Below, piece by piece: positions 1 through 64,000 of a DNA stretch of 64,000 bases (its first letter is position 1; every line of letters starts with the position of its first letter). The stretch spans positions 364,082-428,081 of the forward strand of contig NZ_LN898229.1 of NCBI RefSeq assembly GCF_001457835.1, read 5' to 3'. Source of the DNA: Fenollaria timonensis. GTDB lineage: Bacteria > Bacillota > Clostridia > Tissierellales > Peptoniphilaceae. The position numbers were made by a program, and so were the translations under genes. The notes beneath the pieces were generated by a model that saw nothing but the letters and a program-made list of their open reading frames with translations, made no database searches and was not told the DNA's origin.

Positions 1-448
1 TATTAACGATGTTTACAAACATATCCCATTGGCCGCCATCACATAGTGGGTCGCCCATAAGGTATTGCATTACTCTATCTTCTATCGGCTCATCTGCCTT
101 TTCGATAACTGTTTCGAAATAGTAGTTACTTCTTTCTAATTTATCAAAGAAGAATGGATAGCTTTGCGATAGTTCAAAATTTTCTAAGTTATATTTTTTA
201 ATTATGACATTTCTCATAAAGTTTAGTGAAGCAAACATCCAGCATCTGCCTGATGCCTTTTGGTTACATACGCAACCATTGTCAATATCGATATTAAACT
301 TATATGGATTTGCCTTGATTTTGTTTACATCTGTCGCAACTTTTCTAATACCGCTTTGAACTGCAGCGTTCATGGCAACGATATTCTTCTTGTCTGAGAA
401 AAATTCTTTTTCTAATTCATTTAATTTATCTGTGCTTAATTGTCTCAT
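1..448 (-). CDS. C1-family aminopeptidase (PepC/bleomycin hydrolase-like), 5' part only
   Basis: This is the N-terminal 149 codons of a second PepC-like cysteine aminopeptidase; the rest lies beyond the left edge. The start ATG at 448 follows an AGGAGG box that overlaps the end of the pepC gene behind it. The translation begins MRQLSTDKLN and contains the catalytic-cysteine motif SGRCWMFA, also present in the neighbour at 459-1769, so the two genes are tandem paralogs reading in the same direction 10 bases apart. Family members are cytosolic self-compartmentalising hexamers that trim peptides from the N terminus. Only the Cys half of the active site is visible here; the His and Asn would be in the missing part. 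Confidence 0.9.
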   Translation of the reverse strand, partial: MRQLSTDKLNELEKEFFSDKKNIVAMNAAVQSGIRKVATDVNKIKANPYKFNIDIDNGCVCNQKASGRCWMFASLNFMRNVIIKKYNLENFELSQSYPFFFDKLERSNYYFETVIEKADEPIEDRVMQYLMGDPLCDGGQWDMFVNIVN

Positions 449-458
449 CTTCTACCTC

Positions 459-1769
459 CTACGATTCCCATGGCATAAGCTTGATAGGCTCTTCATCAAG
501 GGCTGCAAGCTCTTCTGCATTTAGGTATTTCTTCTTCGGAATGATTTCGAAAGCGTAGTTATCAAACCAAGCCTCGTCCATAACTAGGTAGCCTCTGATG
601 CCGGCCTTTTCGCCCCAAGAGTTTTCGACCTTGAACTTAAGTCCTTCATCAGTCCTGTCGTAGCCAACTAGGACCATGGCGTGAGTAGTGTTTGACTCGC
701 AAGTTTCCATGCGTTCAACCTTAGTTTGCTTTGTATCTATGTCAAATAAACTGTCTCTATCAAGTAAATTGTATACAAGATGGCCAGTTCCGTCGCCGTC
801 ACGCGATACGAAGGAGTCTTTACCAACGTCGCAGCCGAACCATAGAGCTTCGTCGTCATCAAGCATAGCCACGATGATGTCCTTCATTCTTTGCATTGAA
901 ACGTTTAAATATCTTAGTGAACCGCCAATTCTTTGTTGAATAAAGTCTCTTTCGTAAACTTTATTTTCTTCCTTGTCCTTGCCTGGATAGTTGCCTAGTT
1001 CAACGTATTCACTTATATCGTCTGCCATAAATTCTCTGTAAAAGTCAATGGCTGTGATGTTTCTTCTCTCAATAAGTTCGTCGTCTTTGTTCTTCATAAT
1101 CAAATCGAATCTCTTTGGAGGCACACCTAGGGCAATGGCTGTGATCTTGTAAACGTCTTTAAGTGCCTTGTCCTTGATCTCTTCGATTTCTGCATCTATT
1201 TTTGCATTTCTAATGTCTTTAGCAGCAATCTTTAGTCTCTTGTCAAGAACGAAGATTAAATTATCAGTCTTTTTCACGTCAGCTGTGTCTGGATAAAAGT
1301 ATTCAGGGACTATGCCATATTTGCTGATTAGTCTTGAGAATGTTGTCCACCAAGCTCCGTCGTCAGCTGCGTAGAAGATAACGCCTCTATTAAGCCTATC
1401 ATCAAGGTCTTTGTCTTTAAGCGCGATAACATCTTCAAGGTATTGATTAGCCCTTTCAAGCTTGTCAAAGAAGTATAGGTACTTGTGTGAAAACTCAATG
1501 TCACCTAGCTTAAACTTCTTCATCATATTTACTCTGATAACGTTAAGGCCAGCAAACATCCAGCATCTACCGGATTGTCTTTGGTTTGTCATCTTGCCTA
1601 TATTTATAGTTTTCTTGAATACATCTGGGTTTTTTGTAAGCTTTGCATAATTTATGGAAGCGTCCATGATGCCTGCAGATGCAATCATATTTTGTGCTGC
1701 CTTGTTAAAGTTCTCGTCATATGACTTTTTGAACTTAGCAAGGACATCTTTTGTAATTGATTTTTGCAT
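459..1769 (-). CDS. pepC: Aminopeptidase C (peptidase C1B, bleomycin hydrolase family)
   Basis: The 436-residue protein is full length for PepC (usually about 440-450). It shows all three papain-type catalytic sites: Cys69 in SGRCWMFA, His near residue 365 in THAMVLVGYD, and Asn near 386 in VENSWG. It has no signal peptide, as expected for a cytosolic peptidase that supplies amino acids from imported peptides. The start ATG follows AAAGGAGG. A TTGCAA-17-TATAAT promoter lies 43 bases upstream, so this gene and the truncated paralog behind it probably form one transcript. Family assignment is secure; substrate preference cannot be read from sequence. Confidence 0.95.
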   Translation of the reverse strand: MQKSITKDVLAKFKKSYDENFNKAAQNMIASAGIMDASINYAKLTKNPDVFKKTINIGKMTNQRQSGRCWMFAGLNVIRVNMMKKFKLGDIEFSHKYLYFFDKLERANQYLEDVIALKDKDLDDRLNRGVIFYAADDGAWWTTFSRLISKYGIVPEYFYPDTADVKKTDNLIFVLDKRLKIAAKDIRNAKIDAEIEEIKDKALKDVYKITAIALGVPPKRFDLIMKNKDDELIERRNITAIDFYREFMADDISEYVELGNYPGKDKEENKVYERDFIQQRIGGSLRYLNVSMQRMKDIIVAMLDDDEALWFGCDVGKDSFVSRDGDGTGHLVYNLLDRDSLFDIDTKQTKVERMETCESNTTHAMVLVGYDRTDEGLKFKVENSWGEKAGIRGYLVMDEAWFDNYAFEIIPKKKYLNAEELAALDEEPIKLMPWES

Positions 1770-1811
1770 ATTGTCCTCCTTTATATATAAATTATTTCAT
1801 CTCTCGTAATA

Positions 1812-1840
1812 ATTATAACTCTTTAAAAATATTTTTGCAA
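1812..1840 (-). promoter_or_regulatory. Promoter of pepC
   Basis: On the minus strand TTGCAA (1835-1840) and TATAAT (1812-1817) are separated by 17 bases, close to the vegetative sigma consensus, and sit just upstream of the pepC ribosome binding site. Confidence 0.7.
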
Positions 1841-1845
1841 GTATA

Positions 1846-1873
1846 TTAAAAGGGAAAGACAAAATCTTTCCCT
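1846..1873 (-). terminator. Intrinsic terminator behind ferritin
   Basis: AGGGAAAGA (1865-1873 read on the minus strand) pairs perfectly with TCTTTCCCT (1851-1859) across a 5-base loop, followed by a short TTT run. It lies 25 bases behind the ferritin stop. The weak T tract lowers confidence. Confidence 0.6.
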
Positions 1874-1897
1874 CTATATCCAGCCGTATAAATAAAA

Positions 1898-2380
1898 CTA
1901 TTTAGATCCTAATTCTCTGTCTATAGTAATCTTTGCTGCGATGTTGCCATCAGCAAGTGTGAAGTTATCAACAATATCAAGAGCAAGCTCTTCTTCTTCG
2001 ATTTGTTCATTGATAAATTGATGCATAAAGATCTCAGTTGCGTAGTCATCGTTCTTCTTAGCTATGTCATGAATCTTGTAAATTCTTTCAGTTACTTTCT
2101 TTTCATGATCTAAGATGATCTTTGCTACTTCTAGAGGTTCCTTAACTTCAAGAGCTTTCATTTCAATAGTTTTAAGTTCAGGCTTAGCGTCACGCTTTTG
2201 GATAAATTCGATGAATTGATCAGCGTGAGCTAATTCTTCTTTGTAATGATTAGCAAGCCACTTAGCGTAGCCTTTGTAGTTTTCTCTCTCCATAGCGATG
2301 GAAAGGTTTAGATAGATATAACCAGAGTATAACTCATAGTTAATTTGTTCATTCAATGCGTCTAATACTTCTTGTTTCAT
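1898..2380 (-). CDS. ftnA: Ferritin, non-haem iron storage protein
   Basis: A 160-residue bacterial ferritin (FtnA type). It oxidises Fe(II) at a dinuclear ferroxidase site and stores ferric mineral inside a 24-mer shell. The sequence has the expected ligands: Glu in NYELYSGYIYLN in helix A, the EELAHAD segment supplying Glu and His in helix B, and EQIEEEELA in helix D. The start was set at the ATG at 2380 because GAGGG lies at the right distance; an in-frame ATG 18 bases earlier lacks a ribosome binding site. It lies next to the feo iron-uptake genes, fitting storage beside import. No DtxR-like box was seen in front of it. Confidence 0.95.
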   Translation of the reverse strand: MKQEVLDALNEQINYELYSGYIYLNLSIAMERENYKGYAKWLANHYKEELAHADQFIEFIQKRDAKPELKTIEMKALEVKEPLEVAKIILDHEKKVTERIYKIHDIAKKNDDYATEIFMHQFINEQIEEEELALDIVDNFTLADGNIAAKITIDRELGSK

Positions 2381-2410
2381 TGTATTTCCCTCTTTCAAAT
2401 TATTTAGTTT

Positions 2411-2472
2411 AATATACGGCCGAATAACAAAGTTATTGCTATGAAGAAAGCCGGCGCAAACCGGCTCTTCAT
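2411..2472. repeat. Intergenic hairpin, copy 1 of a duplicated spacer
   Basis: ATGAAGAAAGCCGG (from 2441) pairs with CCGGCTCTTCAT (to 2472) around CGCAAA. The preceding bases and the hairpin resemble positions 2725-2793, so the spacer on either side of the small gene 2497-2706 is duplicated. Read on the minus strand it could act as a weak terminator (stem then TTTCTT). Confidence 0.6.
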
Positions 2473-2496
2473 CAAGTGTATTTAAATTGTTATTGT

Positions 2497-2706
2497 TTAA
2501 TCTCCATTTTTAACTAAATATGCACCTATAGCAAATGACGTTAAGCATAAAACGTTTACTATAATTGGTAATCTTCTTATAACCCCAATAAATATTCCCT
2601 CGTTAAAGTTTTCTTGTCCAATATATTCATATGAACCAAGCATTAAGAGTATTGAGTATATGAGTAGGGTGCTTACTATGATTTTAAAACCAGTATCCTT
2701 TTTCAT
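2497..2706 (-). CDS. Small membrane protein of unknown function
   Basis: A 69-residue protein with two predicted membrane segments (about residues 9-27 and 44-63) joined by a short polar stretch, beginning MKKDTGFKII. I do not recognise a family. GGAAAGAAG lies upstream of the ATG. It sits between the feo operon and ferritin, and near-identical hairpin spacers flank it on both sides, which suggests it arrived by insertion into, or duplication of, the feo operon tail. A role in iron metabolism is only guilt by association. Confidence 0.6.
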   Translation of the reverse strand: MKKDTGFKIIVSTLLIYSILLMLGSYEYIGQENFNEGIFIGVIRRLPIIVNVLCLTSFAIGAYLVKNGD

Positions 2707-2724
2707 AATTTTACTTCTTTCCTA

Positions 2725-2793
2725 TAATTTAGCTTTATACGGTCAAATATATAATATTACTATGACGAAAGCTGGCACAAACAGGCTCTTCAT
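2725..2793. repeat. Intergenic hairpin, copy 2 of a duplicated spacer
   Basis: ATGACGAAAGCTGG with CAGGCTCTTCAT forms the same hairpin as copy 1 with several substitutions. It lies directly behind the stop of the FeoB-associated gene and may terminate the feo transcript. Confidence 0.6.
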
Positions 2794-2803
2794 ATAAATT
2801 TAA

Positions 2804-2995
2804 TTAAGCTTTTTCGTTTTTCTTCTTAAGCCACTCTTCATAGCCTTTTTGTAGTTCTTCATTATTCTTTGCGCAATCGCCGCAATGAGGGCAGCCTACG
2901 CAGCCGCCTTCTTTGACTGAGCTTCTGACCTTCTTAATACAGAAGAAAACTATAATCAAAACTGCGGCTACTATAATTATATCTGTTGGGCTCAT
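2804..2995 (-). CDS. FeoB-associated Cys-rich membrane protein
   Basis: A 63-residue protein: one N-terminal membrane helix (about residues 4-23), a basic stretch, then CVGCPHCGDC, and a charged helical tail. This matches the short Cys-rich proteins that regularly follow feoB in Bacillota (the FeoB-associated Cys-rich family). The exact role is unknown; metal or redox handling at the FeoB channel is the usual suggestion. Its ATG overlaps the TAA of feoB by one base, so translation is coupled. Confidence 0.88.
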   Translation of the reverse strand: MSPTDIIIVAAVLIIVFFCIKKVRSSVKEGGCVGCPHCGDCAKNNEELQKGYEEWLKKKNEKA

Positions 2996-5142
2996 TATGC
3001 CACCTTCTTGTATTTTTGTCTTTGCTTAAATCTTGCGTATAAAGCGCCTACGATAGCTACAACGACTAGGCCTGCTAGTACATACAGGATCAGATTGCCT
3101 TGTACATCAACTGCTTCTGAGGCTTCTTCAGCACTTGCGTAATCAAGTAAGATCTTTTCTGTAAATTTTGTGCCCTTGAAAATTAAATTTCCTACTTGGT
3201 TAACGATTAGGGCTAAGACATAGGCAAGTCCAGTTTGGAAAACTACTGTAAATAGTGTGTCCTTAGCGTTACCAAGCTCTCTTCTCATAGCTCCGATAGC
3301 TGCAAAACAAGGGGCCGCAAACATTGTAAATATAATGAATGCAAATGCACTAACGTAGCTAAAGTAGATAGGAACCTTTGATCCAACTGTCGCAAACGTA
3401 GCAACAACCACTTCTTTCGCAACAAGTCCAGTGATTGACGCAACAGCTGGCGCCCATGAGTCGCCAAAACCAAGTGGAACGAAGATGTATCTTAAAGCGC
3501 CGCCGATTTTAGCAAGCATCGACTCTTCAATCGCATCACCCAAGAAATCAAGTCTAAAGTTAAAGCTTTGTAGGAACCAAAGTGTAAGGCACGCAAGTAA
3601 GATAACAGTTCCCGCCTTGATGATAAAGCTCTTGCCCTTTTCCCACATGTGTATAACAACGTTCTTAAATGTTGGTATTCTGTATGGTGGCAGCTCCATA
3701 ACGAAAGGAGCAGGGTCGCCTTTAAATCTATTGGTACGCTTCAAGATAATACCCGCTATGATTACAACGACTATAGAAATAAGGTATATCATCGGAGCGA
3801 TCCAAGGGGCACCATTGAATATCAAAGTGATAAACATGGCAAATATAGGTAGTTTCGCTCCGCATGGTATAAATGGTGTTAGTAATATAGTCATACGTCT
3901 GTCCGCATCGGACTCGATAGTTCTAGTCGCCATAACGCCTGGGATAGAGCAGCCCGTACCTATAAGCATAGGGATAAAGCTCTTGCCAGATAGACCAAAC
4001 TTTCTAAATAGCTTGTCCATGATGAAGGCAACTCTCGCCATATAGCCCGAATCTTCTAAAAGTGAAAGGAAGAAGAAAAGTAGCATTAGTTGCGGAACAA
4101 ATGTAAATATCGAGCCTATAGGCTGAACGATACCATCATTTACAAGCGAGGTAACGACTTCAGAAGCGCCTATTTCAGGAAGCTTTGTAGTTAGGAACTC
4201 GCCAATCTTTTCAAAAACACTTTCGATAAAGCCTATGCAATAGTCGCCAAGCGTTGATATTGACACATAATATATAAACCACATGATAGCTAAGAATATA
4301 GGTATCGCTAAAAATCTATTGGTAACGACTTTGTCAATCTTGTCTGATAAAGATAGTTTCTTTTCGATCGGCTTTTTGACAATGCCCTTCATATCCTTTT
4401 GAATATTTATATATCTTTCACTTGTGATGATGGACTCACTGTCATCATCTTCTTTTTCTTCACAAGCTTTGATTATCTCTTCGACATTGATGTGTACTTT
4501 GCTCGAAAGATTTATCTTATTAAGTATCTTCTCATCGCGTTCAAATATCTTGATTATAGTGTATCTCTCACTATCATAGTCAAGACCTGTAGCCTCAGCT
4601 ATTTCCTTAAGAGCTTCTTCGACATCATCTGCAAAAAGCTCTTTCTTAGGAAGCTTTTTTAAGTGGCCGACCTCTATTGCCTTAGAGATAAGATCATTAA
4701 GACCCTTGCCTCTAACAGCCGCAGTCGGCACTACATCAACACCAATCTTATCTTCAAGCGCTTTTACATCAATTTTTGTGCCGCCCTTGTCAATCATATC
4801 CATCATATTAAGGGCGATGACAGTTGGAACGTTCATCTCCAAAACTTGGCTTGTTAAGTACAGATTTCTTTCAAGGTTAGTTGCGTCAACTATGTTTATG
4901 ATAACGTCTGGCGCCTCATCCTTGATATAATCTCTAGTAATGACCTCTTCCAAAGTATATGGGGATAATGAATAAATACCTGGAAGGTCGACTACTTCTA
5001 TGTCTTTATGTTTTAATAATTTGCCGGTTTTCTTTTCTACGGTTACCCCAGGCCAGTTACCAACGTATTGATAAGCGCCAGTTAGGTCGTTAAACATTGT
5101 AGTTTTGCCACAGTTAGGATTACCAACTAATGCAATTCTCAA
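2995..5142 (-). CDS. feoB: Ferrous iron transporter FeoB
   Basis: A 715-residue FeoB. The N-terminal G domain has GNPNCGKTT (residues 7-15), the G3 motif DLPG and G4 NMMD. A helical spacer with an acidic run (EEKEDDDSES, near 235) follows, then about eight membrane helices with two Gate-type segments around CGAKLPIFAMF and GTGCSIPGVMATR. It imports Fe(II) across the cytoplasmic membrane with GTP hydrolysis by the G domain. The start is TTG at 5140-5142, placed by GGAGG at 5150-5154; no ATG precedes the G1 motif in frame. It is followed by the Cys-rich accessory and preceded by feoA, from which it is separated by a 70-base spacer holding a DtxR-like box. Confidence 0.96.
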   Translation of the reverse strand: MRIALVGNPNCGKTTMFNDLTGAYQYVGNWPGVTVEKKTGKLLKHKDIEVVDLPGIYSLSPYTLEEVITRDYIKDEAPDVIINIVDATNLERNLYLTSQVLEMNVPTVIALNMMDMIDKGGTKIDVKALEDKIGVDVVPTAAVRGKGLNDLISKAIEVGHLKKLPKKELFADDVEEALKEIAEATGLDYDSERYTIIKIFERDEKILNKINLSSKVHINVEEIIKACEEKEDDDSESIITSERYINIQKDMKGIVKKPIEKKLSLSDKIDKVVTNRFLAIPIFLAIMWFIYYVSISTLGDYCIGFIESVFEKIGEFLTTKLPEIGASEVVTSLVNDGIVQPIGSIFTFVPQLMLLFFFLSLLEDSGYMARVAFIMDKLFRKFGLSGKSFIPMLIGTGCSIPGVMATRTIESDADRRMTILLTPFIPCGAKLPIFAMFITLIFNGAPWIAPMIYLISIVVVIIAGIILKRTNRFKGDPAPFVMELPPYRIPTFKNVVIHMWEKGKSFIIKAGTVILLACLTLWFLQSFNFRLDFLGDAIEESMLAKIGGALRYIFVPLGFGDSWAPAVASITGLVAKEVVVATFATVGSKVPIYFSYVSAFAFIIFTMFAAPCFAAIGAMRRELGNAKDTLFTVVFQTGLAYVLALIVNQVGNLIFKGTKFTEKILLDYASAEEASEAVDVQGNLILYVLAGLVVVAIVGALYARFKQRQKYKKVA

Positions 5143-5167
5143 AATAATACCTCCGTTAATAAATTAA

Positions 5168-5181
5168 TTAGCCTAAGTTAA
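5168..5181. promoter_or_regulatory. Candidate iron-repressor box before feoB
   Basis: TTAGCCTAAGTTAA lies in the feoA-feoB spacer and differs at two positions from the TTAGCCCAAGCTAA box at the feoA promoter. A further half site CTAGGCTAAGC follows at 5187-5197. DtxR/IdeR/SirR-type operators have related TTAGG.TAGCCTAA cores, so iron control is the likely meaning (inference). Confidence 0.5.
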
Positions 5182-5214
5182 TTTATCTAGGCTAAGCTTC
5201 TATGTGAAAAATAA

Positions 5215-5436
5215 TTACTCTATCTCTATGTCTTTTGCTTCACTAGCTCTAATAGATAGCTCGTATCCACGCACTTCAAGCTCCATAGGATCACCTAATG
5301 GCGCAACTTTAACAAGGGTAAGTTCAGTACCCTTAGTGATGCCCATATCCATGATGTGTCTCTTAACAGCCGATGTGCCGTGAAGCTTTTTGACTACGCC
5401 CTTCTCACCAATTTTTAAGTCAACTATAGTTTTCAT
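5215..5436 (-). CDS. feoA: FeoA domain protein
   Basis: A 73-residue SH3-like FeoA protein containing KIGEKGVVKKL and LTLVKVAPLGDP with the typical C-terminal ELSIRASEAKDI. FeoA binds FeoB on the cytoplasmic face and is needed for transport. The start ATG at 5436 lies one base after the stop of the preceding FeoA paralog with GAGAGG just upstream; a longer reading would overlap that paralog without a ribosome site. Confidence 0.92.
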   Translation of the reverse strand: MKTIVDLKIGEKGVVKKLHGTSAVKRHIMDMGITKGTELTLVKVAPLGDPMELEVRGYELSIRASEAKDIEIE

Positions 5437-5437
5437 A

Positions 5438-5656
5438 CTACGCCTCTCTAACATCAATCTTCGAGCCAAGCTTCATGTCAATAGCAAGCCTTGACTCAAA
5501 AAGTTTTACAATAATTCCACTGTCAGTCTTTTGCAAGATAGTCAAAGGCGCGTCAGGAACAAAGCCTAAGTTCTTTAGCCTCGTCAAAACCTCTTCACTT
5601 CCTCTGATTTTGTTAATGATGTAGTCTTTGTTTTCACTAGCCATGATTAAAGGCAT
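5438..5656 (-). CDS. feoA: FeoA domain protein, second copy
   Basis: A 72-residue FeoA-type protein (LTRLKNLGFVPDAPLTILQK, then SRLAIDMKLGSKIDV). The N terminus MPLIMASENKDY is typical of FeoA proteins that start a feo operon. The ATG at 5656 is preferred; GTG at 5665 lies in frame but inside the GGGGTGAGG ribosome site. It is the first gene of the feo operon and is followed at once by the second FeoA. Having two FeoA proteins with one FeoB is common in Clostridia. Confidence 0.9.
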   Translation of the reverse strand: MPLIMASENKDYIINKIRGSEEVLTRLKNLGFVPDAPLTILQKTDSGIIVKLFESRLAIDMKLGSKIDVREA

Positions 5657-5685
5657 CGTCCTCACCCCTTTTCGACAATATGTAT

Positions 5686-5736
5686 GTTAGCCCAAGCTAA
5701 CGAATATATTATACACTGCTAACTCCACTTTGTCAA
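5686..5736 (-). promoter_or_regulatory. feo promoter with DtxR-like operator
   Basis: On the minus strand TTGACA (5731-5736) and TATAAT (5708-5713) are exactly 17 bases apart. Just downstream of the -10 lies a perfect inverted repeat, GTTAGC-CCAA-GCTAAC (5686-5701), in the region that a repressor would cover. The placement and the TTAG/CTAA half sites suggest an iron-responsive DtxR-family repressor. The promoter is directly visible; the regulator is inferred. Confidence 0.78.
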
Positions 5737-5830
5737 TAGTTTTTGTAAAAAATATTTCTTATCACAAAGATTTATAAAATTTATTTATAATAATGGCCTT
5801 ATGTATAAACTATATCAATGGAGAGAGCGT

Positions 5831-5857
5831 AAAAAAGAGACCCGCTAAGGTCTCTTA
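5831..5857 (-). terminator. Terminator behind hicB
   Basis: AAGAGACC pairs with GGTCTCTT across a six-base loop, followed on the minus strand by TTTT. It lies directly behind the hicB stop. Confidence 0.8.
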
Positions 5858-5862
5858 AAAAA

Positions 5863-6237
5863 TTAAATTACTTTCTTAGTAAGCGCCTCCTGCAGAGTCT
5901 TAGAAAAATTAATATTCATCTCTACGGCTCTGTCATTTAACCAAGATGGTATAGTAAGCGTTTTTCTAACAGATTTATTGCCTTTGTTTAGGTTGACATC
6001 TGCTCTAATTATACTCACAAAAGAATTTTTATCAGTTTTAATTGATTTTATATCGCTTGGTGGATTAAGTTTTTCACCATCTTTAAGTATCTCAGATAAA
6101 TGCAGCTCTAAAGCTAAAATAGCATCTTCAATAATTTCATCTATAGTATCGCCTTGTGCATGACAGCCTTCTACATCTGGAAATTCTCCCCAGTAGCCAT
6201 CATCGTCGTGTATAAGCAATGGATAATAAAAAATCAT
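5863..6237 (-). CDS. hicB: HicB-type antitoxin
   Basis: A 124-residue HicB antitoxin: an N-terminal partial RNase-H-like fold (YYPLLIHDDDGYWGEFPD, with the family's GYW.EFPD..GC motif) and a C-terminal ribbon-helix-helix-like segment (KTLTIPSWLNDRAVEMNINFSKTLQEAL). It neutralises the HicA mRNA interferase and usually represses its own operon. It follows hicA by 9 bases in the order hicA-hicB. A palindrome inside the promoter fits autoregulation. Confidence 0.92.
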   Translation of the reverse strand: MIFYYPLLIHDDDGYWGEFPDVEGCHAQGDTIDEIIEDAILALELHLSEILKDGEKLNPPSDIKSIKTDKNSFVSIIRADVNLNKGNKSVRKTLTIPSWLNDRAVEMNINFSKTLQEALTKKVI

Positions 6238-6246
6238 ATTTACCTC

Positions 6247-6423
6247 CTATTTTAAATCATACATATCAATAATTTTCTTAGCAAGTTTTGGATTAATCTC
6301 TTTGTTGTGAACAGATAGAGTTTCTCTCTTCCCATCTTTAAATAAATGGTGATGACTTCCAGTTACTCTTCTTAGCTCCCATCCATTCTTTAAAAATTTA
6401 TTTAAAAGCTCCCTATCTTTCAT
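6247..6423 (-). CDS. hicA: HicA-type toxin, mRNA interferase
   Basis: A 58-residue protein starting MKDRELLNKFLKNGWELRRV and containing GSHHHLFKDG with the catalytic His region of HicA, then LSVHNKEINPKLAKKII. HicA toxins have a double-stranded-RNA-binding fold and cut mRNA independently of ribosomes. The ATG at 6423 follows a GGAGGATCAC ribosome site. It is the first gene of the pair, with its own consensus promoter. Everything needed for an active module is present. Confidence 0.9.
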   Translation of the reverse strand: MKDRELLNKFLKNGWELRRVTGSHHHLFKDGKRETLSVHNKEINPKLAKKIIDMYDLK

Positions 6424-6442
6424 GTGATCCTCCTTAATATAT

Positions 6443-6472
6443 ATTATACACGTATATGCGCATACTTGTCAA
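6443..6472 (-). promoter_or_regulatory. hicAB promoter with internal palindrome
   Basis: TTGACA (6467-6472) and TATAAT (6443-6448) on the minus strand are 18 bases apart. The spacer holds the perfect palindrome ATGCGCAT (6456-6463), flanked by further symmetric bases, a likely operator for HicB. Confidence 0.7.
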
Positions 6473-6479
6473 TAGTTTT

Positions 6480-8720
6480 TTATCCTGAAATGACTTTCAG
6501 CTCCTTCACCATATCAATCCTTTTAATCTTCCTTCTCTCAATCCATTGACAAAGTATAAAGACTACAACTGTCATCAAATAGCTTGTTACAAAAACTCTC
6601 ACTGGTACTGTTACTTCTAAATATGCGTCAAACTTTTGCATTGCTATAAAATAAAAATATTTAACGAGTTTATCTAGGATTGGAATTAGTATTATTTGAA
6701 ATATTATTAGCATGGCAAAGCTTGTGTTTACATAAAATTTCGCGACTTCTTTATCTTTATATCCAAAAACTTTTAGATAGGTCATATTGAGTTTGGCTTT
6801 GTCTATGATGAGCTCTGTTACCATGAGTATCAATATAAAGAAGAATGCTACGGCAACGAGCTGAATCATGATGAAAACTGCTGAGAATGAATCTAAAAAG
6901 TGTCTCATGAATCTTGACATTTCTTTTCTGTCTATATGTGTAAGTAGATTTTCTTTAGTAATTTTTAGCTCTTTATCGCTAAGATAAGCGTTGTAATAAT
7001 CACATTCTTTACCAATAATTTTATTTAAAATCTCTCTTTTTGTAAAAATTTGGAAATAATTATTGGTCTTATCTATGTCCTTGACCACAAGATATTTTTC
7101 TTCTGTATTGTATGGCTCTCTAATCTTGATTTTATCGCCTATTTCGTAGTTAAATCTCTTTGAAAGACCAAGGCTGATAACTACTTCATCAGCTTTAAGG
7201 CTTTTTACATCAATCTCATCATATTTTGTATCAGCGTCTATGCCATAAGTTTGGACTTTTTCCTCATCTCTATCAAGTAGTTCAACGCTTACTAAGCTTA
7301 TCTTGCTCGCATCTAAATCATCCATATCGCTCTTGACAATGTAGGTGTGGGCGTATTTCATCTGATTTTGCATATCATCAGCATATTTTGTAAATATGGG
7401 TTTGGCCGAAACACCAAAGATGAGTAATAAATTTGCTATAAAAACGCCAAAAAGCAAGGAAACGTAGCTAAATTTATTTGCAAATATAACTCTTAATTTA
7501 AATTTATTTATAAAATTCATATTTTTTAGCTTAAATCTACTTCTTGTTTTTGCCTTTTTAAAGTTTTTTCGCAAGAAATCGACTGGTCTCATCTTAAGAC
7601 TCTTTGCTATGATGATGTAGTTGATCACAAGATACAAAACTAGTGGCATAATCGATGTTATCAAGAAGGAGCGAAGTGTGATATATGGCTCAAAGACTGG
7701 TAAATCATAGGATTGATAATAAACGTTTGCATATATTTTATACACACGAAGATAACTTATCGCATTTCCCGCTATTGACGCAATTATTACTATGAATAGT
7801 GGCATTGCCATGTAATTTAAAAGAAGCTCTCTCTTTTTATAGCCTGAAGCAAGCAAAGTTCCGATAATTGGCGCTTCTTCTTCGATGATGGATTTAACTT
7901 CTGCGCTCGAAATGAAAGCGATTGCAATGAAGAGAAGTGCTGTAACTATGCTCATTGTAGGTACGTCGCCGCTCATGTCATCTGCAATGTAGGTGATGCA
8001 CTTGTTGTCAAAGCGTGTGACAGCATCAACCACAAGATTATCCTTGTTAACTATCTTGACTATATCTTTTAATTTTTCTCTCGCATCTTTTTTATTTAAA
8101 GCCTCATCTGTGTGATAAGAGTAAAGATATTTCACTTTAGCGTCCTTCATACCGTCAAAGGCTTCTTCAGATATAGTCGCTATGCCGAAGTGACCTGTGT
8201 CCATAGTCAAGTCATTTCTATTTCTAAGTGCTGAGGAGTAATCAGGGAAGGATGCTAGTGAAGACACTTTAAATTTTTTATTTTGTATAGTGATTTCATC
8301 ACCAATATTTATTTTATTATTTCTAGCATAATTAGCAGAGATGTTTATCTCATCATCTTTTTTGAGCAAAGCACCTTCAAAAATTTGTGCTTCGTTTATA
8401 TCTTTTCTATTTTTAAAAATTCTTAAGGCTCTTTCATCATCATTTTCATATTCAAAATAATAATTTTCATAAAGTTTTACACCAATATCTTTTATCTCAT
8501 CTTTTGCCTCATCGCTAAGCGCATAAATTGCTTCAAACTCGCCATCTTCAACTTTTCCATTAATGATTTGCTTATTATAAAGCTTTTCAACTGATTCTTG
8601 TGAAATAAAGAATGACGATGCGAAGACAACTATAAAAGTAAGTGCTAGCAAGATGGGTATGACTTTTAAAGGCTTGTATTTAAACTGCCTGTAAATACGT
8701 TTATTAATAGGGCATCTCAT
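6480..8720 (-). CDS. ABC transporter permease, FtsX/MacB type
   Basis: A 746-residue membrane protein with one N-terminal helix (residues 19-41), a long extracytoplasmic domain, three helices around 255-365, then a second helix, second outer domain and three C-terminal helices (about 620-730). This is the duplicated FtsX arrangement of permeases working with LolD/MacB-like ATPases. Such systems extract or export lipoproteins, peptides or antibiotics rather than importing nutrients. Its ATG follows the ATPase stop without a gap. Substrate cannot be told; the absence of a neighbouring two-component system argues against a typical Bce detoxification module. Confidence 0.85.
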   Translation of the reverse strand: MRCPINKRIYRQFKYKPLKVIPILLALTFIVVFASSFFISQESVEKLYNKQIINGKVEDGEFEAIYALSDEAKDEIKDIGVKLYENYYFEYENDDERALRIFKNRKDINEAQIFEGALLKKDDEINISANYARNNKINIGDEITIQNKKFKVSSLASFPDYSSALRNRNDLTMDTGHFGIATISEEAFDGMKDAKVKYLYSYHTDEALNKKDAREKLKDIVKIVNKDNLVVDAVTRFDNKCITYIADDMSGDVPTMSIVTALLFIAIAFISSAEVKSIIEEEAPIIGTLLASGYKKRELLLNYMAMPLFIVIIASIAGNAISYLRVYKIYANVYYQSYDLPVFEPYITLRSFLITSIMPLVLYLVINYIIIAKSLKMRPVDFLRKNFKKAKTRSRFKLKNMNFINKFKLRVIFANKFSYVSLLFGVFIANLLLIFGVSAKPIFTKYADDMQNQMKYAHTYIVKSDMDDLDASKISLVSVELLDRDEEKVQTYGIDADTKYDEIDVKSLKADEVVISLGLSKRFNYEIGDKIKIREPYNTEEKYLVVKDIDKTNNYFQIFTKREILNKIIGKECDYYNAYLSDKELKITKENLLTHIDRKEMSRFMRHFLDSFSAVFIMIQLVAVAFFFILILMVTELIIDKAKLNMTYLKVFGYKDKEVAKFYVNTSFAMLIIFQIILIPILDKLVKYFYFIAMQKFDAYLEVTVPVRVFVTSYLMTVVVFILCQWIERRKIKRIDMVKELKVISG

Positions 8721-9416
8721 CTACCAAGTCACTTCCTTTGCAGAGATTTTCTCTGTATTTCTCTCTACGCTTTTGATGCTGCCGTTATGCAAGGATAAAA
8801 TTACGTCGCTCATCTTGGCAATTTGTGTGTTGTGGCTCGCGATGATGACTGTCGCGCCGTATTTTTGATTAAGTTTTTCGATTAAACACAAAACATCTTT
8901 TGCGCTCTCATAATCAAGTGCTCCAGTTGGTTCATCGCAGATAAGTAATTTCGGGCTCTTTATCATAGCTCTTGCAATGGACGCTCTTTGCGCTTGACCG
9001 CCAGAAATTTCGTTTGGGTACTTGTACTTGTGCTCATCAAGTCCTAAGTCCTTTAGAAGCTCGTCTATATCAAGCGGCTCCTTCGATAGATACTCGCCCA
9101 CTTGAACATTCTCAAGAAGATTGAGGTCGCTAATTAGATTATAGAATTGAAAAACAAAACCAAGGTATTCGCGCCTGTAATTTTCAAGTGCCTTCTTTGA
9201 CATAGATTTAAGATCCTTATCAAATACACTTACATCGCCTTCGTCAATAGTTTCAATCCCGCCTAAAATATTTAATAAAGTTGACTTGCCAGAGCCAGAT
9301 GGACCTAAGACGCAGATGATCTTGCCATCTTCAAGTTCAAGGTCAATCCCTTTAAGTACCTCTGCTCTGTTATCTTTTGTGCCGTAAAATTTGTGTAATT
9401 TAGAAATTTTTATCAT
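8721..9416 (-). CDS. ABC transporter ATP-binding protein, MacB/LolD type
   Basis: A 231-residue ATPase with Walker A GPSGSGKST (residues 38-46), Q-loop FQFYNL, signature ISGGQAQRASIARA, Walker B LLICDEPTGALD and the H-loop ASHN. The TGALD form after Walker B is typical of the MacB/LolD/FtsE group. It is the first gene of a two-gene operon with the permease. Two operator-like inverted repeats lie upstream. Confidence 0.93.
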   Translation of the reverse strand: MIKISKLHKFYGTKDNRAEVLKGIDLELEDGKIICVLGPSGSGKSTLLNILGGIETIDEGDVSVFDKDLKSMSKKALENYRREYLGFVFQFYNLISDLNLLENVQVGEYLSKEPLDIDELLKDLGLDEHKYKYPNEISGGQAQRASIARAMIKSPKLLICDEPTGALDYESAKDVLCLIEKLNQKYGATVIIASHNTQIAKMSDVILSLHNGSIKSVERNTEKISAKEVTW

Positions 9417-9428
9417 ATAAACACCTCA

Positions 9429-9456
9429 TTTCAATATAGTATTATAATTATTGAAA
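9429..9456. promoter_or_regulatory. Inverted repeat at the ABC operon promoter
   Basis: TTTCAATA and TATTGAAA (8 bp arms, 12-base spacer) enclose a TATAAT read on the minus strand just before the ATPase ribosome site. The symmetry across the -10 suggests a dimeric repressor site, for example of a TetR or PadR protein; no such regulator is adjacent. Confidence 0.5.
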
Positions 9457-9471
9457 TAACCTTTCAAGATA

Positions 9472-9505
9472 ATAATAGCACAATTTTTAGTTAGCGTCAA
9501 CTAAC
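9472..9505 (-). promoter_or_regulatory. Second promoter with a feo-like box
   Basis: TTGACG (9495-9500) and TATTAT (9472-9477) are 17 bases apart on the minus strand. The -35 is embedded in GTTAG-N6-CTAAC (9490-9505), the half-site layout of the feo operator at 5686-5701. Confidence 0.4.
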
Positions 9506-9535
9506 TTTTTTAATATTTTTATTCTTTCCACAAAA

Positions 9536-9557
9536 AAGAGACCGATTAAGGTCTCTT
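9536..9557 (-). terminator. Terminator downstream of the SH3 membrane protein
   Basis: AAGAGACC pairs with GGTCTCTT, with a T tract on the minus strand. It closes the transcript of 9854-11353, so the repeat block 9600-9853 would lie in its 3' untranslated region. Confidence 0.65.
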
Positions 9558-9599
9558 TAATAAATTGTTTATTGTATTTTAAGTTTTAATTCATCGCAA

Positions 9600-9853
9600 A
9601 ATCTGTTTATTCACAAATTTTAGCTATCAAGTATTTCGCAGAGCGATTTGATTTATTCGCAAAATAAATTTATTCACAATTTTGCTGGAAAAATTGATGG
9701 ATAAGGCGCAGCATAACGAACGACCGACCGACATCGTACAAATGCGTACGTTGAGGGAGGTAGTGAAGTGCGCGAGCCTTAGGCGCAATTTGAAGAACCC
9801 CGTACTTTCGTACGAGAACCTTTGTGCTTCGCACGAACGCAAAATTCGCGAAA
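9600..9853. repeat. Hairpin-rich intergenic repeat block behind a stop codon
   Basis: No gene is present here. The block starts at the stop of the preceding gene and holds, on the minus strand, GTGC-GAA-GCAC, then GGTTC-[CGTAC GAAA GTACG]-GGTTCTTC (9792-9820), then a CGTACG..TTGTACG hairpin and a GCGCCTTATCCATC string (9702-9716 region). The last string recurs at 58766-58780 and the GGTTC-hairpin-GGTTCTTC unit recurs at 14.4, 14.5, 49.2, 49.3, 58.8 and 58.9 kb. Confidence 0.75.
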
Positions 9854-11353
9854 TTATCTAAGAACTCTACTCGAAATCCATCCTGAATAAGGCGCTCCAT
9901 CTACATCCACTGCATCAACTAAATACCAAGTTCTTCCGTCGTCTGTATGCTTTTCGTCGTTAACTGTTACTTCTGCGCCGTCTGAAAGCTTTACGATAAC
10001 GTCTGCGTCTAATGAGTAGTCTTCTCTTAGATTGCCTTCGTTTTTAACGTAGAATGTTTTGCCAATGTCGTTTGTTTCTTCTTTTGCTTCATCTTGATCA
10101 TCTTCATCATCTTTTTCTTCTTTATCATCTTTATCATCGTCGTCATCTTTATCGTCAGTTTTTTCTTCTTTTGGCTCTTCTTTGGCTTTCTTTTCATCTA
10201 AAAGCTGATAGCCTTTGAAGCCAAGGTTATTAACAAGTTCGTCGTAGTTACTGTAGTAACCATCGAAGTAGAACTCAGATATTACCTTGCCGTTAGCCTT
10301 TTGGAAGTTGTAGCTATCCATGATGTAGTACTGAGTCTTTCTGTGCTTAGTACCGCTCCACCAGTCGCTTTCGTTGAAGCTTGCCTTGTAAACGCCAAGT
10401 AGTCTATATCTTGACTTTGCCTCGTATGAATTGCTTACTTCGTAGATCTCTGCTTCGTCCATTGGCTTTTCCATTAGAGCAAGTCTTTCTATCTTAAGTC
10501 CATCTGGCTTATATAGTGAGTCGTAGATGCTCTTGTTAGCTCTCTTGTCAAGTCTGTCAGTGAAATCGTCTGGTAGCTCAGCAAAACTATTAACAAGTTC
10601 TGCAAGTCCTTCAACTGTCATTTCCTTTTCAATAGTATCGTTGTCAAATTTTAGCTTGAACTTTTCAGAAATAAGCTTAACTTTAGCTACAATCTTGTCG
10701 CCGTTCTTAAGGCCTTCGTTTTTGTCAAATTCGATGTCACCGTAAGTTATGCTGTCGAGAATTTCGTAGTTTTTGTCTTTTAGCTTTGTATCAGTGATCT
10801 CAGGCATGCCAGTAAGTGAGCCGCTCGCAACTGCGTGGCCATCGAAGCCCTTAATGTCGATAATTATGTCCATGTCCTTAGTGCTGATAACTGCATCTGG
10901 TTTTAATGCGTAGATAATCTTCGGAACGAAGATGATAGCTAGCACTAAAAGGATTGCAGCGATAACTCCTATGATTATAGGCTTTGTGTTAACAGGTTTT
11001 GCTCTGTAAGCTGGGCCATAGCCGTCGTCGTAGCCATCGTCATAGTCGTCGTAGCCGTCATCATAGTTGTCAGCATTGCCATAATTATCATTGTAGCTAT
11101 CGTTATTATCATAGCTGTCATCATAATTATCGTCATAGCTGTCGTCATAATCATTGTCATAGCTGTCGTCATAATCATTGTCATAGCTGTCGTCATAATC
11201 ATTGTCATAGCCATCATCATAATCATCGTCGTAATTATTGTCGTTATACTCATTATAGTCGTTGTAATCGTTGTATTCGTTATAATCGTCTTGAGGCGCT
11301 TTTCTCGGGCTTCTGTTTTCTCTGTACTCTCTGTTATTATCTTTATTCGTCAT
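9854..11353 (-). CDS. Membrane-anchored SH3-domain protein with Tyr/Asp-rich N terminus
   Basis: A 499-residue protein. Residues 1-115 are cytosolic and low complexity (DYDDSYDN-type repeats encoded by 24-bp tandem repeats). One membrane helix follows (PIIIGVIAAILLVLAIIFV, near 125-145). The outer part includes a long region without a recognised fold, a very acidic Asp/Glu/Lys linker (near 395-425), and a C-terminal bacterial SH3 domain (FYVKNEGNLREDYSLDADV to GWISSRVLR). SH3b domains bind peptidoglycan or surface peptides, so an envelope function is likely. The ATG at 11353 follows AAGG and overlaps the end of the preceding gene; a longer reading of the frame lacks a ribosome site. Confidence 0.75.
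   Translation of the reverse strand: MTNKDNNREYRENRSPRKAPQDDYNEYNDYNDYNEYNDNNYDDDYDDGYDNDYDDSYDNDYDDSYDNDYDDSYDDNYDDSYDNNDSYNDNYGNADNYDDGYDDYDDGYDDGYGPAYRAKPVNTKPIIIGVIAAILLVLAIIFVPKIIYALKPDAVISTKDMDIIIDIKGFDGHAVASGSLTGMPEITDTKLKDKNYEILDSITYGDIEFDKNEGLKNGDKIVAKVKLISEKFKLKFDNDTIEKEMTVEGLAELVNSFAELPDDFTDRLDKRANKSIYDSLYKPDGLKIERLALMEKPMDEAEIYEVSNSYEAKSRYRLLGVYKASFNESDWWSGTKHRKTQYYIMDSYNFQKANGKVISEFYFDGYYSNYDELVNNLGFKGYQLLDEKKAKEEPKEEKTDDKDDDDDKDDKEEKDDEDDQDEAKEETNDIGKTFYVKNEGNLREDYSLDADVIVKLSDGAEVTVNDEKHTDDGRTWYLVDAVDVDGAPYSGWISSRVLR
11108..11227. repeat. 24-bp coding tandem repeat (about five units)
   Basis: Three adjacent identical 24-base units (11132-11203), each beginning GTCATAGCTGTCGTCATAAT, are flanked by one degenerate unit on each side. 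Read on the minus strand they encode the octapeptide DYDDSYDN in frame, so copy-number changes would alter protein length without a frameshift. Confidence 0.85.
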
Positions 11354-12332
11354 ATTCATTACCTTGATTGTAGTCGTCGTTTTGTGATCTAGGTCTTCTT
11401 GGCGCTTCTGGTCTTTGTGCTGCGTCCGGTCTAGCTGGTCTAGCTGGTCTTTGAGGCGCGTCTGGTCTAGGTCTTCTAGGTGCTTGTGGTCTAGCTGGTC
11501 TTTCATTGTAATCATTATATTGATTATTATCATTATATTTGTTGTAATCATCGTAATCAGCGTTGTTTTGTGGTCTAGGTCTTCTAGGTGCTGGTCTTTG
11601 TGGTTCATCATATACGCCGTAGTCGTCGTCAACATATTCCCTTGGTGCTGGTCTTCTTGTGTCGTAGTCAGCAACGTTGTCAGGGTTTCTTAAGTCTTCA
11701 GCTGCGTTTTGAGCAGTTTCTTTAACAACATTTGCTGCGCCTGAAACGCCTCTGCCAACTGCATTTATTTGTCTTGATAAGTCTCTTGGTCTAACTCTCT
11801 TGTAAATCTTCTTGTATAGAAGTACGCAGCCTATAATTAGTGAAATTAGTGCTAATATGCCTATAATAAGACCAAATACAGGTGTATAATTAGGATCAAA
11901 GTCACTTGACATTCCAAGTCCCAACATACCTCCTAAAGAGTCCATTGCTTTAGCGATCATCTTTAGCATCTTTCTAAACTTCATCATTGCGAAGAAGTCT
12001 ATGAAAGTAAATAGTAGTCCAAAGCCTATCATAACATTGTCAAGAGTCTTAACATTTCTTCTCTTGCCGCTTCTTAAAAGTATAGTGTAAATAAGAGCAA
12101 GTGTAGTTGTAACGAATGCTATAACTATGAAGATAAAGTAAATATTAAGTCTCTTTGACAAAGATACAACTTTGCCTACAGTGTCAAAACTGTCTGAATT
12201 ACCGATTACAGCCCCGCTTATAACGTAGTCTAGAGCGTAAATCAAAGTAAATGCTAGTAGTATAAGTGCACTGAAAAATAACACTTTGTCGTACATTAAT
12301 AATGACTTTTTAGGTCTTCTTCTCCCTTCCAT
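11343..12332 (-). CDS. Four-helix membrane protein with Pro/Arg/Asp-rich tail
   Basis: A 329-residue protein. Four membrane helices (about residues 14-36, 50-75, 86-108 and 150-170) are followed by a cytosolic tail rich in RPAPRRPRP and YNDYN motifs. No known family is recognised. The tail shares its Tyr/Asn/Asp composition with the N terminus of the SH3 protein encoded next, whose start overlaps this gene's stop. The two probably form one operon and may interact through their low-complexity segments (inference). A TTGCAA-17-TATAAT promoter precedes it. Confidence 0.75.
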   Translation of the reverse strand: MEGRRRPKKSLLMYDKVLFFSALILLAFTLIYALDYVISGAVIGNSDSFDTVGKVVSLSKRLNIYFIFIVIAFVTTTLALIYTILLRSGKRRNVKTLDNVMIGFGLLFTFIDFFAMMKFRKMLKMIAKAMDSLGGMLGLGMSSDFDPNYTPVFGLIIGILALISLIIGCVLLYKKIYKRVRPRDLSRQINAVGRGVSGAANVVKETAQNAAEDLRNPDNVADYDTRRPAPREYVDDDYGVYDEPQRPAPRRPRPQNNADYDDYNKYNDNNQYNDYNERPARPQAPRRPRPDAPQRPARPARPDAAQRPEAPRRPRSQNDDYNQGNEYDE

Positions 12333-12367
12333 AATAAGTCCTCCTTAAAAATTATTTCTACAACTTT

Positions 12368-12396
12368 ATTATACAATATATTGACTTTTATTGCAA
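12368..12396 (-). promoter_or_regulatory. Promoter of the membrane protein operon
   Basis: TTGCAA (12391-12396) and TATAAT (12368-12373) on the minus strand, 17-base spacer, 36 bases before the start codon. Confidence 0.7.
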
Positions 12397-12559
12397 TTGT
12401 ATTTGCTTAGTTTATTAAATCTTCTTGCTATAGTGCTTTCAGTGTGAGTAAGTAAATTGTTTGCTTTTTCTATGAGAATAGCCTTGCCACTGCGTAAATA
12501 ATTGCTCAAGAAAGAAAAATGCAGCTACTGTGTGAGTAACTGCATTTATAGGCTGTATA

Positions 12560-12598
12560 ATATCTATTGGGGAGTAAAACCTCAATAGATATTTTTTT
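12560..12598 (+). terminator. Inward-reading terminator in the left IS end
   Basis: ATATCTATTG with GGG pairs with CC-T-CAATAGATAT, followed by TTTTTT on the plus strand. It would stop transcription entering the element from outside before it reaches the transposase. Confidence 0.7.
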
Positions 12599-12681
12599 GA
12601 TAAAATTACAAAAAAAAGTTGCACTTGCACACATTTTATCCTATACTTAAAATACCACTACAACATAGGAGGTGTGTACAA

Positions 12682-13857
12682 GTGCAAGAATATAATACCA
12701 TAAATTTGCTAGCTTGTAAAGATGTAGTTGTTAACAATTTTAAAGAAGGTGAAAATGTAGTAGTTATAGAAGCACAGACAAAAAAGTTAAAAAGCTGCCC
12801 ATACTGTGGTTCTAAACATATCTGGGTTCATGATCACAGAACTCAAAAGATAAAAGATACACAGATGCATGGTAAAAAATGCATAATAAACCTAAGAAAA
12901 ACTAGGTACAACTGTAAGTGCTGCGGGAAAAGAATTGATAGCAAAACAGAACTAGTAGCAAAGAAAATGACCATGACAAAAAGACTAGTAGCATCCATAG
13001 CTAGAGAGTTTAGAGAACTTTACTCAATAAAGTCAATATCAAGAAGATACTCAGTAAGCACATCAACAGTTACAAGAGTCCTATCTTACCTATCAGTAGA
13101 GAGAAAAAGTCTTCCAAAAGTACTTTTAATAGACGAGTTTAAAGGCGACAGCGGTTCATACAAGTATCAATGCTCACTTCTAGATGGCATAACACATGAA
13201 ATCATAGACATAGTTAAAAGTAGGCAAGAAAATATTTTGTTTGAATACTTTAAAAACATACCAAAAGAAGAAAGAGAAAATGTAAAGATATTTGTTAGCG
13301 ATATGTCAAAAACATTTAAAAACGTTAAAAACGCATACTTTAAAAACGCAGTACACATAGCAGACAAATATCACTTCGTAAGACAAGTCTCTTGGAGCTT
13401 AGAAAACGTAAGAAAGAGAATACAAAAAGATACATCAGCAGAAATGAGAATATACCTAAAAAGAAGTAAAAGCATACTTACAAAACCAATGCCAAAACTT
13501 AATGATGATCAAAAGCGAGAAGCAGCTCTAATGCTAGAGATAAGCGAAGAGCTAAGACTAGCATATGGCTTAAAAGAATCCTTCTATCAAGAAGTTCTAG
13601 TGCAGAAAAACAAAGAACAAGCACAATACAAGGTAAACGCATGGATAGACATATGTAAAAAATCAAAACTTAAAGAGTTTAAATCATGTATAACAGCCTT
13701 TACAAACTGGTCTGATGAAATTACAAACTCATTTGACTACAAACATTCAAATGGAGCACTAGAAGGAAAACATACAAAGATAAAGACACTAAAAAGAAAC
13801 AGCTTTGGTATGAGAAACTTCGAGAGGTTCAGAAAAAGAATAATGCTTTTAGACTAA
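12682..13857 (+). CDS. ISL3-family transposase
   Basis: A 391-residue transposase. The N-terminal zinc-binding part has CPYCGSKHIWVHDHR and later CKCCGKR; then comes a helix-turn-helix (YSIKSISRRYSVSTSTVTRVL), and the DDE domain starts at LLIDEFKG and runs through VSDMSKTFKN to a C terminal SNGALEGKHTKIKTLKRNSFGMRNF. All features of the ISL3 group are present and the frame is intact. The start is GTG at 12682, placed by ATAGGAGGTG; an in-frame ATG at 12619 lies inside the element's end and lacks a ribosome site. Confidence 0.93.
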   Translation: MQEYNTINLLACKDVVVNNFKEGENVVVIEAQTKKLKSCPYCGSKHIWVHDHRTQKIKDTQMHGKKCIINLRKTRYNCKCCGKRIDSKTELVAKKMTMTKRLVASIAREFRELYSIKSISRRYSVSTSTVTRVLSYLSVERKSLPKVLLIDEFKGDSGSYKYQCSLLDGITHEIIDIVKSRQENILFEYFKNIPKEERENVKIFVSDMSKTFKNVKNAYFKNAVHIADKYHFVRQVSWSLENVRKRIQKDTSAEMRIYLKRSKSILTKPMPKLNDDQKREAALMLEISEELRLAYGLKESFYQEVLVQKNKEQAQYKVNAWIDICKKSKLKEFKSCITAFTNWSDEITNSFDYKHSNGALEGKHTKIKTLKRNSFGMRNFERFRKRIMLLD

Positions 13858-13984
13858 AATATATATATAAAACATCATAAAAACCTAATAAGCCTATATA
13901 GGTTTATTAGTCATGCAAAAATTACATAAATTTGTGTTATTTTAAGTATATAAATTAAAAACGTGCAAATGTTAGTTTTAACAT

Positions 13985-14013
13985 AAAAAGAGAGACTTAA
14001 ATCAATAAGTCTC
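13985..14013 (-). terminator. Inward-reading terminator in the right IS end
   Basis: On the minus strand GAGACTTA pairs with TAAGTCTC across six bases, then CTCTTTTT follows. It is directed from the right end into the element, antisense to the transposase. An isolated copy of this end lies at 59009-59060. Confidence 0.7.
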
Positions 14014-14034
14014 CCCAATATTTGACATAGAGCC

Positions 14035-14158
14035 AAAAAAACTAGCCTTGCTCTGAACCGGAGCAAAACTAAAGTACAAGTATCGGACTTATGCTAATCG
14101 CAAATACCGTAGCGGCACTGTGTAGGACTCTAACCTACTTCCTTGTTATATTCTATCC
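14035..14158 (-). promoter_or_regulatory. Cobalamin-riboswitch-like RNA with terminator
   Basis: Read on the minus strand, ACAAG pairs with CTTGT to close a core containing GGAAGTAGG-TTAGAGT-CCTAC, then ACAGTGCCGCTACGGT and AAGTCCGATAC. These correspond to the conserved cobalamin (B12-box) core: GGGAA..GGTG..AA.TCC.., C.GTCCCGC.ACTGT, and AGTC.G..AC. A ten-pair hairpin (AGTTTTGCTC / GAGCAAGGCT) and seven T follow, so the RNA ends in an intrinsic terminator, as in a B12-repressed switch. The IS right end begins on the next base (14034), cutting the switch off from whatever gene it controlled. Some peripheral stems of the full class are missing, so a short variant is assumed. Confidence 0.72.
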
Positions 14159-14164
14159 AAGATG

Positions 14165-14193
14165 ATTATACTACAGAGATTAAATTTAGTCAA
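14165..14193 (-). promoter_or_regulatory. Promoter of the riboswitch-like RNA
   Basis: TTGACT (14188-14193) and TATAAT (14165-14170) on the minus strand with a 17-base spacer; transcription would start near 14158. Confidence 0.72.
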
Positions 14194-14382
14194 TTGAAAT
14201 ATATTTATATAAACAAAAATAGATACATAGAATATTTATTTTTACAATTGTACATCGAAAATCAATTTTCTCACTAAAAAATGGATACAAAATTAATTGT
14301 ATCCACTAAAATATTTATAAAATAAAATTTTTACCACGTGTCAATTAAAAATTTTAACCGCAACCTTCATTTCGCAGATAAA

Positions 14383-14417
14383 GAAGAACCCCGCCCACGT
14401 GAACGTGGACGTGAACC
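14383..14417 (-). repeat. GGTTC-hairpin-GGTTCTTC repeat, copy B
   Basis: On the minus strand GGTTC, then CGTCCACGT-TC-ACGTGGGCG, then GGTTCTTC. The nine-pair stem includes a T/G pair that is a wobble only in this orientation. It lies in the 500-base gene-free stretch between the riboswitch and hydF. Confidence 0.75.
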
Positions 14418-14514
14418 TTACTGCTACGCATCGTGATGATTGGACGAATTGAATTTTTAATAATGCTATACAAAGTCACTCAAACGCTTAGTTCGCAGAG
14501 AAGTTGAGATGATT

Positions 14515-14545
14515 GAAGAACCTCGCCCATAAATTGCCGAGAACC
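14515..14545 (-). repeat. GGTTC-hairpin-GGTTCTTC repeat, copy C
   Basis: On the minus strand GCGCAAAGGTTC, an imperfect TCG..CGA hairpin (two mismatches), then GGTTCTTC. It is the most decayed copy of the family in this window. Confidence 0.65.
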
Positions 14546-14554
14546 TTTGCGCTA

Positions 14555-14633
14555 TGCGTTGTACAGAATTTTTTGGAGTGAGGTGTGCAAATGGGCACTC
14601 CACAGCGACAAAACAATTCGAAACTAGCAAAAG
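14555..14633. repeat. 79-bp repeat, inverted partner at 58608-58685
   Basis: This stretch matches the reverse complement of 58608-58685 almost throughout (for example GACAAAACAATTCGAAACTA and GTACAGAATTTTTTGGAGTG). Only the centre, between GGAGTG and CACTCC, differs clearly in sequence and length. Confidence 0.85.
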
Positions 14634-14649
14634 GGCTCAACTTAATGCG

Positions 14650-14704
14650 AAATAAGTCGAGTATTGCCGCCAAGGGAACGAGTTCAAGGGCGCGTTTTAG
14701 CGCG
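14650..14704. repeat. Partial copy of the 129-bp repeat, behind hydF
   Basis: TCGAGTATTGC.. and GGAACGAGTTCAAGGGC match 54522-54557, with similarity continuing to GCGAA. It abuts, and just overlaps, the hydF stop codon. Confidence 0.65.
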
Positions 14705-15815
14705 AAATCCTATCTAATATATTTTGCAAATAGGCTATAGTAACTCCATAATTAGTCATCGCAATACCCTTATCCTTCGCTTGACGTACCCTGCTCATCA
14801 CATGTGCCCTGTTAAACATACACGCCCCGCAATGTATAATCATGTCGTAGCCCTCTATATCATCAAAATCGTCGGCTCTAGTAAATGTAAATTCAAGTCC
14901 ATCGCCGAAGCGTTTCTTAAGCATGGCTGGTATTTTGACTGTGCCTATGTCCTCATTAAGTGGCGGATGTGTACAAGCCTCGGCAATCAAAATCTTCTCG
15001 TCGCCCTTAAAATCATCAAATTTCTTCGCGGACTCGATAAAGTAATCTATATCGCCCTTCATTTTCGAAAAAAGTACCGAAAATGAAGTCACTTTTGTAG
15101 TCTTTCCAAAAACGTCGTAGACCTTCTTAAAAACTCGTGAGTCACAGATCACAAGGTCAATGTCAGTGAATCTATCTCTCACTTCTTCAAGCCTTTCGTC
15201 GCCCACGACTATGCTTGTCATGCCCTTGTCAAGCGCTTCTCGCAAAGCTTCGACTTGCGCTTTGATCAGCCTACCTTTTGGTGCTGCTGCATCTTGCGGC
15301 ATAACCATGACTATGGTCGCTTTGCCATCAACGATGCCATCTAATAAGGACTCTTCTTCTGTATTTAAAACTTTTTTAAGCTCGGTAAATATTTCATCTC
15401 GCGATGAGTGATATCTATAAACGATTGCATCGCCATAGTCATAGCTCACGTCTCTATCGATTGCCATAATAACTTTGATGACTGGCTTATTGTATTTTGC
15501 GAGCTCTGATAAAATGGCTTCATCACCATTATCAAGGGTATAAATAAAGGCGTCGGCCTTGTTAAATTCGGCGCGTGTCTTTTTTAGCCTCTCATCCGAA
15601 AGGGCTGTGTCGTCGTCAAAGCCAGCTGTGTCAATGAAAACAACTGGCCCAAGTCCTGGCACTTCGATGGATTTACGAACTGCATCTGTCGTCGTACCGC
15701 GCTCTTTGGAGACTATGGCTGCATCGGAGCCCATGATGGAGTTAAAAAGCGTTGACTTGCCTGCGTTTACTCTGCCTGCGATGACAACGTGCTTTTGTAA
15801 GGAACGCGCCATCAT
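14697..15815 (-). CDS. hydF: [FeFe]-hydrogenase maturation GTPase HydF
   Basis: A 372-residue HydF, the scaffold that holds and delivers the 2Fe subcluster to hydrogenase. It has an N-terminal GTPase domain (GRVNAGKST near residue 17, TTTD switch I, DTAG), a dimerisation middle part, and a C-terminal FeS domain with CTHPPLNEDIGT and HCGACMFNRAHV, matching the family's CxH..HCxxC cluster ligands. The N terminus is shorter than in many HydF proteins. Its ATG overlaps the hydG TGA (ATGA), so the two are translationally coupled. Confidence 0.93.
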   Translation of the reverse strand: MMARSLQKHVVIAGRVNAGKSTLFNSIMGSDAAIVSKERGTTTDAVRKSIEVPGLGPVVFIDTAGFDDDTALSDERLKKTRAEFNKADAFIYTLDNGDEAILSELAKYNKPVIKVIMAIDRDVSYDYGDAIVYRYHSSRDEIFTELKKVLNTEEESLLDGIVDGKATIVMVMPQDAAAPKGRLIKAQVEALREALDKGMTSIVVGDERLEEVRDRFTDIDLVICDSRVFKKVYDVFGKTTKVTSFSVLFSKMKGDIDYFIESAKKFDDFKGDEKILIAEACTHPPLNEDIGTVKIPAMLKKRFGDGLEFTFTRADDFDDIEGYDMIIHCGACMFNRAHVMSRVRQAKDKGIAMTNYGVTIAYLQNILDRISR

Positions 15816-17239
15816 AGTCTGAAGTCTCTCTCGCCATTTTCAATTTTCTTAAGATTGTCTCTGACTAGCTCTTTGATGTCGTCACGCGAAATATTTTCTA
15901 TCTCTTTTTCAATAAGCGCTTCGCCTTTTTTCCTTGTTTCAGGCGATGCATAATCCATAAGATATTCTTTAAGTGTCATAAGTGCGTTTGGTTGACAGAT
16001 GTTGCCTATTTGTCCAGCTTTAACAAGGCTCATAAATCTATCGCCAGTTCTTCCTGCTCTGTAGCAAGCTGTGCAGAATGACGGGATGTGGCCCGTATCC
16101 ATCAGCCATGAAACGACCTCGTCAAGCGTTCTTTGGTCAGATGTAAAGAACTGCTCTGTATCGGCTGCTGCAGCGACTTCCTCTGTAGCGTAGCCGCCAA
16201 CTGATGTCTTCGAGCCGCCACTGATTTGACTGATGCCGAAGTCTATGACCTTAGCTCTTGTCTCAACGGACTCTCTTGTTGAGATAATCATACCTGTATA
16301 TGGCACAGAAACTCTGATGCAGGCAACTATCTTCTTAAATATATCGTCACTAATTGCGTTTTCAAAAGTCTCTGGGTCTATGTCGTCAGCTGGTCTGATT
16401 CTTGGCACGCTAATGGTGTGCGGGCCAACGCCGAAGCGCGCCTCAAGGTGCTCTGCGTGCATCAATAGACCCACGAAGTCGTATTCGTAGTTATTTAGCC
16501 CGAATAAAACGCCGCAGCCAACGTCGTCGATGCCGCCCAATTGTGCCCTGTCCATGGCCTCTGTGTGATAGGCATAGTCATGCTTTGGTCCAGTTGGGTG
16601 AAGCGCTTCGTAATTTTTTCTATGATATGTCTCTTGAAACAAAATATATGTTCCTATGCCGACATCCTTTAATTTCTTGTAATTTTCAATCGTAGTCGCA
16701 GCGATATTAACATTGACCCTTCTAATGTCACCAGACTTGTGATGAACGGAGTAGATGGTCTTGATCGATTCAAGTATGTACTCGATTGGGTTATTTACAG
16801 GGTCTTCGCCAGTTTCTAGTGCAAGCCTCTTGTGACCCATGTCTTGAAGAGCGATGACTTCGTTTTTAATCTCTTCTTGAGTCAATTTTCTTCTATGAAT
16901 AGTTTTGTTCTTTAGGTGATATGGGCAGTATACACAGCCATTGACACAGTAGTTTGAAAGATATAGCGGCGCGAAGAGAACTATCCTATTGCCATAAAAT
17001 TTACGCTTGATATCGTTTGCAAGCTTGTAAACTTCTTCGTTTAAGTCCTCTTCTTCAGACGATAAAAGTAAAAATGCCTCTCTGTGCGAAAGTCCCTTAA
17101 CTTCCTTCGCCTTCTCAATCGCGGCCTTAATCAGCTCTCTGTTGTGCTTATTTGCTCTGCCGTATTCAAGCGAAGCAAGTATCTCCTCGTGATTTATAAA
17201 TTCATCTGCTTTTTCTGATTTCACATCGTATTTATACAT
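15812..17239 (-). CDS. hydG: HydG, radical SAM tyrosine lyase
   Basis: A 475-residue HydG that splits tyrosine to give the CO and CN ligands of the hydrogenase H-cluster. The radical SAM cluster motif CVNGCVYC is at residues 98-105. The C-terminal domain carries the second-cluster ligands in CTACYRAGRTGDRFM and NICQPNALMT. The ATG at 17239 was chosen for its GAGAGGAG site; it overlaps the hydE end by eight bases. The close relative ThiH lacks the C-terminal Cys set, which supports HydG. Confidence 0.95.
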   Translation of the reverse strand: MYKYDVKSEKADEFINHEEILASLEYGRANKHNRELIKAAIEKAKEVKGLSHREAFLLLSSEEEDLNEEVYKLANDIKRKFYGNRIVLFAPLYLSNYCVNGCVYCPYHLKNKTIHRRKLTQEEIKNEVIALQDMGHKRLALETGEDPVNNPIEYILESIKTIYSVHHKSGDIRRVNVNIAATTIENYKKLKDVGIGTYILFQETYHRKNYEALHPTGPKHDYAYHTEAMDRAQLGGIDDVGCGVLFGLNNYEYDFVGLLMHAEHLEARFGVGPHTISVPRIRPADDIDPETFENAISDDIFKKIVACIRVSVPYTGMIISTRESVETRAKVIDFGISQISGGSKTSVGGYATEEVAAAADTEQFFTSDQRTLDEVVSWLMDTGHIPSFCTACYRAGRTGDRFMSLVKAGQIGNICQPNALMTLKEYLMDYASPETRKKGEALIEKEIENISRDDIKELVRDNLKKIENGERDFRL

Positions 17240-18233
17240 TGTAGTCTCCTCTCGTAAATTCAATCTCGTAGCCAAATTCTTTCAAATATTCGTTCAGTTC
17301 GCGAACGCCCTCAATCGCCTCAAGGCCTGATGCCTTCTTGCCGTCATAAAGATTGTAGTTATCGCGTGCAAATTTTGGCGACACGTTTGGCATGATGACG
17401 TTTGCGCCCGATAAGATGCCTTTTATCCTACCCATCTCGCTTATGGTGTTTAGCGCAGTTGTTGATGGTATCAAGGCTTTCGGGTGTTCGATTCGTAGTA
17501 TTGCGAGCAGCTTTCGCGTCAGCTCTACAGTTCCCGCTGGATAAGCTTCAAAGCGCGTTCCCTTAGACGGGATGAAGGGCCCTATGCCTATCATGGCGGG
17601 ATCTATCTCTCTAATTAATTTTATGTCCTTTATATGACTTTCATGATTTGTGAATGGTGCAGCAACCATAAAACCAGTTCCGACTTGGTAGCCAAGCTCC
17701 TTTAAGTCGTAAATGGCTTTTAGTCTCCTCTCTAGGCTTTGATCCCAAGGATGAAGCTTTTGAAATATATCTACATCTGCTGTTTCGTGCCTAAGTAAAA
17801 ATCTATCTGTCCCGGCATCTTTAAAGAGCTTATAAGCCTCGTAGCTCCTCACGCCTAAGGATAAGGTTATGGCAGCATCATAATTTTTCTTTAAATGAGA
17901 AATAATTTCAGCGAAGTCCTCGTCGGTGAAGTGAGTATCCTCGCCGCCTTGTAAGACGAAGGTCCTAAAACCTGCTTCATAAGCCGTCTCCGCCGCAGAA
18001 TATATCTCGTCCTTAGCCAAGCGAAATCTGTGAACAGAATATTTATTTCTGTTTATGCCGCAGTAGTAGCAGCCTTCTTTGCAATAGTTTGAAAATTCTA
18101 TCAAAGCCCTTATGTAAATCTTGTTCGAGAAAGTGGCTTTGGCTGTTTCACGCGCTTCTTTGTATAGTTCTTCTAAAAAATCTTGATCCTCGCTAAGAAG
18201 TATTTCCCTAAGCTCCTTATCAGAAAAAAGCAT
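17232..18233 (-). CDS. hydE: HydE, radical SAM hydrogenase maturase
   Basis: A 333-residue BioB-like radical SAM protein with CKEGCYYC at residues 51-58 and the HydE-typical downstream segments VLQGGEDTHF, GIGPFIPSKGTRF and IMPNVSPKF. HydE acts with HydG and HydF in building the 2Fe cluster of [FeFe]-hydrogenase. Its position directly before hydG in an overlapping operon makes the assignment safer than from sequence alone, since PylB-like relatives exist. No hydrogenase structural gene is in the window. Confidence 0.93.
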   Translation of the reverse strand: MLFSDKELREILLSEDQDFLEELYKEARETAKATFSNKIYIRALIEFSNYCKEGCYYCGINRNKYSVHRFRLAKDEIYSAAETAYEAGFRTFVLQGGEDTHFTDEDFAEIISHLKKNYDAAITLSLGVRSYEAYKLFKDAGTDRFLLRHETADVDIFQKLHPWDQSLERRLKAIYDLKELGYQVGTGFMVAAPFTNHESHIKDIKLIREIDPAMIGIGPFIPSKGTRFEAYPAGTVELTRKLLAILRIEHPKALIPSTTALNTISEMGRIKGILSGANVIMPNVSPKFARDNYNLYDGKKASGLEAIEGVRELNEYLKEFGYEIEFTRGDYNV

Positions 18234-19117
18234 TAAACCCCCTCCAAATCAAAGCTTGGCGTGTAGTTCTTGCCATCTTGCTTGTCTTGAACGAAGGCCT
18301 TCGATATGCCAAGGTCAGCTGCGTAATCGATGAAGCTATCGTATTCTAAGTCGCTTACAGTCCTATTTATCTTCTTATAATCCTTCGCTTTGTGCATAGG
18401 TTGATATTGATTCATGAGTGAAAATATCACGCTATCGCCATATTTACCATAAAGCAAGCGAACTATCTTTTTCGCATCAAAATATAAATTTGGTAGCAAA
18501 AGTAGACGTATAATGACGCCCTTCTTCATTATCCCTTCCTCTACAATTACCTCCGGAACTTGTCTGTGCATCTCGTCGATGGCCTCAATAGCGTATTCTC
18601 TGTAGTGAGGCGCGTGTGAAAATTCATTGGCGTAGCTGTCGGAAAAGTACTTGAAGTCAGCTAGGTAGATGTCGATGAGACCATCAAGATTTTTGATTGC
18701 CTCTTTGAGCTCGTAGCTGTTTGTGTTGTAGACAAATGGCAGGTCGAAGCCCTTGTCCTTCGCCATGACGATGGCGTCCTTGATAAGGTGAGAAAAGTGC
18801 ATAGGCGAGACCAAATTGATGTTGTGAACGCCCTTTGCTTTGAGCTCGAAAAATATTTCCACGAGCCTTTCTTTGCTTATGTACTTGAATACTGCGTCCT
18901 TATTTTGAGAAATTTCATAATTTTGGCAGAAGACGCAAGATAGATTGCATCCTGCGAAAAATATAGTCCCCGAGCCACGTGTGCCCGAGATTACAGGCTC
19001 TTCAAAGACATGAACTGATGCCTTTGAAACGGCAAGTTCATTCTTCATTCTGCAAAGGCCAAGTTTTTCGTCTCTATCGATGCCGCACTTGCGCGGACAT
19101 AAATTACATATATACAT
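18233..19117 (-). CDS. PflX-like radical SAM protein (COG1313 type)
   Basis: A 294-residue radical SAM protein with an N-terminal extra Cys group (CNLCPRKCG, then LGLC) and the SAM cluster motif CNLSCVFC near residue 60. This is the layout of the PflX group, related to pyruvate formate-lyase activases but of unknown function. It is the first gene of the hyd operon and overlaps hydE by one base, so it probably works with the maturases, perhaps in activation or cluster supply (inference). Either ATG of the MMY pair (19120 or 19117) is possible; GGTG spacing favours the second. Confidence 0.85.
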   Translation of the reverse strand: MYICNLCPRKCGIDRDEKLGLCRMKNELAVSKASVHVFEEPVISGTRGSGTIFFAGCNLSCVFCQNYEISQNKDAVFKYISKERLVEIFFELKAKGVHNINLVSPMHFSHLIKDAIVMAKDKGFDLPFVYNTNSYELKEAIKNLDGLIDIYLADFKYFSDSYANEFSHAPHYREYAIEAIDEMHRQVPEVIVEEGIMKKGVIIRLLLLPNLYFDAKKIVRLLYGKYGDSVIFSLMNQYQPMHKAKDYKKINRTVSDLEYDSFIDYAADLGISKAFVQDKQDGKNYTPSFDLEGV

Positions 19118-19132
19118 CATATCACCAAGAAT

Positions 19133-19162
19133 ATTATATAACTAATGAAGGATTATTGTCAA
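19133..19162 (-). promoter_or_regulatory. Promoter of the hyd maturation operon
   Basis: TTGACA (19157-19162) and TATAAT (19133-19138) on the minus strand, 18-base spacer. It is back to back with the promoter of the AbrB gene ten bases away, so one regulator could affect both. Confidence 0.75.
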
Positions 19163-19172
19163 TAAATATGTA

Positions 19173-19201
19173 TTGACATAAGTTTTAGAAAAAGTTATAA
19201 T
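19173..19201 (+). promoter_or_regulatory. Promoter of the AbrB-like gene
   Basis: A perfect consensus, TTGACA (19173-19178), 17 bases, TATAAT (19196-19201), followed by an AAGGAGG site before the ATG at 19243. Confidence 0.8.
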
Positions 19202-19242
19202 ATAATCAGAAAGTAAGAAATTCCAACTAAGGAGGTAAGGCT

Positions 19243-19500
19243 ATGTTAGTTGAGTTAAAAGCTAAGTCACAAGTGACTATACCTAAGGAAATAGTGAGCT
19301 TGATGAATTTAAGTCAAGGAGATAAGTTTGAAATTATCGAGGAAAATGGCAGGATAGTTTTGATCCCACTTGAAGTCTACCCAAAGAACGTGATAGATGA
19401 GCTTAAGGCCTCAGTTGAAGAGATAAAGGCAAGCATAGATAGTGGAGAAAGACCTGTCTTTGACTCGATAGATGCCTTGTTTGAAGAACTTGATAAGTAA
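19243..19500 (+). CDS. SpoVT/AbrB-domain transcriptional regulator
   Basis: An 85-residue protein. Residues 1-45 form an AbrB-type swapped-hairpin DNA-binding domain (KAKSQVTIPKEIVSLMNLSQGDKFEIIEENGRI). The C-terminal helix (VIDELKASVEEIKASIDSGERPVFDSIDALFEELDK) looks like the partner-binding tail of antitoxins. No toxin gene follows; a terminator comes directly after the stop. It may be an orphan antitoxin or a stand-alone regulator, possibly of the divergent hyd operon. Confidence 0.85.
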   Translation: MLVELKAKSQVTIPKEIVSLMNLSQGDKFEIIEENGRIVLIPLEVYPKNVIDELKASVEEIKASIDSGERPVFDSIDALFEELDK

Positions 19501-19511
19501 TAAGATTTAAA

Positions 19512-19541
19512 AATGCTAGACGTCGTGTCTAGCATTTTTTT
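19512..19541. terminator. Bidirectional terminator
   Basis: AATGCTAGAC pairs with GTCTAGCATT across GTCGT, with T tracts on both strands. It serves the AbrB gene on the plus strand and the convergent gene 19529-19960, whose stop codon lies inside the stem. Confidence 0.9.
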
Positions 19542-19960
19542 AATTCATCAAGCTCCTTATCAAGCTTTATTATTAAATTTTCTATGCTTGTTCTAAAGCT
19601 CTTTAATTCATCTAGCTTTTCCTTAATCTCTCCAGCCACTCTTATGTCCGTGAAAATGTTATCAAAGTATATATCCATGACATTATCACTCATAGTGTCG
19701 CTAATCTCTTTTGGAAGCTTCATACCAATGTCGTCAAGTTCTTCGTTAAGACATTTTAAGTAGATGCTCGCCTCTTTTATGCTAAGATTTGCCTCTTGTA
19801 TATGTTTTCTCTTAATCACGCTGAAAAAAGCGCCACCGCCAAGCATATCCCAAACACTCATGCTCGATGCATCTTTAAGCGACTTAAGAGCTTCATCAAG
19901 TCTTAGTAAAACTTCGACCGCTGCAGCCTTTGCCTCTTTTATTTCTTTTTCCTTGTCCAT
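19529..19960 (-). CDS. Conserved-looking helical protein of unknown function
   Basis: A 143-residue, mostly helical charged protein (MDKEKEIKEAKAAAVEVLLRLDEALKSL, ending IIKLDKELDELKKC) with a short Gly-rich turn near VWDMLGGGAFFSVIKRKHI. There is no membrane segment or signal. The WDMLGGGAFFS..KR..I pattern is familiar from uncharacterised Bacillota proteins, but I cannot name a function. The ATG at 19960 follows GAGGTG. It is followed downstream by the convergent AbrB gene. Confidence 0.7.
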   Translation of the reverse strand: MDKEKEIKEAKAAAVEVLLRLDEALKSLKDASSMSVWDMLGGGAFFSVIKRKHIQEANLSIKEASIYLKCLNEELDDIGMKLPKEISDTMSDNVMDIYFDNIFTDIRVAGEIKEKLDELKSFRTSIENLIIKLDKELDELKKC

Positions 19961-19990
19961 GGTTTTCACCTCTATATATATTTACCCAAA

Positions 19991-20266
19991 TTATTTCTTC
20001 TCTTTAAATAAAGATACGCTGTTGATAATAATCGATCCAGCTGAGCAAACGAAAAGGCCATTTATCAATGTTGGGGCTGTGTCTTCAAGTGCAGCGAAGT
20101 CCTTGATAAAGAATAGATTAAGCTCCTCTTTAAGAGCCACCCACAAAGTAAGTATAGTTAGAGCCATACTCATAAACCTAAAATATTTTGCCTCTTTCCC
20201 TTTAAATGCGAAAACCAAATTTAATATGGCAAATATTACTGCCAAAATACCAAATGCGAACCACAT
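19991..20266 (-). CDS. Small integral membrane protein
   Basis: A 91-residue hydrophobic protein with three likely membrane helices (residues 2-20, 28-45, 62-84) separated by short charged loops (AFKGKEAKYFR). No family is recognised. It precedes the helical protein 19529-19960 in the same direction with a 30-base gap, so the two may be cotranscribed. Confidence 0.65.
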   Translation of the reverse strand: MWFAFGILAVIFAILNLVFAFKGKEAKYFRFMSMALTILTLWVALKEELNLFFIKDFAALEDTAPTLINGLFVCSAGSIIINSVSLFKEKK

Positions 20267-20301
20267 ATCTAATCCCTCTTTTCTTATCTTAAATCAAAAT
20301 T

Positions 20302-21246
20302 TTATTTATTTAGTACATCCTTTATAAAGTAACTAGTAAACTTCTTAGCTCCTTCACTATTAAGATGTGACGCGTCATAATAATCATCAAAGCCTAGCTC
20401 CTCATCCATAGCCTTAGTAAAGTCGATAAAATCCGCGCCTATACTATTCAAATATTCTTCAAGTGCTGCGATGTTCTCATCGTAGACGTCCTTTGTGTAA
20501 ACCGGTGTCTTTATAAAATGCACCTCAACGCCATTGTTCTTAGCAAGATCATTTATCCTCTTTATTGCGGCGTACTTTTTCTCTCTAAAGTCCTTATCGC
20601 GTGCGTTTACGATATTATCAAGGTTTTCCTTGCTTAGCTCGGCACTTTTTACAAATTCTTTGCTCTGACGCTCGAGCTTCACAAAACCATTCAAATCGTC
20701 GTGGTATTCCTTCCACTTGGCCTCGTAATCCTTCTCCTCAAGCGCTCTCCATCTTGTGTGGTACTTGATTAGCGGCATCACATTCTCCGCCCATTCCTCA
20801 GGAGGAAGGCTGTCCTTAATCATCATCGCCTTATTTATACCCATGGGGAAGTAGTCGGTGTAGGTGTGGACGCTGCCGTCGTCGATCTCATTCATCGCCA
20901 AGGCGTCGAGCACATCAACGTAGATGGCCTTTGGCTTTGACCTCTTAATCGCTTCTTTGATGTAGTAGTAAGTTGCCTCAAGTGGCTGCTTTTGGCTCGC
21001 TAAGATATACGAAGTAACCCCAGCATCCGCCAAATCCTCTGTATCGAAGGAGCAATACGCGTGCGACGTGCCAAAGAAGATGACGTCGTAAGGCTTATCC
21101 TCGTTGAAGTAGCCAGCAATCTTGTTAATCATGTCCCAAGGCTTCACGTCAGATTTTCTAATGAAGATGATATTTAATTTTGCAAGCGCAAGGCTCAGTA
21201 TAATGACAAAGCCCGCGATTTTTAAAATTCTCTTAATGTATTTCAT
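20302..21246 (-). CDS. SGNH-type protein, partner of the MBOAT acyltransferase
   Basis: A 314-residue protein with an N-terminal membrane anchor (residues 6-26) and an extracytoplasmic SGNH/AlgX-like domain. The block near residue 60 is IFFGTSHAYCSF, with the nucleophile-like Ser, and the C terminus has DYYDASHLNSEGAKKF, giving the Asp-His pair. Such proteins finish acetyl transfer started by an MBOAT membrane protein, as in AlgI/AlgJ, PatA/PatB or DltB/DltD-like systems. The gene follows the MBOAT gene by 12 bases. The ATG at 21246 fits the AAAGGGTGAGAG site better than GTG at 21255. Confidence 0.8.
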   Translation of the reverse strand: MKYIKRILKIAGFVIILSLALAKLNIIFIRKSDVKPWDMINKIAGYFNEDKPYDVIFFGTSHAYCSFDTEDLADAGVTSYILASQKQPLEATYYYIKEAIKRSKPKAIYVDVLDALAMNEIDDGSVHTYTDYFPMGINKAMMIKDSLPPEEWAENVMPLIKYHTRWRALEEKDYEAKWKEYHDDLNGFVKLERQSKEFVKSAELSKENLDNIVNARDKDFREKKYAAIKRINDLAKNNGVEVHFIKTPVYTKDVYDENIAALEEYLNSIGADFIDFTKAMDEELGFDDYYDASHLNSEGAKKFTSYFIKDVLNK

Positions 21247-21258
21247 CTCTCTCACCCT

Positions 21259-22695
21259 TTAGAATTGGAAGTAAATGAACTGCGCTTCGCTGTAGCCCGG
21301 TCCGTAAATCCCAAAAATCAATGTCGCTATCAATAAAAATATATATATTGGCCATCTTATAACTAGGCTTCGTCTCTCGATATTGTCCGCAAGTTTCACA
21401 TTATTGTAAATTAATATATCGATTACCACGAGTATGGCAATCGCAATGAGTAAAATGACTGTATCTTCGTAAGGAAAAGCGATGGACGCATCCATCGTTC
21501 CCGCCTGTCTCTTAAGTATGCCAAGTAAATAGGCTTTTGCTGCGCCAATATTTTTGCTTCTAAAGATGACAAAACTCAAAACTGCAACGACAAAAGTTAT
21601 AAGACGGCGAATATTTTTATAAATAAAATTATCTCTGATACCCTTTGTGATGCCTTTAAAACTATCTTCCAAGATGTTGAAAACGCCATGAATAAGGCCC
21701 CATAGAACGAAGGTGTAGTTCGCTCCATGCCATAGGCCGCTCACCAAAAAGACGATTAAAACGTTTAAGTGCTTTCTAAAAGCGCCCTTCCTGTTTCCGC
21801 CCAAAGGGATGTAAAGGTAGTCCTTAAACCAGGTAGATAGCGAGATGTGCCAGCGTCTCCAAAATTCTGTAATTGACGCCGATAGGTATGGCGCTTTAAA
21901 ATTGTCCATAAGATCATAGCCCAAGACCTTTGCCGAGCCCTTTGCAATTATTGAATATGAATAAAAATCGCAATAGATTTGCACGACGAATAATAAGGCC
22001 CCGTAGCATAAAAAGACGTATGAGTAGCCTTGGTAGCTGTCAAAGACTTGGTTTACGAAGATCGCTGCCCTATCTGCAATGACTAGCTTTAGGAAAAAGC
22101 CCCAAAGTATGTAAAGAAGCCCTTTCGATAGGTTTTCGTAACGTCTGTGGCCTAGTGTATCTATTTGCGTAAGAAGGTTTTTTGACCTCTCTATAGGTCC
22201 AGCGACTAATTGTGGGAAGAACGAGACGAAGAGAGCGTAATTAATAAAGTTCCTCTCAGCCTTGATCTCGCCTCTGTAAACATCTACGATGTAGCCAAGC
22301 GCTTGAAATGTGTAAAATGAAATGCCGACTGGAAGCAAAACGTCTATGACAGGCATGTCAATACTTAAAGCCGCTATGCCGAGTATTTTATTTATAAAAT
22401 TAACTGTAAAACTGTAGTACTTAAAAACGAAGAGTATCGCCAAATTGACAAAGAAGCAAAGTCCGAGATAGAGCTTTTTCTTTTTTTTCGCTTCCACCAT
22501 ATCCATGGCGATGGCCGTGCCATAAGTCGCTACTGTGCTAAAGAGCATCAAAAGAGAGTACTTAAGGTTCCAGCACGAGTAAAAGAAATAGCTTGCCATG
22601 AGCAAAAAGACTCTCTTAAGCTTCTTTGGTAGTATGAAATAAACTAGGCAAACGATTGTGAAGAACACAATGTAGCCAGCTGAGTTAAATAGCAT
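21259..22695 (-). CDS. MBOAT-family O-acyltransferase (AlgI/DltB-like)
   Basis: A 478-residue polytopic protein with more than ten membrane helices. The MBOAT hallmark SGLWHGANYTFVLWGLIHG holds the conserved catalytic His (near residue 323), and FWRRWHISLSTWFKDYLYIPLGG is the AlgI-type motif. It would move acetyl groups from the cytoplasm across the membrane onto an extracellular polymer. No alginate, dlt or capsule genes are adjacent, so the acceptor (peptidoglycan, teichoic acid or exopolysaccharide) is unknown. Confidence 0.92.
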   Translation of the reverse strand: MLFNSAGYIVFFTIVCLVYFILPKKLKRVFLLMASYFFYSCWNLKYSLLMLFSTVATYGTAIAMDMVEAKKKKKLYLGLCFFVNLAILFVFKYYSFTVNFINKILGIAALSIDMPVIDVLLPVGISFYTFQALGYIVDVYRGEIKAERNFINYALFVSFFPQLVAGPIERSKNLLTQIDTLGHRRYENLSKGLLYILWGFFLKLVIADRAAIFVNQVFDSYQGYSYVFLCYGALLFVVQIYCDFYSYSIIAKGSAKVLGYDLMDNFKAPYLSASITEFWRRWHISLSTWFKDYLYIPLGGNRKGAFRKHLNVLIVFLVSGLWHGANYTFVLWGLIHGVFNILEDSFKGITKGIRDNFIYKNIRRLITFVVAVLSFVIFRSKNIGAAKAYLLGILKRQAGTMDASIAFPYEDTVILLIAIAILVVIDILIYNNVKLADNIERRSLVIRWPIYIFLLIATLIFGIYGPGYSEAQFIYFQF

Positions 22696-22715
22696 ATAAA
22701 ATCTCCTATGTATCT

Positions 22716-22753
22716 AAAATGGACAAAGAGCTGATTTTGCGCGCCTTTGTCCA
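22716..22753 (-). terminator. Terminator behind the Crp/Fnr gene
   Basis: TGGACAAAG and CTTTGTCCA pair over a 16-base loop, then TTTTAG follows on the minus strand. Confidence 0.6.
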
Positions 22754-22759
22754 AGTTCA

Positions 22760-23452
22760 TCATATAGTTTTGTCTGAAAGTTTTTTAATATCGTTAATAA
22801 TAATCTTGCTGCGTTCGAGCGTGATGATGCCCTCGTCTTGGAATTGGCTAAGCTTTCTCGATATAGTCTCGCGCGTAAGTCCCGTGAAAGATCCCATCTC
22901 CTCGCGATTGATCTTTAGGTCGACCGTGATGACGCCGTCATTGATCGAGCCCGATATTTTTATAAGGTTAATAAGGGCCTTGGCGACCTTCATGTCCGCG
23001 TTTATGACTGAAAGCCTGTCGATAAGCTCTTCTGACTTTCTGATTCTGTAGTAAGCTTCTTCCAGAACCTTCAAAACGAAGTCGCGGTTCTTAAGCATGA
23101 TGTTTTCAAAATCGTATTTATTTATGACTATGATCTTTGCATTCGTTGTGGCAGCTGCATTGTAGACGTACTTGTCTTGATAAAGTATGTTGAAGCCGCC
23201 AACGAAGTCGTCCTTTTTGTAGATGTAGAGGATTTGTTCCCTGCCATCCGAAAGGTACATCGATATCTTCATAAAGCCTTCGTAGACGATAAACATCCTG
23301 TCCGCGCTGTCCCCTGATGAGAATATGGCGTCGCCACGCTTAAAAGTCTCGAGCTTAAGACCTTTTTTGATCTCCATCAGCTCATCATCGGAAAAGTATG
23401 AAAAAAGTGGTATCTTCTTTAAATCAATATTATCTGGGAATTTATTATTCAT
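22760..23452 (-). CDS. Crp/Fnr-family transcriptional regulator
   Basis: A 230-residue regulator: a cyclic-nucleotide-binding-like beta barrel (FKRGDAIFSSGDSADRMFIVYEG), a long dimerisation helix and a C-terminal winged helix-turn-helix (FTGLTRETISRKLSQFQDEGII). There is no N-terminal Cys cluster, so it is not an oxygen-sensing Fnr, and the cAMP-binding residues are not obvious. It is the last gene of a pgi-cupin-crp operon, with one base separating it from the cupin gene; its own ribosome site is weak, suggesting coupling. Confidence 0.9.
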   Translation of the reverse strand: MNNKFPDNIDLKKIPLFSYFSDDELMEIKKGLKLETFKRGDAIFSSGDSADRMFIVYEGFMKISMYLSDGREQILYIYKKDDFVGGFNILYQDKYVYNAAATTNAKIIVINKYDFENIMLKNRDFVLKVLEEAYYRIRKSEELIDRLSVINADMKVAKALINLIKISGSINDGVITVDLKINREEMGSFTGLTRETISRKLSQFQDEGIITLERSKIIINDIKKLSDKTI

Positions 23453-23453
23453 C

Positions 23454-23738
23454 TTATTCTTTATTTACTAAGACTACAAGGCTTTCACTGTCATCCATCG
23501 CCACCGCGCTTATGGTATTAGTGCCATCAAAGTTAAGCGCTTCGCCCGCCTTAACGACATGCTTTTCCACTTCGCCAATGGTGATTTCGAAAGAACCCTT
23601 CATTACAGCGAAAACTATCTCCTTATCAGGATGATTGTGTTTTTCAATAGTCTCGCCTTTTTTCAAAATTTTGTGAACGAAATTTACTCCGTTTATGCTT
23701 TTTAGTAAACCTTCTTCTTTTAAAACTTTTGCTAACAT
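23454..23738 (-). CDS. Cupin-domain protein
   Basis: A 94-residue single-domain cupin with the first motif EKHNHPDKEIVFAVMKGSFEI (metal-binding His, His and Glu) and a matching second strand pair. Small cupins are sugar or metal binding proteins or isomerases; the function here is unknown. It lies between pgi and a Crp/Fnr regulator with one-base spacers, so a link to carbohydrate sensing is plausible but unproven. Confidence 0.85.
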   Translation of the reverse strand: MLAKVLKEEGLLKSINGVNFVHKILKKGETIEKHNHPDKEIVFAVMKGSFEITIGEVEKHVVKAGEALNFDGTNTISAVAMDDSESLVVLVNKE

Positions 23739-23739
23739 C

Positions 23740-24918
23740 TTATCCCTCCTCTAATATATTTCTAATTTTTTCCTTGTAAACTTCAACGCCCGGCTGGCCA
23801 TAAGGCTCAACCATGTCCATAGCTGCGTTGTATACGCAGGCTGCCATGTAGAAGATGGCAAGCTTTGCAAGGCTCTCCTCATTTATCTCATTTAATTTAA
23901 TTACGCAAGTCGGCACGCCGCCCATGTGATGCGCCTTAACAGTCGCTTTGAAGGCAATTTCATTTATCTTATTTAAATTGTTTATAGCTTTGTCACTAGA
24001 TTTTTTCGCCTCTGCAAATATATGGGTCTCGGTTATATTGCGCCTGCCCTCTTGCAAGAGCTGACCCATAGAGTGAAGGTCCTGAGTGTATTTAAGATTC
24101 GAAACAATCAGTCCCTTGCCGTCCTTGGCAAGCGATTCGCAAAGAAGCTGCTTGATCCACTCAGTAAATGACGCGAGCCTTTCCTCGTAAACGCTGATAA
24201 ACTCAAGCGCATAAGACTCTCCAGCAAGGTGTCTGTAGTAAGCGTAATCAAGTGCTGTGTTATTTTCACTGCCATTATCAAAATACTCTTCCTTAGCATT
24301 TTTTATACCCAAAACGAGTCTATCTATATCAAACCCACTGGCAGCCATTGGCAAAATGCCAACTGCAGTAAAAACGCTGTAGCGACCGCCGATGTCCTCA
24401 GGTATTGTAAGTGTCTTTATATTATGTACCCTAGCGAACTTTGCTAATTCACTTGCTTCTGAGCTCGTCACTATAACACCATTTGCAAGGTCAACGCCCT
24501 TCTTCTTCATATCCTCAAGGAAGATTTCGAAGACAAGTTTCGTCTCCATCGTAGTTCCTGACTTACTTATCACGTTTATGGCGTAGCGCTTGTCACGTAA
24601 TTCGTGAAGAAGCTTAGTAATGCAGCCGCTGTCAAGCATATTGCCCGTAAAATATATAGGAAAATCACTTCCTAAAGCGTCGATGAAAGCCTTGGCACCG
24701 ATAAATGATCCGCCGATCCCGATAACGACAAGAGCGTCAAAGTCCTTGCGAATGCGCTCAGCAGTGTTTTTGACGTCACTAATAAAGGCCTCGCTTAAGT
24801 AGTCAAGCCTAATCCAGTCCGACGCATATTTCGTATGAAATTGTTTAAACGCATCAAGCTTTTTCTCTGAAGCGTTCGCCTCGTATTGAAGCGGCTCCTT
24901 GAATATATCAAGCTGCAT
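23740..24918 (-). CDS. pgi: Glucose-6-phosphate isomerase
   Basis: A 392-residue PGI interconverting glucose-6-phosphate and fructose-6-phosphate. It has VVIGIGGSFIGAKA (phosphate binding), SKSGTTMET, the signature GGRYSVFTAVGILP, QEGRRNITETH with the catalytic Glu region, and a C-terminal PYGQPGVEVYK in place of the usual DQ.GVE..K. It is shorter than most bacterial PGI (about 450), mainly at the N terminus. The ATG at 24918 was chosen because GAGGTG sits correctly; GTG at 24927 is inside that site. Confidence 0.93.
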   Translation of the reverse strand: MQLDIFKEPLQYEANASEKKLDAFKQFHTKYASDWIRLDYLSEAFISDVKNTAERIRKDFDALVVIGIGGSFIGAKAFIDALGSDFPIYFTGNMLDSGCITKLLHELRDKRYAINVISKSGTTMETKLVFEIFLEDMKKKGVDLANGVIVTSSEASELAKFARVHNIKTLTIPEDIGGRYSVFTAVGILPMAASGFDIDRLVLGIKNAKEEYFDNGSENNTALDYAYYRHLAGESYALEFISVYEERLASFTEWIKQLLCESLAKDGKGLIVSNLKYTQDLHSMGQLLQEGRRNITETHIFAEAKKSSDKAINNLNKINEIAFKATVKAHHMGGVPTCVIKLNEINEESLAKLAIFYMAACVYNAAMDMVEPYGQPGVEVYKEKIRNILEEG

Positions 24919-25013
24919 TTGATTCACCTCGCTTATAAGTATCTATATTATAACACGAAAGAGCATAAATTTCCAGATATTAATGTGGTCTTTGTGATAT
25001 AATGTCTTTGGTG

Positions 25014-25190
25014 ATGAAAATGATTTTAGATGAATTTTTAGAAGAGCTTGAAGACATGGCTCTAGCTGAGAAAAGACTCGCTTCTATAAAAAAGAATAAA
25101 GAAAAACATATAAGCATGGAAGAATTTGAAAAAGAATTCAATATAGACTTTGACAAGATTGAGCCAATAGATGATGAAGAAATTAAATAA
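25014..25190 (+). pseudogene. Orphan antitoxin-like C-terminal fragment
   Basis: A 58-residue peptide starting MKMILDEFLEELEDMALAEK. The block LEDMALAEKRLASIKKNKEKHISMEEFEKEF resembles the toxin-binding C-terminal tail of RelB/DUF6290-type antitoxins, but the N-terminal ribbon-helix-helix domain is missing and no toxin gene is adjacent. It is probably a truncated relic of a type II module, though a functional micro-protein cannot be excluded. A TATAAT-like hexamer (24998-25003) lies just upstream without a clear -35. Confidence 0.5.
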
Positions 25191-25244
25191 AGCGTTTAAA
25201 AATTTTCATTTAGGGTAAATAAATTACACTAGGGGGTAATAAAT

Positions 25245-25757
25245 ATGAACGAAAGAAAAGGTATAATTACATTTGGCGGAGATCCAGTTACATTAATTGG
25301 CGAAGAAACAAAAGTAGGCAGCAAGGCGCCTGAATTTAAGGCACTTAAGAATGACTTATCAGAGTTTTCTCTTGACGAAGTGAAAGGCAAAGTTGTTATC
25401 ATCAGCTCAGTTCCTTCCATCGACACACCTGTTTGTGAAATGCAAACAAAGAGATTCAACGAAGAAGCTGCTAAGCTAGGCGATGCAGTTGTTTTGACAC
25501 TTAGCTGCGACCTACCATTTGCCCAATCAAGATTTTGCGCTGCAGACGGCATAGACAAGGTTATAGTTTTGTCAGACCACAGAGACCTTGATTTTGGTAC
25601 AAAATACGGTCTTGTGATCAAAGAGCTTCGTCTACTTGCAAGAACCATCACTATCATTGACAAGGACGGCACTATCAAGTACCAAGAAATTGTTAGCGAA
25701 GTAACTAATCATCCTGATTACGACAAAGCTTTAGAAGAAGCAAAGAAACTTATTTAA
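25245..25757 (+). CDS. tpx: Thiol peroxidase (atypical 2-Cys peroxiredoxin Tpx)
   Basis: A 170-residue Tpx that reduces hydroperoxides with thioredoxin. The peroxidatic motif is SVPSIDTPVCEMQTKRFN (Cys near residue 64), and the resolving Cys is in LPFAQSRFCAADG, as in the Tpx subfamily. The N terminus ITFGGDPVTLIG is also typical. An AGGGGG site precedes the ATG and a strong terminator follows. It is monocistronic and presumably protects this anaerobe during oxygen exposure. Confidence 0.96.
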   Translation: MNERKGIITFGGDPVTLIGEETKVGSKAPEFKALKNDLSEFSLDEVKGKVVIISSVPSIDTPVCEMQTKRFNEEAAKLGDAVVLTLSCDLPFAQSRFCAADGIDKVIVLSDHRDLDFGTKYGLVIKELRLLARTITIIDKDGTIKYQEIVSEVTNHPDYDKALEEAKKLI

Positions 25758-25778
25758 GTAAATATCTTTTTATATGAC

Positions 25779-25812
25779 AATAGCTGGGCCACGAGGTCCA
25801 GCTATTATTTTT
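25779..25812 (+). terminator. Terminator behind tpx
   Basis: AATAGCTGG pairs with CCAGCTATT over GCCACGAGGT, followed by ATTTTT. Confidence 0.9.
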
Positions 25813-25828
25813 GAAAATAGTTTTTGCA

Positions 25829-25939
25829 AACAAAAAAAACGCTCGGCCAATGAACGTTTTTTTAGGTGGTGTAAATTATGTGTCTAAGATTATTCTTACA
25901 ATTTAATTATACTATAGTCCATAATCTTAAATATGTCAA
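25829..25939 (-). ncRNA. Candidate small RNA between tpx and degV
   Basis: On the minus strand TTGACA (25934-25939), 17 bases and TATAGT (25911-25916) form a promoter. About 45-75 bases later AACGTTC pairs with GAGCGTT (25838-25858) and is followed by eight T. No open reading frame starts with a ribosome site in between. The transcript would be about 75 nt and contains CACCACCT, complementary to ribosome binding sites. It could instead be only the degV terminator plus a chance promoter. Confidence 0.35.
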
Positions 25940-26023
25940 TGGATTTCGCATAAATCGCCACTTGTATAATAAATTACAATATATGGCCCTCTTAGTATAG
26001 ATAAAATTTATAAATACACCTAG

Positions 26024-26881
26024 CTAATTAAATTTTTTCACTGCGCATAAATGAACTGTACCCGGACCTGTGTGAGCGCCTATGCTCACGGCGAATGGAT
26101 TTAGTTCTATCGTTTTATCAGGATACTTTTCTACAAGTGCGTCCCTAGCCTTAGTCGCAAGCTCAATGCAATCTGCGTGGCAAACCATGATCCTGTCATC
26201 ATAAAGCTCGTGTCCGACCTCTTCCTCAAATATGTCTACGGTCTTAGCTATGGCTCTGTTAGTGCCTCTAACCTTGTCCCTTGTGTAAATTACTCCATCT
26301 GCATGAAGGTGAAGAATGACCTTCATATTGATTAAATTGCCGATAGTTGCCTTAAGCTTCGAGACTCTGCCGCCTCTTTGCAAGTACTCAAGCGAATCGA
26401 CGAAGAAAACATATCTCGTGTTCTTCACAAAATTATCCGCATACACCTTTAGCTCCTCAAAGCTCTTTCCTTCGCTCGCAAGCTTTGCAAGATTTATAGC
26501 CATCATACCTTGGCCCATGGATGCGCCGCGCGAGTCAACTAGTAAAAGCCTGTCATCACCTATACCTAAGGAGTTCTTCGCAAGAACTGCGTTGTTAAAA
26601 GTTGACGACATGCCAGTAGAAAGCGATACGTATATCGCCTTATCATATTTATTTAAAACTTCCTCAAATTTCACTTCGTATTCGTGTGGAGTGATCGCTC
26701 CAGTCTTGTAAACAGCGCCATTTCTCATGTCATCGTAGATCTCTTTGCCGCTGATGTCGACGCCATCTAAGTAAGTTTTGTCATCCTTCATTATGGCGAT
26801 TGGCATAATGTCTATAGAAAAGTCCTTAGCTAAGTCTTTGCCTATATCTGAAGCCGAATCTGTTATAATCTTAATACTCAT
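26024..26881 (-). CDS. DegV family fatty-acid-binding protein
   Basis: A 285-residue DegV protein (KIITDSASDIGKDLAKDF at the N terminus, YVSLSTGMSSTFNNA in the middle, and GAHTGPGTVHL at the end). DegV (FakB) proteins bind fatty acids and present them to the FakA kinase; no fakA is in the window. The C-terminal GAHTGPG is diagnostic. An AGGAGGAAATT site precedes the ATG. Confidence 0.92.
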   Translation of the reverse strand: MSIKIITDSASDIGKDLAKDFSIDIMPIAIMKDDKTYLDGVDISGKEIYDDMRNGAVYKTGAITPHEYEVKFEEVLNKYDKAIYVSLSTGMSSTFNNAVLAKNSLGIGDDRLLLVDSRGASMGQGMMAINLAKLASEGKSFEELKVYADNFVKNTRYVFFVDSLEYLQRGGRVSKLKATIGNLINMKVILHLHADGVIYTRDKVRGTNRAIAKTVDIFEEEVGHELYDDRIMVCHADCIELATKARDALVEKYPDKTIELNPFAVSIGAHTGPGTVHLCAVKKFN

Positions 26882-26903
26882 AATTTCCTCCTCATATATA
26901 CTT

Positions 26904-26932
26904 ATTATATGATAAATTTACTCTTTTTTCAA
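26904..26932 (-). promoter_or_regulatory. Promoter of degV
   Basis: TTGAAA (26927-26932), 17 bases, TATAAT (26904-26909) on the minus strand. It overlaps the last codons of pdxR. Confidence 0.65.
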
Positions 26933-28297
26933 GTCCAGAATTATTTTTTTCACTATGCTCATGGCACAGCGGATCTCGTCCTCATCCATAGCCCCGTAAC
27001 CAAGTAGTAGCGCGTCCTTCGCCATAGCCTCCTCTTTTAGATAATAGTCTTTGAGTCTTGAGGCTTTTATGCCACTCATTTGAAGCGCCTTGACAATGTC
27101 TTCATAATCATCTACGCCACTCACATAAACTTTAAGATGCATACCGGCCATGGAGTCGATGGCGTGAACACCCGGGATGTCCTCGAGCTCATCAAGTAGC
27201 ACGAGCCGCTTCTTATTGTAAATGCCTTTCATTCTGTTGAGCTGCCTTTCGAAGTGGCCGCCCTTCATAAAGTCCTTGACAAGTATCTGAACTATGTTTG
27301 ACACGGTCGAGTTGATCTGCGGCTTGACCTCGTAGTACCTTTTGAGTAGCTCGTTCGGCAAAACCATGTAGCTAAGTCTTAACAAGGGACTGATGGATTT
27401 TGAAAAATTCGCGATGTAGATGACCTTGTCCATCTCGTCGAGGCTCTTTAAGGGTGAGAGCGCCCTAGATGAGTACCTAAACTCGCTGTCGTAGTCGTCT
27501 TCAATGATGTAGCGGCCGCTTGCCCCATAAGCCCAGTTCAAAAACTCGAAACGCCTCTTAATCGGCATGACGGTCGCCGTCGGAAATTGATTTGACGGGG
27601 TAAGTAGCGCAGCCGTAAGGTTTGCACGCTTAAAGTGCTCGAAGTTCATCCCGCTATTATCCAAGCTGATGGGCTCGTAGTCAATATTATTGAGCTTCAA
27701 AAGCGTTTTGAGCTCCTTGTAGCCTGGGTTTTCGAGGCCAAGGCGAAGCTTTTTATCCAAAATAATGAAGACTATAGTCAAAAGCTGCTCAAGACCCGAA
27801 CTGATGATGATGTTATCCTCGCTAGTCTTGATGCCGCGCGCCTTGAAGAGGTAATTCTTGATTTCGTGACGCAGGCCAAAAAGGCCTTGGTAGTCCCTCT
27901 CGTAAAATTCCTCGTCGTAAATGACTTCTTGTGTGAAAATCTTTTTAAATTTGTCTATTGGGTAGCTTTCTTTATCCCCTTCGGTTATGGCAAAGGAGTA
28001 TTTGTAGCTCTCCTTCTCTGGTCTAGCCGCGTTTATGGACTCCGCCTTAAAATTATACAAAGAGCCGATTTCGCTAACGAAGTAGCCGCGCTTCTCGACG
28101 CTCTCTATGTAGCCTTCGCAGCTAAGAGCGTCGTATGCCGCTCTAACAGTATTCACAGCGACAGACATCTCTTTAGCTAGTGCCCTCTTAGATGGCAGCC
28201 TCTCGCCTTTCTTGAAGCGCCCCTCAAGTATTGCGTCCTTAAAATATTCATATATCTCTTCATAAATGGGCCTATCGCCTTTCAAATCTATTTGCAT
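26918..28297 (-). CDS. pdxR: MocR/PdxR-type regulator (GntR HTH fused to aminotransferase fold)
   Basis: A 459-residue protein. An N-terminal GntR winged helix (residues 1-70, LPSKRALAKEMSVAVNTVRAAYDAL) is fused to a type I aminotransferase-like domain holding the PLP-Lys region (IANFSKSISPLLRLSYM). MocR proteins sense pyridoxal phosphate. It is divergent from pdxS with repeated TGGTAC motifs in between, the standard layout in which PdxR activates PLP synthesis when PLP is low. The name rests on that context. Confidence 0.88.
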   Translation of the reverse strand: MQIDLKGDRPIYEEIYEYFKDAILEGRFKKGERLPSKRALAKEMSVAVNTVRAAYDALSCEGYIESVEKRGYFVSEIGSLYNFKAESINAARPEKESYKYSFAITEGDKESYPIDKFKKIFTQEVIYDEEFYERDYQGLFGLRHEIKNYLFKARGIKTSEDNIIISSGLEQLLTIVFIILDKKLRLGLENPGYKELKTLLKLNNIDYEPISLDNSGMNFEHFKRANLTAALLTPSNQFPTATVMPIKRRFEFLNWAYGASGRYIIEDDYDSEFRYSSRALSPLKSLDEMDKVIYIANFSKSISPLLRLSYMVLPNELLKRYYEVKPQINSTVSNIVQILVKDFMKGGHFERQLNRMKGIYNKKRLVLLDELEDIPGVHAIDSMAGMHLKVYVSGVDDYEDIVKALQMSGIKASRLKDYYLKEEAMAKDALLLGYGAMDEDEIRCAMSIVKKIILDLKKE

Positions 28298-28310
28298 AGC
28301 TCCTCCTATC

Positions 28311-28369
28311 TGGTACCATCAAAATAATCATAATTGGTACTTTTAATTATACCATAATCAAAGTATAAT
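28311..28369. promoter_or_regulatory. pdxR-pdxS intergenic operator region
   Basis: TGGTACCA (28311-28318), TTGGTAC (28334-28340) and TACCA (28350-28354) give three TGGTA half sites in mixed orientation. TATAAT for pdxS lies at 28364-28369 with a poor -35, as expected for an activated promoter. A TATAAT for pdxR on the minus strand (28346-28351) overlaps the repeats. Confidence 0.65.
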
Positions 28370-28392
28370 AGCTATAAAAGAGGAGGAATATT

Positions 28393-29250
28393 ATGAATAA
28401 AAAATTTTTAGACTTTACAAATACACTTAAGGGCGGCGTCATCATGGACGTTACTAATCCTGAGGAAGCGAAGATTGCTGAAAGTGCTGGCGCATGCGCT
28501 GTCATGGCGCTTGAGAGGGTACCTGCGGACATCAGACGCGAAGGCGGCGTTGCTAGGATGAGCGACCCAGAAATGATTCTTGAGATCAAAAACGCTGTCA
28601 AAATCCCTGTTATGGCGAAGTGTAGAATCGGTCACTTTGTTGAGGCAGGCGTTTTGGAAGCACTTGGCGTTGACTACGTCGATGAATCGGAAGTTTTGTC
28701 TAAGGCTGATAACGACAATCACATAGACAAATACAAGTTCGACGTGCCTTTCGTTTGCGGGGCGAGAGACCTTGGTGAAGCGCTTAGAAGGATTGAAGAA
28801 GGTGCATCGATGATTAGAAGCAAGGGCGAAGCAGGTACTGGCGACGTCGTACAAGCTGTGAGTCACTTAAGACAAATACTTGGCGGCATCTCGCTACTTG
28901 TGTCGAAGAGAGAGGACGAGCTTTATACTTTTGCTAAGGAATATAGAGTTAGCTATGATATAGTGAAATACGTTCATGACAATAAGAGACTACCTGTATT
29001 AAACTTCTCAGCTGGCGGTGTCGCAACACCTCAAGACGCAGCACTTATGAGAAGACTTGGTGCTGAAGGCGTCTTCGTTGGCAGCGGTATATTTAAGAGT
29101 GAAGATCCAGAGAGAAGAGCTAAGGCAATAGTTAAGGCAGTGGAAAATTATGAAGATAACAAGATTATAGCTGAGGTGGCGACTGGATTGGGTAAGGCTA
29201 TGTTTGGGATTAACGAGGATGAGTTAGCCATTCACATGGCCGACAGATAA
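28393..29250 (+). CDS. pdxS: Pyridoxal 5'-phosphate synthase subunit PdxS
   Basis: A 285-residue PdxS ([48 protein letters not shown], and [12 protein letters not shown]). It condenses ribose-5-phosphate, glyceraldehyde-3-phosphate and ammonia to PLP in a dodecamer. The ammonia normally comes from the glutaminase PdxT, encoded next to pdxS; here a terminator follows and no pdxT is found in the window. An AGAGGAGG site precedes the ATG. Confidence 0.96.
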
Positions 29251-29324
29251 AATTTCACGCCAAAATTGTGTGATCAGATTTGCTGACATAATAATTGTAT
29301 GAAATATAAATTTAGACATAAAAG

Positions 29325-29360
29325 AAGGACAGAGAAAAATAAATCTCTGTCCTTGTTTTT
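29325..29360 (+). terminator. Terminator behind pdxS
   Basis: AAGGACAGAG and CTCTGTCCTT pair over ten bases, then GTTTTT follows. The bases in front (AATTTAGACA..AAAGAAGGA) recur in altered form at 58971-58992. Confidence 0.85.
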
Positions 29361-29405
29361 ATTTGTGTGTAACAGTATTTGGCTATGATTTTTTATAATA
29401 ATAAA

Positions 29406-30179
29406 TCACTTTTCTTTTACAGCAAATGTTATTGGATCAAAATAATAATTATTTAATAAATCAGTGGCTGTTATAATTTTTATCAATCCTCTTCTTGTGC
29501 TCTTATCAAAATTGTATACCCTATATATAACTGCGCCATCATTCTCATATTCCTCAAAGAATTTTTTCTCATTTCTGCTCATGTAAAAAACACCATTAGC
29601 TGGTCCAGAACTTGTTTTTACTTCTATTCTTAATATATTTCCATTATTATCTATTGAACTAATGTCATATCCTAATCCATCACCTTGCAATTTACTTAAA
29701 TGCTGCACCCTATCAACATCACTTGGACTAAATTCAGAAACCCTATCCCTTTCATATTGACAAACAAATTCTTCCCCCATATTTCCAATTTCTTTATTTT
29801 CTTCATATTTATTTGCCCAGTCAACATCTCTTCCAACAAATTTTTTAGATCTTCTTTTTCTGTTTTTTATTTCAGTTTTAGATATTGCAGATAAGTTTAT
29901 GTTCGCAATGCCATCTACAGCTGTAAAAGTAGCCTCTGCACCGCTCTTGTCTAGTTCAAATCCCTCATCGTATATCTTTTTTGTCACTGTTTGATGTGAA
30001 ACTATATTACCTATTCTTTGTATTATTTTAATTTCATTTCTCGAATCAGATGGTTCTTTGTCTTCATCATCAAAATTTAAAACTTCGTTTAATTTTTGCT
30101 TAACTTCAGAAGTAGTCAGTTGGCCATACTTATCTAATAAAGGCTTAATTGCTCTCCTAATTTCAGCTTCTGAGTGCAT
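29406..30179 (-). CDS. Restriction-endonuclease-like protein (DUF3883 nuclease domain)
   Basis: A 257-residue protein: an N-terminal helical part (EIRRAIKPLLDKYGQLTTSEV), a winged-helix-like middle, and a C-terminal DUF3883/PD-(D/E)XK nuclease core with GDGLGYDISSID and LRIEVKTSSG giving the D...ExK residues. It starts inside the end of the adenine methyltransferase gene (46-base overlap). The pair is most simply a type II restriction-modification system, with this protein as the nuclease. The recognition site cannot be told. Confidence 0.8.
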   Translation of the reverse strand: MHSEAEIRRAIKPLLDKYGQLTTSEVKQKLNEVLNFDDEDKEPSDSRNEIKIIQRIGNIVSHQTVTKKIYDEGFELDKSGAEATFTAVDGIANINLSAISKTEIKNRKRRSKKFVGRDVDWANKYEENKEIGNMGEEFVCQYERDRVSEFSPSDVDRVQHLSKLQGDGLGYDISSIDNNGNILRIEVKTSSGPANGVFYMSRNEKKFFEEYENDGAVIYRVYNFDKSTRRGLIKIITATDLLNNYYFDPITFAVKEK

Positions 30180-31300
30180 GATTTTTCCTCCTCTAATTTG
30201 TAATTTGTTATCATTAAATGCTCTGCTTTTTTGTCGTTTCTATTTTTAAAGCTAACAAGATATTTTTTATCAAAACTCTTTATGTTAAAATCTTTATATA
30301 GTTCATAAATAAAATCAGTATTTTTTATTACCAACATAAAGTTTGCTTGAATATTTTTGCAAAAATTCGATAATCTAATTTGATCTGAAGCATCAAATGA
30401 GTTGTTAGCATATGTTGAAAACGAGCTATCGTATGGCGGATCTAAAAATATAAAATCTCCTTTTGACGGCCCATAAACTTCCATAAAATTTTCAAAATCT
30501 AAAGAACTAATATTTGTTTTTCTTAATCTTGATATAATTTCTTTACTTTCAATATATTCTATTTTTTTTGTTAAGTATTTTCTATTATAACTTATGCCTC
30601 CATATGGAACATTAAAACAATTATTTTTATTATATCTAAACATAGACGAATAACAATACTCTCTTATAAAATAAAAAATAGCACTTTTGAAATTGCTGTC
30701 TATATTTTCCGAATGATTATATAAATATCTAAAATGTGTATAAAGACCACTTTTAAACCCTGTTTCTATATTTATTTTTACATCTTCAGTTGTTAAGTCG
30801 CCCATTCTTTGCTCTAAAACTCTCATTCTTTTTAATCTCTGAAAAACACCTTTATATAGTTCTTTTAAAACTCTTTTCCCGTCAAGTATAAACTGATCAT
30901 TTAACATACCGTTAAAATCGTCCGAATTAGTTATAATAAAATCTTTTATATACAATGAAAGTTCCTTATCTGTAATCAGGTAATTTTTATATCTTTCATA
31001 TAAATCCACAAACTCAACAACATGTTCTTCAGTTATATCTTCTAGAAGTTTCCAACATTTATCTATTTCTTTTATTGCGTAAAAAAAAGTCTCATCTTGT
31101 TCTTTTATCGCTTTGTACAATCCCATCAATTCGTTAGACTTATCATTAATATAATACCTGTTAAGATTATCCAAGCCTAAATACACTGCACCACCGCCAA
31201 CAAAAGGTTCATAATAGTTATTTATTTCCAAGGGTAAATTATTAAGAATTATTTTTAACTCATCACTTTTTCCGCCAGGCCACTTTATAAAAGGTTTCAT
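30134..31300 (-). CDS. DNA adenine methyltransferase, D12 (Dam) class
   Basis: A 388-residue N6-adenine methyltransferase. Motif I is FIKWPGGKSDEL, then YYEPFVGGGAVY, and the catalytic motif IV is FLDPPYDSSFSTY. A long insertion between FVGGG and DPPY (about 200 residues) holds a target-recognition region longer than in the typical 270-residue Dam. GGGAGG precedes the ATG. The partner nuclease overlaps its 3' end, so modification is translated first. Confidence 0.9.
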   Translation of the reverse strand: MKPFIKWPGGKSDELKIILNNLPLEINNYYEPFVGGGAVYLGLDNLNRYYINDKSNELMGLYKAIKEQDETFFYAIKEIDKCWKLLEDITEEHVVEFVDLYERYKNYLITDKELSLYIKDFIITNSDDFNGMLNDQFILDGKRVLKELYKGVFQRLKRMRVLEQRMGDLTTEDVKINIETGFKSGLYTHFRYLYNHSENIDSNFKSAIFYFIREYCYSSMFRYNKNNCFNVPYGGISYNRKYLTKKIEYIESKEIISRLRKTNISSLDFENFMEVYGPSKGDFIFLDPPYDSSFSTYANNSFDASDQIRLSNFCKNIQANFMLVIKNTDFIYELYKDFNIKSFDKKYLVSFKNRNDKKAEHLMITNYKLEEEKSCTQKLKLGEQLSLY

Positions 31301-31539
31301 CTATATCCTCCCTAATGCTCACATCAAAATCTTAAAATTTTTTTAACATCTTAAATAGTAACTACAACCTATAATAACTACTTTATTAAAAAAATATTTA
31401 CAAATAAATATGTCTAACTTTATTTTACTAGTATTTACTTAAATTATAACACATATATGGTCCAAAATCACTATAATACTTGTTAAATTTAATCAATTGT
31501 CTATTTTTAATAATTAGATTAGATTAAATTATATATTAT
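31301..31539. other. AT-rich spacer between rlmH and the restriction-modification genes
   Basis: About 240 bases of AT-rich sequence with no open reading frame. I see no clear promoter or terminator on either strand, so how the rlmH transcript ends and the methyltransferase transcript begins is not evident. Confidence 0.4.
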
Positions 31540-32022
31540 CTACTTATGATATGCCTCTCCGTTAATAATTTTGAAGCAGCGGAATATTTGCTCCATCAAC
31601 ACCACTCTCATCAGTTTATGGTTCATGGTCATTCTACCGAAGCTTAGCTTTAAGTCTGCCTTATCTGAGACTTTCTTATTAAATCCATTGGACCCGCCTA
31701 TAATCAAGGTGATCTTGGAGTAACCATTGACGCCTGCGTTTTTAATCGCGTCTGCGAATTCTTCACTCGTTAGAAGCTTTCCTCCTATTTCCAAAGTGAT
31801 GACGAAGCTCTCTTCGTCAAGCTTCGTAAGTATTTCTTCTGACTCTTCATCTATAATCTTTTCAAGCTCGGCGTCTGAGAGCTTATCGGGCTTATCTCTA
31901 TCTTTGAGTTCTATAATATTAAGTGAGGCGAAGCGCGAGATGCGTTTTTTGTACTCGTCTATGGCCTCGTTTAAGTACTTTTCCTTGATTTTACCAAGTA
32001 CTATCAGATCTATCTTTAGCAT
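31540..32022 (-). CDS. rlmH: 23S rRNA (pseudouridine1915-N3)-methyltransferase RlmH
   Basis: A 160-residue SPOUT methyltransferase with the trefoil-knot motifs LIIGGSNGFNKKV and LSFGRMTMNHKLMRVVLMEQIFR, and the usual C-terminal Tyr-His near the end (EAYHK). It methylates pseudouridine 1915 in helix 69 of 23S rRNA. The GAGGTGG site is within the walJ tail and the ATG directly follows the walJ stop. rlmH downstream of yycJ is a classical Bacillota arrangement. Confidence 0.96.
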   Translation of the reverse strand: MLKIDLIVLGKIKEKYLNEAIDEYKKRISRFASLNIIELKDRDKPDKLSDAELEKIIDEESEEILTKLDEESFVITLEIGGKLLTSEEFADAIKNAGVNGYSKITLIIGGSNGFNKKVSDKADLKLSFGRMTMNHKLMRVVLMEQIFRCFKIINGEAYHK

Positions 32023-32817
32023 CTAATCCACCTCGTATACAAGTGTTCTTTTTAGTCTGTGTGTGACTCTTAGCCTAAAGTCTTCGGCTCTTCGTCCGGA
32101 CCCAATGAGTTCTTTATAAACTGTCATGTAAGCGAGTTTCTCTGTGTTGTTCTCGTGCGATAGATGGGCTAGAAAAACTAATTCGTTCTTGTCCTTGAGT
32201 GACTTTTTAATCAAGTCCGCGGCTTGAAGATTTGACAGATGTCCCTCCGATGAACGCACTCTTCTCTTTAGGTAGTAGCTATATGGGCCCTTCTCAAGCA
32301 TCTCCTCGTCGTGATTGCTCTCGATATAGTAGATGTCGGACTCCTTAATCGCATCTGCTATATCACCATCAACAAGGCCTGTATCTGTCAAGATGCTGAG
32401 CTTTTTATTCCCCGCGTATATAGCAAGGCCAACCGGGTCGTAGGCATCGTGGTAAACCTTAAACGGCTTTATCACTAGATCCTTTAATTCAAAAGCGCCG
32501 TCAAAGATATGAACGTGACTCTCTTTAACTGAGCCGATGCGTGGCAGCGACGCAAGATAGGTCTTTTCATTGGCATATAGTTTTGCGCCGTACTTCCTTG
32601 AGAGTATTCCTGCGCCTTGAACGTGGTCTCTGTGCTCATGCGTTAAAATCACTGCGTCTAGGTCCTTTATGTCTGTACCTATCTCCTTGAGTGCATTTTC
32701 TGTTGTCACGCCATTGAGCCCAGCATCTATCAAGACTTTGGTGTCTTTGTACTCGATGTAGTTTGCGTTTCCGCAGCTACCAGAGCTCAATGAGCAAAAT
32801 TTTAATATGTCTTTCAT
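32023..32817 (-). CDS. walJ: MBL-fold exonuclease WalJ (YycJ)
   Basis: A 264-residue metallo-beta-lactamase-fold protein with SLSSGSCGNANYIEY at the N terminus and the metal motif LTHEHRDHVQG, then DTGLV and SNHDEEML. YycJ proteins have 5' exonuclease activity and are linked to mismatch repair and to the Wal operon. It sits in the conserved place between walI and rlmH. Confidence 0.93.
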   Translation of the reverse strand: MKDILKFCSLSSGSCGNANYIEYKDTKVLIDAGLNGVTTENALKEIGTDIKDLDAVILTHEHRDHVQGAGILSRKYGAKLYANEKTYLASLPRIGSVKESHVHIFDGAFELKDLVIKPFKVYHDAYDPVGLAIYAGNKKLSILTDTGLVDGDIADAIKESDIYYIESNHDEEMLEKGPYSYYLKRRVRSSEGHLSNLQAADLIKKSLKDKNELVFLAHLSHENNTEKLAYMTVYKELIGSGRRAEDFRLRVTHRLKRTLVYEVD

Positions 32818-32830
32818 ATATTTCCCTTCG

Positions 32831-33655
32831 TTATAATATCATCTTGTAACCGTCTGAGAAAGTGATTCTCCAGTGCGGTTTGGCTCTAAGCCTTGTAATC
32901 TTAAGTTCTTCTGCTTGGTCCATGGTCACTTGGTCGAGGTAGTAGCAAAGCTCGACTCTGTCTATGGTCTTGCCCTTTACTTCGGGCTTATCGATTATCG
33001 AAAGTATCTTGTCCTTCACATCATTCAAGGCAAAGACTTCGTCCTCCGTGTTGATGTATTCAAGGCACATTGCATCGACTCTCCTCACACCTCTTTTGTC
33101 AATGGTGAAGTTTATAAAGCTATTCTCCAGGTAGATGTCATCGTGCTTTACCGCGTAATGCACTTGGTAGCTCCCTTCGTCCATGTAGGCACCGTCAAAG
33201 ACCATGCCTCTGATTAAAATTTCCTTCTCTTTCAAAAATTCGTTCGCTAGCTCTATCGCCTTGTCCATGTCGATATCTGGGTACTTAACTTCCTCACTTG
33301 CATCCACGTAGCTAAATAGCGTTCCTTGCGATAGTGATACGCTTTTATCGTCCTTAGTAAGTATCTTTAGATCGTATCTGTCATCGATTTCTCCTTCGCC
33401 ATTAAAAAAGTTCTCGTTAATTTTCTCAAGATCAAAGTCGTAGTACTTTAGGATGTAGCCCTTGTACTCGCCACCTGTCTTGAGCTCTTTTTCGTCTATA
33501 TCTATATCTTGCGCTTTAAGTATCTCAATCGCATCATTTTTGCTAATGGATAGACTGCCATCGTCCTTAGTTTTTTTCATATACATAGTTAATAGAACGA
33601 CGTCTATAATCAAAAAGCATACTAGGAGTATGGATTTAGCTTTGTTCCAGTTCAT
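32831..33655 (-). CDS. walI: Wal regulatory protein WalI (YycI)
   Basis: A 274-residue protein with a single N-terminal membrane helix (SILLVCFLIIDVVLLTMYM) and an extracytoplasmic YycI-type beta domain. WalI and WalH form a membrane complex that restrains the WalK kinase. The gene overlaps the walH end by 20 bases. Sequence similarity of this family is weak, so the call leans on length, topology and position. Confidence 0.88.
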   Translation of the reverse strand: MNWNKAKSILLVCFLIIDVVLLTMYMKKTKDDGSLSISKNDAIEILKAQDIDIDEKELKTGGEYKGYILKYYDFDLEKINENFFNGEGEIDDRYDLKILTKDDKSVSLSQGTLFSYVDASEEVKYPDIDMDKAIELANEFLKEKEILIRGMVFDGAYMDEGSYQVHYAVKHDDIYLENSFINFTIDKRGVRRVDAMCLEYINTEDEVFALNDVKDKILSIIDKPEVKGKTIDRVELCYYLDQVTMDQAEELKITRLRAKPHWRITFSDGYKMIL

Positions 33656-35012
33656 AATCTCTCTCCTTTATCAGCTCAAATGTCTTCGCGTCGAAGATGA
33701 AGTAGCCCTTCTTCGTGTCAATACGTATCTTTGGCGCAACGGACTCCGCTTCGTCCTTCTTCACTAGATAGACGATACTAATCTTGTCAATGGACTTAAG
33801 CGGATTCTCCTCAGCCTTAGCCCTTAGTAAAACAGCGTTCTTCTCAATCAGTTCGAGTATGTTCTTCGTATAAAAAGCTTCTTGTGAGTCCTTATTGAAG
33901 CTGGCCTTATTAACTGAGGCAAAGCGCACTTCGTCCATGAAGACGTCGACGTATGCGTAGTAATCTGCGTCTTTCTCGTAGCTTAGTTTTATCCCGTCTA
34001 GGTAGTAGTCGAAGCTTATCCTATATCCCACGCTCTCTTCGCTTGTAATCTCTTCTATCTTGGAGACTTTTAGAGGCTTTTCTTCCTTGATGCCCTCTTG
34101 CAGAAAGCCTATAGCCGTCTCTATCGACTTAAGCAAATTTCTTTCCTTGTAATTTTTCTTCAGTGGGTCAAAGTACTCGATTGAGCCGTCGTACTTAAGC
34201 TTGATAACTTCTGAATCGTAGCTATATATCTTGGAGAAGTCTTTTTCCTCAAGCTCCTTTAAATACTTTAGCTCCTTATTGAAAAACCTTTGCGCAAAAC
34301 TCCTCGCATTCTCCCTGTCAAGTATGTCGAAATCGTGTGCAACTGTGTATTTATCGAAGATGTAGCTCGCGTACTCGTCTTGATACGGTATGTATAGTGG
34401 GCTCTTCTCCCCAAGTATGCTCGATGCGTTATAGTAGTACGCTAAATTCGGCTTTAACTCAAGATTATTTACTATAGTGTTTGGTATTGAAAGAGATGTA
34501 TTAAGCTCAGTAATCTTGTATATGGAAGCGTCCGTCTTAAACATCGCCTCTCCGCTATATAGAAGGATGGCAATCTCCTTAATATTTTTATCATCATCTA
34601 TAAAATTATTTTTCTCCATAATATTAAAAGTTCTCGCGATTAATCTAAGAGGGAAATTATCGATGAAAGTGAAAACAACTGATCTAGAGCTCTCTATAGC
34701 CTTTTCGTACTCCTCTTCGCCAATAAGGCTCACTCTGTAATTATTTTTCGTAAAGACATCAGAAAAAAACCCTTTGAAACTTTGGAAGAGTCCTTGCTCC
34801 CCAGGGTTGTCTAAAACAGTGTGCTTGTCCTTTGAAAAGTTGACGATGGCAGTCTCGGCGCTAATGTAGTCCTTTAGCTCCACCTTCTCTTTCTCCTTTG
34901 CCTCGATACCGACTCTTCTCTCACTAGAAAAGTCCAGCCATAGCTTTGAACTTAAGAATATGGCAAAAATAATCAAGAAAAAAAGAAGGGCTGTCTTGAT
35001 TCTTTCTCTCAA
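33636..35012 (-). CDS. walH: Wal regulatory protein WalH (YycH)
   Basis: A 458-residue protein, N-terminal membrane helix (residues 6-25), then a large extracytoplasmic YycH region (IYIPYQDEYASYIFDKYTVAHDFDI). It controls WalK activity together with WalI. Position between the kinase and walI supports the call; the unusual point is that the gene before it is a secreted unknown rather than walK. Confidence 0.88.
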   Translation of the reverse strand: MRERIKTALLFFLIIFAIFLSSKLWLDFSSERRVGIEAKEKEKVELKDYISAETAIVNFSKDKHTVLDNPGEQGLFQSFKGFFSDVFTKNNYRVSLIGEEEYEKAIESSRSVVFTFIDNFPLRLIARTFNIMEKNNFIDDDKNIKEIAILLYSGEAMFKTDASIYKITELNTSLSIPNTIVNNLELKPNLAYYYNASSILGEKSPLYIPYQDEYASYIFDKYTVAHDFDILDRENARSFAQRFFNKELKYLKELEEKDFSKIYSYDSEVIKLKYDGSIEYFDPLKKNYKERNLLKSIETAIGFLQEGIKEEKPLKVSKIEEITSEESVGYRISFDYYLDGIKLSYEKDADYYAYVDVFMDEVRFASVNKASFNKDSQEAFYTKNILELIEKNAVLLRAKAEENPLKSIDKISIVYLVKKDEAESVAPKIRIDTKKGYFIFDAKTFELIKERDYELEQS

Positions 35013-35023
35013 TCTAGCTCCTC

Positions 35024-35524
35024 CTATCTCAAATTTTTTATTAGATCAATAGTTTTCATTAGTGTAATGCTTTCTGATAACTTATCTGTGTCAGTTAAGT
35101 ATATATAGAAAACCTTCTCCGACTTCGCTGTGCTTACGACTATCTTGTTAAGCCCATTCATAAGGCTAAGCTTTTTGGAGAATATACCTAGAGATCCAAC
35201 ACTTATACTTGTATTTGATAGCTCTTCATATCCATCGTCCTTAATCACTTCTTCCTCAAAGTGCTTCTTAAAGTCATCAAGCTTAGGATACTTGTCCTTG
35301 TAGCTTTCAAAGTCCTTAAAGCTAATGTCCTTTAGGTAGTGTTTTATCTCAACATTCGCATTCTTCGGTGCACTGCCATTGATAAATAAAGCTTCGTCAA
35401 TGGTAGAGTATATATCTTGATCAGGTTTTGTAACCTTAAATACATATGCATCTTTCGCAAAAGAAGATGATCCAATTGTGAATATGAAAAGGCATAAAAT
35501 AAAGATTAAGACTTTCTTTTTCAT
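35024..35524 (-). CDS. Secreted protein of unknown function inside the Wal operon
   Basis: A 166-residue protein with a clear signal peptide (MKKKVLIFILCLFIFTIGSS, cut after SFA). The mature part resembles a beta-sandwich (DEALFINGSAPKNANVEIKHYL, then LGIFSKKLSLMNGLNKIVVS), reminiscent of Ig-like or bacterial surface modules, but no family is recognised. It lies between walK and walH, where the standard operon has no gene. An envelope sensor or ligand for the WalKHI complex is a reasonable idea but is not supported by sequence. Confidence 0.7.
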   Translation of the reverse strand: MKKKVLIFILCLFIFTIGSSSFAKDAYVFKVTKPDQDIYSTIDEALFINGSAPKNANVEIKHYLKDISFKDFESYKDKYPKLDDFKKHFEEEVIKDDGYEELSNTSISVGSLGIFSKKLSLMNGLNKIVVSTAKSEKVFYIYLTDTDKLSESITLMKTIDLIKNLR

Positions 35525-35598
35525 ACCTTCCCTCCTTATCTACATCTATTATAACATAGATGGGAGGGCTTTTATATTACAGTTGTATTAAATTGTTA

Positions 35599-37398
35599 TT
35601 ACGAATTTGTTTCTTTATATTCATCGATTAAGAAGGTAAATGTCGTGCCTATACCAAACTTCGAAGTGAAGACTATGTCTGCTTTGTAGGCGTTCGCCAT
35701 CTCCTTGGCGATGGATAGACCAAGACCCGTTCCACCCATCTTTCTCGAGCGACCCTTTTCGACTCTGTAAAACCTCTCGAAGATTCTCTTTTGGTCCTTC
35801 TCTGGTATGCCTATACCATTGTCAATAACATCGATATGGATCTTACCTAAAACTGAATATAGTTTTACCTCGATGGTGCCTTCTTCATTCGTATACTTAA
35901 TCGCGTTCGATATAAGATTTGTGATGATCTGTTCAAATGAGTCAGCGTCAATCAGCGCCTTAAGCGGCTCGCCCGCAATAGAGTAGATAAGCTTTTGCTT
36001 CTTTTCGTCCGCAAGTATCTTTAATTTATCAATCGCGTCCTTAACCTTATCATTAAGCACAGTGACCTTGACGTCCTCCCCGCCCTTGTAATCGATATTC
36101 GATAGAAGAAGTAGGTCAAGAACAAGTCTGTTCATCCTGTCCGCTTCCTTCTCGATAACGCCTAGGAACTTGTTTTGCATCTCCTCTGGCACTCCGCCCT
36201 CAAGTAGCGTCTCCGAGTAAGACCTTATGGCCGTGATAGGTGTCTTTAGCTCGTGCGAAACATTGGCAACGAACTCCTTACGCATATTGTCAAGCCTGTG
36301 CTCCTTAGTTATGTCTTGGAACATGATGATGATGCCGCCAAGACTATAGTCCTCGTTTTCGAATGGCGCATAAGTCATCTTGTAGACACCGCCCTTAAGC
36401 TCAATCTCCTCTTCGCCTTCAAGGGTAAATGGATTATCGAAATTAATCGATGAAAGCCCAATCTTGTCAAGGTTAAAGTACCTTTGCGTGTCCCTCTTTA
36501 TGTCAATGTCAATAAGTTTTTGCGCAACAGAATTCGCGTGAATAAGCTCACCCTCGCTATTTAAGGCAATGATGGCCTCAGTCATATTTGTAAATATGGT
36601 CTCGAGCTTCTTTTGCTCAAGGTCCTTCTCGCTAATGGTCTTGTTTAATTCATTTGTAAGCGTGTTAAACATAGACGCCAGCTTACCTATCTCGTCCTTG
36701 CTCCTTACCTCAACCTTTTGAGTGAAATCACCCTCAGCAAGTCTCTTGGCCTTCGCAGTCAAGCTACTGATAGGTGAAACTATTGACGAAGCGAGTAAGT
36801 AAGCGATGAGTATCGTTACGAAAATCGCCGCCAAACTGATCATAGTAAGCAGCTGTCTCGCCTTCTTTACAGTCGCCTCAACCATCCTTGTAGAGCTGAT
36901 TACGTAGACAACGCCCTTGACCTTGCCCTTCTCCGATACGACAGGGTAGCTTAGATGTACTTCGGCGTCTATTCCTTCGCCGATAATCTTTTCGCTTAAG
37001 TTACCCTTTAGAGCCTCAAGTAGCATCGCTTGATTGATCGTGTCAACATCATAAGCGTTTTTGCCCACTATTAGTCTAGTGCCTTCGTCGTTACCCGCAA
37101 TAACCGATGGGTAGCTGTCGTTACTTATAACGTAGACAAGTTCGTCCGCGTTAAACCTATTCTCATCGATAACAGTCTGTATGTGAGTGACAGCGTCTTC
37201 GTCCGACCAGTTCTCCTTCGTAAAGTATCTTGAGGTCGAGGTCATGGTCTCAACCTGCTTTTTGATATCGTCCTTTAGGCCCTTCATTAGCTCAGTTTCA
37301 AGCCCTGTAACAATGAAGGCAGCAACGCTCACTAGGACAAATAGTACTAGCGACGCGTAGATGATGACAAACCTAAACTTTATCGAATTAAACTTCAT
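35599..37398 (-). CDS. walK: Sensor histidine kinase WalK (VicK, YycG)
   Basis: A 599-residue kinase: membrane helix, extracytoplasmic sensor (about 35-175), second helix (about 183-203), HAMP (SSLTAKAKRLAEGDFTQKV), PAS (near 265-370), then the HisKA box VANVSHELKTPITAIRSYSE with the phosphorylated His, and a HATPase domain with NAIKYTNEEG, DNGIGIPEKD and GTGLGLSIA. It responds to cell-wall metabolism. It overlaps walR by 11 bases. Confidence 0.96.
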   Translation of the reverse strand: MKFNSIKFRFVIIYASLVLFVLVSVAAFIVTGLETELMKGLKDDIKKQVETMTSTSRYFTKENWSDEDAVTHIQTVIDENRFNADELVYVISNDSYPSVIAGNDEGTRLIVGKNAYDVDTINQAMLLEALKGNLSEKIIGEGIDAEVHLSYPVVSEKGKVKGVVYVISSTRMVEATVKKARQLLTMISLAAIFVTILIAYLLASSIVSPISSLTAKAKRLAEGDFTQKVEVRSKDEIGKLASMFNTLTNELNKTISEKDLEQKKLETIFTNMTEAIIALNSEGELIHANSVAQKLIDIDIKRDTQRYFNLDKIGLSSINFDNPFTLEGEEEIELKGGVYKMTYAPFENEDYSLGGIIIMFQDITKEHRLDNMRKEFVANVSHELKTPITAIRSYSETLLEGGVPEEMQNKFLGVIEKEADRMNRLVLDLLLLSNIDYKGGEDVKVTVLNDKVKDAIDKLKILADEKKQKLIYSIAGEPLKALIDADSFEQIITNLISNAIKYTNEEGTIEVKLYSVLGKIHIDVIDNGIGIPEKDQKRIFERFYRVEKGRSRKMGGTGLGLSIAKEMANAYKADIVFTSKFGIGTTFTFLIDEYKETNS

Positions 37399-38074
37399 TT
37401 GAGATGTAATAACCCATGTTTCTTCTTGTCTTGATGTATTTGTAGTCGTCTGTTAATTTCTCGTCAACTTTTTCGCGCACACGTCTGATAGTTACGTCGA
37501 CAGTCCTTACGTCGCCGATGTAGTCGTAGCCCCAAACGTCCTTAAGTAGATCCGCCCTTGAGAATACTTCGTTAGGGTGCTGCATCAGATACTTTAGCAC
37601 TTCAAACTCACGAAGAGTTAGCTCAACTGGTTTTTCCTTCTTAAATACTTGTAGTAGAGTCATATCCATCCTTATATCGCCTATGGTAATGGAGTTTTCA
37701 GTCGATTTACTCTTAGGCGCGCGTCTAAGATTCGCCTCAACCCTTGCAATTAACTCTCTTATGCCAAATGGCTTAGTGATGTAGTCATCCGCGCCAAGCT
37801 CTAGACCCTTGACTTTATCAGCTTCCTCTTCCTTCGCAGTCAGCATAAGTATAGGGAACTTATACTTTTGTCTTAAAAGCTCAAGCGTCTTAAAACCGTC
37901 CATCTCAGGCATCATGACGTCAAGTAGCATTAGGTCCGGCTCGTATTCATTCACCGCAAGCAGCGCTTCTTTGCCGTCGTGAACCGCCTTTGTCTCAAAA
38001 CCTTCCTTTTGTAAATTGAACTCGATGATATCAGTTATCGTCGTTTCGTCGTCAACAATTAGTATATAACCCAT
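37388..38074 (-). CDS. walR: Response regulator WalR (VicR, YycF)
   Basis: A 228-residue OmpR/PhoB-type regulator. The receiver domain has DDE near residue 9, the phosphorylated Asp in LMLLDVMMPEMDG and Lys in YITKPFGIRELIARV; the C-terminal winged helix ends VRTVDVTIRRVREKVDEKLTDDYKYIKTRRNMGYY. WalR controls autolysin and wall-synthesis genes. Its start is only 18 bases behind ftsH, so the two are likely on one transcript. Confidence 0.97.
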   Translation of the reverse strand: MGYILIVDDETTITDIIEFNLQKEGFETKAVHDGKEALLAVNEYEPDLMLLDVMMPEMDGFKTLELLRQKYKFPILMLTAKEEEADKVKGLELGADDYITKPFGIRELIARVEANLRRAPKSKSTENSITIGDIRMDMTLLQVFKKEKPVELTLREFEVLKYLMQHPNEVFSRADLLKDVWGYDYIGDVRTVDVTIRRVREKVDEKLTDDYKYIKTRRNMGYYISNEV

Positions 38075-38092
38075 GTCTCCTACTCCTTATTT

Positions 38093-40315
38093 TTATATAT
38101 TACTATCCTCTTCTACGATTATGGCCTTGCCACTATCGTCATTTTTCTCATCTTGAGTATTTTCGTCTTCTTTAGTAGAATCGCTATCAATAGTAGCCTC
38201 ACTATCTTTTGTAGAATCACTATCTTTAGTAGAATCGCTATCTTTAGTAGAATCACTTTCAATAGTAGATTCACTTTCTTTAGCATTTTCACTATCATTA
38301 GTGTTTTTACTATCTATACTAGCATCGCTATCATTAGTTTTTTCGCTTACTTCGCCATTTGCACCATTATCACCATTGCCATCACTATTAGCATTGTCTT
38401 CATTAAAGATCTTCATAAACTCTTCTCCGCTGATGGTTTCTTTCTCGATAAGGTATTTTGAAATCTTATCAAGCTTAGTCCTATTCTCACGAAGTATGCG
38501 TTTTGCTTCTTCATAAGCCTCTGCAATAAGGTTTTTGACGATATCGTCGACCTTGGCAAAGGTGTCTTGGCTCGCTGTAAGCTCGCCTGCGCCGCCTAGG
38601 TAGCGGTTTCCCTCGCTCATTAGGCTCATCATAGGGAAGTCGTCGCTCATGCCGTAGCGCATAACCATGTTTCTAGCGATGTTTGTAATTTGCTCTATAT
38701 CATTGCTTGCGCCAGTCGTAATTACGCCGAAGACTATATCCTCAGCGGCTCTACCGCCTGATGCAGTAACCATCATATTGAAGAGCTCTTCCTTGTCCAT
38801 AAGGAACTTTTCTTCTGTATCGGACTGTAGTGTGTAGCCGAGTGCACCCGATGTCCTTGGTATGATAGTGATCTTCTCAACTGGAGCGCTCTTCTTTTGA
38901 ACAGCTGCGACTATCGCGTGACCAACTTCGTGGTAACTGATCATTTCACGCTCTTTTTTTGAGATAATCATAGTTTTTCTTTGGTATCCGACTATAACTA
39001 CTTCAACTGACTCTTGTAAATCCTCTTGTATTACATAATCTCTTTTGTTTCTAACCGCTCTAAGTGCCGCTTCGTTCACGATATTTGCAAGGTCCGCGCC
39101 TGATGCGCCTGCTGTAAGTAGACCTATCTTTTTGAAGTCTACATCGTCTGACATCTTGATATTTCTTGAATGTACCTTTAATACGGCTATTCTACCATTA
39201 AGATCAGGTAATTCAACTGGTATACGCCTGTCGAAACGACCTGGACGTAGTAAGGCTGGGTCAAGTACTTCTGGTCTATTTGTTGCCGCAAGTACCACTA
39301 TACCTTTTTTAGAGTCGAAGCCGTCCATCTCAGTAAGTAATTGGTTTAGAGCTTGCTCTCTCTCGTCGTTTGAGGAGAAAGATCCTTCACGTGACTTACC
39401 TATGGCGTCGATCTCGTCTATAAATATGATGCATGGCGCCTTCTCTTGCGCTTCTTTGAATAACTCTCTAACTCTCTTGGCCGCAAGTCCCACGAACATC
39501 TCTACGAAGGATGAACCCGATATGGAGATGAATGGCACGTCTGCTTCGCCCGCAACTGCTTGTGCTAGAAGCGTTTTACCTGTGCCCGGAGGCCCTACAA
39601 GTAAGGCTCCTTTAGGAAGGTTGGCGCCTATCTTGGCGTACCTCTCTGGGTAGTGAAGGAAGTCGACTATCTCTAGAAGCATCTCCTTCGCTTCTTCTTG
39701 GCCCGCAACGTCTTCGAATGTCTTCTTTTGCTGTCCCTTTACATAAACTTTGGCGCCCGATTTGCCGAAGCCAAATTTATCAAGGCCGCCACCCATATCC
39801 TTGAATAAAATTCTGGATAGAACGAGACCCATAATCAAAAATGTCGCTATCGGTAGTAGGAAGCCCAAGATTTTTACTAAGATCGATGGCTCTTCGATGA
39901 TCTCGCTACCGAAGTGAACGCCCTTTGCCTCAAGCTTTTCTGTAAGGCCGTCGTAGTCCCACTCGCCTGTGATAAAGACTCTAAGCTCTTCGTCTTCACT
40001 CTTGCTTATGGCCTTGCCATCCTTATCTAATTTTGCTTTTTCAAATTTTAATTTCTTGCTATTGTCTTTGTCGCGAACGGCCACATAATCAGGCTTAAGC
40101 TGAAATACTATGTTGCCGCCCATCTTTTGTACCTTGTCAACAACGCCTTCGTCAATCGCTTCCAAAAAGGCATCGTAAGTGACCTTCTCAACATTCGGCT
40201 TCATGATGTCCTTCATGAAGAAGACGTTGAAGAAGTAGGCAATGATTAGTATAACTATATAGTAATAGACGAGAGACTTCTTAGGTCCCTTCTTGTCTTT
40301 ATTGTTCTTATCCAT
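38093..40315 (-). CDS. ftsH: ATP-dependent zinc metalloprotease FtsH with Ser/Asp-rich tail
   Basis: A 740-residue FtsH: N-terminal helix, short outer domain, second helix, AAA+ module (GPPGTGKTLLAQA, IIFIDEIDAIGKSR, second region of homology AATNRPEVLDPALLRPGRFD), and an M41 protease domain with HEVGHA (HEAGH in most). It degrades misfolded membrane proteins and regulators. The last hundred residues are an unusual tail of DSDSTKDSDSTKDSD-like repeats, making it longer than typical FtsH (about 640). Its stop is 18 bases before walR. Confidence 0.96.
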   Translation of the reverse strand: MDKNNKDKKGPKKSLVYYYIVILIIAYFFNVFFMKDIMKPNVEKVTYDAFLEAIDEGVVDKVQKMGGNIVFQLKPDYVAVRDKDNSKKLKFEKAKLDKDGKAISKSEDEELRVFITGEWDYDGLTEKLEAKGVHFGSEIIEEPSILVKILGFLLPIATFLIMGLVLSRILFKDMGGGLDKFGFGKSGAKVYVKGQQKKTFEDVAGQEEAKEMLLEIVDFLHYPERYAKIGANLPKGALLVGPPGTGKTLLAQAVAGEADVPFISISGSSFVEMFVGLAAKRVRELFKEAQEKAPCIIFIDEIDAIGKSREGSFSSNDEREQALNQLLTEMDGFDSKKGIVVLAATNRPEVLDPALLRPGRFDRRIPVELPDLNGRIAVLKVHSRNIKMSDDVDFKKIGLLTAGASGADLANIVNEAALRAVRNKRDYVIQEDLQESVEVVIVGYQRKTMIISKKEREMISYHEVGHAIVAAVQKKSAPVEKITIIPRTSGALGYTLQSDTEEKFLMDKEELFNMMVTASGGRAAEDIVFGVITTGASNDIEQITNIARNMVMRYGMSDDFPMMSLMSEGNRYLGGAGELTASQDTFAKVDDIVKNLIAEAYEEAKRILRENRTKLDKISKYLIEKETISGEEFMKIFNEDNANSDGNGDNGANGEVSEKTNDSDASIDSKNTNDSENAKESESTIESDSTKDSDSTKDSDSTKDSEATIDSDSTKEDENTQDEKNDDSGKAIIVEEDSNI

Positions 40316-40332
40316 GTTCTCACTCCTTTATT

Positions 40333-40362
40333 AAGTATATATACCCATTCGGCCATATACTT
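40333..40362. promoter_or_regulatory. Inverted repeat before ftsH
   Basis: AAGTATAT and ATATACTT (8 bp arms, 14-base spacer) lie just upstream of the ftsH ribosome site. This could be an operator; no regulator consensus was recognised. Confidence 0.4.
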
Positions 40363-40413
40363 AGCTATTTTAATTTTAACACAAAAATTGTTTTTTTTCA
40401 ATAAAGCAAGGCA

Positions 40414-40446
40414 CAAAAAAAGTGACTAAGACTTGCTTAATCACTT
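40414..40446 (-). terminator. Terminator of the ABC half-transporter operon
   Basis: AAGTGATTAAG pairs with CTTAGTCACTT and is followed by seven T on the minus strand. Confidence 0.85.
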
Positions 40447-40453
40447 ATATAAA

Positions 40454-42232
40454 TTAATTAAAATATTTTGCTTGCGCACTCCACATCTCTTTGTACTTTT
40501 CATTTCGTTTCAATAATTCTTCATGCGGTGCGCTATCTATAATCTTGCCGTCGTGGAATAAAATAACTCTGTCTGCAAATTTACAAGCGCTCATCCTGTG
40601 AGAAATGAATATGACTGTCTTGCCCTTCGCTGCCTCATTGAAGCTCTCGAAAATTTTCATCTCAGACTTTGGATCAAGCTTTGATGTCGGCTCGTCAAAT
40701 ATCAAGATATCCTTATCATTGTAAAGAGCTCTTGCTAGTGCAATTTTTTGGCTTTCACCGCCAGAGATATCCACACCATCTTCGTCAATGTCTGTGTATA
40801 TATATTGTTCTAAGTCATAAGCTTTTTCAAAATTAGCGAGTTTTAAAACTCTTTCGCACTCATCAGCATTATAATTTTCACTTGTGGCAATATTTTCTCC
40901 AAGCTTAAATGAAAATAGATAAAAGTCTTGACTCACTACTCCAATATTTTTCGCAGTAAAATCAAGCGAAGGTACTTCGCCATCAATAAGAAGGATACCT
41001 TCATTTGCTTTGTATAAAGCTGTTAGCAAATTTACAAAAGTCGTTTTACCTGAACCATTTTCTCCAACTATTGCAATTTTTTCGCCTCGCCTTATTTCAA
41101 GATCAAGATTTTTTAGCTGAGTAATTTTTGAATCTGGATAGGAAAAGCTTAAATCCCTTACACTAATCAAAGTCTCTGTAAAATCTTTTTTCTTTACTTC
41201 AAATTTTTTATCAGATTTCAAATTAAGTATATCATACAAAATTGCTATTTTAGGCTCAAGTGCTTTTTCTTCGCCAATAGTTTTGATAAGCTCCTTTGCT
41301 GCTTCACAAAGTGCTTTAAAAGCACCATAGTATATTATAAGCTTGTCTACGCCAAAGAGACCGCCTTTTGCCTTAATGGCAAGCATAATTAAGAACAAGA
41401 TTCCAAGCGTCGATAGCAAAAGATCATCCATACCTTCGCTAAAACCTGTTCTTCTTGCAATTTTCTTTCTTAATCCAAGACCACTCTTTACAAAATTCTC
41501 GTTTATATCGTCAAGTATAAAAGCCTTCTCATCATAAATTTTAATCTGCTTTAACGACTCGTAATCAGAGAGTAATCTCATGTAATAATCGTAAATCTTA
41601 TATTTTTTCGCATAGGTCTCTCTATCGATTTCGTTCTTTTCTTCTGCCCTCTTCCTAAAATTGATTAAAGCATAAATAATTACTAGCATTAAAAATATTA
41701 TTAATAAAGGAAAATATTTTGAGCCAAAAACTCTAATATCTACAGATTTTGATAGTGCTGGATAAAAGCTAATTAATGATACTATTGCTATAATAATGCT
41801 GATTATATTTACAGTAAAATTATAAAATTGATACATCGCTTCCATGTAAATGGTGCTCATGCCATCACTTTCCTCTTTGTGTCTTAAAATTTTGTCCTTT
41901 GTATCTTTAGCTTCAAGGTCCTTAAAATCTAGCAAAAACAATTTTTTTATAAGAATATTTTTTTCATTTGTATTTAAATAGTCGCCGTACTCTAACTTAT
42001 AGTTTTCAGTGATGTTTTTAATATAGTGAAGTGCAAAGGATATTCCCGCTGCTGCCACAGAAAATTTTATTATAAAGCTAATTTCTCTAGCTTCGATTAT
42101 AAATTTTAGTAAGTAGCCAGAGATGTAGACAAAGATAAAGGGCTCAGCTGCACATAATAAAGCATTTAGAAAAACTATTGGCAATATACTTTTTTTAATT
42201 TTGTAGATGTCTTTATAAACTTGCTTCTTCAT
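40454..42232 (-). CDS. ABC half-transporter, exporter type
   Basis: A 592-residue fused permease-ATPase: six membrane helices (residues 15-300) and a nucleotide-binding domain with Walker A GENGSGKTT, signature DISGGESQKIALARA and Walker B DILIFDEPTSKLD. It is an exporter of the peptide/lipid/drug class, probably forming a heterodimer with the half-transporter encoded just upstream. The ATG at 42232 follows AAGGAG inside the end of that gene (20-base overlap). The partner is now broken by an IS. Confidence 0.9.
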   Translation of the reverse strand: MKKQVYKDIYKIKKSILPIVFLNALLCAAEPFIFVYISGYLLKFIIEAREISFIIKFSVAAAGISFALHYIKNITENYKLEYGDYLNTNEKNILIKKLFLLDFKDLEAKDTKDKILRHKEESDGMSTIYMEAMYQFYNFTVNIISIIIAIVSLISFYPALSKSVDIRVFGSKYFPLLIIFLMLVIIYALINFRKRAEEKNEIDRETYAKKYKIYDYYMRLLSDYESLKQIKIYDEKAFILDDINENFVKSGLGLRKKIARRTGFSEGMDDLLLSTLGILFLIMLAIKAKGGLFGVDKLIIYYGAFKALCEAAKELIKTIGEEKALEPKIAILYDILNLKSDKKFEVKKKDFTETLISVRDLSFSYPDSKITQLKNLDLEIRRGEKIAIVGENGSGKTTFVNLLTALYKANEGILLIDGEVPSLDFTAKNIGVVSQDFYLFSFKLGENIATSENYNADECERVLKLANFEKAYDLEQYIYTDIDEDGVDISGGESQKIALARALYNDKDILIFDEPTSKLDPKSEMKIFESFNEAAKGKTVIFISHRMSACKFADRVILFHDGKIIDSAPHEELLKRNEKYKEMWSAQAKYFN

Positions 42233-43496
42233 TTTCATTCTCCTTATAATACTTAGCTTGCATATCAAACATAGCTTTGTATTTTCCGCCTAAGTTCATA
42301 AGCTCATCATAAGTTCCAAGTTCTGCAATGCTTTTGTCATCTAAGTAAATAATTCTGTCACAGAACCTCGTTGAAGTAATTCTGTGTGAGATAAATATCG
42401 CCATCTTATCCTTAGTAAAGTCTTTGTACTTTAGATAAAGTTTTTCTTCAGCAATCGGATCTAAAGCTGATGTTGGCTCATCAAGTATCAATAAGTCGCT
42501 ATCTTTCATAAGAGATTTGATGAATAAAAGCTTTTGTGTTTCGCCGCCAGAAAAACCTTCTACCTTATTATCTTCGATATTTATTAGCTCAGTATCCAAG
42601 CCGTTTTCTAGTGAATTAAATCTATTACTTAAATCCATCTCATCAATAAGCGTTTTTGCTTTAGACCTATCTTGCTGCTTATCGTCCAAATTATTAATAA
42701 GCGTAGTTGGCATCAAGAAGTAGTCTTGGAATAAAGCACTTATCCTCTTGTAAATGGACTTTTTATCGTAAAGATCAATATCGATGCCATTGATTAAAAT
42801 CCTGCCGCTGCTAGCATCAAAAAGCTTTGTAATAAGCTTAATAAGAGTTGTTTTGCCAGCGCCATTCTCCCCAACTACGGCGATTGACTCACCTTTTTTG
42901 ATAGTAAGATTAATATTCTTTAAAATTTCGTTATCCTCATCATATGCAAAAGAAACATCTTCTAGTTTTATCTCATCTATTGACTTTAAAATAATTTTTT
43001 CAGTATTAAGATCTGCCTTGTCATGAACAAAAGTCCTGTACTTGTCGCAAACAAGAGAAATTCTCCTAAGCGACCTTATATGACCTGAGAAATTATTTAG
43101 CCACTCTGAAAAACCAACTACTAAGCTTAGATAAAAGATAAAATTCGCTGCACTTATCTCTCCATTAAGAACGCTCTTTGTAAGTAAAACGTAGGTAAAT
43201 AAGTCTCTGATAAAGCCAAAGATGCCTTCGACTAAAGAGACTCTATTAGCTTTTTTAGTCCATCCGCGAAGAAGCGTGTAATATGCTTTTGATATCTTAT
43301 CTAGGTGATAGACTAGCCATGAAAGAGCATTGTTTAAGCGAATCTCTTTTTGTGCGCCATCATCTAAAGAAACTTTATACATATAATAGTGCCTTGACTC
43401 TTCCTGAGCCATATCGTCAGTGATTTTGTCTCCATAAAGCATAAGCCTATCTTGGAAATAGGCTGTGACAAGTGCTGAAATTAAAATAATTATGAC
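42213..43496 (-). pseudogene. ABC half-transporter, 3' part (split by IS30-type element)
   Basis: The C-terminal part of a second exporter half: residual membrane helices (VIIILISALVTAYFQ and following), then a nucleotide-binding domain with GENGAGKTT, GFSGGETQKLLFIKS and DLLILDEPTSALD. It joins in frame to 44757-45278 if the element 43497-44759 and one copy of the 15-base repeat are removed, restoring KLVIIILISALVTAYF and a protein of about 595 residues. The ATP domain could still be made from an internal start, but the transporter is broken. Confidence 0.88.
43482..43496. repeat. 15-bp direct repeat, left copy (target duplication)
   Basis: TAAAATAATTATGAC, identical to 44760-44774. The two copies bound the IS exactly, and one copy fits the original reading frame of the transporter. 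Confidence 0.8.
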
Positions 43497-44759
43497 GGAA
43501 GATTGTATAATTAACTTAGCCACCAAATAAAAAAATCATGTGTACATATGGTATAGTATTAGTAACAAACAAAAAAACAACTATACGGAGGTACACATGA
43601 CTCATATAAATTATACCATAGAATTTACAGAACGCAAGAAAAATTCACATCTATCACTACATGAAATGTCATTAATACAGGCATGGAAAATAGATGGACA
43701 TAGCAACAGAGAGATAGCAAGAAGGCTAAATAGAGCCCCGCAGACAATAAACAACGCAATAAAGAAAGGCACAGTAAAGCAAAAGAGAATAATAAAAAGT
43801 AATAACAAAACATATACTTACTACGATGAAAAATACTTTGCCTTAACTAATTATGAGGTATATATAAACAATAGATCTTCTTGCGGAAGAAGACCAAAAT
43901 ATATAGATATAGTCGAATTTCTTAAATGGGCAGACAATAAAATGTTAAAAGATAAATGGTCTCCAGATGTATGTGTTGGATACGCAAAAGCAAATAGACT
44001 CTTTCCATCATCAGAAATACCATCAACAAAAAGCCTCTACAACTGGATAAATAAGTCACTAATGAAAACAAAAAATATAGATCTACTAGAAAAAGTAAAG
44101 AGAAAAAACAAAAATAGCACAAGAAGAACAAGACAAAACAAGAAAAAGCTTGGCATATCCATAGAAGAAAGACCAGATAAAATACAAACAAGAGAAGAAT
44201 TCGGCCACTGGGAAATAGATACAGTTATAGGTAAAAAGAAAAAGACAGATCCAGTACTACTTACATTAGTAGAAAGAAAAACAAGATATGAAAAGCTGAT
44301 AAAAATACATGGAAAAACACCCGATGCAGTAGACATTGGACTTAAATTCTTAAAAGATAATGCGCAGTTAAACAAAGAAATATTTAAAAGTATAACATCA
44401 GATAATGGTTCAGAATTTTCAAGCTTATCAGAATTAGCAGAATATGTAGATATATATTTTTGTCATCCATATACATCATGGGAAAGAGGAACTAGTGAAT
44501 GTCAACATAAATTAATACGAAGATTTATACAAAAAGGCACATCAATAGAAGAAGTATCAAAAGAAAAAATATACAGAATAAACGAGTGGATGAATAATTT
44601 GCCAAGAAAAATCTTTAATTACAAAACTGCAAAAGAAGAGTTCATAAAGGAAATAAAACAGCTTAAAAGTATCTAGTTTAATAAAAATAAATACTTTTAA
44701 GCTATACTATACATTTAGTCTATATGATGTCTGGGTGGCTAACTTATTGTTGCAATTTA
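43497..44759 (+). mobile_element. IS30-family insertion sequence
   Basis: A 1263-bp element with an intact IS30-type transposase. The left end reads GGAAGATTGTATAATTAACT then TAGCCACC; the right end on the minus strand reads ATAAATTGCAACAATAAGTT then AGCCACC, an imperfect inverted repeat, with a second matching block (ATAGTATA) further in. The left boundary is supported independently by an isolated copy beginning at the same GGAAGATTG at 59089. It lies in the transporter gene and is flanked by a 15-base direct repeat, unusually long for IS30 elements (commonly 2-3 bases). Confidence 0.85.
43597..44676 (+). CDS. IS30-family transposase
   Basis: A 359-residue transposase. The N-terminal helix-turn-helix (LSLHEMSLIQAWKIDGHSNREIARRLNRAPQTINNAI) is the IS30 signature; the DDE core starts at FGHWEIDTVIGKKKK, continues at ITSDNGSEFSSL and ends in CHPYTSWERGTSECQHKLIRRFIQKG. 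It is uninterrupted and thus possibly active. The ATG at 43597 follows GGAGGTACAC; the longer reading has no ribosome site. Confidence 0.95.
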   Translation: MTHINYTIEFTERKKNSHLSLHEMSLIQAWKIDGHSNREIARRLNRAPQTINNAIKKGTVKQKRIIKSNNKTYTYYDEKYFALTNYEVYINNRSSCGRRPKYIDIVEFLKWADNKMLKDKWSPDVCVGYAKANRLFPSSEIPSTKSLYNWINKSLMKTKNIDLLEKVKRKNKNSTRRTRQNKKKLGISIEERPDKIQTREEFGHWEIDTVIGKKKKTDPVLLTLVERKTRYEKLIKIHGKTPDAVDIGLKFLKDNAQLNKEIFKSITSDNGSEFSSLSELAEYVDIYFCHPYTSWERGTSECQHKLIRRFIQKGTSIEEVSKEKIYRINEWMNNLPRKIFNYKTAKEEFIKEIKQLKSI

Positions 44760-45278
44760 TAAAATAATTATGACTAATTTATAGCTAAGAAAAGAAAAAA
44801 TAATTGCATAAGCGAAAAAGCCTAAAAAAGATGTGATAAGCTTAGAAAGTCTAATCGCAGACCAAGCACCATCAGCTTGTTCTCCTTCAAAAGCAAAGGA
44901 CTTCGACCTTTCAAACAAAGCTTTTTGCTCTGCTGTTTTAAAATCAAGTAGATCCTTATCCATAAGAGCAGAGATAAGGTCTACACCGTAGAGCATACTA
45001 ACCTTAGTTTGGAAAAAATCATTTCTAGTATCCATCCAGGTGTTTAAAATTTTTAATAAAATGTAAAAAATAAATAAACTGATTAAACTTAATATAAATT
45101 GTTCAGCGTCAAGACCTTCGATAATCGCTGCTGTTATCGTTTTAAGTATATATGCATCAAAAAGCGGTATTATTATTGTAACAATAGCCGACAAAAATAC
45201 AAGGATAGTTCCAAAACTATCTTTCTTAAACCAATTTTTAATTAAAAACTTAATATTGCTAGAAAAACTATAATTCAT
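44757..45278 (-). pseudogene. ABC half-transporter, 5' part (split by IS30-type element)
   Basis: The first 173 residues of the split exporter (MNYSFSSNIKFLIKNWFKKDS to FSLSYKLVIIIL), covering the first three or four membrane helices. It then stops in the flanking repeat and IS sequence. Its start overlaps the stop of a PqqD-like fragment by 11 bases. See 42213-43496 for the other half. Confidence 0.87.
44760..44774. repeat. 15-bp direct repeat, right copy
   Basis: TAAAATAATTATGAC, the partner of 43482-43496. Confidence 0.8.
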
Positions 45279-45444
45279 TTTTATCCTCTATAAGTAGTTC
45301 ATTGTCTATTAAATATTTAAGCAATGAGCAAACATCATTATGAACTTCTTCTTGTGAACAGCAATCATATGTATCTGCTATAGCTTTTTGAGATACTGCA
45401 ATCAAATCTTCTAAATTATCTGATTTATTATAATCTTTATATAA
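45268..45444 (-). pseudogene. PqqD-like fragment
   Basis: An open frame of 58 residues without a start codon ends LIAVSQKAIADTYDCCSQ..VHNDVCSLLKYLIDNELLIED. The spacing of hydrophobic residues, Tyr-Asp and the final L..GLI-like helix resembles the C-terminal half of PqqD-type peptide chaperones that serve radical-SAM RiPP maturases. The N-terminal half is lost. Together with the two exporter halves it suggests a decayed RiPP export locus. The assignment is from pattern only. Confidence 0.5.
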
Positions 45445-45550
45445 TTAATCATAATATATTAACTATAATATGTCAAGCTATTACTTTTTTATATTTTCTT
45501 TAATTTTCAAGACATATCTTATGCTACGCAAAACATATTCCCACAAAAAA

Positions 45551-45576
45551 AAGAACTGCTCTCACAGTTCTTTTCA
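45551..45576. terminator. Terminator behind the secreted glycosidase gene
   Basis: AAGAACTG pairs with CAGTTCTT over CTCTCA, with A/T tracts on both sides, so it can work in both directions. Confidence 0.8.
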
Positions 45577-45613
45577 TCTATGTCTATACTAAATTAATGG
45601 TCTCTATACCATA

Positions 45614-48382
45614 TTAATAGTTAGCGATAGTGTATGCACTTGCGTTTGGATTGAAAGTGAATTGCACGTAGCTCCTCTTAACTAGGTCGGCCTTTGTCTT
45701 GATAGGCTTGTTGAAGACGTTAATGTATCTAACCTTGTCAAGCACTTTGACTGACGCTTCGTTTGAGCCGGCAACGACGTAGACGTTTTTACCCATGTCG
45801 GCAAGCTCTTTAAGCTTCGCGTGAAGTAATTCTGCTTCCTTCTTGTCAGTGAAGCCGCCCTTGCCAAAGACAGGGCTAGTCATAGTCACAACAACGTTCT
45901 TTTGCGTGATGTTCTTAAGGCTGCCTGTGATGTAGGACCACTCTTTTGCGTCGGAAAGCCTTAGCGACCTCTTAGAAGTATTTAAATTTAGTATAAAGGC
46001 GTTTGTCGTAGCGCTTGTCGAGAAAACGTTTCCATTCTTAAGAAGGTTCTTCGAAACTGCCTTCTTCAAGACGCTGTCGTAGTTATTAAGCGTAATGCCT
46101 GTGTCAACTTTATTCATCTTATTGATTATGGCAGTCTTGGTGCCTGCAAAATTTTTGTCTTGATTAGCATCGTAGCCTGTAACCACTAGGTATTCGCCGC
46201 CACGAGCCTTTGCTAAGAAGCCTTTTTGACTATCTGCCAAGACGGATGAATTGTCGATGGCGTTTTCAAATTTGTGTTCATATAATAAATCGATTACGTC
46301 GACCAAGATCTTTGACTTGACCATGGCAGAGTTATTGGAGCTGCCAATGTAGATGTTTAGTAGGGTATATGGATACGCCTCGTTGTCAGGAATTTCTGCT
46401 TCAAGGTATCTGTAGTCACTAAAGTTAATCTTTTCAGTGAAAGTGATTTGTTCAGCAAAGCCTTCGCTGTCCTTGATAGTCGCCTTAAGCATGGCGCCCT
46501 TCGCATCTCCCTTGACCCAGATGCCAAGCCTCTTTGGTTTACCTTCTAAAACAGGAGCCTTCTTGAAGCTTATATACGCAGCTCTCGAGTCATCAAGCTT
46601 TGAAAAGTCGTAGTTAAGCTCAACCGCTCCGCTTCCTTGCTTAGCGTCCTTAGAAATTTTTAGGCTAGCAGCCACTTTGTCAGCTGGGAAGCTCGACGCC
46701 TTAATATTGTCAAGGCTCTCAAAATCAAGTAGCGGCTTTGTATTGAAGCCAATAGTTACTGGGATGTTCTTATAAGTATTTTTATAGCCCATAGTGATGT
46801 AGCCGTAGCCAATATTATTTGATGCAGTGAAAACATTTCCGCTCATCGCACCAACCTTGCCCCAGATGGAGAAATTAATGTTCGAAGTCGGTATCTTCGC
46901 GCTGCGGCCTTGATTATCAAGACCAATAATATCTTTTATAGTAAATTTATCGCCAGGTTTTGCGTTTATCTTCTCAGTAGAACTCCTTAGCTCAACCGGC
47001 TCTGAGTATACTTCGATGTTTTTCGTATCGCTTGCACCTTGGTAAGTGACCGTGATTTGTGAAACGCCTTGACTAGCGCCAATGAAACTACCTCCTGCAC
47101 AAGATGCACCATTCGTAGCGCTTGCACTTACTGCATTTGCATCGACTCTAACAGGATTGTTGCTTGCGTCGTAAGCTTTAATACTGTAGCCTACTGGTAC
47201 GCCAGGGAAAGCCTTATCAGTATCAAGCTCAAGCTCAATTCTTGCTGCAGCGCCTGGATTGTCATTTGAGAAAACGCCAACGCCCGATACAACCGCTCTT
47301 GGAGTGCCGCCCGATGGCTTGTTGATGATCTCAGCCGAGTCCATCGCCTTAGTCTTTTTGACCATGGTAGTCGATCCGCCGCCATCAAGGTTCATCGCGT
47401 TGTAGCAGCCGAAGCTCTTGAAGAGTTCGCCGAATTCCTTTTGAGTAAGACCTGCATAACCATTCCTTCCGTCAACAGTGATGATGACTATCTTTGAGCC
47501 GTCTTGAGTGACGCCGATACCAGTTCTTGGGTGCCTGCCTTTATTAACAATATTAGTTTGCATTGCTACGCCATCTTTTAAGATGATCGAGCCGCCGCCC
47601 ATAGCGAATTTTAGACCATTGTGGTCAACATTTGAAGTCACTTGTAGTTCAAGCGGAGTGCCTAGCGTTAGACTTGCTAGAGGCGAATCATTTTGGCTAA
47701 GTACGTAGCCATCTTGAGGGATATCAAAAGGCTCGCCGTTCGTTCTAATGTCGGCAACAACGCCATTAACCACAAGGATTTCAGTCATGTTCGCAGCCTT
47801 TGCGCCGAAGCTCTTCTTGCCCCAGTCCCTTGTTAATAGAGAAAGGTACTTGTAGCCGCCGTAAGCCTTGTTGTAGCCGCTAACGTGGTACTTTGCGCCA
47901 GTTAGCTGATTTAAGATGTCAACAGACTGAGTGATGTAGCCCACATGCGAGTCGCCAGCACTGCTTTGGTAGAAGACAGGCAGATTGTTCTTGCCCTCTT
48001 GAGCCGAGCTGATAAGTTTGCCGTCATTGACAATAACGCCAAGCGTCGATGGATGCGGTTGGTAGTTGAAGTAGTCGCCGTTAACACCAGCAACAGCGCC
48101 ACTTACAGAGACCATGTCCTTAACATTCGACCTGTGAGATACACCTTCAGTGTTAAACATCGCCTTGATCTCGTTCATGCCGCTTGTCGCGTCAATCGTC
48201 AAGACATTTAAGTTTTGCCAGCCCTCAGAGGTAAACCTCTCGATATTCGCGCGATGCACGCCGCTCGCCAAATACTCTTCCTTTCTTTCTTCGTTAATTA
48301 TATAAGCTAAAGAACTTTGACTTAAAATCGAAAATGCAAGCGTTGCGCTCAAAGCGATACTTGCTATGCGTTTAAATTTCAT
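45614..48382 (-). CDS. Secreted phosphodiester glycosidase (NAGPA-like) family protein
   Basis: A 922-residue exported protein. It has a signal peptide (about 1-26, ending SSLAY), a NAGPA-type domain (residues 60-370) with GAVAGVNGDYFNYQ and MNLDGGGSTTMVKK, an Ig-like stretch (near 380-470), a carbohydrate-binding-like beta region (about 540-690), and a C-terminal domain with VVTMTSPVFGKGGFTDKKEAELL. Related proteins are placed on the cell wall of clostridia and are thought to act on glycan phosphodiesters. The ATG at 48382 follows AAGGAAGG; the longer reading lacks a site. Confidence 0.85.
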   Translation of the reverse strand: MKFKRIASIALSATLAFSILSQSSLAYIINEERKEEYLASGVHRANIERFTSEGWQNLNVLTIDATSGMNEIKAMFNTEGVSHRSNVKDMVSVSGAVAGVNGDYFNYQPHPSTLGVIVNDGKLISSAQEGKNNLPVFYQSSAGDSHVGYITQSVDILNQLTGAKYHVSGYNKAYGGYKYLSLLTRDWGKKSFGAKAANMTEILVVNGVVADIRTNGEPFDIPQDGYVLSQNDSPLASLTLGTPLELQVTSNVDHNGLKFAMGGGSIILKDGVAMQTNIVNKGRHPRTGIGVTQDGSKIVIITVDGRNGYAGLTQKEFGELFKSFGCYNAMNLDGGGSTTMVKKTKAMDSAEIINKPSGGTPRAVVSGVGVFSNDNPGAAARIELELDTDKAFPGVPVGYSIKAYDASNNPVRVDANAVSASATNGASCAGGSFIGASQGVSQITVTYQGASDTKNIEVYSEPVELRSSTEKINAKPGDKFTIKDIIGLDNQGRSAKIPTSNINFSIWGKVGAMSGNVFTASNNIGYGYITMGYKNTYKNIPVTIGFNTKPLLDFESLDNIKASSFPADKVAASLKISKDAKQGSGAVELNYDFSKLDDSRAAYISFKKAPVLEGKPKRLGIWVKGDAKGAMLKATIKDSEGFAEQITFTEKINFSDYRYLEAEIPDNEAYPYTLLNIYIGSSNNSAMVKSKILVDVIDLLYEHKFENAIDNSSVLADSQKGFLAKARGGEYLVVTGYDANQDKNFAGTKTAIINKMNKVDTGITLNNYDSVLKKAVSKNLLKNGNVFSTSATTNAFILNLNTSKRSLRLSDAKEWSYITGSLKNITQKNVVVTMTSPVFGKGGFTDKKEAELLHAKLKELADMGKNVYVVAGSNEASVKVLDKVRYINVFNKPIKTKADLVKRSYVQFTFNPNASAYTIANY

Positions 48383-48592
48383 TTTATCCTTCCTTTCTAT
48401 CATACGTCTCCATTATATAACAAAAACGATTAACTTTGTTAATATTCATGCAATTGTAACTATTTTGAAATATTGAGAATGGTTTTGTCAGACGCCTATT
48501 AAGATAAAATAAAAATATTGTAAATTCGTAAGATAATAGAAGAAAAACTATAATAATAGTAGTTTTAATGAGAAAATAAGATTTATCTTCAC

Positions 48593-48621
48593 TTGCAAGA
48601 ATGGATAGAGAACGGTATAAT
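48593..48621 (+). promoter_or_regulatory. Promoter of tRNA-Pro
   Basis: TTGCAA (48593-48598), 17 bases, TATAAT (48616-48621). Confidence 0.7.
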
Positions 48622-48639
48622 AGGTGAGTAATATTTCGG

Positions 48640-48716
48640 CGGGGTGTAGCGCAGTTTGGTAGCGCACGTGGTTTGGGACCATGGGGCCGGGAGTTCGAAC
48701 CTTCTCACCCCGACCA
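48640..48716 (+). tRNA. tRNA-Pro (TGG)
   Basis: The acceptor stem CGGGGTG pairs with CACCCCG, followed by A and an encoded CCA. The D arm is GCGC..GCGC, the anticodon stem CGTGG/CCATG holds loop TTTGGGA with anticodon TGG, and the T arm is GGGAG-TTCGAAC-CTTCT. Confidence 0.95.
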
Positions 48717-48723
48717 AAGAAAA

Positions 48724-48755
48724 AAACGACTAAGCAATTGTTTAGTCGTTTTTTT
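48724..48755 (+). terminator. Terminator behind tRNA-Pro
   Basis: AACGACTAA and TTAGTCGTT pair over GCAATTGT, then seven T follow. Confidence 0.88.
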
Positions 48756-49209
48756 CTTTCACATTAAAGGGCTCGTTTCATCGCAAAATCGTTTTCTTCC
48801 CTTGTAAGATTTTTATTAAAGTAGTTTAATTGAGTTATATAATTGCCACGATACTTATTTTAATCAAAATACATATTTTATATCTATTCAATATACATTT
48901 ACGTGAGCAATGGACATCGAAAATTGTTTTCGTCGCTTGCTGGTCTACATAAATTGTTAATTTCTAAGCTTACTCACCTGTGGTCTCATATTCGTTCGCT
49001 ACGCTCAACTAGATGAGACCACGGGCGGTTCGTTGCGCAAAGAAATTAATTCAATTTATTCCGAATGCTGCGCTCGTGAAAATCAATTTTCTCTTTATTA
49101 AGTGGCGTAAGCTTAATATTTAGTTTTAATCGTATTAGTTCAAACATCTTTCCAATTTAGATCAAATTAAATATCTTGTATCGGATGACACAAATCTTGC
49201 GATGAAAAA

Positions 49210-49238
49210 GAAGAACCTCATCCTAACGGACAAGAACC
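49210..49238 (-). repeat. GGTTC-hairpin-GGTTCTTC repeat, copy D
   Basis: On the minus strand AAAGGTTC, then TTGTCC-GTTA-GGATGA, then GGTTCTTC. The six-pair stem needs two G/T wobbles that exist only in this orientation. Confidence 0.75.
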
Positions 49239-49283
49239 TTTACGCTATGATGGATTGTGCAAGGCGCCAGTGCGAAGCACCAA

Positions 49284-49334
49284 GGTTCTCGGGACCCATT
49301 CAAAGCGAAGCTTTGTAAATGGGTGAGGTTCTTC
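49284..49334 (+). repeat. GGTTC-hairpin-GGTTCTTC repeat, copy E
   Basis: On the plus strand CAAGGTTC, a long hairpin (ACCCATT..AAAGC-GAA-GCTTT..AATGGGT), then GGTTCTTC. GTGCGAAGCAC just before it matches the GTGC-GAA-GCAC at 9824-9834. It faces copy D. Confidence 0.75.
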
Positions 49335-49357
49335 TTTTAACAAGAAACACTATGACA

Positions 49358-49391
49358 TAAAAATAACACTCTGCAAAAGCAGAGTGTTATT
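49358..49391 (-). terminator. Terminator behind the SRP RNA
   Basis: AATAACACTCTGC pairs with GCAGAGTGTTATT over AAAA, with T on the minus strand. Confidence 0.9.
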
Positions 49392-49400
49392 TTTATGTAA

Positions 49401-49663
49401 GTGCACCCGACTTTGTTCGGCTCCCCCAAGTGTTACCACAACAGACAGCTCCCGAACGGCACCCTCGCGGCACACACAAATACATACTTATCGCTGCTTC
49501 CGCCAGGACCTGACGAGGTTCGTAAGATTTATGTTGCGCAAGAACCCTTCGTTCAACACCTCTTATTGTGGGCAAGCCCCACAGAAGACGCCCTCGGTCG
49601 GGAATTCATTCCAAATATAGCGGATTTATGGTTACAGGATGCCGCTACCTTCCCAACTAGCAC
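49401..49663 (-). ncRNA. ffs: Signal recognition particle RNA, large (Alu-containing) type
   Basis: On the minus strand the RNA starts GTGCTAGTTGGGAAGGTAGC and ends GGGTGCAC, whose ends pair. The conserved domain IV tip is present as GTCAGGTCCTGGCGGAAGCA. The length of about 263 nt is right for Bacillota SRP RNA with an Alu domain. It starts two bases after tRNA-Ser, so both come from one transcript. The RNA scaffolds Ffh for cotranslational protein targeting. Confidence 0.93.
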
Positions 49664-49664
49664 G

Positions 49665-49757
49665 TGGCGGAGAGAAGGGGATTCGAACCCCTGATACGCT
49701 TAATCACGTATACCCGCTTTCCAGGCGAGCGCCTTCAACCAACTCAACCATCTCTCC
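49665..49757 (-). tRNA. tRNA-Ser (GGA)
   Basis: On the minus strand GGAGAGA pairs with TCTCTCC, then G and encoded CCA. The anticodon loop CTGGAAA gives GGA; a long variable arm (TATACGTGATTAAGCGTA) is typical of serine tRNAs; the T arm is GGGG-TTCGAAT-CCCC. Confidence 0.95.
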
Positions 49758-49796
49758 ATGCCGATTGTTTTACAAAGTTTTTAACTTGACTTAACC

Positions 49797-49825
49797 ATTA
49801 TAGTATAAATAGCTGTTCTTGTCAA
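49797..49825 (-). promoter_or_regulatory. Promoter of tRNA-Ser and SRP RNA
   Basis: TTGACA (49820-49825), 17 bases, TATAAT (49797-49802) on the minus strand, both perfect. Confidence 0.85.
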
Positions 49826-49841
49826 GATATATTATTTAAGC

Positions 49842-49873
49842 AAAAAAGATCCGCCCAAATCAATGAGCGGACC
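49842..49873 (-). terminator. Terminator behind the Tyr-rich surface protein
   Basis: GGTCCGCTC pairs with GGGCGGATC (one mismatch), followed by TTTTTT on the minus strand. Confidence 0.8.
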
Positions 49874-49890
49874 CCTTAGGACTTTATAAA

Positions 49891-51810
49891 TTATTTGCTT
49901 ATAACTCTTCTTGTTAATTTAACTTGCTTCATAACTGGATCCCAGATGATGTCAGAACCATCTATTAGACCAAGTGCTCTTGCAATGTTAGCGATTGGAA
50001 GCATTGTTCTACTGTTTTTGATTTCAGGCTTAACATCACTTGTGTAAGTTACGCCATTTACAATCATCTTATTAGACTTTATAGGTATTTCAACTTTTTG
50101 AGTTAAATCCCAGATAATAACAGTCTTAGTTTGAGGAACCCAAGATACTTGTAAACCAAGAGCTTCAGCAACATATCTTAGTGGAAGCATTACTCTGCCA
50201 TTTTTAACGTATGCAGCAACATCCATTTGATGAGTAGTTGTAACGTTCTTGTTCACCTTAGTAAATACGTTAGAGCCAACGTTTATAGTTGCGCTTGCTT
50301 CGTAAACTTGTGGAGTTTTTTCTTCAGCTGGCTTCTTTTCTTCTTCAGCCTTTTCTTCTTTTTCTTTGTCCTTCTTGTCTCTATGATATCTATAATAATA
50401 GTAGTCATCATAGTAATATCCATAGTATGACCAATCAGTAAATTCTACATAAACTGTAACGTTACTTGCTGGCATTTCAAATGTATCAGTTGTAGTGTAG
50501 TTATAGTATCTGTAGTCATATTTGTCATAGTATCTGTAGTCTCTGTAGTGACTGTAGTGTTTATCATATAGGTAGTCTTCATAGCTACTATATCTTCTGT
50601 AGTAGTTATCTACATAGTCGTCATAGTATCTATAATAATCGTCATAATATCTATCGTAATATCTGTTATTGTATCTGTAGTCGTCATAATCCCCGTATCT
50701 GTAGTTGTTCTTCCAGAAGCTATAGTGTCTATCTTTTAGATAATCTTCATAAGTAGCGTAATCATTGTAATAATAGTTTCTGTAGTCACTGTAATAGTAG
50801 TTGTAGTCGTTGTAATATCTTCCGTTGTATCCATAGTAATAGTAGTCGTTGTAAGCATAATTCTTAATACTATGTTTAATATTATTGTTATCTATATAGT
50901 AAACGTTTTTAACTGCATAGCTACTGTATGGTTTAGCTGTTACAGTGATAGTTTCACCTGCTTTAGCTTTTGATTTACTTACTGTGAATGATCCGTGATT
51001 TGTGTATGCTTTAGATATTGTATATTCTTTTGTTTCTGGCTTTGGTTCTGGTTTTACTTCTTCTTTTTCAAATGTTGCGCTAACTTCTACATCTGCAGCT
51101 GGCATTTTAAATTTGTTGTCTTTAACCTCAATTTTAGTTTCTCCAGCCATAACCTTAAGTTCTTTAAGTTTATAATCTTTATCTGGAGTGATAGTTAATG
51201 TAACTTCAACATCTTTTTTAGCTGCTTTCTTATCTGCTTCAACTTTACCATTTGTAGCATCTTTTATTGTTATATTATGTTCTTTTTCAACTTCTTCTTT
51301 TTCTATAGCAGCTTCTTCTTTCGCTTTTGCATCATTTACTGCTTTTGTTACATCTTCTTTCTTTGCCGCATCCTCTATAGCTTTCTTTGCAGCTTCTTTT
51401 TCTTCTTCTGTTAGATGAGTTAATTTTTCAAGTTCAGCCAAAGCTTCTTCTTTAGCTTTTTTAAGTTCATTAGCTTTTTTAGCTTCGTCGTCTTTTGCTG
51501 TTGCTTCAGCTACCGCTTCATTTATAGCTTCTTTAGTTTTAGCCTCTTCGATAGCTTTTATTGCAGCTGCTTTGTCTTCTTTAGATATGTTTTCTAAAGC
51601 ATTAACAGTTGCCTTAGCAGCTGTCTTGTCTTCGTCTGTTGCAGGTGTGCCTTCTCCATCAACTGGTTTTTCTGGATCAACTGGTTGTTCTTTTTCACCT
51701 GGTTGTTCTGTTCCTGTTGTTTCCCCTTCAGCAAATACATTCATTGGCATAACTGCTACTAGCATCACGAATACCATTAGCATAGCCAAAATATTTCTAA
51801 ACTTTTTCAT
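49891..51810 (-). CDS. Secreted surface protein with Tyr-rich insert and copper-amine-oxidase-like domain
   Basis: A 639-residue exported protein. In order: signal peptide (1-27), acidic linker, two helical repeats of about 60 residues (FIVAR/GA-like, AKATVNALENISKEDKAAAI and ALAELEKLTHLTEEEKEAAK), one complete beta repeat ending FKMPAADVEVSATFE, a second beta repeat whose centre is replaced by a Tyr/Asp/Arg-rich stretch of about 130 residues, a Lys/Glu linker, and a C-terminal copper amine oxidase N-terminal-like domain (INVGSNVFTKVN, MLPLRYVAEALGLQVSW). The last domain is a wall or stalk module in Bacillota and does not imply oxidase activity. There is no LPXTG motif. Confidence 0.85.
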   Translation of the reverse strand: MKKFRNILAMLMVFVMLVAVMPMNVFAEGETTGTEQPGEKEQPVDPEKPVDGEGTPATDEDKTAAKATVNALENISKEDKAAAIKAIEEAKTKEAINEAVAEATAKDDEAKKANELKKAKEEALAELEKLTHLTEEEKEAAKKAIEDAAKKEDVTKAVNDAKAKEEAAIEKEEVEKEHNITIKDATNGKVEADKKAAKKDVEVTLTITPDKDYKLKELKVMAGETKIEVKDNKFKMPAADVEVSATFEKEEVKPEPKPETKEYTISKAYTNHGSFTVSKSKAKAGETITVTAKPYSSYAVKNVYYIDNNNIKHSIKNYAYNDYYYYGYNGRYYNDYNYYYSDYRNYYYNDYATYEDYLKDRHYSFWKNNYRYGDYDDYRYNNRYYDRYYDDYYRYYDDYVDNYYRRYSSYEDYLYDKHYSHYRDYRYYDKYDYRYYNYTTTDTFEMPASNVTVYVEFTDWSYYGYYYDDYYYYRYHRDKKDKEKEEKAEEEKKPAEEKTPQVYEASATINVGSNVFTKVNKNVTTTHQMDVAAYVKNGRVMLPLRYVAEALGLQVSWVPQTKTVIIWDLTQKVEIPIKSNKMIVNGVTYTSDVKPEIKNSRTMLPIANIARALGLIDGSDIIWDPVMKQVKLTRRVISK

Positions 51811-51870
51811 ACTACTACCTCCTTAGTGTAGAATAATTTTGAAAGTCCTAAATAATTCTTTCTTATCTAT

Positions 51871-51899
51871 ATTATACTTCTTAAGTAAACCATTTGCAA
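51871..51899 (-). promoter_or_regulatory. Promoter of the Tyr-rich surface protein
   Basis: TTGCAA (51894-51899), 17 bases, TATAAT (51871-51876) on the minus strand. Confidence 0.7.
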
Positions 51900-52036
51900 T
51901 AGCTAAAGTAAATATTTAACCAAAATGTAATATAATATTATACTATACTAAAGGCTTTGAATATAAATTTTTTCAATAATAATTTTTGACGCAGTGGCAA
52001 GACCATCACCATAATCATAAAGATAATACAAAACGA

Positions 52037-52065
52037 TTGCCATAAATATGAATAAGTGGTATAAT
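52037..52065 (+). promoter_or_regulatory. Promoter of apt-ttcA
   Basis: TTGCCA (52037-52042), 17 bases, TATAAT (52060-52065). Confidence 0.65.
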
Positions 52066-52082
52066 ACTCTTTGGGTGATAAT

Positions 52083-52601
52083 ATGGATTTAAAAAGCACT
52101 ATAAGGGTGATTGAAGGCTTCCCGAAGGAAGGGATTTCTTTTAAGGACATAACTACGCTTCTTAAGGACAAGGACGCTTTCAAGTATGCTGTAGATGAAT
52201 TAGAAAAGAATATCGAGGGCCTTGGCGCTGAATACATCGTTGGACCTGAGGCGAGGGGCTTCATGCTTGGCTGCGCGCTTAGCTACAAGATGGGTCTTGG
52301 CTTTATTCCTGTTAGAAAGAAGGGCAAGCTACCTGCTGAGACTGTGTCGTACTCTTATGAAAAGGAATATGGCACTGATACTATCGAGATTCACAAGGAC
52401 GCGATCAAGCCTGGCACTAAGGTTGTTGTTATTGATGACCTTCTTGCGACTGGAGGAACTGTTGAAGCTGTTAAGGACCTTCTTGTGAAGATGGGTGCTG
52501 AGATTGTTGCTTTTGAGTTTTTGATTGAACTAACTGACCTTAAGGGCCGCGACAAGCTTAAGGGCTACAAGGTAGACTCTTTAATCACATATAATGTATA
52601 G
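52083..52601 (+). CDS. apt: Adenine phosphoribosyltransferase
   Basis: A 172-residue APRT that salvages adenine to AMP with PRPP. The PRPP-binding motif [13 protein letters not shown] lies near residue 120; the adenine site region [10 protein letters not shown] and the hood [21 protein letters not shown] are typical. The ATG at 52083 has GGGTGA in front; a reading four codons longer would consume that site. Its last 8 bases overlap the ttcA-like gene. Confidence 0.96.
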
Positions 52602-53412
52602 TATAGAAAAAAAAGAGATTGAGCGCTTCATCATCAAGAGCTACAGAAAGGAACTTTGGAAGAAATTTCTTAAGGCGATAAACGATTTTAATCTGATTGA
52701 GGAGGGTGACAAGGTCTTGGTCGCTATCAGTGGCGGCAAGGACTCGATCCTTCTTGCGAAGATGTTTGAGGAGCTGAAGAAGCACTCGATTTTTAAATTT
52801 GATGTCTGCTATGTGAGCATGGACCCCGGCTTTACTAAGGAGAACAGGGACAAGCTTGAGGAGCTATGCAAATTTTTGGGCATAGACATACAAATATTTG
52901 AGACGGACATATTTCAAGTGGCTGAGAAGCTTGCGGGTGACTACCCATGCTACATGTGTGCTCGTATGCGCCGCGGCGCCCTTTATGGCAAGGCGAAGGA
53001 GCTTGGCTGCAACAAGGTCGCTTTGGGTCATCATATGAATGATGTAGTTGAGACGACGCTTATGAACATGCTCTACGCCGGCACTTTCAAGACGATGCGC
53101 CCGATACTCGATAGCCAAAACTTTGAAGGACTCAAGCTGATTAGGCCTATGTACTACATAAGGGAAGATGACATTAAGAGATGGCTTAAGAGAAGTGATC
53201 TCAAGGCTTTGGACTGCGCCTGCTCTGTTACGAAGAAGAGAAGTGGCAATATACGCTACGAGATCAAGGACCTTGTCGCCGAGCTTATGGAGAAGAATAA
53301 TATGGCGGAGAGAAATATTTTGAATAGTGCGATGAATATTAATTTGGACTCTTGTGTGGCTTGGGAAAAGGATGGGAAGAAGTATCTTCTGGGGGAAGAA
53401 ATTCAAAAGTAA
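52594..53412 (+). CDS. ttcA: TtcA-family tRNA 2-thiolation / PP-loop ATPase
   Basis: A 272-residue PP-loop protein: [18 protein letters not shown] (ATP binding, near residue 44), [13 protein letters not shown] (CxxC, near 118), [17 protein letters not shown], and a third Cys region [13 protein letters not shown]. The Cys set that binds an Fe-S cluster and the SGGKDS loop fit the TtcA/TtuA group that makes 2-thiocytidine or related thio-bases in tRNA. It is coupled to apt by an overlap. The precise tRNA position is not certain. Confidence 0.85.
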
Positions 53413-53413
53413 G

Positions 53414-53542
53414 GTTCGCGTTCAAGCGAGCCCTTGAACTCGTTCCCTCCTCAGCAATGCTCGAGTACTTTTGTACACTCCGCTTGCTTCGTCAGTCCAC
53501 ATCGTCCAATCATCTCGCTTGCTCCGCGAAGTCCCATGGTCG
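53414..53542. repeat. 129-bp inverted repeat, left arm
   Basis: It begins two bases after the ttcA stop and matches the reverse complement of 54444-54572 over its whole length with few differences (shared strings include GCCCTTGAACTCGTTCC and CGTCAGTCCACATCGTCC). It contains a GAGTAC-TTTT-GTAC-like hairpin. The two arms enclose the mazEF pair 53674-54233. Confidence 0.9.
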
Positions 53543-53673
53543 ATGGTAGTGCCAGAGTAATTATAAAAAGATAGTGAAGAAAAAGAAATAGATCTAAATA
53601 ATAAATTAAATAATACACAGAAAAAATGGTCGGATCGCTCCGGCCATTTGCATTTACACTTGCTTTCACTTGT

Positions 53674-54003
53674 TTATATTATTTCAACTTGCGAAAAAAT
53701 TATATTGACAACTTTTTCTAATATATCATCTGGGCATTTCTCAATAAATACATGTTCTCTTGCGTTAAGATCTAGCGACTTAAGATGCTCACAAAGTATC
53801 ACGCCTGTTGTTTCTGTTCTTGAATCAAGTGGAACATGTAAGGGAAAGTCATTGTTTGTATTAGTGATTGGGCATAAAATTGCTAATTTTGCATTTTTAT
53901 TGAAAACGTCATTGCTGACAACTACTGCCGGCCTAAAGCCAGCTTGCTCATATCCCCTTTGGGGGTTAAAGCTTAGATTTACAATATCTCCTTGTCTTAC
54001 CAT
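53674..54003 (-). CDS. mazF: MazF/PemK-type mRNA interferase toxin (module 1)
   Basis: A 109-residue toxin with the family core MVRQGDIVNLSFNPQRGYEQAGFRPAVVVS and LCPITNT, VPLDS, GVILCEHLKSLD. MazF is a sequence-specific ribonuclease that cuts free mRNA. The start overlaps the mazE end by seven bases. It is about three-quarters identical to the second toxin at 55822-56151. Confidence 0.93.
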   Translation of the reverse strand: MVRQGDIVNLSFNPQRGYEQAGFRPAVVVSNDVFNKNAKLAILCPITNTNNDFPLHVPLDSRTETTGVILCEHLKSLDLNAREHVFIEKCPDDILEKVVNIIFSQVEII

Positions 54004-54233
54004 ATTTCCTTACCCTTTGTTTCGCCCCAGTCAATTTCTTCTGGCTTATAGTCTCCATTGTATCCATCAAAAAGCTCTACTATGCTTTTTCTTTTATTGT
54101 GCTTTTTTATGATAATCTTGTCATCATCCTTGCTTATTGAAAGCTCATCGTTTTCGCTCCAACCAAGTTCATCTATTAAAACTTTAGGGAGCCTTATGCC
54201 TTTGCTGTTGCCCCACTTTTGTAAAGTAATCAT
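53997..54233 (-). CDS. mazE: MazE-type antitoxin (module 1)
   Basis: A 78-residue AbrB-fold antitoxin: MITLQKWGNSKGIRLPKVLI (DNA-binding half) and a toxin-binding tail IVELFDGYNGDYKPEEIDWG. The ATG at 54233 has GGAGGTGTATATT upstream; a longer reading runs through the promoter. It is about 80 percent identical to the second antitoxin (15 differences in 78 by direct count). Confidence 0.93.
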   Translation of the reverse strand: MITLQKWGNSKGIRLPKVLIDELGWSENDELSISKDDDKIIIKKHNKRKSIVELFDGYNGDYKPEEIDWGETKGKEIW

Positions 54234-54267
54234 AATATACACCTCCACAATATATATGTATATATAT

Positions 54268-54296
54268 AGTATATACTTTTTATTTTGATTTGTCAA
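54268..54296 (-). promoter_or_regulatory. Promoter of mazEF module 1
   Basis: TTGACA (54291-54296), 17 bases, TATACT (54268-54273) on the minus strand. GTATATAC and following TATATATA repeats overlap the -10 and are a likely MazE operator; the same layout is conserved at 55533-55561. Confidence 0.78.
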
Positions 54297-54443
54297 TATT
54301 TTTACATAAAAAAGGAGCAATTAAGCTCCATATTTAATCTTTTATCATATTCATGAATTTAAATGCAATCACTTTTTATATTTTTTTTTTAGATCTCTTT
54401 TCTTTATTCACAAACACTAATCTTTTTACCCTGGATCCTACTC

Positions 54444-54572
54444 CGACCATGGGACTTCGCAGAGCAAACGAGATGATTGGACGATGTGGACTGACGAAGC
54501 AAGCGGAGTGTACAAATGTACTCGAGCATTGCTGAGGAAGGAACGAGTTCAAGGGCTCGTTTGAATGCGAAC
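54444..54572. repeat. 129-bp inverted repeat, right arm
   Basis: The reverse complement of 53414-53542 and of the same length. Its right end is five bases from the mscS stop codon. A shorter relative lies behind hydF at 14650-14704. Confidence 0.9.
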
Positions 54573-54577
54573 TGTAT

Positions 54578-55411
54578 TTATTCTTTGTTAATAACAAAAG
54601 TTTTATCTAGAACTCTAATCTTATTCCTAGTAAGCTCCTCTAAAGCTACTTCCCTCATTAGCCTTTCAATCCTCCATTGCTCACCCGGTATCGTCTTCGC
54701 CGCAGCACTAATCACCACACCATTGCTATTAAAATCAGTGATGCCCCAGACATTAACCCCTTCAATAACGGCGTGGTCCTCATCAACTTTTTTCAGCGCC
54801 TTCGTCAAGATGTCGATCGCCATTTGCGCGTCGGCATCATAAGCTATAGGCACTGTAATCAGCGCTCTTTGAACGTTTTTGTTCCTGTTAGTCACGACTC
54901 TGATCTCGCCATTAGGAATGACGTGCAGCTCACCCGTATAATCACGGATAGTCGTTGTACGCAGACTGATCTTCTCAACAGTACCAGTCTTGCCCGCTAC
55001 AGTGATGTCGTCGCCAAGCACAAAGCTATCTTCAAGCATCAAAAATATACCGCTGATGATGTCTTCAACAAGGCTCTTCGCTCCAAAGGAGATCGCGATA
55101 CCCCCTATCCCAGCAGTTGTCACGATCGCCGAGGTATTGACACCGAATATCCTTAGCGCCGACAAAAACCATGTGAACATGATAATGATTGTCGCGAAGC
55201 TCTTCAAAACGCTCAGAACCGTCTTAAGCCTCTTCGCGTCGATGGTTCTGAGCTTACTATACTTTTTCTTCGCAAGCCTACCTATGATGAAGCTTATGAT
55301 CTTCACTATAATCAAGGCGATGACGAAGTATAAAAGCACGAGCGCAATCTTGCCCAAAGTGTTCAGCGTGCCCGCCTCAGTCAAAAAACGTAATTTTATT
55401 TTATCAAACAT
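54578..55411 (-). CDS. mscS: Small-conductance mechanosensitive channel
   Basis: A 277-residue MscS channel with three membrane helices (residues 19-40, 63-85, 90-112). The pore helix and its exit read GIGGIAISFGAKSLVEDIISGIF, then the beta domain (FVLGDDITVAGKTGTVEKISLRTT) and an alpha-beta C-terminal cage. It opens under membrane tension to release solutes in hypo-osmotic shock. It lies between two oppositely oriented mazEF modules. Confidence 0.94.
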   Translation of the reverse strand: MFDKIKLRFLTEAGTLNTLGKIALVLLYFVIALIIVKIISFIIGRLAKKKYSKLRTIDAKRLKTVLSVLKSFATIIIMFTWFLSALRIFGVNTSAIVTTAGIGGIAISFGAKSLVEDIISGIFLMLEDSFVLGDDITVAGKTGTVEKISLRTTTIRDYTGELHVIPNGEIRVVTNRNKNVQRALITVPIAYDADAQMAIDILTKALKKVDEDHAVIEGVNVWGITDFNSNGVVISAAAKTIPGEQWRIERLMREVALEELTRNKIRVLDKTFVINKE

Positions 55412-55532
55412 ATGATTCTCCCCTCTCTACCTATTTATTTTATCACAAGACGCCGCCATTATCAAGCAGGATAGCTTTGATGATGGCTGTGATGTGAAGA
55501 CCATATTTATATATAATAAGAAGAAAATTATA

Positions 55533-55561
55533 TTGACAAATCAAGATAAAAAGTATATACT
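55533..55561 (+). promoter_or_regulatory. Promoter of mazEF module 2
   Basis: TTGACA (55533-55538), 17 bases, TATACT (55556-55561). The spacer and the following ATATATATACATATA are almost identical to the module 1 promoter, so the duplication included the control region. Confidence 0.8.
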
Positions 55562-55591
55562 ATATATATACATATAAATGGAGGTGTACTT

Positions 55592-55828
55592 ATGATTACT
55601 TTACAAAAGTGGGGTAACAGCCAAGGAATAAGACTTCCAAAGTTCTTACTTAATGAGCTTGGATGGAGTGAAGATGAAGAACTATCTGTAATAAAAGAAG
55701 ATGATAAGCTTATAATAAAAAAACACAATAAAAGAAAGAACATAGTTGAACTTTTTGATGGATATGATGGAGACTACAGACCCGAAGAAATAGATTGGGG
55801 CGAAGCCAAGGGTAAAGAACTATGGTAG
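55592..55828 (+). CDS. mazE: MazE-type antitoxin (module 2)
   Basis: A 78-residue AbrB-fold antitoxin (MITLQKWGNSQGIRLPKFLL, tail IVELFDGYDGDYRPEEIDWG). A GGAGG site precedes the ATG. It is paralogous to 53997-54233; differences cluster at the DNA-binding and toxin-binding surfaces, so cross-neutralisation between modules is uncertain. Confidence 0.93.
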   Translation: MITLQKWGNSQGIRLPKFLLNELGWSEDEELSVIKEDDKLIIKKHNKRKNIVELFDGYDGDYRPEEIDWGEAKGKELW

Positions 55829-56151
55829 AACAAGGCGACATCATAAAACTAAGTTTCAATCCTCAAAAGGGGCACGAGCAAGCCGGATTTAGGCCAGCTC
55901 TAGTTATTAGTAACAATGTTTTTAACAAAAACACAAATTTGGCAATACTATGTCCAATCACTAATACTGATAATAAATTCCCTTTACACGTTGCACTGGA
56001 CACTAGGACTCAAACTACTGGCGTCATTTTATGTGAACACATTAAATCACTAGACCTTAATGCAAGAGAGAATGTTTTTGTCGAAAAATGCCCAAAAGAC
56101 ATCTTAGATCAAGTAATAAATATTGTCTATTCGCAAGTAGAAAGATTATAA
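55822..56151 (+). CDS. mazF: MazF/PemK-type mRNA interferase toxin (module 2)
   Basis: A 109-residue toxin (MVEQGDIIKLSFNPQKGHEQ, LCPITNT, LDTRTQTTGVILCEH). It overlaps mazE by seven bases, as in module 1. About 26 of 109 positions differ from the other toxin, with conserved catalytic-region residues. A strong terminator follows directly. Confidence 0.93.
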   Translation: MVEQGDIIKLSFNPQKGHEQAGFRPALVISNNVFNKNTNLAILCPITNTDNKFPLHVALDTRTQTTGVILCEHIKSLDLNARENVFVEKCPKDILDQVINIVYSQVERL

Positions 56152-56163
56152 ATTATATACGCA

Positions 56164-56196
56164 AAATAAGTACGTTTTATGTACTTATTTTTTTAT
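56164..56196 (+). terminator. Terminator behind mazEF module 2
   Basis: AAATAAGTAC and GTACTTATTT pair over GTTTTAT, then TTTT follows. Confidence 0.88.
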
Positions 56197-56270
56197 TTTA
56201 AAATACTTTACATTTCCCTTACATTTTTTGGGTAAAATAATAATGAAAAAATATAAAAGGAGGAAAGATT

Positions 56271-56816
56271 ATGTTTATAATAATTTTAGCAGCGATAGTA
56301 GTAGTTTTAATCTCTTACTACATAGGCCAACAAAGGCGTTTCGTATTTTTGGAGGAGAACGTTGACAACTCTCTTGCCAACATCTCTGTCAATCTTAACT
56401 CGCGTTGGGACGCTCTAAAGGCGCTTGCTAGTGCGGTTAAGGCTTACTCGGCTCACGAGTACGAATCCCTTGTAGGCATCATCGAAAAGCGTAGACCAGT
56501 TCTTAAAACTGCTGGTGATGTCAATGGCGATGAGGCTCTACTTGAAGGTGCTCTATCTAGGATAAATGCAGTTGCAGAGAGCTATCCAGAGCTAAAAGCG
56601 TCCGAGCTTTACATGAAGTCCATGGACTCGATTAACGACTACGAAAACAAAGTTAGAATGAGCCGTATGGTTTACAACGACTCAGTTACAAAGCTTAACA
56701 GAGACGTTAAGATGTTCCCATCATCAGTGGTTGCCTCGATGCTAAACGTGCATCCAAGAGAGTATCTGACTGTTGATGACAACAAAAAGGACATGCCTGA
56801 TTTGGAGTTTAGATAA
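56271..56816 (+). CDS. lemA: LemA family protein
   Basis: A 181-residue LemA protein: an N-terminal membrane helix (residues 1-18) and a long helical-bundle domain (FLEENVDNSLANISVNLNSRWDALKALASAVK, ending MLNVHPREYLTVDDNKKDMPDLEF). The VNLNSRWD..P.L..... start of the bundle is the family mark. Function is not firmly known; LemA genes commonly precede a large membrane protein of the TPM or DUF2207 type, as here. Its TAA overlaps the next ATG by one base. Confidence 0.9.
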   Translation: MFIIILAAIVVVLISYYIGQQRRFVFLEENVDNSLANISVNLNSRWDALKALASAVKAYSAHEYESLVGIIEKRRPVLKTAGDVNGDEALLEGALSRINAVAESYPELKASELYMKSMDSINDYENKVRMSRMVYNDSVTKLNRDVKMFPSSVVASMLNVHPREYLTVDDNKKDMPDLEFR

Positions 56817-58588
56817 TGAAAAAATTACTCGCGACTATCCTCGCAGCTATAATTATAGTTTTTTCTGTAAATATCTATGCTGCCTCGGATAGTATCGACT
56901 CGATTGATATAAAAACTACGCTTATGGATGACGGCGCGCTTATGGTAAGTGAGGTCTGGAAAGCTAGGCCCGGCACTGGCACTGAGTTTTACATCCCAAA
57001 GACTAATATGCGTGACATAGTGACCACTGATTTTAAAGTTTCGGATGAAAATGGTCCTTATGAGACCATTAATAATTGGGACGTCGATGCGTCCTTCGAT
57101 GAAAAGGCTCGCAAGTGCGGTATTAATGAGACTTCTGACGGCATCGAGCTCTGCTTTGGCAAGAGCGATCTTCACAAGAACAAAACTTATACTTTGACTT
57201 ACACCATGAGAAACGCGGCTCAAAGCTTTGACGATATGGACGGCTTCAACATCCGCTTTGTGAATGACCAGATGGACCCTGCTCCAAAAAAGGTTTCTTT
57301 CGAATTAAGCCTTGCTAATGGCGAGATAAATGAGGACAACGCTCGTGTTTGGGGTTTTGGCTCAAGTGCAGACATCGTTTTCGAAGACGGCAAGGTCATA
57401 GTCCACGAGATAAATGACTTTGGCCCCGCAAATCACCTAACAGTTTTATTTGGCTTAAATAAGGGCGTAATCAATCCCATTAGCATAGGTAGTGGCAGCT
57501 TTGAAGAGATGAAGGAAAGAGCTATGCAAGGCTCCGACTATTACGATCGTGAAGAAGATATTCAGGTAGAAGATAATAATGAAGATAATGAAGATGATTT
57601 TTATTATCCAGACTATAATACTGGTAATAATTTTAATAATGTATTCTTTGTCAGAAACCCCATTGTCATACCGATAATTTTCATTTTTATCGCATCAATC
57701 ATTTCCATGATAGTATCTGGAGTGAAAAAATCAATGATAAGCTCTGAGAATAGCCTGCCAAAAGATGTAAACTATTGGCGTGATTTGCCGATGAAGGGAA
57801 ATATCTTGCTTAACAGCGGCATTTATTCAGTGAATGAAAGTTTATCTGTGACAAATGTGGTCGCCGCCTACTTTCTAAAATGGATTAAGGACGGCAATAT
57901 AGAGCTTGTTAAGGAAAAGTTCACTAAGGGACTGATTTTCAAGAAGGATGTTCTTGAGGACTGCTTTAAAATTATTAAAGCGCCCGAAACAGAGGACGTG
58001 ATGGAAGAGCAGCTATATAAGCTGATTACAGCTGCGTCGGGCGATGACCTCGTGCTTAGAAACGATGAGCTTGTGAGGGCCTTTAACAGAGGAAGCGTTG
58101 CCGAAAATTTCGTTAAGAACTACAATAAAAATGCGATTAGCACTGCGGAAAGATTGGATTTAGTATATAAGAAGCCGGGATTTTTGCTATCAAGCTACGA
58201 TGTTTTCACTGAGCGTGGCCGTGAAGAGGCCATTAAGCAAAAGGGCTTTATAAAGTTTTTAAAGGACTTCACTTTGATTAACGAGCGTGAAGCGGTAGAA
58301 GTCGCTCTATGGGACGAATATTTAGTGCTTGCGGCTTTGTTTGGACTTGGAGAAAAGGTACTAAATAAGTTTAAGATGATAGACCCTAACTACACTTACG
58401 CTGGATATAGCGGCATGGATCCACTTGTGATGTACCACGTCGTTAATCATTTGGGAACAGCTATGAATCGCGTGTATGAGAATCATGCATCTTCGTCATC
58501 GTCGTCAAGCGGCGGTGGCGGAGGAGGGATGTCGTTTGGAGGCGGCGGAGGATTTTCTGCCGGCGGCAGTGGCGGCGGAGGACGGTAA
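56816..58588 (+). CDS. DUF2207 membrane protein with Gly-rich C terminus
   Basis: A 590-residue protein: signal or anchor helix (1-19), outer DUF2207 domain (residues 25-230, IDIKTTLMDDGALMVSEVWKA), acidic linker, central membrane helix (NPIVIPIIFIFIASIISMIVSG, near 285), a cytosolic winged-helix-like region, and a final Ser/Gly tract (SSSSSSGGGGGGMSFGGGGG). This architecture and the pairing with lemA are standard in Bacillota; a role in envelope maintenance is assumed. A hairpin-rich repeat block begins right after the stop. Confidence 0.88.
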   Translation: MKKLLATILAAIIIVFSVNIYAASDSIDSIDIKTTLMDDGALMVSEVWKARPGTGTEFYIPKTNMRDIVTTDFKVSDENGPYETINNWDVDASFDEKARKCGINETSDGIELCFGKSDLHKNKTYTLTYTMRNAAQSFDDMDGFNIRFVNDQMDPAPKKVSFELSLANGEINEDNARVWGFGSSADIVFEDGKVIVHEINDFGPANHLTVLFGLNKGVINPISIGSGSFEEMKERAMQGSDYYDREEDIQVEDNNEDNEDDFYYPDYNTGNNFNNVFFVRNPIVIPIIFIFIASIISMIVSGVKKSMISSENSLPKDVNYWRDLPMKGNILLNSGIYSVNESLSVTNVVAAYFLKWIKDGNIELVKEKFTKGLIFKKDVLEDCFKIIKAPETEDVMEEQLYKLITAASGDDLVLRNDELVRAFNRGSVAENFVKNYNKNAISTAERLDLVYKKPGFLLSSYDVFTERGREEAIKQKGFIKFLKDFTLINEREAVEVALWDEYLVLAALFGLGEKVLNKFKMIDPNYTYAGYSGMDPLVMYHVVNHLGTAMNRVYENHASSSSSSSGGGGGGMSFGGGGGFSAGGSGGGGR

Positions 58589-58607
58589 TTTCTTGCCTAA
58601 TTTGCGG

Positions 58608-58685
58608 CTTTTGCTAGTTTCGAATTGTTTTGTCGCTGCGGAGTGCGTTTAGCACACCTCACTCCAAAAAATTCTGTACAACGCA
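58608..58685. repeat. 78-bp repeat, inverted partner at 14555-14633
   Basis: It matches the reverse complement of 14555-14633, 44 kb away. Outer parts are nearly identical; the inner part between GGAGTG and CACTCC differs. It starts 20 bases behind the DUF2207 stop. Confidence 0.85.
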
Positions 58686-58789
58686 AAATCCATCAAATTA
58701 TTACAAGAACTTACGGTTTTGGATAAATTATTTATAAAGATATTATAGGTAATTTACATTCTGCTGCGCCTTATCCATCATAGCGCAAA

Positions 58790-58822
58790 GGTTCTAGTAC
58801 ATTTTAATGTACTAGGTTCTTC
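58790..58822 (+). repeat. GGTTC-hairpin-GGTTCTTC repeat, copy F
   Basis: After ATAGCGCAAA comes GGTTC, then TAGTACATT-TT-AATGTACTA (nine perfect pairs), then GGTTCTTC. Confidence 0.8.
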
Positions 58823-58885
58823 TTCTTCCGGCAAAAGTGTGAATAAATATAGTTTGATCAAGTTCCTTGCTCCGTATAGCGCAAA

Positions 58886-58917
58886 GGTTCACGTCCATTT
58901 ATGGACGGGGGTTCTTC
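58886..58917 (+). repeat. GGTTC-hairpin-GGTTCTTC repeat, copy G
   Basis: After TATAGCGCAAA comes GGTTC, then CGTCCAT-TT-ATGGACG (seven perfect pairs), GG, then GGTTCTTC. It has the same leader as copy F and a different stem. Confidence 0.8.
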
Positions 58918-59008
58918 AAATTAGTGTGATGCCTGTTCATTGACATTAATAAGCTTTTTCAAAAATTATAAATTTAGACAAAAAAGAAGGATAGAGATTC
59001 TATTTTCG

Positions 59009-59060
59009 GCTCTATGTCAAATATTGAGGAGACTTATTGATTTAAGTCTCTCTTTTTACG
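59009..59060 (-). mobile_element. Isolated ISL3-type right end
   Basis: Starting GGCTCTATGTCAAATATTGA, these 52 bases match the right end of the ISL3 element (13983-14034, opposite strand), including the terminator hairpin. There is no transposase nearby. It is a remnant of a second copy. Confidence 0.8.
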
Positions 59061-59088
59061 TTTAAACTAAGATATACATATATTTTTT

Positions 59089-59127
59089 GGAAGATTGTAT
59101 AATTAACTTAGCCACTAAATAAAAAAA
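59089..59127 (+). mobile_element. Isolated IS30-type left end
   Basis: Starting GGAAGATTGTATAATTAACT, these 39 bases match 43497-43535 with about one difference and begin at the same base as that element. No transposase follows. Confidence 0.82.
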
Positions 59128-59146
59128 AGAGAGCCCAACGCCCTCT

Positions 59147-59449
59147 TTAAAATAATTCTTCATCAAATTCTACCGTCTCGCCATTTTTATACTCATTCAA
59201 AACATCACTCTTTAGTTTATCAACAGCCATTGGCAAGTTATTTTTAATTCTTCTAAACTCTCTTAATAGCTCTTCGCCTTCAAGACCATCCTCAATAAGG
59301 TCTTTCATAATTAAATCGTCAAACATCTCGTCGACGCTCTCATAAGTCTTGCCTATGGATGGATCCTTCTTCATCGCCTCTACCTCTTTTATAGCCTCGA
59401 TAGTCTCAGCATTTGGAACTTCGTTTTGGGTTTTATCTTTTTTGTTCAT
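59147..59449 (-). CDS. Antitoxin-like small protein
   Basis: A 100-residue acidic helical protein. The segment EAIKEVEAMKKDPSIGKTYESVDEMFDDLI has the pattern of RelB/DinJ-type antitoxin tails (a Lys-rich helix followed by Y.S.DE.F..L). The C-terminal part EFRRIKNNLPMAVDKL is not recognised. No toxin is adjacent. It may be an orphan antitoxin or a fusion of two small modules. Confidence 0.6.
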   Translation of the reverse strand: MNKKDKTQNEVPNAETIEAIKEVEAMKKDPSIGKTYESVDEMFDDLIMKDLIEDGLEGEELLREFRRIKNNLPMAVDKLKSDVLNEYKNGETVEFDEELF

Positions 59450-59500
59450 AGCGATACTCCTCTTTTGATCATCAGAATATTATAATTTTGCTAGTCTATT

Positions 59501-59917
59501 CTATTGAATATTTAATTCTCTTTTTAGTCCCTCTTGCAGTACCTGTGAAAAATTAATGTCCTCCTCCCTCGCCTTTATATCAAGCCATTGAGGTATAGTT
59601 AGTGTTTTCTTTATAGCCTTATTCATTATAGCCTTTCTAACAAGAGGCATCCAAACATCAATCAGTACAGCTCTTTGATTATCTTCGAGCTTTATATCCA
59701 GTAAAGAGCTTGCCTTTGGTATATCTTCATTGTCAATTTCAAGATTCTTCATCCAAAGACCTAAAACTTCCTTTGCCATCAACAAAGCCTCTTCCTCAGT
59801 GTCTCCAAAAGTTAAGCAACCTTGCAAATCTGGGAACTCTACAGTTATTCCATCGTCAGCATAATTAAATATCGCTGGATAGATATACTTATCCTTATAC
59901 TTTTTATACTCTTTCAT
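59501..59917 (-). CDS. Orphan HicB-type protein
   Basis: A 138-residue HicB protein (IYPAIFNYADDGITVEFPDLQGCLTFGDTEEEALLMAKEVL, and KTLTIPQWLDIKAREEDINFSQVLQEGLKREL). Both the HicB fold and the C-terminal DNA-binding part are complete, but no hicA of any size lies upstream or downstream. The ATG at 59917 follows GGGAGG; the longer reading runs through the promoter. It may act as a stand-alone repressor or a decoy antitoxin. Confidence 0.85.
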   Translation of the reverse strand: MKEYKKYKDKYIYPAIFNYADDGITVEFPDLQGCLTFGDTEEEALLMAKEVLGLWMKNLEIDNEDIPKASSLLDIKLEDNQRAVLIDVWMPLVRKAIMNKAIKKTLTIPQWLDIKAREEDINFSQVLQEGLKRELNIQ

Positions 59918-59936
59918 AAGACTACCTCCCATATAT

Positions 59937-59965
59937 ATTATACGTATTATTACACATATTGTCAA
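59937..59965 (-). promoter_or_regulatory. Promoter of the orphan hicB (59501-59917)
   Basis: TTGACA (59960-59965), 17 bases, TATAAT (59937-59942) on the minus strand. A palindrome shared with the Bro-N gene lies 20 bases upstream of the -35. Confidence 0.75.
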
Positions 59966-59984
59966 TACTTTTCTAAAATTTTTT

Positions 59985-60011
59985 CAGTTGGTTACAAAAT
60001 GTAACCGACTC
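59985..60011. repeat. Palindrome, intergenic copy 1
   Basis: CAGTTGGTTACA, AAA, then TGTAACCGACTC. It differs at two bases from the perfect 27-base palindrome inside the Bro-N gene (61704-61730); positions 59981-60006 are identical to 61700-61725. Confidence 0.85.
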
Positions 60012-60033
60012 ACTTTTCACTCACAAAAAAGAC

Positions 60034-60098
60034 AAAAAAATCCCTTGGTTCCGGCGCACCTCGTATGGTGAGGGTCCTACTCCCAAGGAATATCATAC
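60034..60098 (-). ncRNA. Candidate small RNA of about 65 nt
   Basis: Read on the minus strand, a consensus promoter (60105-60133) is followed by an RNA in which CCTTGG pairs with CCAAGG (60041-60090 region) and an inner CACC..GGTG hairpin is enclosed; seven T (60034-60040) end it. There is no start codon with a ribosome site. It lies between two orphan hicB genes and has its own promoter and terminator, so it is a free-standing transcript candidate. The class is not recognised. Confidence 0.6.
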
Positions 60099-60104
60099 AT
60101 CTAT

Positions 60105-60133
60105 ATTATACTACAGATTTAAAATTTTTTCAA
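60105..60133 (-). promoter_or_regulatory. Promoter of the candidate small RNA
   Basis: TTGAAA (60128-60133), 17 bases, TATAAT (60105-60110) on the minus strand. The -10 context CTGTAGTATAAT closely matches that of the riboswitch-like RNA at 14165-14176. Confidence 0.7.
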
Positions 60134-60144
60134 GCACTAAAGAT

Positions 60145-60189
60145 AAAAAAGACTAGAGGGAACACTTCTTAATAAAGCATTCCCCCTAG
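60145..60189 (-). terminator. Terminator behind the orphan hicB (60260-60667)
   Basis: CTAGGGGGAA pairs with TTCCCTCTAG (one mismatch) over a 17-base loop, with TTTTTT just downstream on the minus strand. Confidence 0.65.
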
Positions 60190-60259
60190 TTGGCTATTAA
60201 CACTACCTCTATCTGTAAGATAATAATAACAGATTTTTAGCTCTTTGTCAATCTTAATA

Positions 60260-60667
60260 CTATTTAATATCCAATTCCTTCTTCAAACCCTCAGTCAAAA
60301 CCCTCGAGAAATTTATGTTCTTATTCTTAGCAAGCGCCTCAAGCCAAGTTGGTAAGGTCACCATCTTATTTTTGTATACTTCCTTAACCAAAGAGAATTG
60401 ATAAGGCAAGTAAACATTGACATAAACAGCTAAGTCGCCTTCTTCAAGATCAAGCTCATCCATATCAATATCGTCTGGGTACTCAGTTTTTTCATTCTCT
60501 TCATCGTATAGACAAAGACCTATGACCTCTTGTGCATATCTTACACCTTCTTCAAAAGTGTCCGAGCATGTATAAGCGCCGTCAATTGCAGGCACGTCAA
60601 TAGAGTAGCCACCATCACTTTCCTTGCTAAAAATAGCTAAATAACTTACACTATCTTGTTTTTTCAT
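60260..60667 (-). CDS. Orphan HicB-type protein
   Basis: A 135-residue HicB protein (YLAIFSKESDGGYSIDVPAIDGAYTCSDTFEEGVRYAQEVIG, then MVTLPTWLEALAKNKNINFSRVLTEGLKKELDI). It is related to 59501-59917, more distantly to 5863-6237. The inner loop is longer and very acidic (EENEKTEYPDDIDMDELDLEEGD). No hicA is adjacent. A TTGACA-16-TATAAT promoter (60707-60734) precedes it. Confidence 0.83.
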   Translation of the reverse strand: MKKQDSVSYLAIFSKESDGGYSIDVPAIDGAYTCSDTFEEGVRYAQEVIGLCLYDEENEKTEYPDDIDMDELDLEEGDLAVYVNVYLPYQFSLVKEVYKNKMVTLPTWLEALAKNKNINFSRVLTEGLKKELDIK

Positions 60668-60706
60668 GTAAACACTCCTTTAACAAGTGATAATATTTAC
60701 AAGACT

Positions 60707-60766
60707 ATTATAACATATGTTAAACATTTGTCAATAGTTTTCATTCGCTTACAAAATGTAACCATC
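60707..60766 (-). promoter_or_regulatory. Promoter and palindrome copy 2 before an orphan hicB
   Basis: TTGACA (60729-60734) and TATAAT (60707-60712) on the minus strand, 16-base spacer. Just upstream, CTTACAAAATGTAACC is a decayed copy of the Bro-gene palindrome. A run of nine C lies at 60773-60781. Confidence 0.65.
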
Positions 60767-61034
60767 TCACTTCCCCCCCCCACACATAAAAAAACAATCG
60801 CATATCAATTTGATATGCGACATAGTCATTAATTCTGTGTATTGCAACTTGCTGCAAGTTAAATTTTCTATTTTGACTTCATAAAAAGCTCTATTTCACT
60901 GGGTTTACATCGTAAATCTATCCAAATAAACTATTCATGTACAACTTGCTGCAACTTAAAACAAGCTCAAAAAGGAATATACTTCATATATCTCGGTGCT
61001 GTATTTTTATCAACACACAAATCAATTGCAATAA
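60767..61034. other. Gene-free spacer behind the Bro-N gene
   Basis: No open reading frame with a ribosome site is present. TCGCATATCA (60798-60807) pairs with TGATATGCGA (60811-60820) and is followed on the minus strand by TTGTTTTTTT, a good terminator for the Bro-N transcript. CAACTTGCTGCAAGTTAAA (60845-60863) is repeated as CAACTTGCTGCAACTTAAA at 60942-60960. Confidence 0.6.
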
Positions 61035-61901
61035 TTAATCAGCATTTTTATCATCCTTATCAGAAATTTCTTTGCTTACATCGCTAATAACGTTTCCAAA
61101 ATCTAGAGCATTTTTACGTGTAATTACAGCCTTGCCAGTTTCTTCTTCAATCTCTTTTCTTGCATTACCAGCGATACTTCCACCCCTTCTACAAACTTCC
61201 TTATTTTCTTCAAGTCCCTCAGGGTTACTTGAATTTGCTATATCTTTTGTAGCAGTCTCAGCAAGCATATTTAAGATAAGTTCAGTAGTCGTCATATTGT
61301 CTCTAAGATTTTGCTTTTTAAGTCCTTTATAGTTCTTATATTCTCTAGTTGACATACCTGACCAAGCTCTAGAAATTTCATTAGTTAAATTTGCATATTC
61401 TTTCCCTTCCTTAACGCCATGCTCTTGCCAAGCATCTGTTAATTCTTTTCTTACTTGAATAGCTTGAAGCCTTTGATTTACCCATTCCTTGCTATATCCT
61501 TTTCTAAGATATGTCTCTAATGCCCTTTCAATGCTAAGCTCTGGATCAATAATTTCGTCTATTCTTTCCTTGCCTACTTCTGAAAGCCATCTTTTAAATG
61601 GTTCAGCCTTTGGTGATGGGATTGATTGTATGATACGCAATATACCCTGTATATCAGCAGCATCAGTTTTATACATTTTTCCATCTTTTTCTGACCTCAT
61701 TTTCAGTTGGTTACAAAATGTAACCAACTGACTTCCCTCTTGATTTAAACGATTCTTCAGAACTTTCCAATAATTATTTGGATTTTCACTTCCGCTCAAC
61801 GCTCCTACTACATCTACAACCGAGAAATACCATTCCTCTTTTTCTTCATCCCACACAGAACGAATTTTGTTTCCCTCAAATAATTTAATTTCGTTTTCCA
61901 T
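61035..61901 (-). CDS. Bro-N domain phage-antirepressor-type protein
   Basis: A 288-residue protein. The N-terminal Bro-N DNA-binding domain (IRSVWDEEKEEWYFSVVDVVGALSGSENPNNYWKVLKNRL, SQLVTFCNQLKM) is followed by the conserved block IIQSIPSPKAEPFKRWLSEVGKERIDEI and a C-terminal domain (ARRGGSIAGNAR-like, here CRRGGSIAGNARKEIEEETG). Such proteins occur in prophages and chromosomal islands and act as antirepressors or damage-response regulators. It has a consensus promoter (TTGACA-17-TATAAT, 61923-61951) and a GGAGG site. The ATG at 61901 was chosen on that basis. Confidence 0.88.
   Translation of the reverse strand: MENEIKLFEGNKIRSVWDEEKEEWYFSVVDVVGALSGSENPNNYWKVLKNRLNQEGSQLVTFCNQLKMRSEKDGKMYKTDAADIQGILRIIQSIPSPKAEPFKRWLSEVGKERIDEIIDPELSIERALETYLRKGYSKEWVNQRLQAIQVRKELTDAWQEHGVKEGKEYANLTNEISRAWSGMSTREYKNYKGLKKQNLRDNMTTTELILNMLAETATKDIANSSNPEGLEENKEVCRRGGSIAGNARKEIEEETGKAVITRKNALDFGNVISDVSKEISDKDDKNAD
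61704..61730. repeat. Perfect palindrome inside the Bro-N gene
   Basis: CAGTTGGTTACA (61704-61715), AAA, and its exact reverse complement TGTAACCAACTG (61719-61730). On the coding strand it encodes QLVTFCNQL, a segment conserved in the protein family, yet near-identical DNA lies upstream of two hicB promoters. Confidence 0.85.
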
Positions 61902-61952
61902 CTTAGTCCTCCATATATATAAATTATACATTAAACGTCATATTTTGTCAAT

Positions 61953-61977
61953 AAAAAAAGAGAGCCCCTATCTCTCG
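61953..61977 (-). terminator. Terminator behind the DUF2922 gene
   Basis: GAGAG pairs with CTCTC over ATAGGGG, followed by seven T on the minus strand. Confidence 0.75.
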
Positions 61978-62034
61978 ATACAAGCCCTCTCCTTAATTAC
62001 CTGCACTATTTTATTTTATCGACATGAGTATCAA

Positions 62035-62250
62035 CTAAAATAGAGTTTCAGTAGAAGTCGTAATTACTTTAGCAGACTCTAAAGCGTTAACCTCGCTGCC
62101 ATCCTTATTCACAATAAGTTTCTTCTCAACGATACCAGCAAACGCGCCCTTTACAGCATCAGCGTCAAGACCCTCAGCAGGGTTTTGTAAACTCATGTTG
62201 TACGGCTTACCATTCGCGCATTTGAACTTCATTTGTAATCTCTTCATCAT
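62035..62250 (-). CDS. DUF2922 family protein
   Basis: A 71-residue protein (LQMKFKCANGKPYNMSLQNPAEGLDADAVKGAFAGIVEKKLIV) matching the DUF2922 family: F....G....L.L..P...L....V...M...... . Function unknown. It follows the DUF1659 gene by 30 bases with an AAGGGGGTGAG site, and the pair is divergent from a sigma factor. Confidence 0.82.
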   Translation of the reverse strand: MMKRLQMKFKCANGKPYNMSLQNPAEGLDADAVKGAFAGIVEKKLIVNKDGSEVNALESAKVITTSTETLF

Positions 62251-62280
62251 CTCACCCCCTTTCTAAAAAATCCTCCATCA

Positions 62281-62478
62281 CTATAATTCAGTTACAGTGA
62301 TTCTCTCAAGCTTAGTAATCTCCTTAGCTAAAAGCGTTCCAAACGCAGTTTTGAACACGCCAAGCTCCGCGTTGTTCGCATCCTCTCTGATGTAGTTTAC
62401 AGTTCTAGAGAAATTTCTCTTAGATCCGTCACTGCCTTCACCAGTAAAGTAAAGCTTAACACTATTCTTAGTCATCAT
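62281..62478 (-). CDS. DUF1659 family protein
   Basis: A 65-residue protein (VKLYFTGEGSDGSKRNFSRTVNYIREDANNAELGVFKTAFGTLL) with the DUF1659 pattern of a G.D..G....R...NI..... core. In many Bacillota DUF1659 and DUF2922 genes are neighbours, often near a small sigma factor, as here. Function unknown. Confidence 0.8.
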   Translation of the reverse strand: MMTKNSVKLYFTGEGSDGSKRNFSRTVNYIREDANNAELGVFKTAFGTLLAKEITKLERITVTEL

Positions 62479-62523
62479 CTCACCCCCTTCCCTAGGTCCC
62501 TGCCTACACTTAATATATACAAA

Positions 62524-62533
62524 ATCCTAGGAT
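62524..62533. promoter_or_regulatory. Palindrome upstream of the DUF1659 gene
   Basis: ATCCTAGGAT is a perfect palindrome in the divergent spacer, with a second CCTAGG nearer the DUF1659 start. It could be a regulator site; no consensus -35/-10 pair was found for DUF1659, so the adjacent sigma factor might use it. Confidence 0.35.
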
Positions 62534-62649
62534 TATTTCCCACACGCACCCCCACCATAATTATGGAAATGGTGCAGCAATCCGTCCAATTGTCCACGCA
62601 GATGTCCAAAATTTGCCGCGTCTTCCAAAATTTACGCATGAGTCTGCAT

Positions 62650-62679
62650 TTGCCTTGCGAATGGTCTTAAAGCTATAAT
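62650..62679 (+). promoter_or_regulatory. Promoter of the sigma factor gene
   Basis: TTGCCT (62650-62655), 18 bases, TATAAT (62674-62679), then AGAAAGGAG before the ATG. Confidence 0.6.
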
Positions 62680-62710
62680 CATCTTAACAATAGAGAAAGG
62701 AGTAAGACAG

Positions 62711-63262
62711 ATGCAAATCAATTACGACAAAGTTGCGGCAGACTACCAAGCCAGTGGACACGTCAATCCCGTGGCAATGGAAAGGCTAAAACCCCTCATG
62801 ATCACGTTGATTAAGCGCTACTACCCAAACTTCAAAGAGTGGGACGACCTCATGCAAGAGCTTAGAGTCATAACACTCGAAGCCCTCCTAGACTTCGACC
62901 CCGCCCATGGCGCACACGCACTCGCATACATCGAGTCACGCATGAAATACCATTTGCTCGGTAAGTATAAAAAACAAGTCGTCACCACCCCACTAGACGA
63001 TGCATTTTTAATAGAGGACGAGACCAGCATGGACGACTTCGAAGCCCTGTTTTATAACGACACACTCGGCGAAGTCTTCAAGGAGCTCACATACGAAGAA
63101 GAAAAGCTCATCTATTTACGTTACTATACCGAGATGAATTACGAAGACATCGGCCGCGCACTAGGCTTTTCAAGAAACACCGCAGCAAGAAAGATAAACG
63201 CCCTCTTGAAAAAGCTAAGGCGCCTATATAAAAAGCAAAATAAAAATACGTCTAAAGTATGA
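62711..63262 (+). CDS. Sigma-70 family RNA polymerase sigma factor
   Basis: A 183-residue small sigma factor. Region 2 covers about residues 25-85 (YPNFKEWDDLMQELRVITLEALLDFDPAHGAHALAYIESRMKYHLLGKYKK) and region 4 about 120-175 (LTYEEEKLIYLRYYTEMNYEDIGRALGFSRNTAARKINALLKKLRRLY). It lacks regions 1 and 3, like ECF and phage or UviA/TcdR-type factors. Divergent DUF1659-DUF2922 genes and a downstream unknown are candidate targets. No anti-sigma gene is next to it. Confidence 0.9.
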   Translation: MQINYDKVAADYQASGHVNPVAMERLKPLMITLIKRYYPNFKEWDDLMQELRVITLEALLDFDPAHGAHALAYIESRMKYHLLGKYKKQVVTTPLDDAFLIEDETSMDDFEALFYNDTLGEVFKELTYEEEKLIYLRYYTEMNYEDIGRALGFSRNTAARKINALLKKLRRLYKKQNKNTSKV

Positions 63263-63308
63263 TTTTTAAGAAATTTCCATGAAAATGGTAAAAATTAGAA
63301 CAAATCTA

Positions 63309-63337
63309 TTGACATAGCATGTATAAAAGACTATAAT
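63309..63337 (+). promoter_or_regulatory. Promoter of the 147-residue protein gene
   Basis: TTGACA (63309-63314), 17 bases, TATAAT (63332-63337), a perfect vegetative promoter, then AAGGAGG. Confidence 0.82.
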
Positions 63338-63364
63338 AGACTTAGAAATAAGGAGGATAATATT

Positions 63365-63808
63365 ATGAAAAATAAGGCACTGGCAGCCTTAATCCCAGCT
63401 TATGATAAAGATGGAATGAACACGACGGTTGCCATATACGAGGACATGAGCGCAGAAAATTTGCGCGTATCAATCAGAACAGCCATCTCGAGACTGTTTC
63501 AGGAGAAATTAGCAGACGAAAAAGGCTACAGAAAGTGGGCCAAGACCATCGCCAAGAAAAAGACCGGCCTCGCGCTTATGATCAAAGACACAAAGCTAGT
63601 CGGCATCAGGTGTAGAGAGGTGCGCTCCAAAGGCGACGGATCCATGATCTACCTAAACAGAGACCTAATCTACGACACAGAAGACGGCTACATACACATA
63701 AGAGGCCTAACAAGGATACCAGTTTTGGCAAAGAAAAGGACAATCAGAGACAGGATCAAGGACTGCGACAGAATCAGTAAAGCATACGACGAGAAGATGC
63801 AAGGGTGA
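63365..63808 (+). CDS. Basic protein of unknown function, remotely ComK-like
   Basis: A 147-residue, Lys/Arg-rich protein without membrane segments. The start LAALIPAYDKDGMNTTVAIYED recalls the N terminus of the competence regulator ComK (ALLPYYDE.G...T.V.E.D), and KKKTGLALMIKDTKLVGI could match the ComK basic core, but the rest is not convincing. It has its own vegetative promoter and terminator and follows a sigma factor gene. A DNA-binding or competence-related role is a guess. Confidence 0.6.
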   Translation: MKNKALAALIPAYDKDGMNTTVAIYEDMSAENLRVSIRTAISRLFQEKLADEKGYRKWAKTIAKKKTGLALMIKDTKLVGIRCREVRSKGDGSMIYLNRDLIYDTEDGYIHIRGLTRIPVLAKKRTIRDRIKDCDRISKAYDEKMQG

Positions 63809-63832
63809 GTACAAAGGTGCCACCCCTTTTTT
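63803..63832 (+). terminator. Terminator behind the 147-residue protein gene
   Basis: GGGTG pairs with CACCC(C), followed by TTTTTT; the stop codon TGA lies in the stem. Confidence 0.65.
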
Positions 63833-63889
63833 ATGCCTTGAGATGATGATTATGGTAATGGTAATGGTAATAGCTTAGCGCCGATAAAC

Positions 63890-64000
63890 TTGAGGTCACA
63901 ATTTGTGACCTCAAAATACTTGTAAAAAAAAATTAAAACTTGAGGTGTAAAAATTGCACCTCAAAATCAATTTGAAAAGAGATTTAAAACTTGAGGTCGA
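63890..64000. repeat. Tandem hairpin array, about 50-base period, cut by the window end
   Basis: Unit 1: TTGAGGTCACA-ATT-TGTGACCTCAA (63890-63914, 11 perfect pairs). Unit 2: TTGAGGTG..CACCTCAA (63940-63964) with a different inner stem. Unit 3 begins TTGAGGTCGA at 63991 and is cut. Each is preceded by AAAC and followed by AAAT. Outer stem bases are constant while inner ones change together, so pairing is kept. Confidence 0.8.

Follow-up and report, generated by a model that had tools for sequence, protein, structure and literature searches.

Short hairpin repeats of Fenollaria and related Clostridia: a probable miniature insertion element whose long form lies mostly behind transcription terminators

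The window analyzed here, the whole 64,000-nt stretch of Fenollaria timonensis contig NZ_LN898229.1 from position 364,082 to 428,081, holds seven intergenic copies of a short folded repeat, six of a compact form and one, at 49284, of a long two-hairpin form. All seven copies named in the original prediction were recovered within 1-3 nt of where it had placed them and, as it claimed, they lie outside genes, intergenic meaning here between open reading frames (ORFs) of at least 80 aa. Copy A spans 9792-9834 on the minus strand (58.6 bits with the compact model) and is composed of hairpin I, GTGC-GAA-GCAC, at 9824-9834, the box AAGGTTC at 9816-9822, the stem CGTAC/GTACG, and the box GGTTCTTC at 9792-9799. 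Three more compact copies lie on the same strand: copy B (14383-14431; 52.8 bits), with a stem of 9-10 bp and a degenerate hairpin I at 14420-14431; copy C (14515-14554; 62.6 bits), with two stem mismatches; and copy D (49210-49247; 60.5 bits). Copies F (58781-58822; 69 bits) and G (58879-58917; 61.6 bits) are compact copies on the plus strand. The seven had been taken as alike, which holds for these six but not for the copy described at 49284-49334; this copy E is a long form (49270-49334, plus strand; 84 bits and E = 1.3e-18 with the long-form model), in which hairpin I, GTGCGAAGCAC, at 49270-49280 is followed by AAGGTTC at 49282-49288, a bulged long hairpin II, and GGTTCTTC at 49327-49334. 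The GCGCAAA noted before the first box is indeed seen, but it is the 3' side of hairpin I, a second and often degenerate hairpin that reads GTGC-GAA-GCAC in the best copies.

The motif GGTTCTTC occurs eight times in the window, compared with 1.61 +/- 1.08 times in shuffled sequence (about 5-fold), and seven of the eight fall within the element. Across the 1.74-Mb genome, AGGTTC-N8-35-GGTTCTTC is found at 13 places, one of which (C8:86063) is a simple-sequence match, versus a single place for the reversed pattern. A filter-free search of the window with the compact covariance model, R1, recovered these seven copies, all at E ≤1e-8; its only other match has E = 0.72.

R1 was built from 72 compact copies (69 distinct) of three Fenollaria genomes, which were chosen by their boxes and not by their stem. 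The boxes, first described as fixed sequences around a hairpin, are constant, but in folding they pair with each other as the base of hairpin II, AAGGTTC/GGTTCTT (A-U, A-U, G-C, G.U, U.U, U.G, C-G). AAGG, the foot in alignments A1 and A3, is present in 85/87 model hits; the constancy of the boxes in these two alignments owes something to the way their copies were selected, namely by box patterns. Above this base, the 72 aligned copies hold 59 different stem-loops, and the claim that the stems vary yet stay paired is borne out: double changes occur at 8/8 pairs of the hairpin II stem (8 was reached in 1/500 shuffles), there are 58 double-change cells versus 15.1 in shuffles (0/500 reach 58), and 86.4% of stem cells are paired (0/500 shuffles), compared with 27-45% in slid controls. 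The covariance model and covariation test once proposed as a check on the fold have thus been applied and passed, with pair counts and shuffles in place of R-scape. Copy C, formerly the unpaired exception, keeps 6/8 pairs when read from its sequence. Contrary to pairing, A.G is found at the outermost pair in 19/69 rows and G.A at pair 33-42 in 18, and hairpin I is weakly paired in the Fenollaria compact copies (58.3% of cells). At locus L090 (1084-1121 and 1304-1342), both copies carry an inverted 5' box (GAACC), giving a near-complete palindrome.

Mismatched pairs in the compact stems are G.T rather than A.C at 22:4, or 19:4 over distinct inner sequences (p 0.003, calculated on related copies that are not independent), and in the long-form stems at 40:19 with two constant G.T pairs excluded. 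This excess indicates that the GGTTC-to-GGTTCTTC strand is the folded strand, as had been argued from the wobble pairs of two copies. The further step to RNA does not follow, since the G.T excess fits RNA and single-stranded DNA alike and strand asymmetry cannot separate them.

Further copies were expected in relatives and are present: at E ≤0.05, R1 matches 23, 46, and 44 places in the three Fenollaria genomes. For each genome, 150 candidates were scored; the lowest-scoring matches may be due to chance, and one place, being palindromic, appears once per strand. Matches to R1 are found in 10/130 genomes of the family, including five of a second genus, g20, whose copies turned out to be the long form. 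Of 24 stretches picked up by a scan of GTDB contigs with the compact pattern, 16 belong to Fenollaria massiliensis and eight are single matches in other organisms; among the latter, one has a paired stem (L109) and another a partly paired one (L116), and the rest look unpaired. The L109 copy, at 1538-1567 in a Clostridiales MAG, reads AAGGTTC-TTGTGCGAAGCACAA-GGTTCTTC with a perfectly paired stem. In 58 non-Fenollaria relatives, the compact pattern gave mostly simple-sequence or unpaired matches as judged by eye.

The Fenollaria compact copies occupy intergenic repeat modules and are not placed behind hairpins (11/72 versus 676/2862 nearby positions). An element-free counterpart, meaning both flanks at 16/20 or better on each side without the element, was found for 20/78 copies (10 of the 78 are long), compared with 8/300 mismatched flank pairs searched in the same way. 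These 20 counterparts represent 17 distinct places, several copies sharing one, and in 14/20 best alignments exactly one nucleotide replaces the element. For copy F, the counterpart lies within the window at 9674-9714 on the minus strand, where similar flanks (36/40 positions) are joined with 1 nt; both flanks of copy C are also found at F. massiliensis locus L082. According to a simple ORF caller, 52/65 Fenollaria copies share the strand of their upstream ORF and 42/65 that of their downstream ORF, the 65 being copies with an ORF on both sides (seven more overlapped an ORF call of at least 80 aa); among hand-picked clusters of these copies, 34/45 agree in strand with the upstream ORF (p 0.0008 versus 50%). 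Between the EF-G gene and ctsR (identified by Pfam in G000 and by the same sequence in G002) lies an array of both forms; in this spacer (L085, 1-2301; L104, 690-1200), about 100 bp of other sequence interrupt one hairpin II, the arms of which could still pair. Window regions 9577-9780, 13957-14700, 48764-49120, 53407-54580, and 58600-58780 are intergenic mosaics of larger palindromic modules. Several of the larger Fenollaria modules have TTTTGC...GCAAAA ends, and some of their inner hairpins seem, by eye, variable yet paired. The window also contains a 563-nt inverted repeat (53673-54235 and 55590-56152; 77% complementary) with ORFs in its arms.

The long form is a unit of about 66 nt that comprises hairpin I (TTGY-GAA-RCAA), CAAGGTTC, a bulged hairpin II, and GGTTCTTAT; in places, these units form tandem arrays in which each follows the last in the same orientation, at a 66-nt period. 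Its model, R2, is based on 33 of 49 pattern matches (alignment A3), the 16 matches without the long hairpin having been removed by eye. Double changes occur at 11/24 pairs (3/500 shuffles) and 95.4% of cells are paired (0/500). At the base, two G.T pairs are kept in 79/79 and 74/79 distinct rows (the exceptions are four T-A and one A-G), and A3 shows no variation in the T.T that separates them. Such constancy bears on the proposal that stems stay paired without selection, as quasi-palindrome arms corrected by template switching during replication after ordinary repeat spread. The palindromic derivatives at L090 and a shortened, compact hairpin inside a g20 long-form array (L142) look like products of that process, and the latter suggests that shortening can arise anew. 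However, template switching predicts G.T and A.C intermediates in equal numbers, at odds with the excess of G.T in the compact stems, and it does not account for base mismatches that are kept, so we regard it as an unlikely explanation. The base of hairpin II also recalls integrons, whose attC sites fold as a paired box, an unpaired spacer, a paired box, and a variable tip. Hairpin II follows a similar plan (AAG/CTT paired, GTT/GTT mismatched, C/G paired, variable tip), but its boxes are direct and not inverted repeats and the long-form arrays that we read, with their 66-nt period, have no space for cassette ORFs, making folded recombination sites of an integron-like system extremely improbable.

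R2 extends the host range to 26/249 genomes of the order in 8/92 genera (copy counts are lower bounds, with 19 candidates scored per genome), and to 5/398 genomes of a sample of the phylum, own genome included. A left-end pattern with at most one mismatch matches 45, 10, 37, 36, 31, and 1 times in G129, G130, G131, G132, G133, and G021, respectively, versus 5, 5, 3, 3, 4, and 4 times for the reversed control. Among the sites read, one 68-nt sequence was seen three times in G131, four times in G133, and a single time in each of G129 and G132; such unchanged copies at unrelated sites show that copying has been recent. In 20 further regions, picked mainly around left ends without a model listing, 27 pattern rows correspond to 26 element-length copies (the right end was located by script in 12 and judged by eye as mutated in the other 14) and one unrelated match; behind the left ends of these regions there is no cargo that would indicate an autonomous version. 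Neither the compact nor the long pattern matched anything in IMG/VR, and the phage collection gave no matches. The plasmid collection gave two places in a single record, Acetoanaerobium noterae DSL2 (2.63 Mb), and a second long-form query of that collection found nothing. The long form in this record (L189, 3000-3072) thus lies on a sequence deposited as a plasmid, the size of which suggests a chromosome.

Outside Fenollaria, 56/73 long copies lie directly behind an intrinsic terminator, that is, a hairpin followed by a T-tract, compared with 76/3611 random positions (2.1%) and 380/4380 T-rich positions (8.7%) of the same loci. The 73 rows omit 14 of the 87 model matches because these follow another copy, and the 87 do not include the copy that opens each of the arrays L150, L165, and L243; without five rows that possibly follow a diverged copy, the count is 55/68. 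Downstream flanks of the same copies have a terminator in only 2 and 3 of 73. An earlier criterion, which discarded stems that include the T-tract and was therefore replaced, had given 36/74 versus 16.2% of random and 45.7% of TTTT-ended controls. The flanks of eight long-form sites were searched in sister genomes, and for five of them an orthologous site without the element was found, with boundaries uncertain by a few nucleotides due to diverged flanks; the right flank of L152 aligns poorly, the T-run of L153 is shorter in the empty site, and the site L162 is filled in G129. As regards the insertion next to a fixed tetra- or pentanucleotide, without duplication, that marks PATE and IS200/IS605 derivatives, TTAT stands at the right end of 78/87 long copies and TTATTG at the left of 60/87, yet TTAT is found in only 1/6 distinct empty sites. 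One copy common to two genomes (L273/L283) is decayed in both.

The original prediction had left open whether the repeat is a structured RNA or a mobile element with a replaceable center, and these placements favor a mobile element. If the copies were structured RNAs with a function in 3' untranslated regions, carried around by mobile flanks and maintained because selection acts on the RNA, this would explain the RNA-type covariation in compact and long forms, the G.U bias on one strand, the sense orientation behind genes, and a 3' end that resembles a hairpin plus U-rich tract. However, the long form lies mostly 3' of terminators and so would be mostly untranscribed except by read-through, it is missing at orthologous sites of sister species, its presence is patchy (26 of the 249 genomes), and Rfam 15 contains no match to it (window at gathering score; loci L141, L143, L149, and L085 at E up to 5). 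RNA function at each individual site is not supported, being disfavored by the terminator placement and by the shared copy that has decayed in both genomes, and we consider the 3'-untranslated RNA as a whole rather unlikely.

The reading that we favor is that the copies probably constitute a very small, non-autonomous insertion element similar to REP or PATE elements, recognized by its folded strand and not by the letters of its stem. It is favored because of the empty sites, the tandem arrays, the identical copies at unrelated sites, and the uniform length of the long form. Starting from what sequence comparison can establish, namely the fold and its covariation, element-free sites, recent copying, stacking of the long form, and placement of most long copies behind terminator T-tracts, the element may work as follows. 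On the GGTTC-to-GGTTCTTC strand, a short hairpin I is followed by hairpin II with its constant base, and the moving machinery would recognize this folded strand and not the sequence of the stem. A hairpin followed by a T-tract is the likely insertion target, and since the element ends in its own hairpin and TTCTTATT, it may offer the next target and thereby stack. Mutations in hairpin II would survive mainly if paired, so that stems diverge and boxes stay fixed. Fenollaria appears to carry a shortened subfamily that would have spread into intergenic repeats instead of terminators.

Without terminal inverted repeats and coding sequence, the element must move in trans. Its mover is most likely a single-strand transposase (HUH/Y1, IS200-type) acting in trans and often lost, although this is the weakest step of the proposal. 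Such a transposase is favored because IS200 left ends of the same family also lie behind terminators: 5/5 left ends (three genomes, three genera) recognized in the seven loci inspected do so directly (L066 at about 8140, minus strand; L080 at about 140; L130 at about 1330; L131 at about 1334; and L160 at about 2010, minus strand). The Y1 transposase (PF01797) is present in all three Fenollaria genomes, and the three of its loci there that retain an intact left end are IS200-like. However, it was found in only 1/5 long-form g20 genomes, a set without G130, although three of the four lacking it (G131-G133) have 31-37 left-end matches, versus 3-4 for the reversed control. IS200 itself was rejected as the parent of the element since its end hairpins (CCCCCAGTTAGACTGGGGG and CCCCCGGCTAGGCCGGGGG, plus another in L160) are unlike both hairpin I and hairpin II.

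Group IIC introns insert behind intrinsic terminators. An RNA-level insertion system of this kind would share with the element both the target, a hairpin and then a T-tract, and the orientation. However, the element has no intron RNA, its 66 nt leave no space for intron domains, and no reverse transcriptase (PF00078) was found in any of the six element-bearing g20 genomes searched, so a group II intron derivative was rejected and such a system is very unlikely to move the element. Returning to the insertion element, we propose only tentatively, as a somewhat doubtful extension, that it is a new 66-nt mobile element that reads the hairpin-and-T-tract shape of transcription terminators, bears that shape at its own end and so is stackable, and needs neither a host Y1 transposase nor a host reverse transcriptase, with the Fenollaria stem freed of most sequence constraint and evolving as pure secondary structure.

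In the way it would work, the element is like REP and PATE elements, but it departs from each in at least one defining feature. REP/REPIN elements (TnpA-REP, RAYT, Y1 HUH) are, as described in PMC8266576, short, intergenic, strand-specific hairpins with a mismatched or bulged stem and a 5'-foot tetranucleotide, all of which recall the element; that foot is GTAG, however, whereas the foot of the element is AAGG. Moreover, the element differs in having two hairpins, a stem free in sequence over a fixed base, a long form mostly behind terminators, and a Y1 gene in just one of five g20 hosts; thus, it has neither a GTAG-type foot nor a cognate Y1 transposase. PATE and IS200/IS605 elements, as presented in PMC7290912, likewise lack terminal inverted repeats and have hairpins near their ends, and the local IS200 elements share the location behind terminators. 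In contrast, the hairpins of the element are unrelated to the local IS200 ends, its ends match no resident IS200/IS605 end, and the stretch from the left boundary to hairpin I contains nothing that fits as a guide sequence. BOX, RUP, and SPRITE of the pneumococcus resemble the element as small, folded, intergenic repeats that are thought to be non-autonomous, SPRITE being terminator-like, but BOX and RUP have terminal inverted repeats according to the same source (PMC3049150), which the element, whose long form lies behind the terminators of other genes, does not. A classical MITE was rejected on the same ground, as the ends TTATTGYG... and ...GGTTCTTAT, read from A3, are not inverted repeats.

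Miniature non-autonomous hairpin elements as such are already known; what is new here is the terminator placement and the sequence-free stem, and our literature searches found no description of the element. The finding adds to Clostridia a miniature hairpin family not represented in Rfam 15, and the sharp placement behind terminators is directly testable. A mover other than a Y1 transposase would imply a new route of mobilization. With dozens of copies per genome, the family offers a natural experiment on which parts of a mobile hairpin need conservation and which need only pairing.
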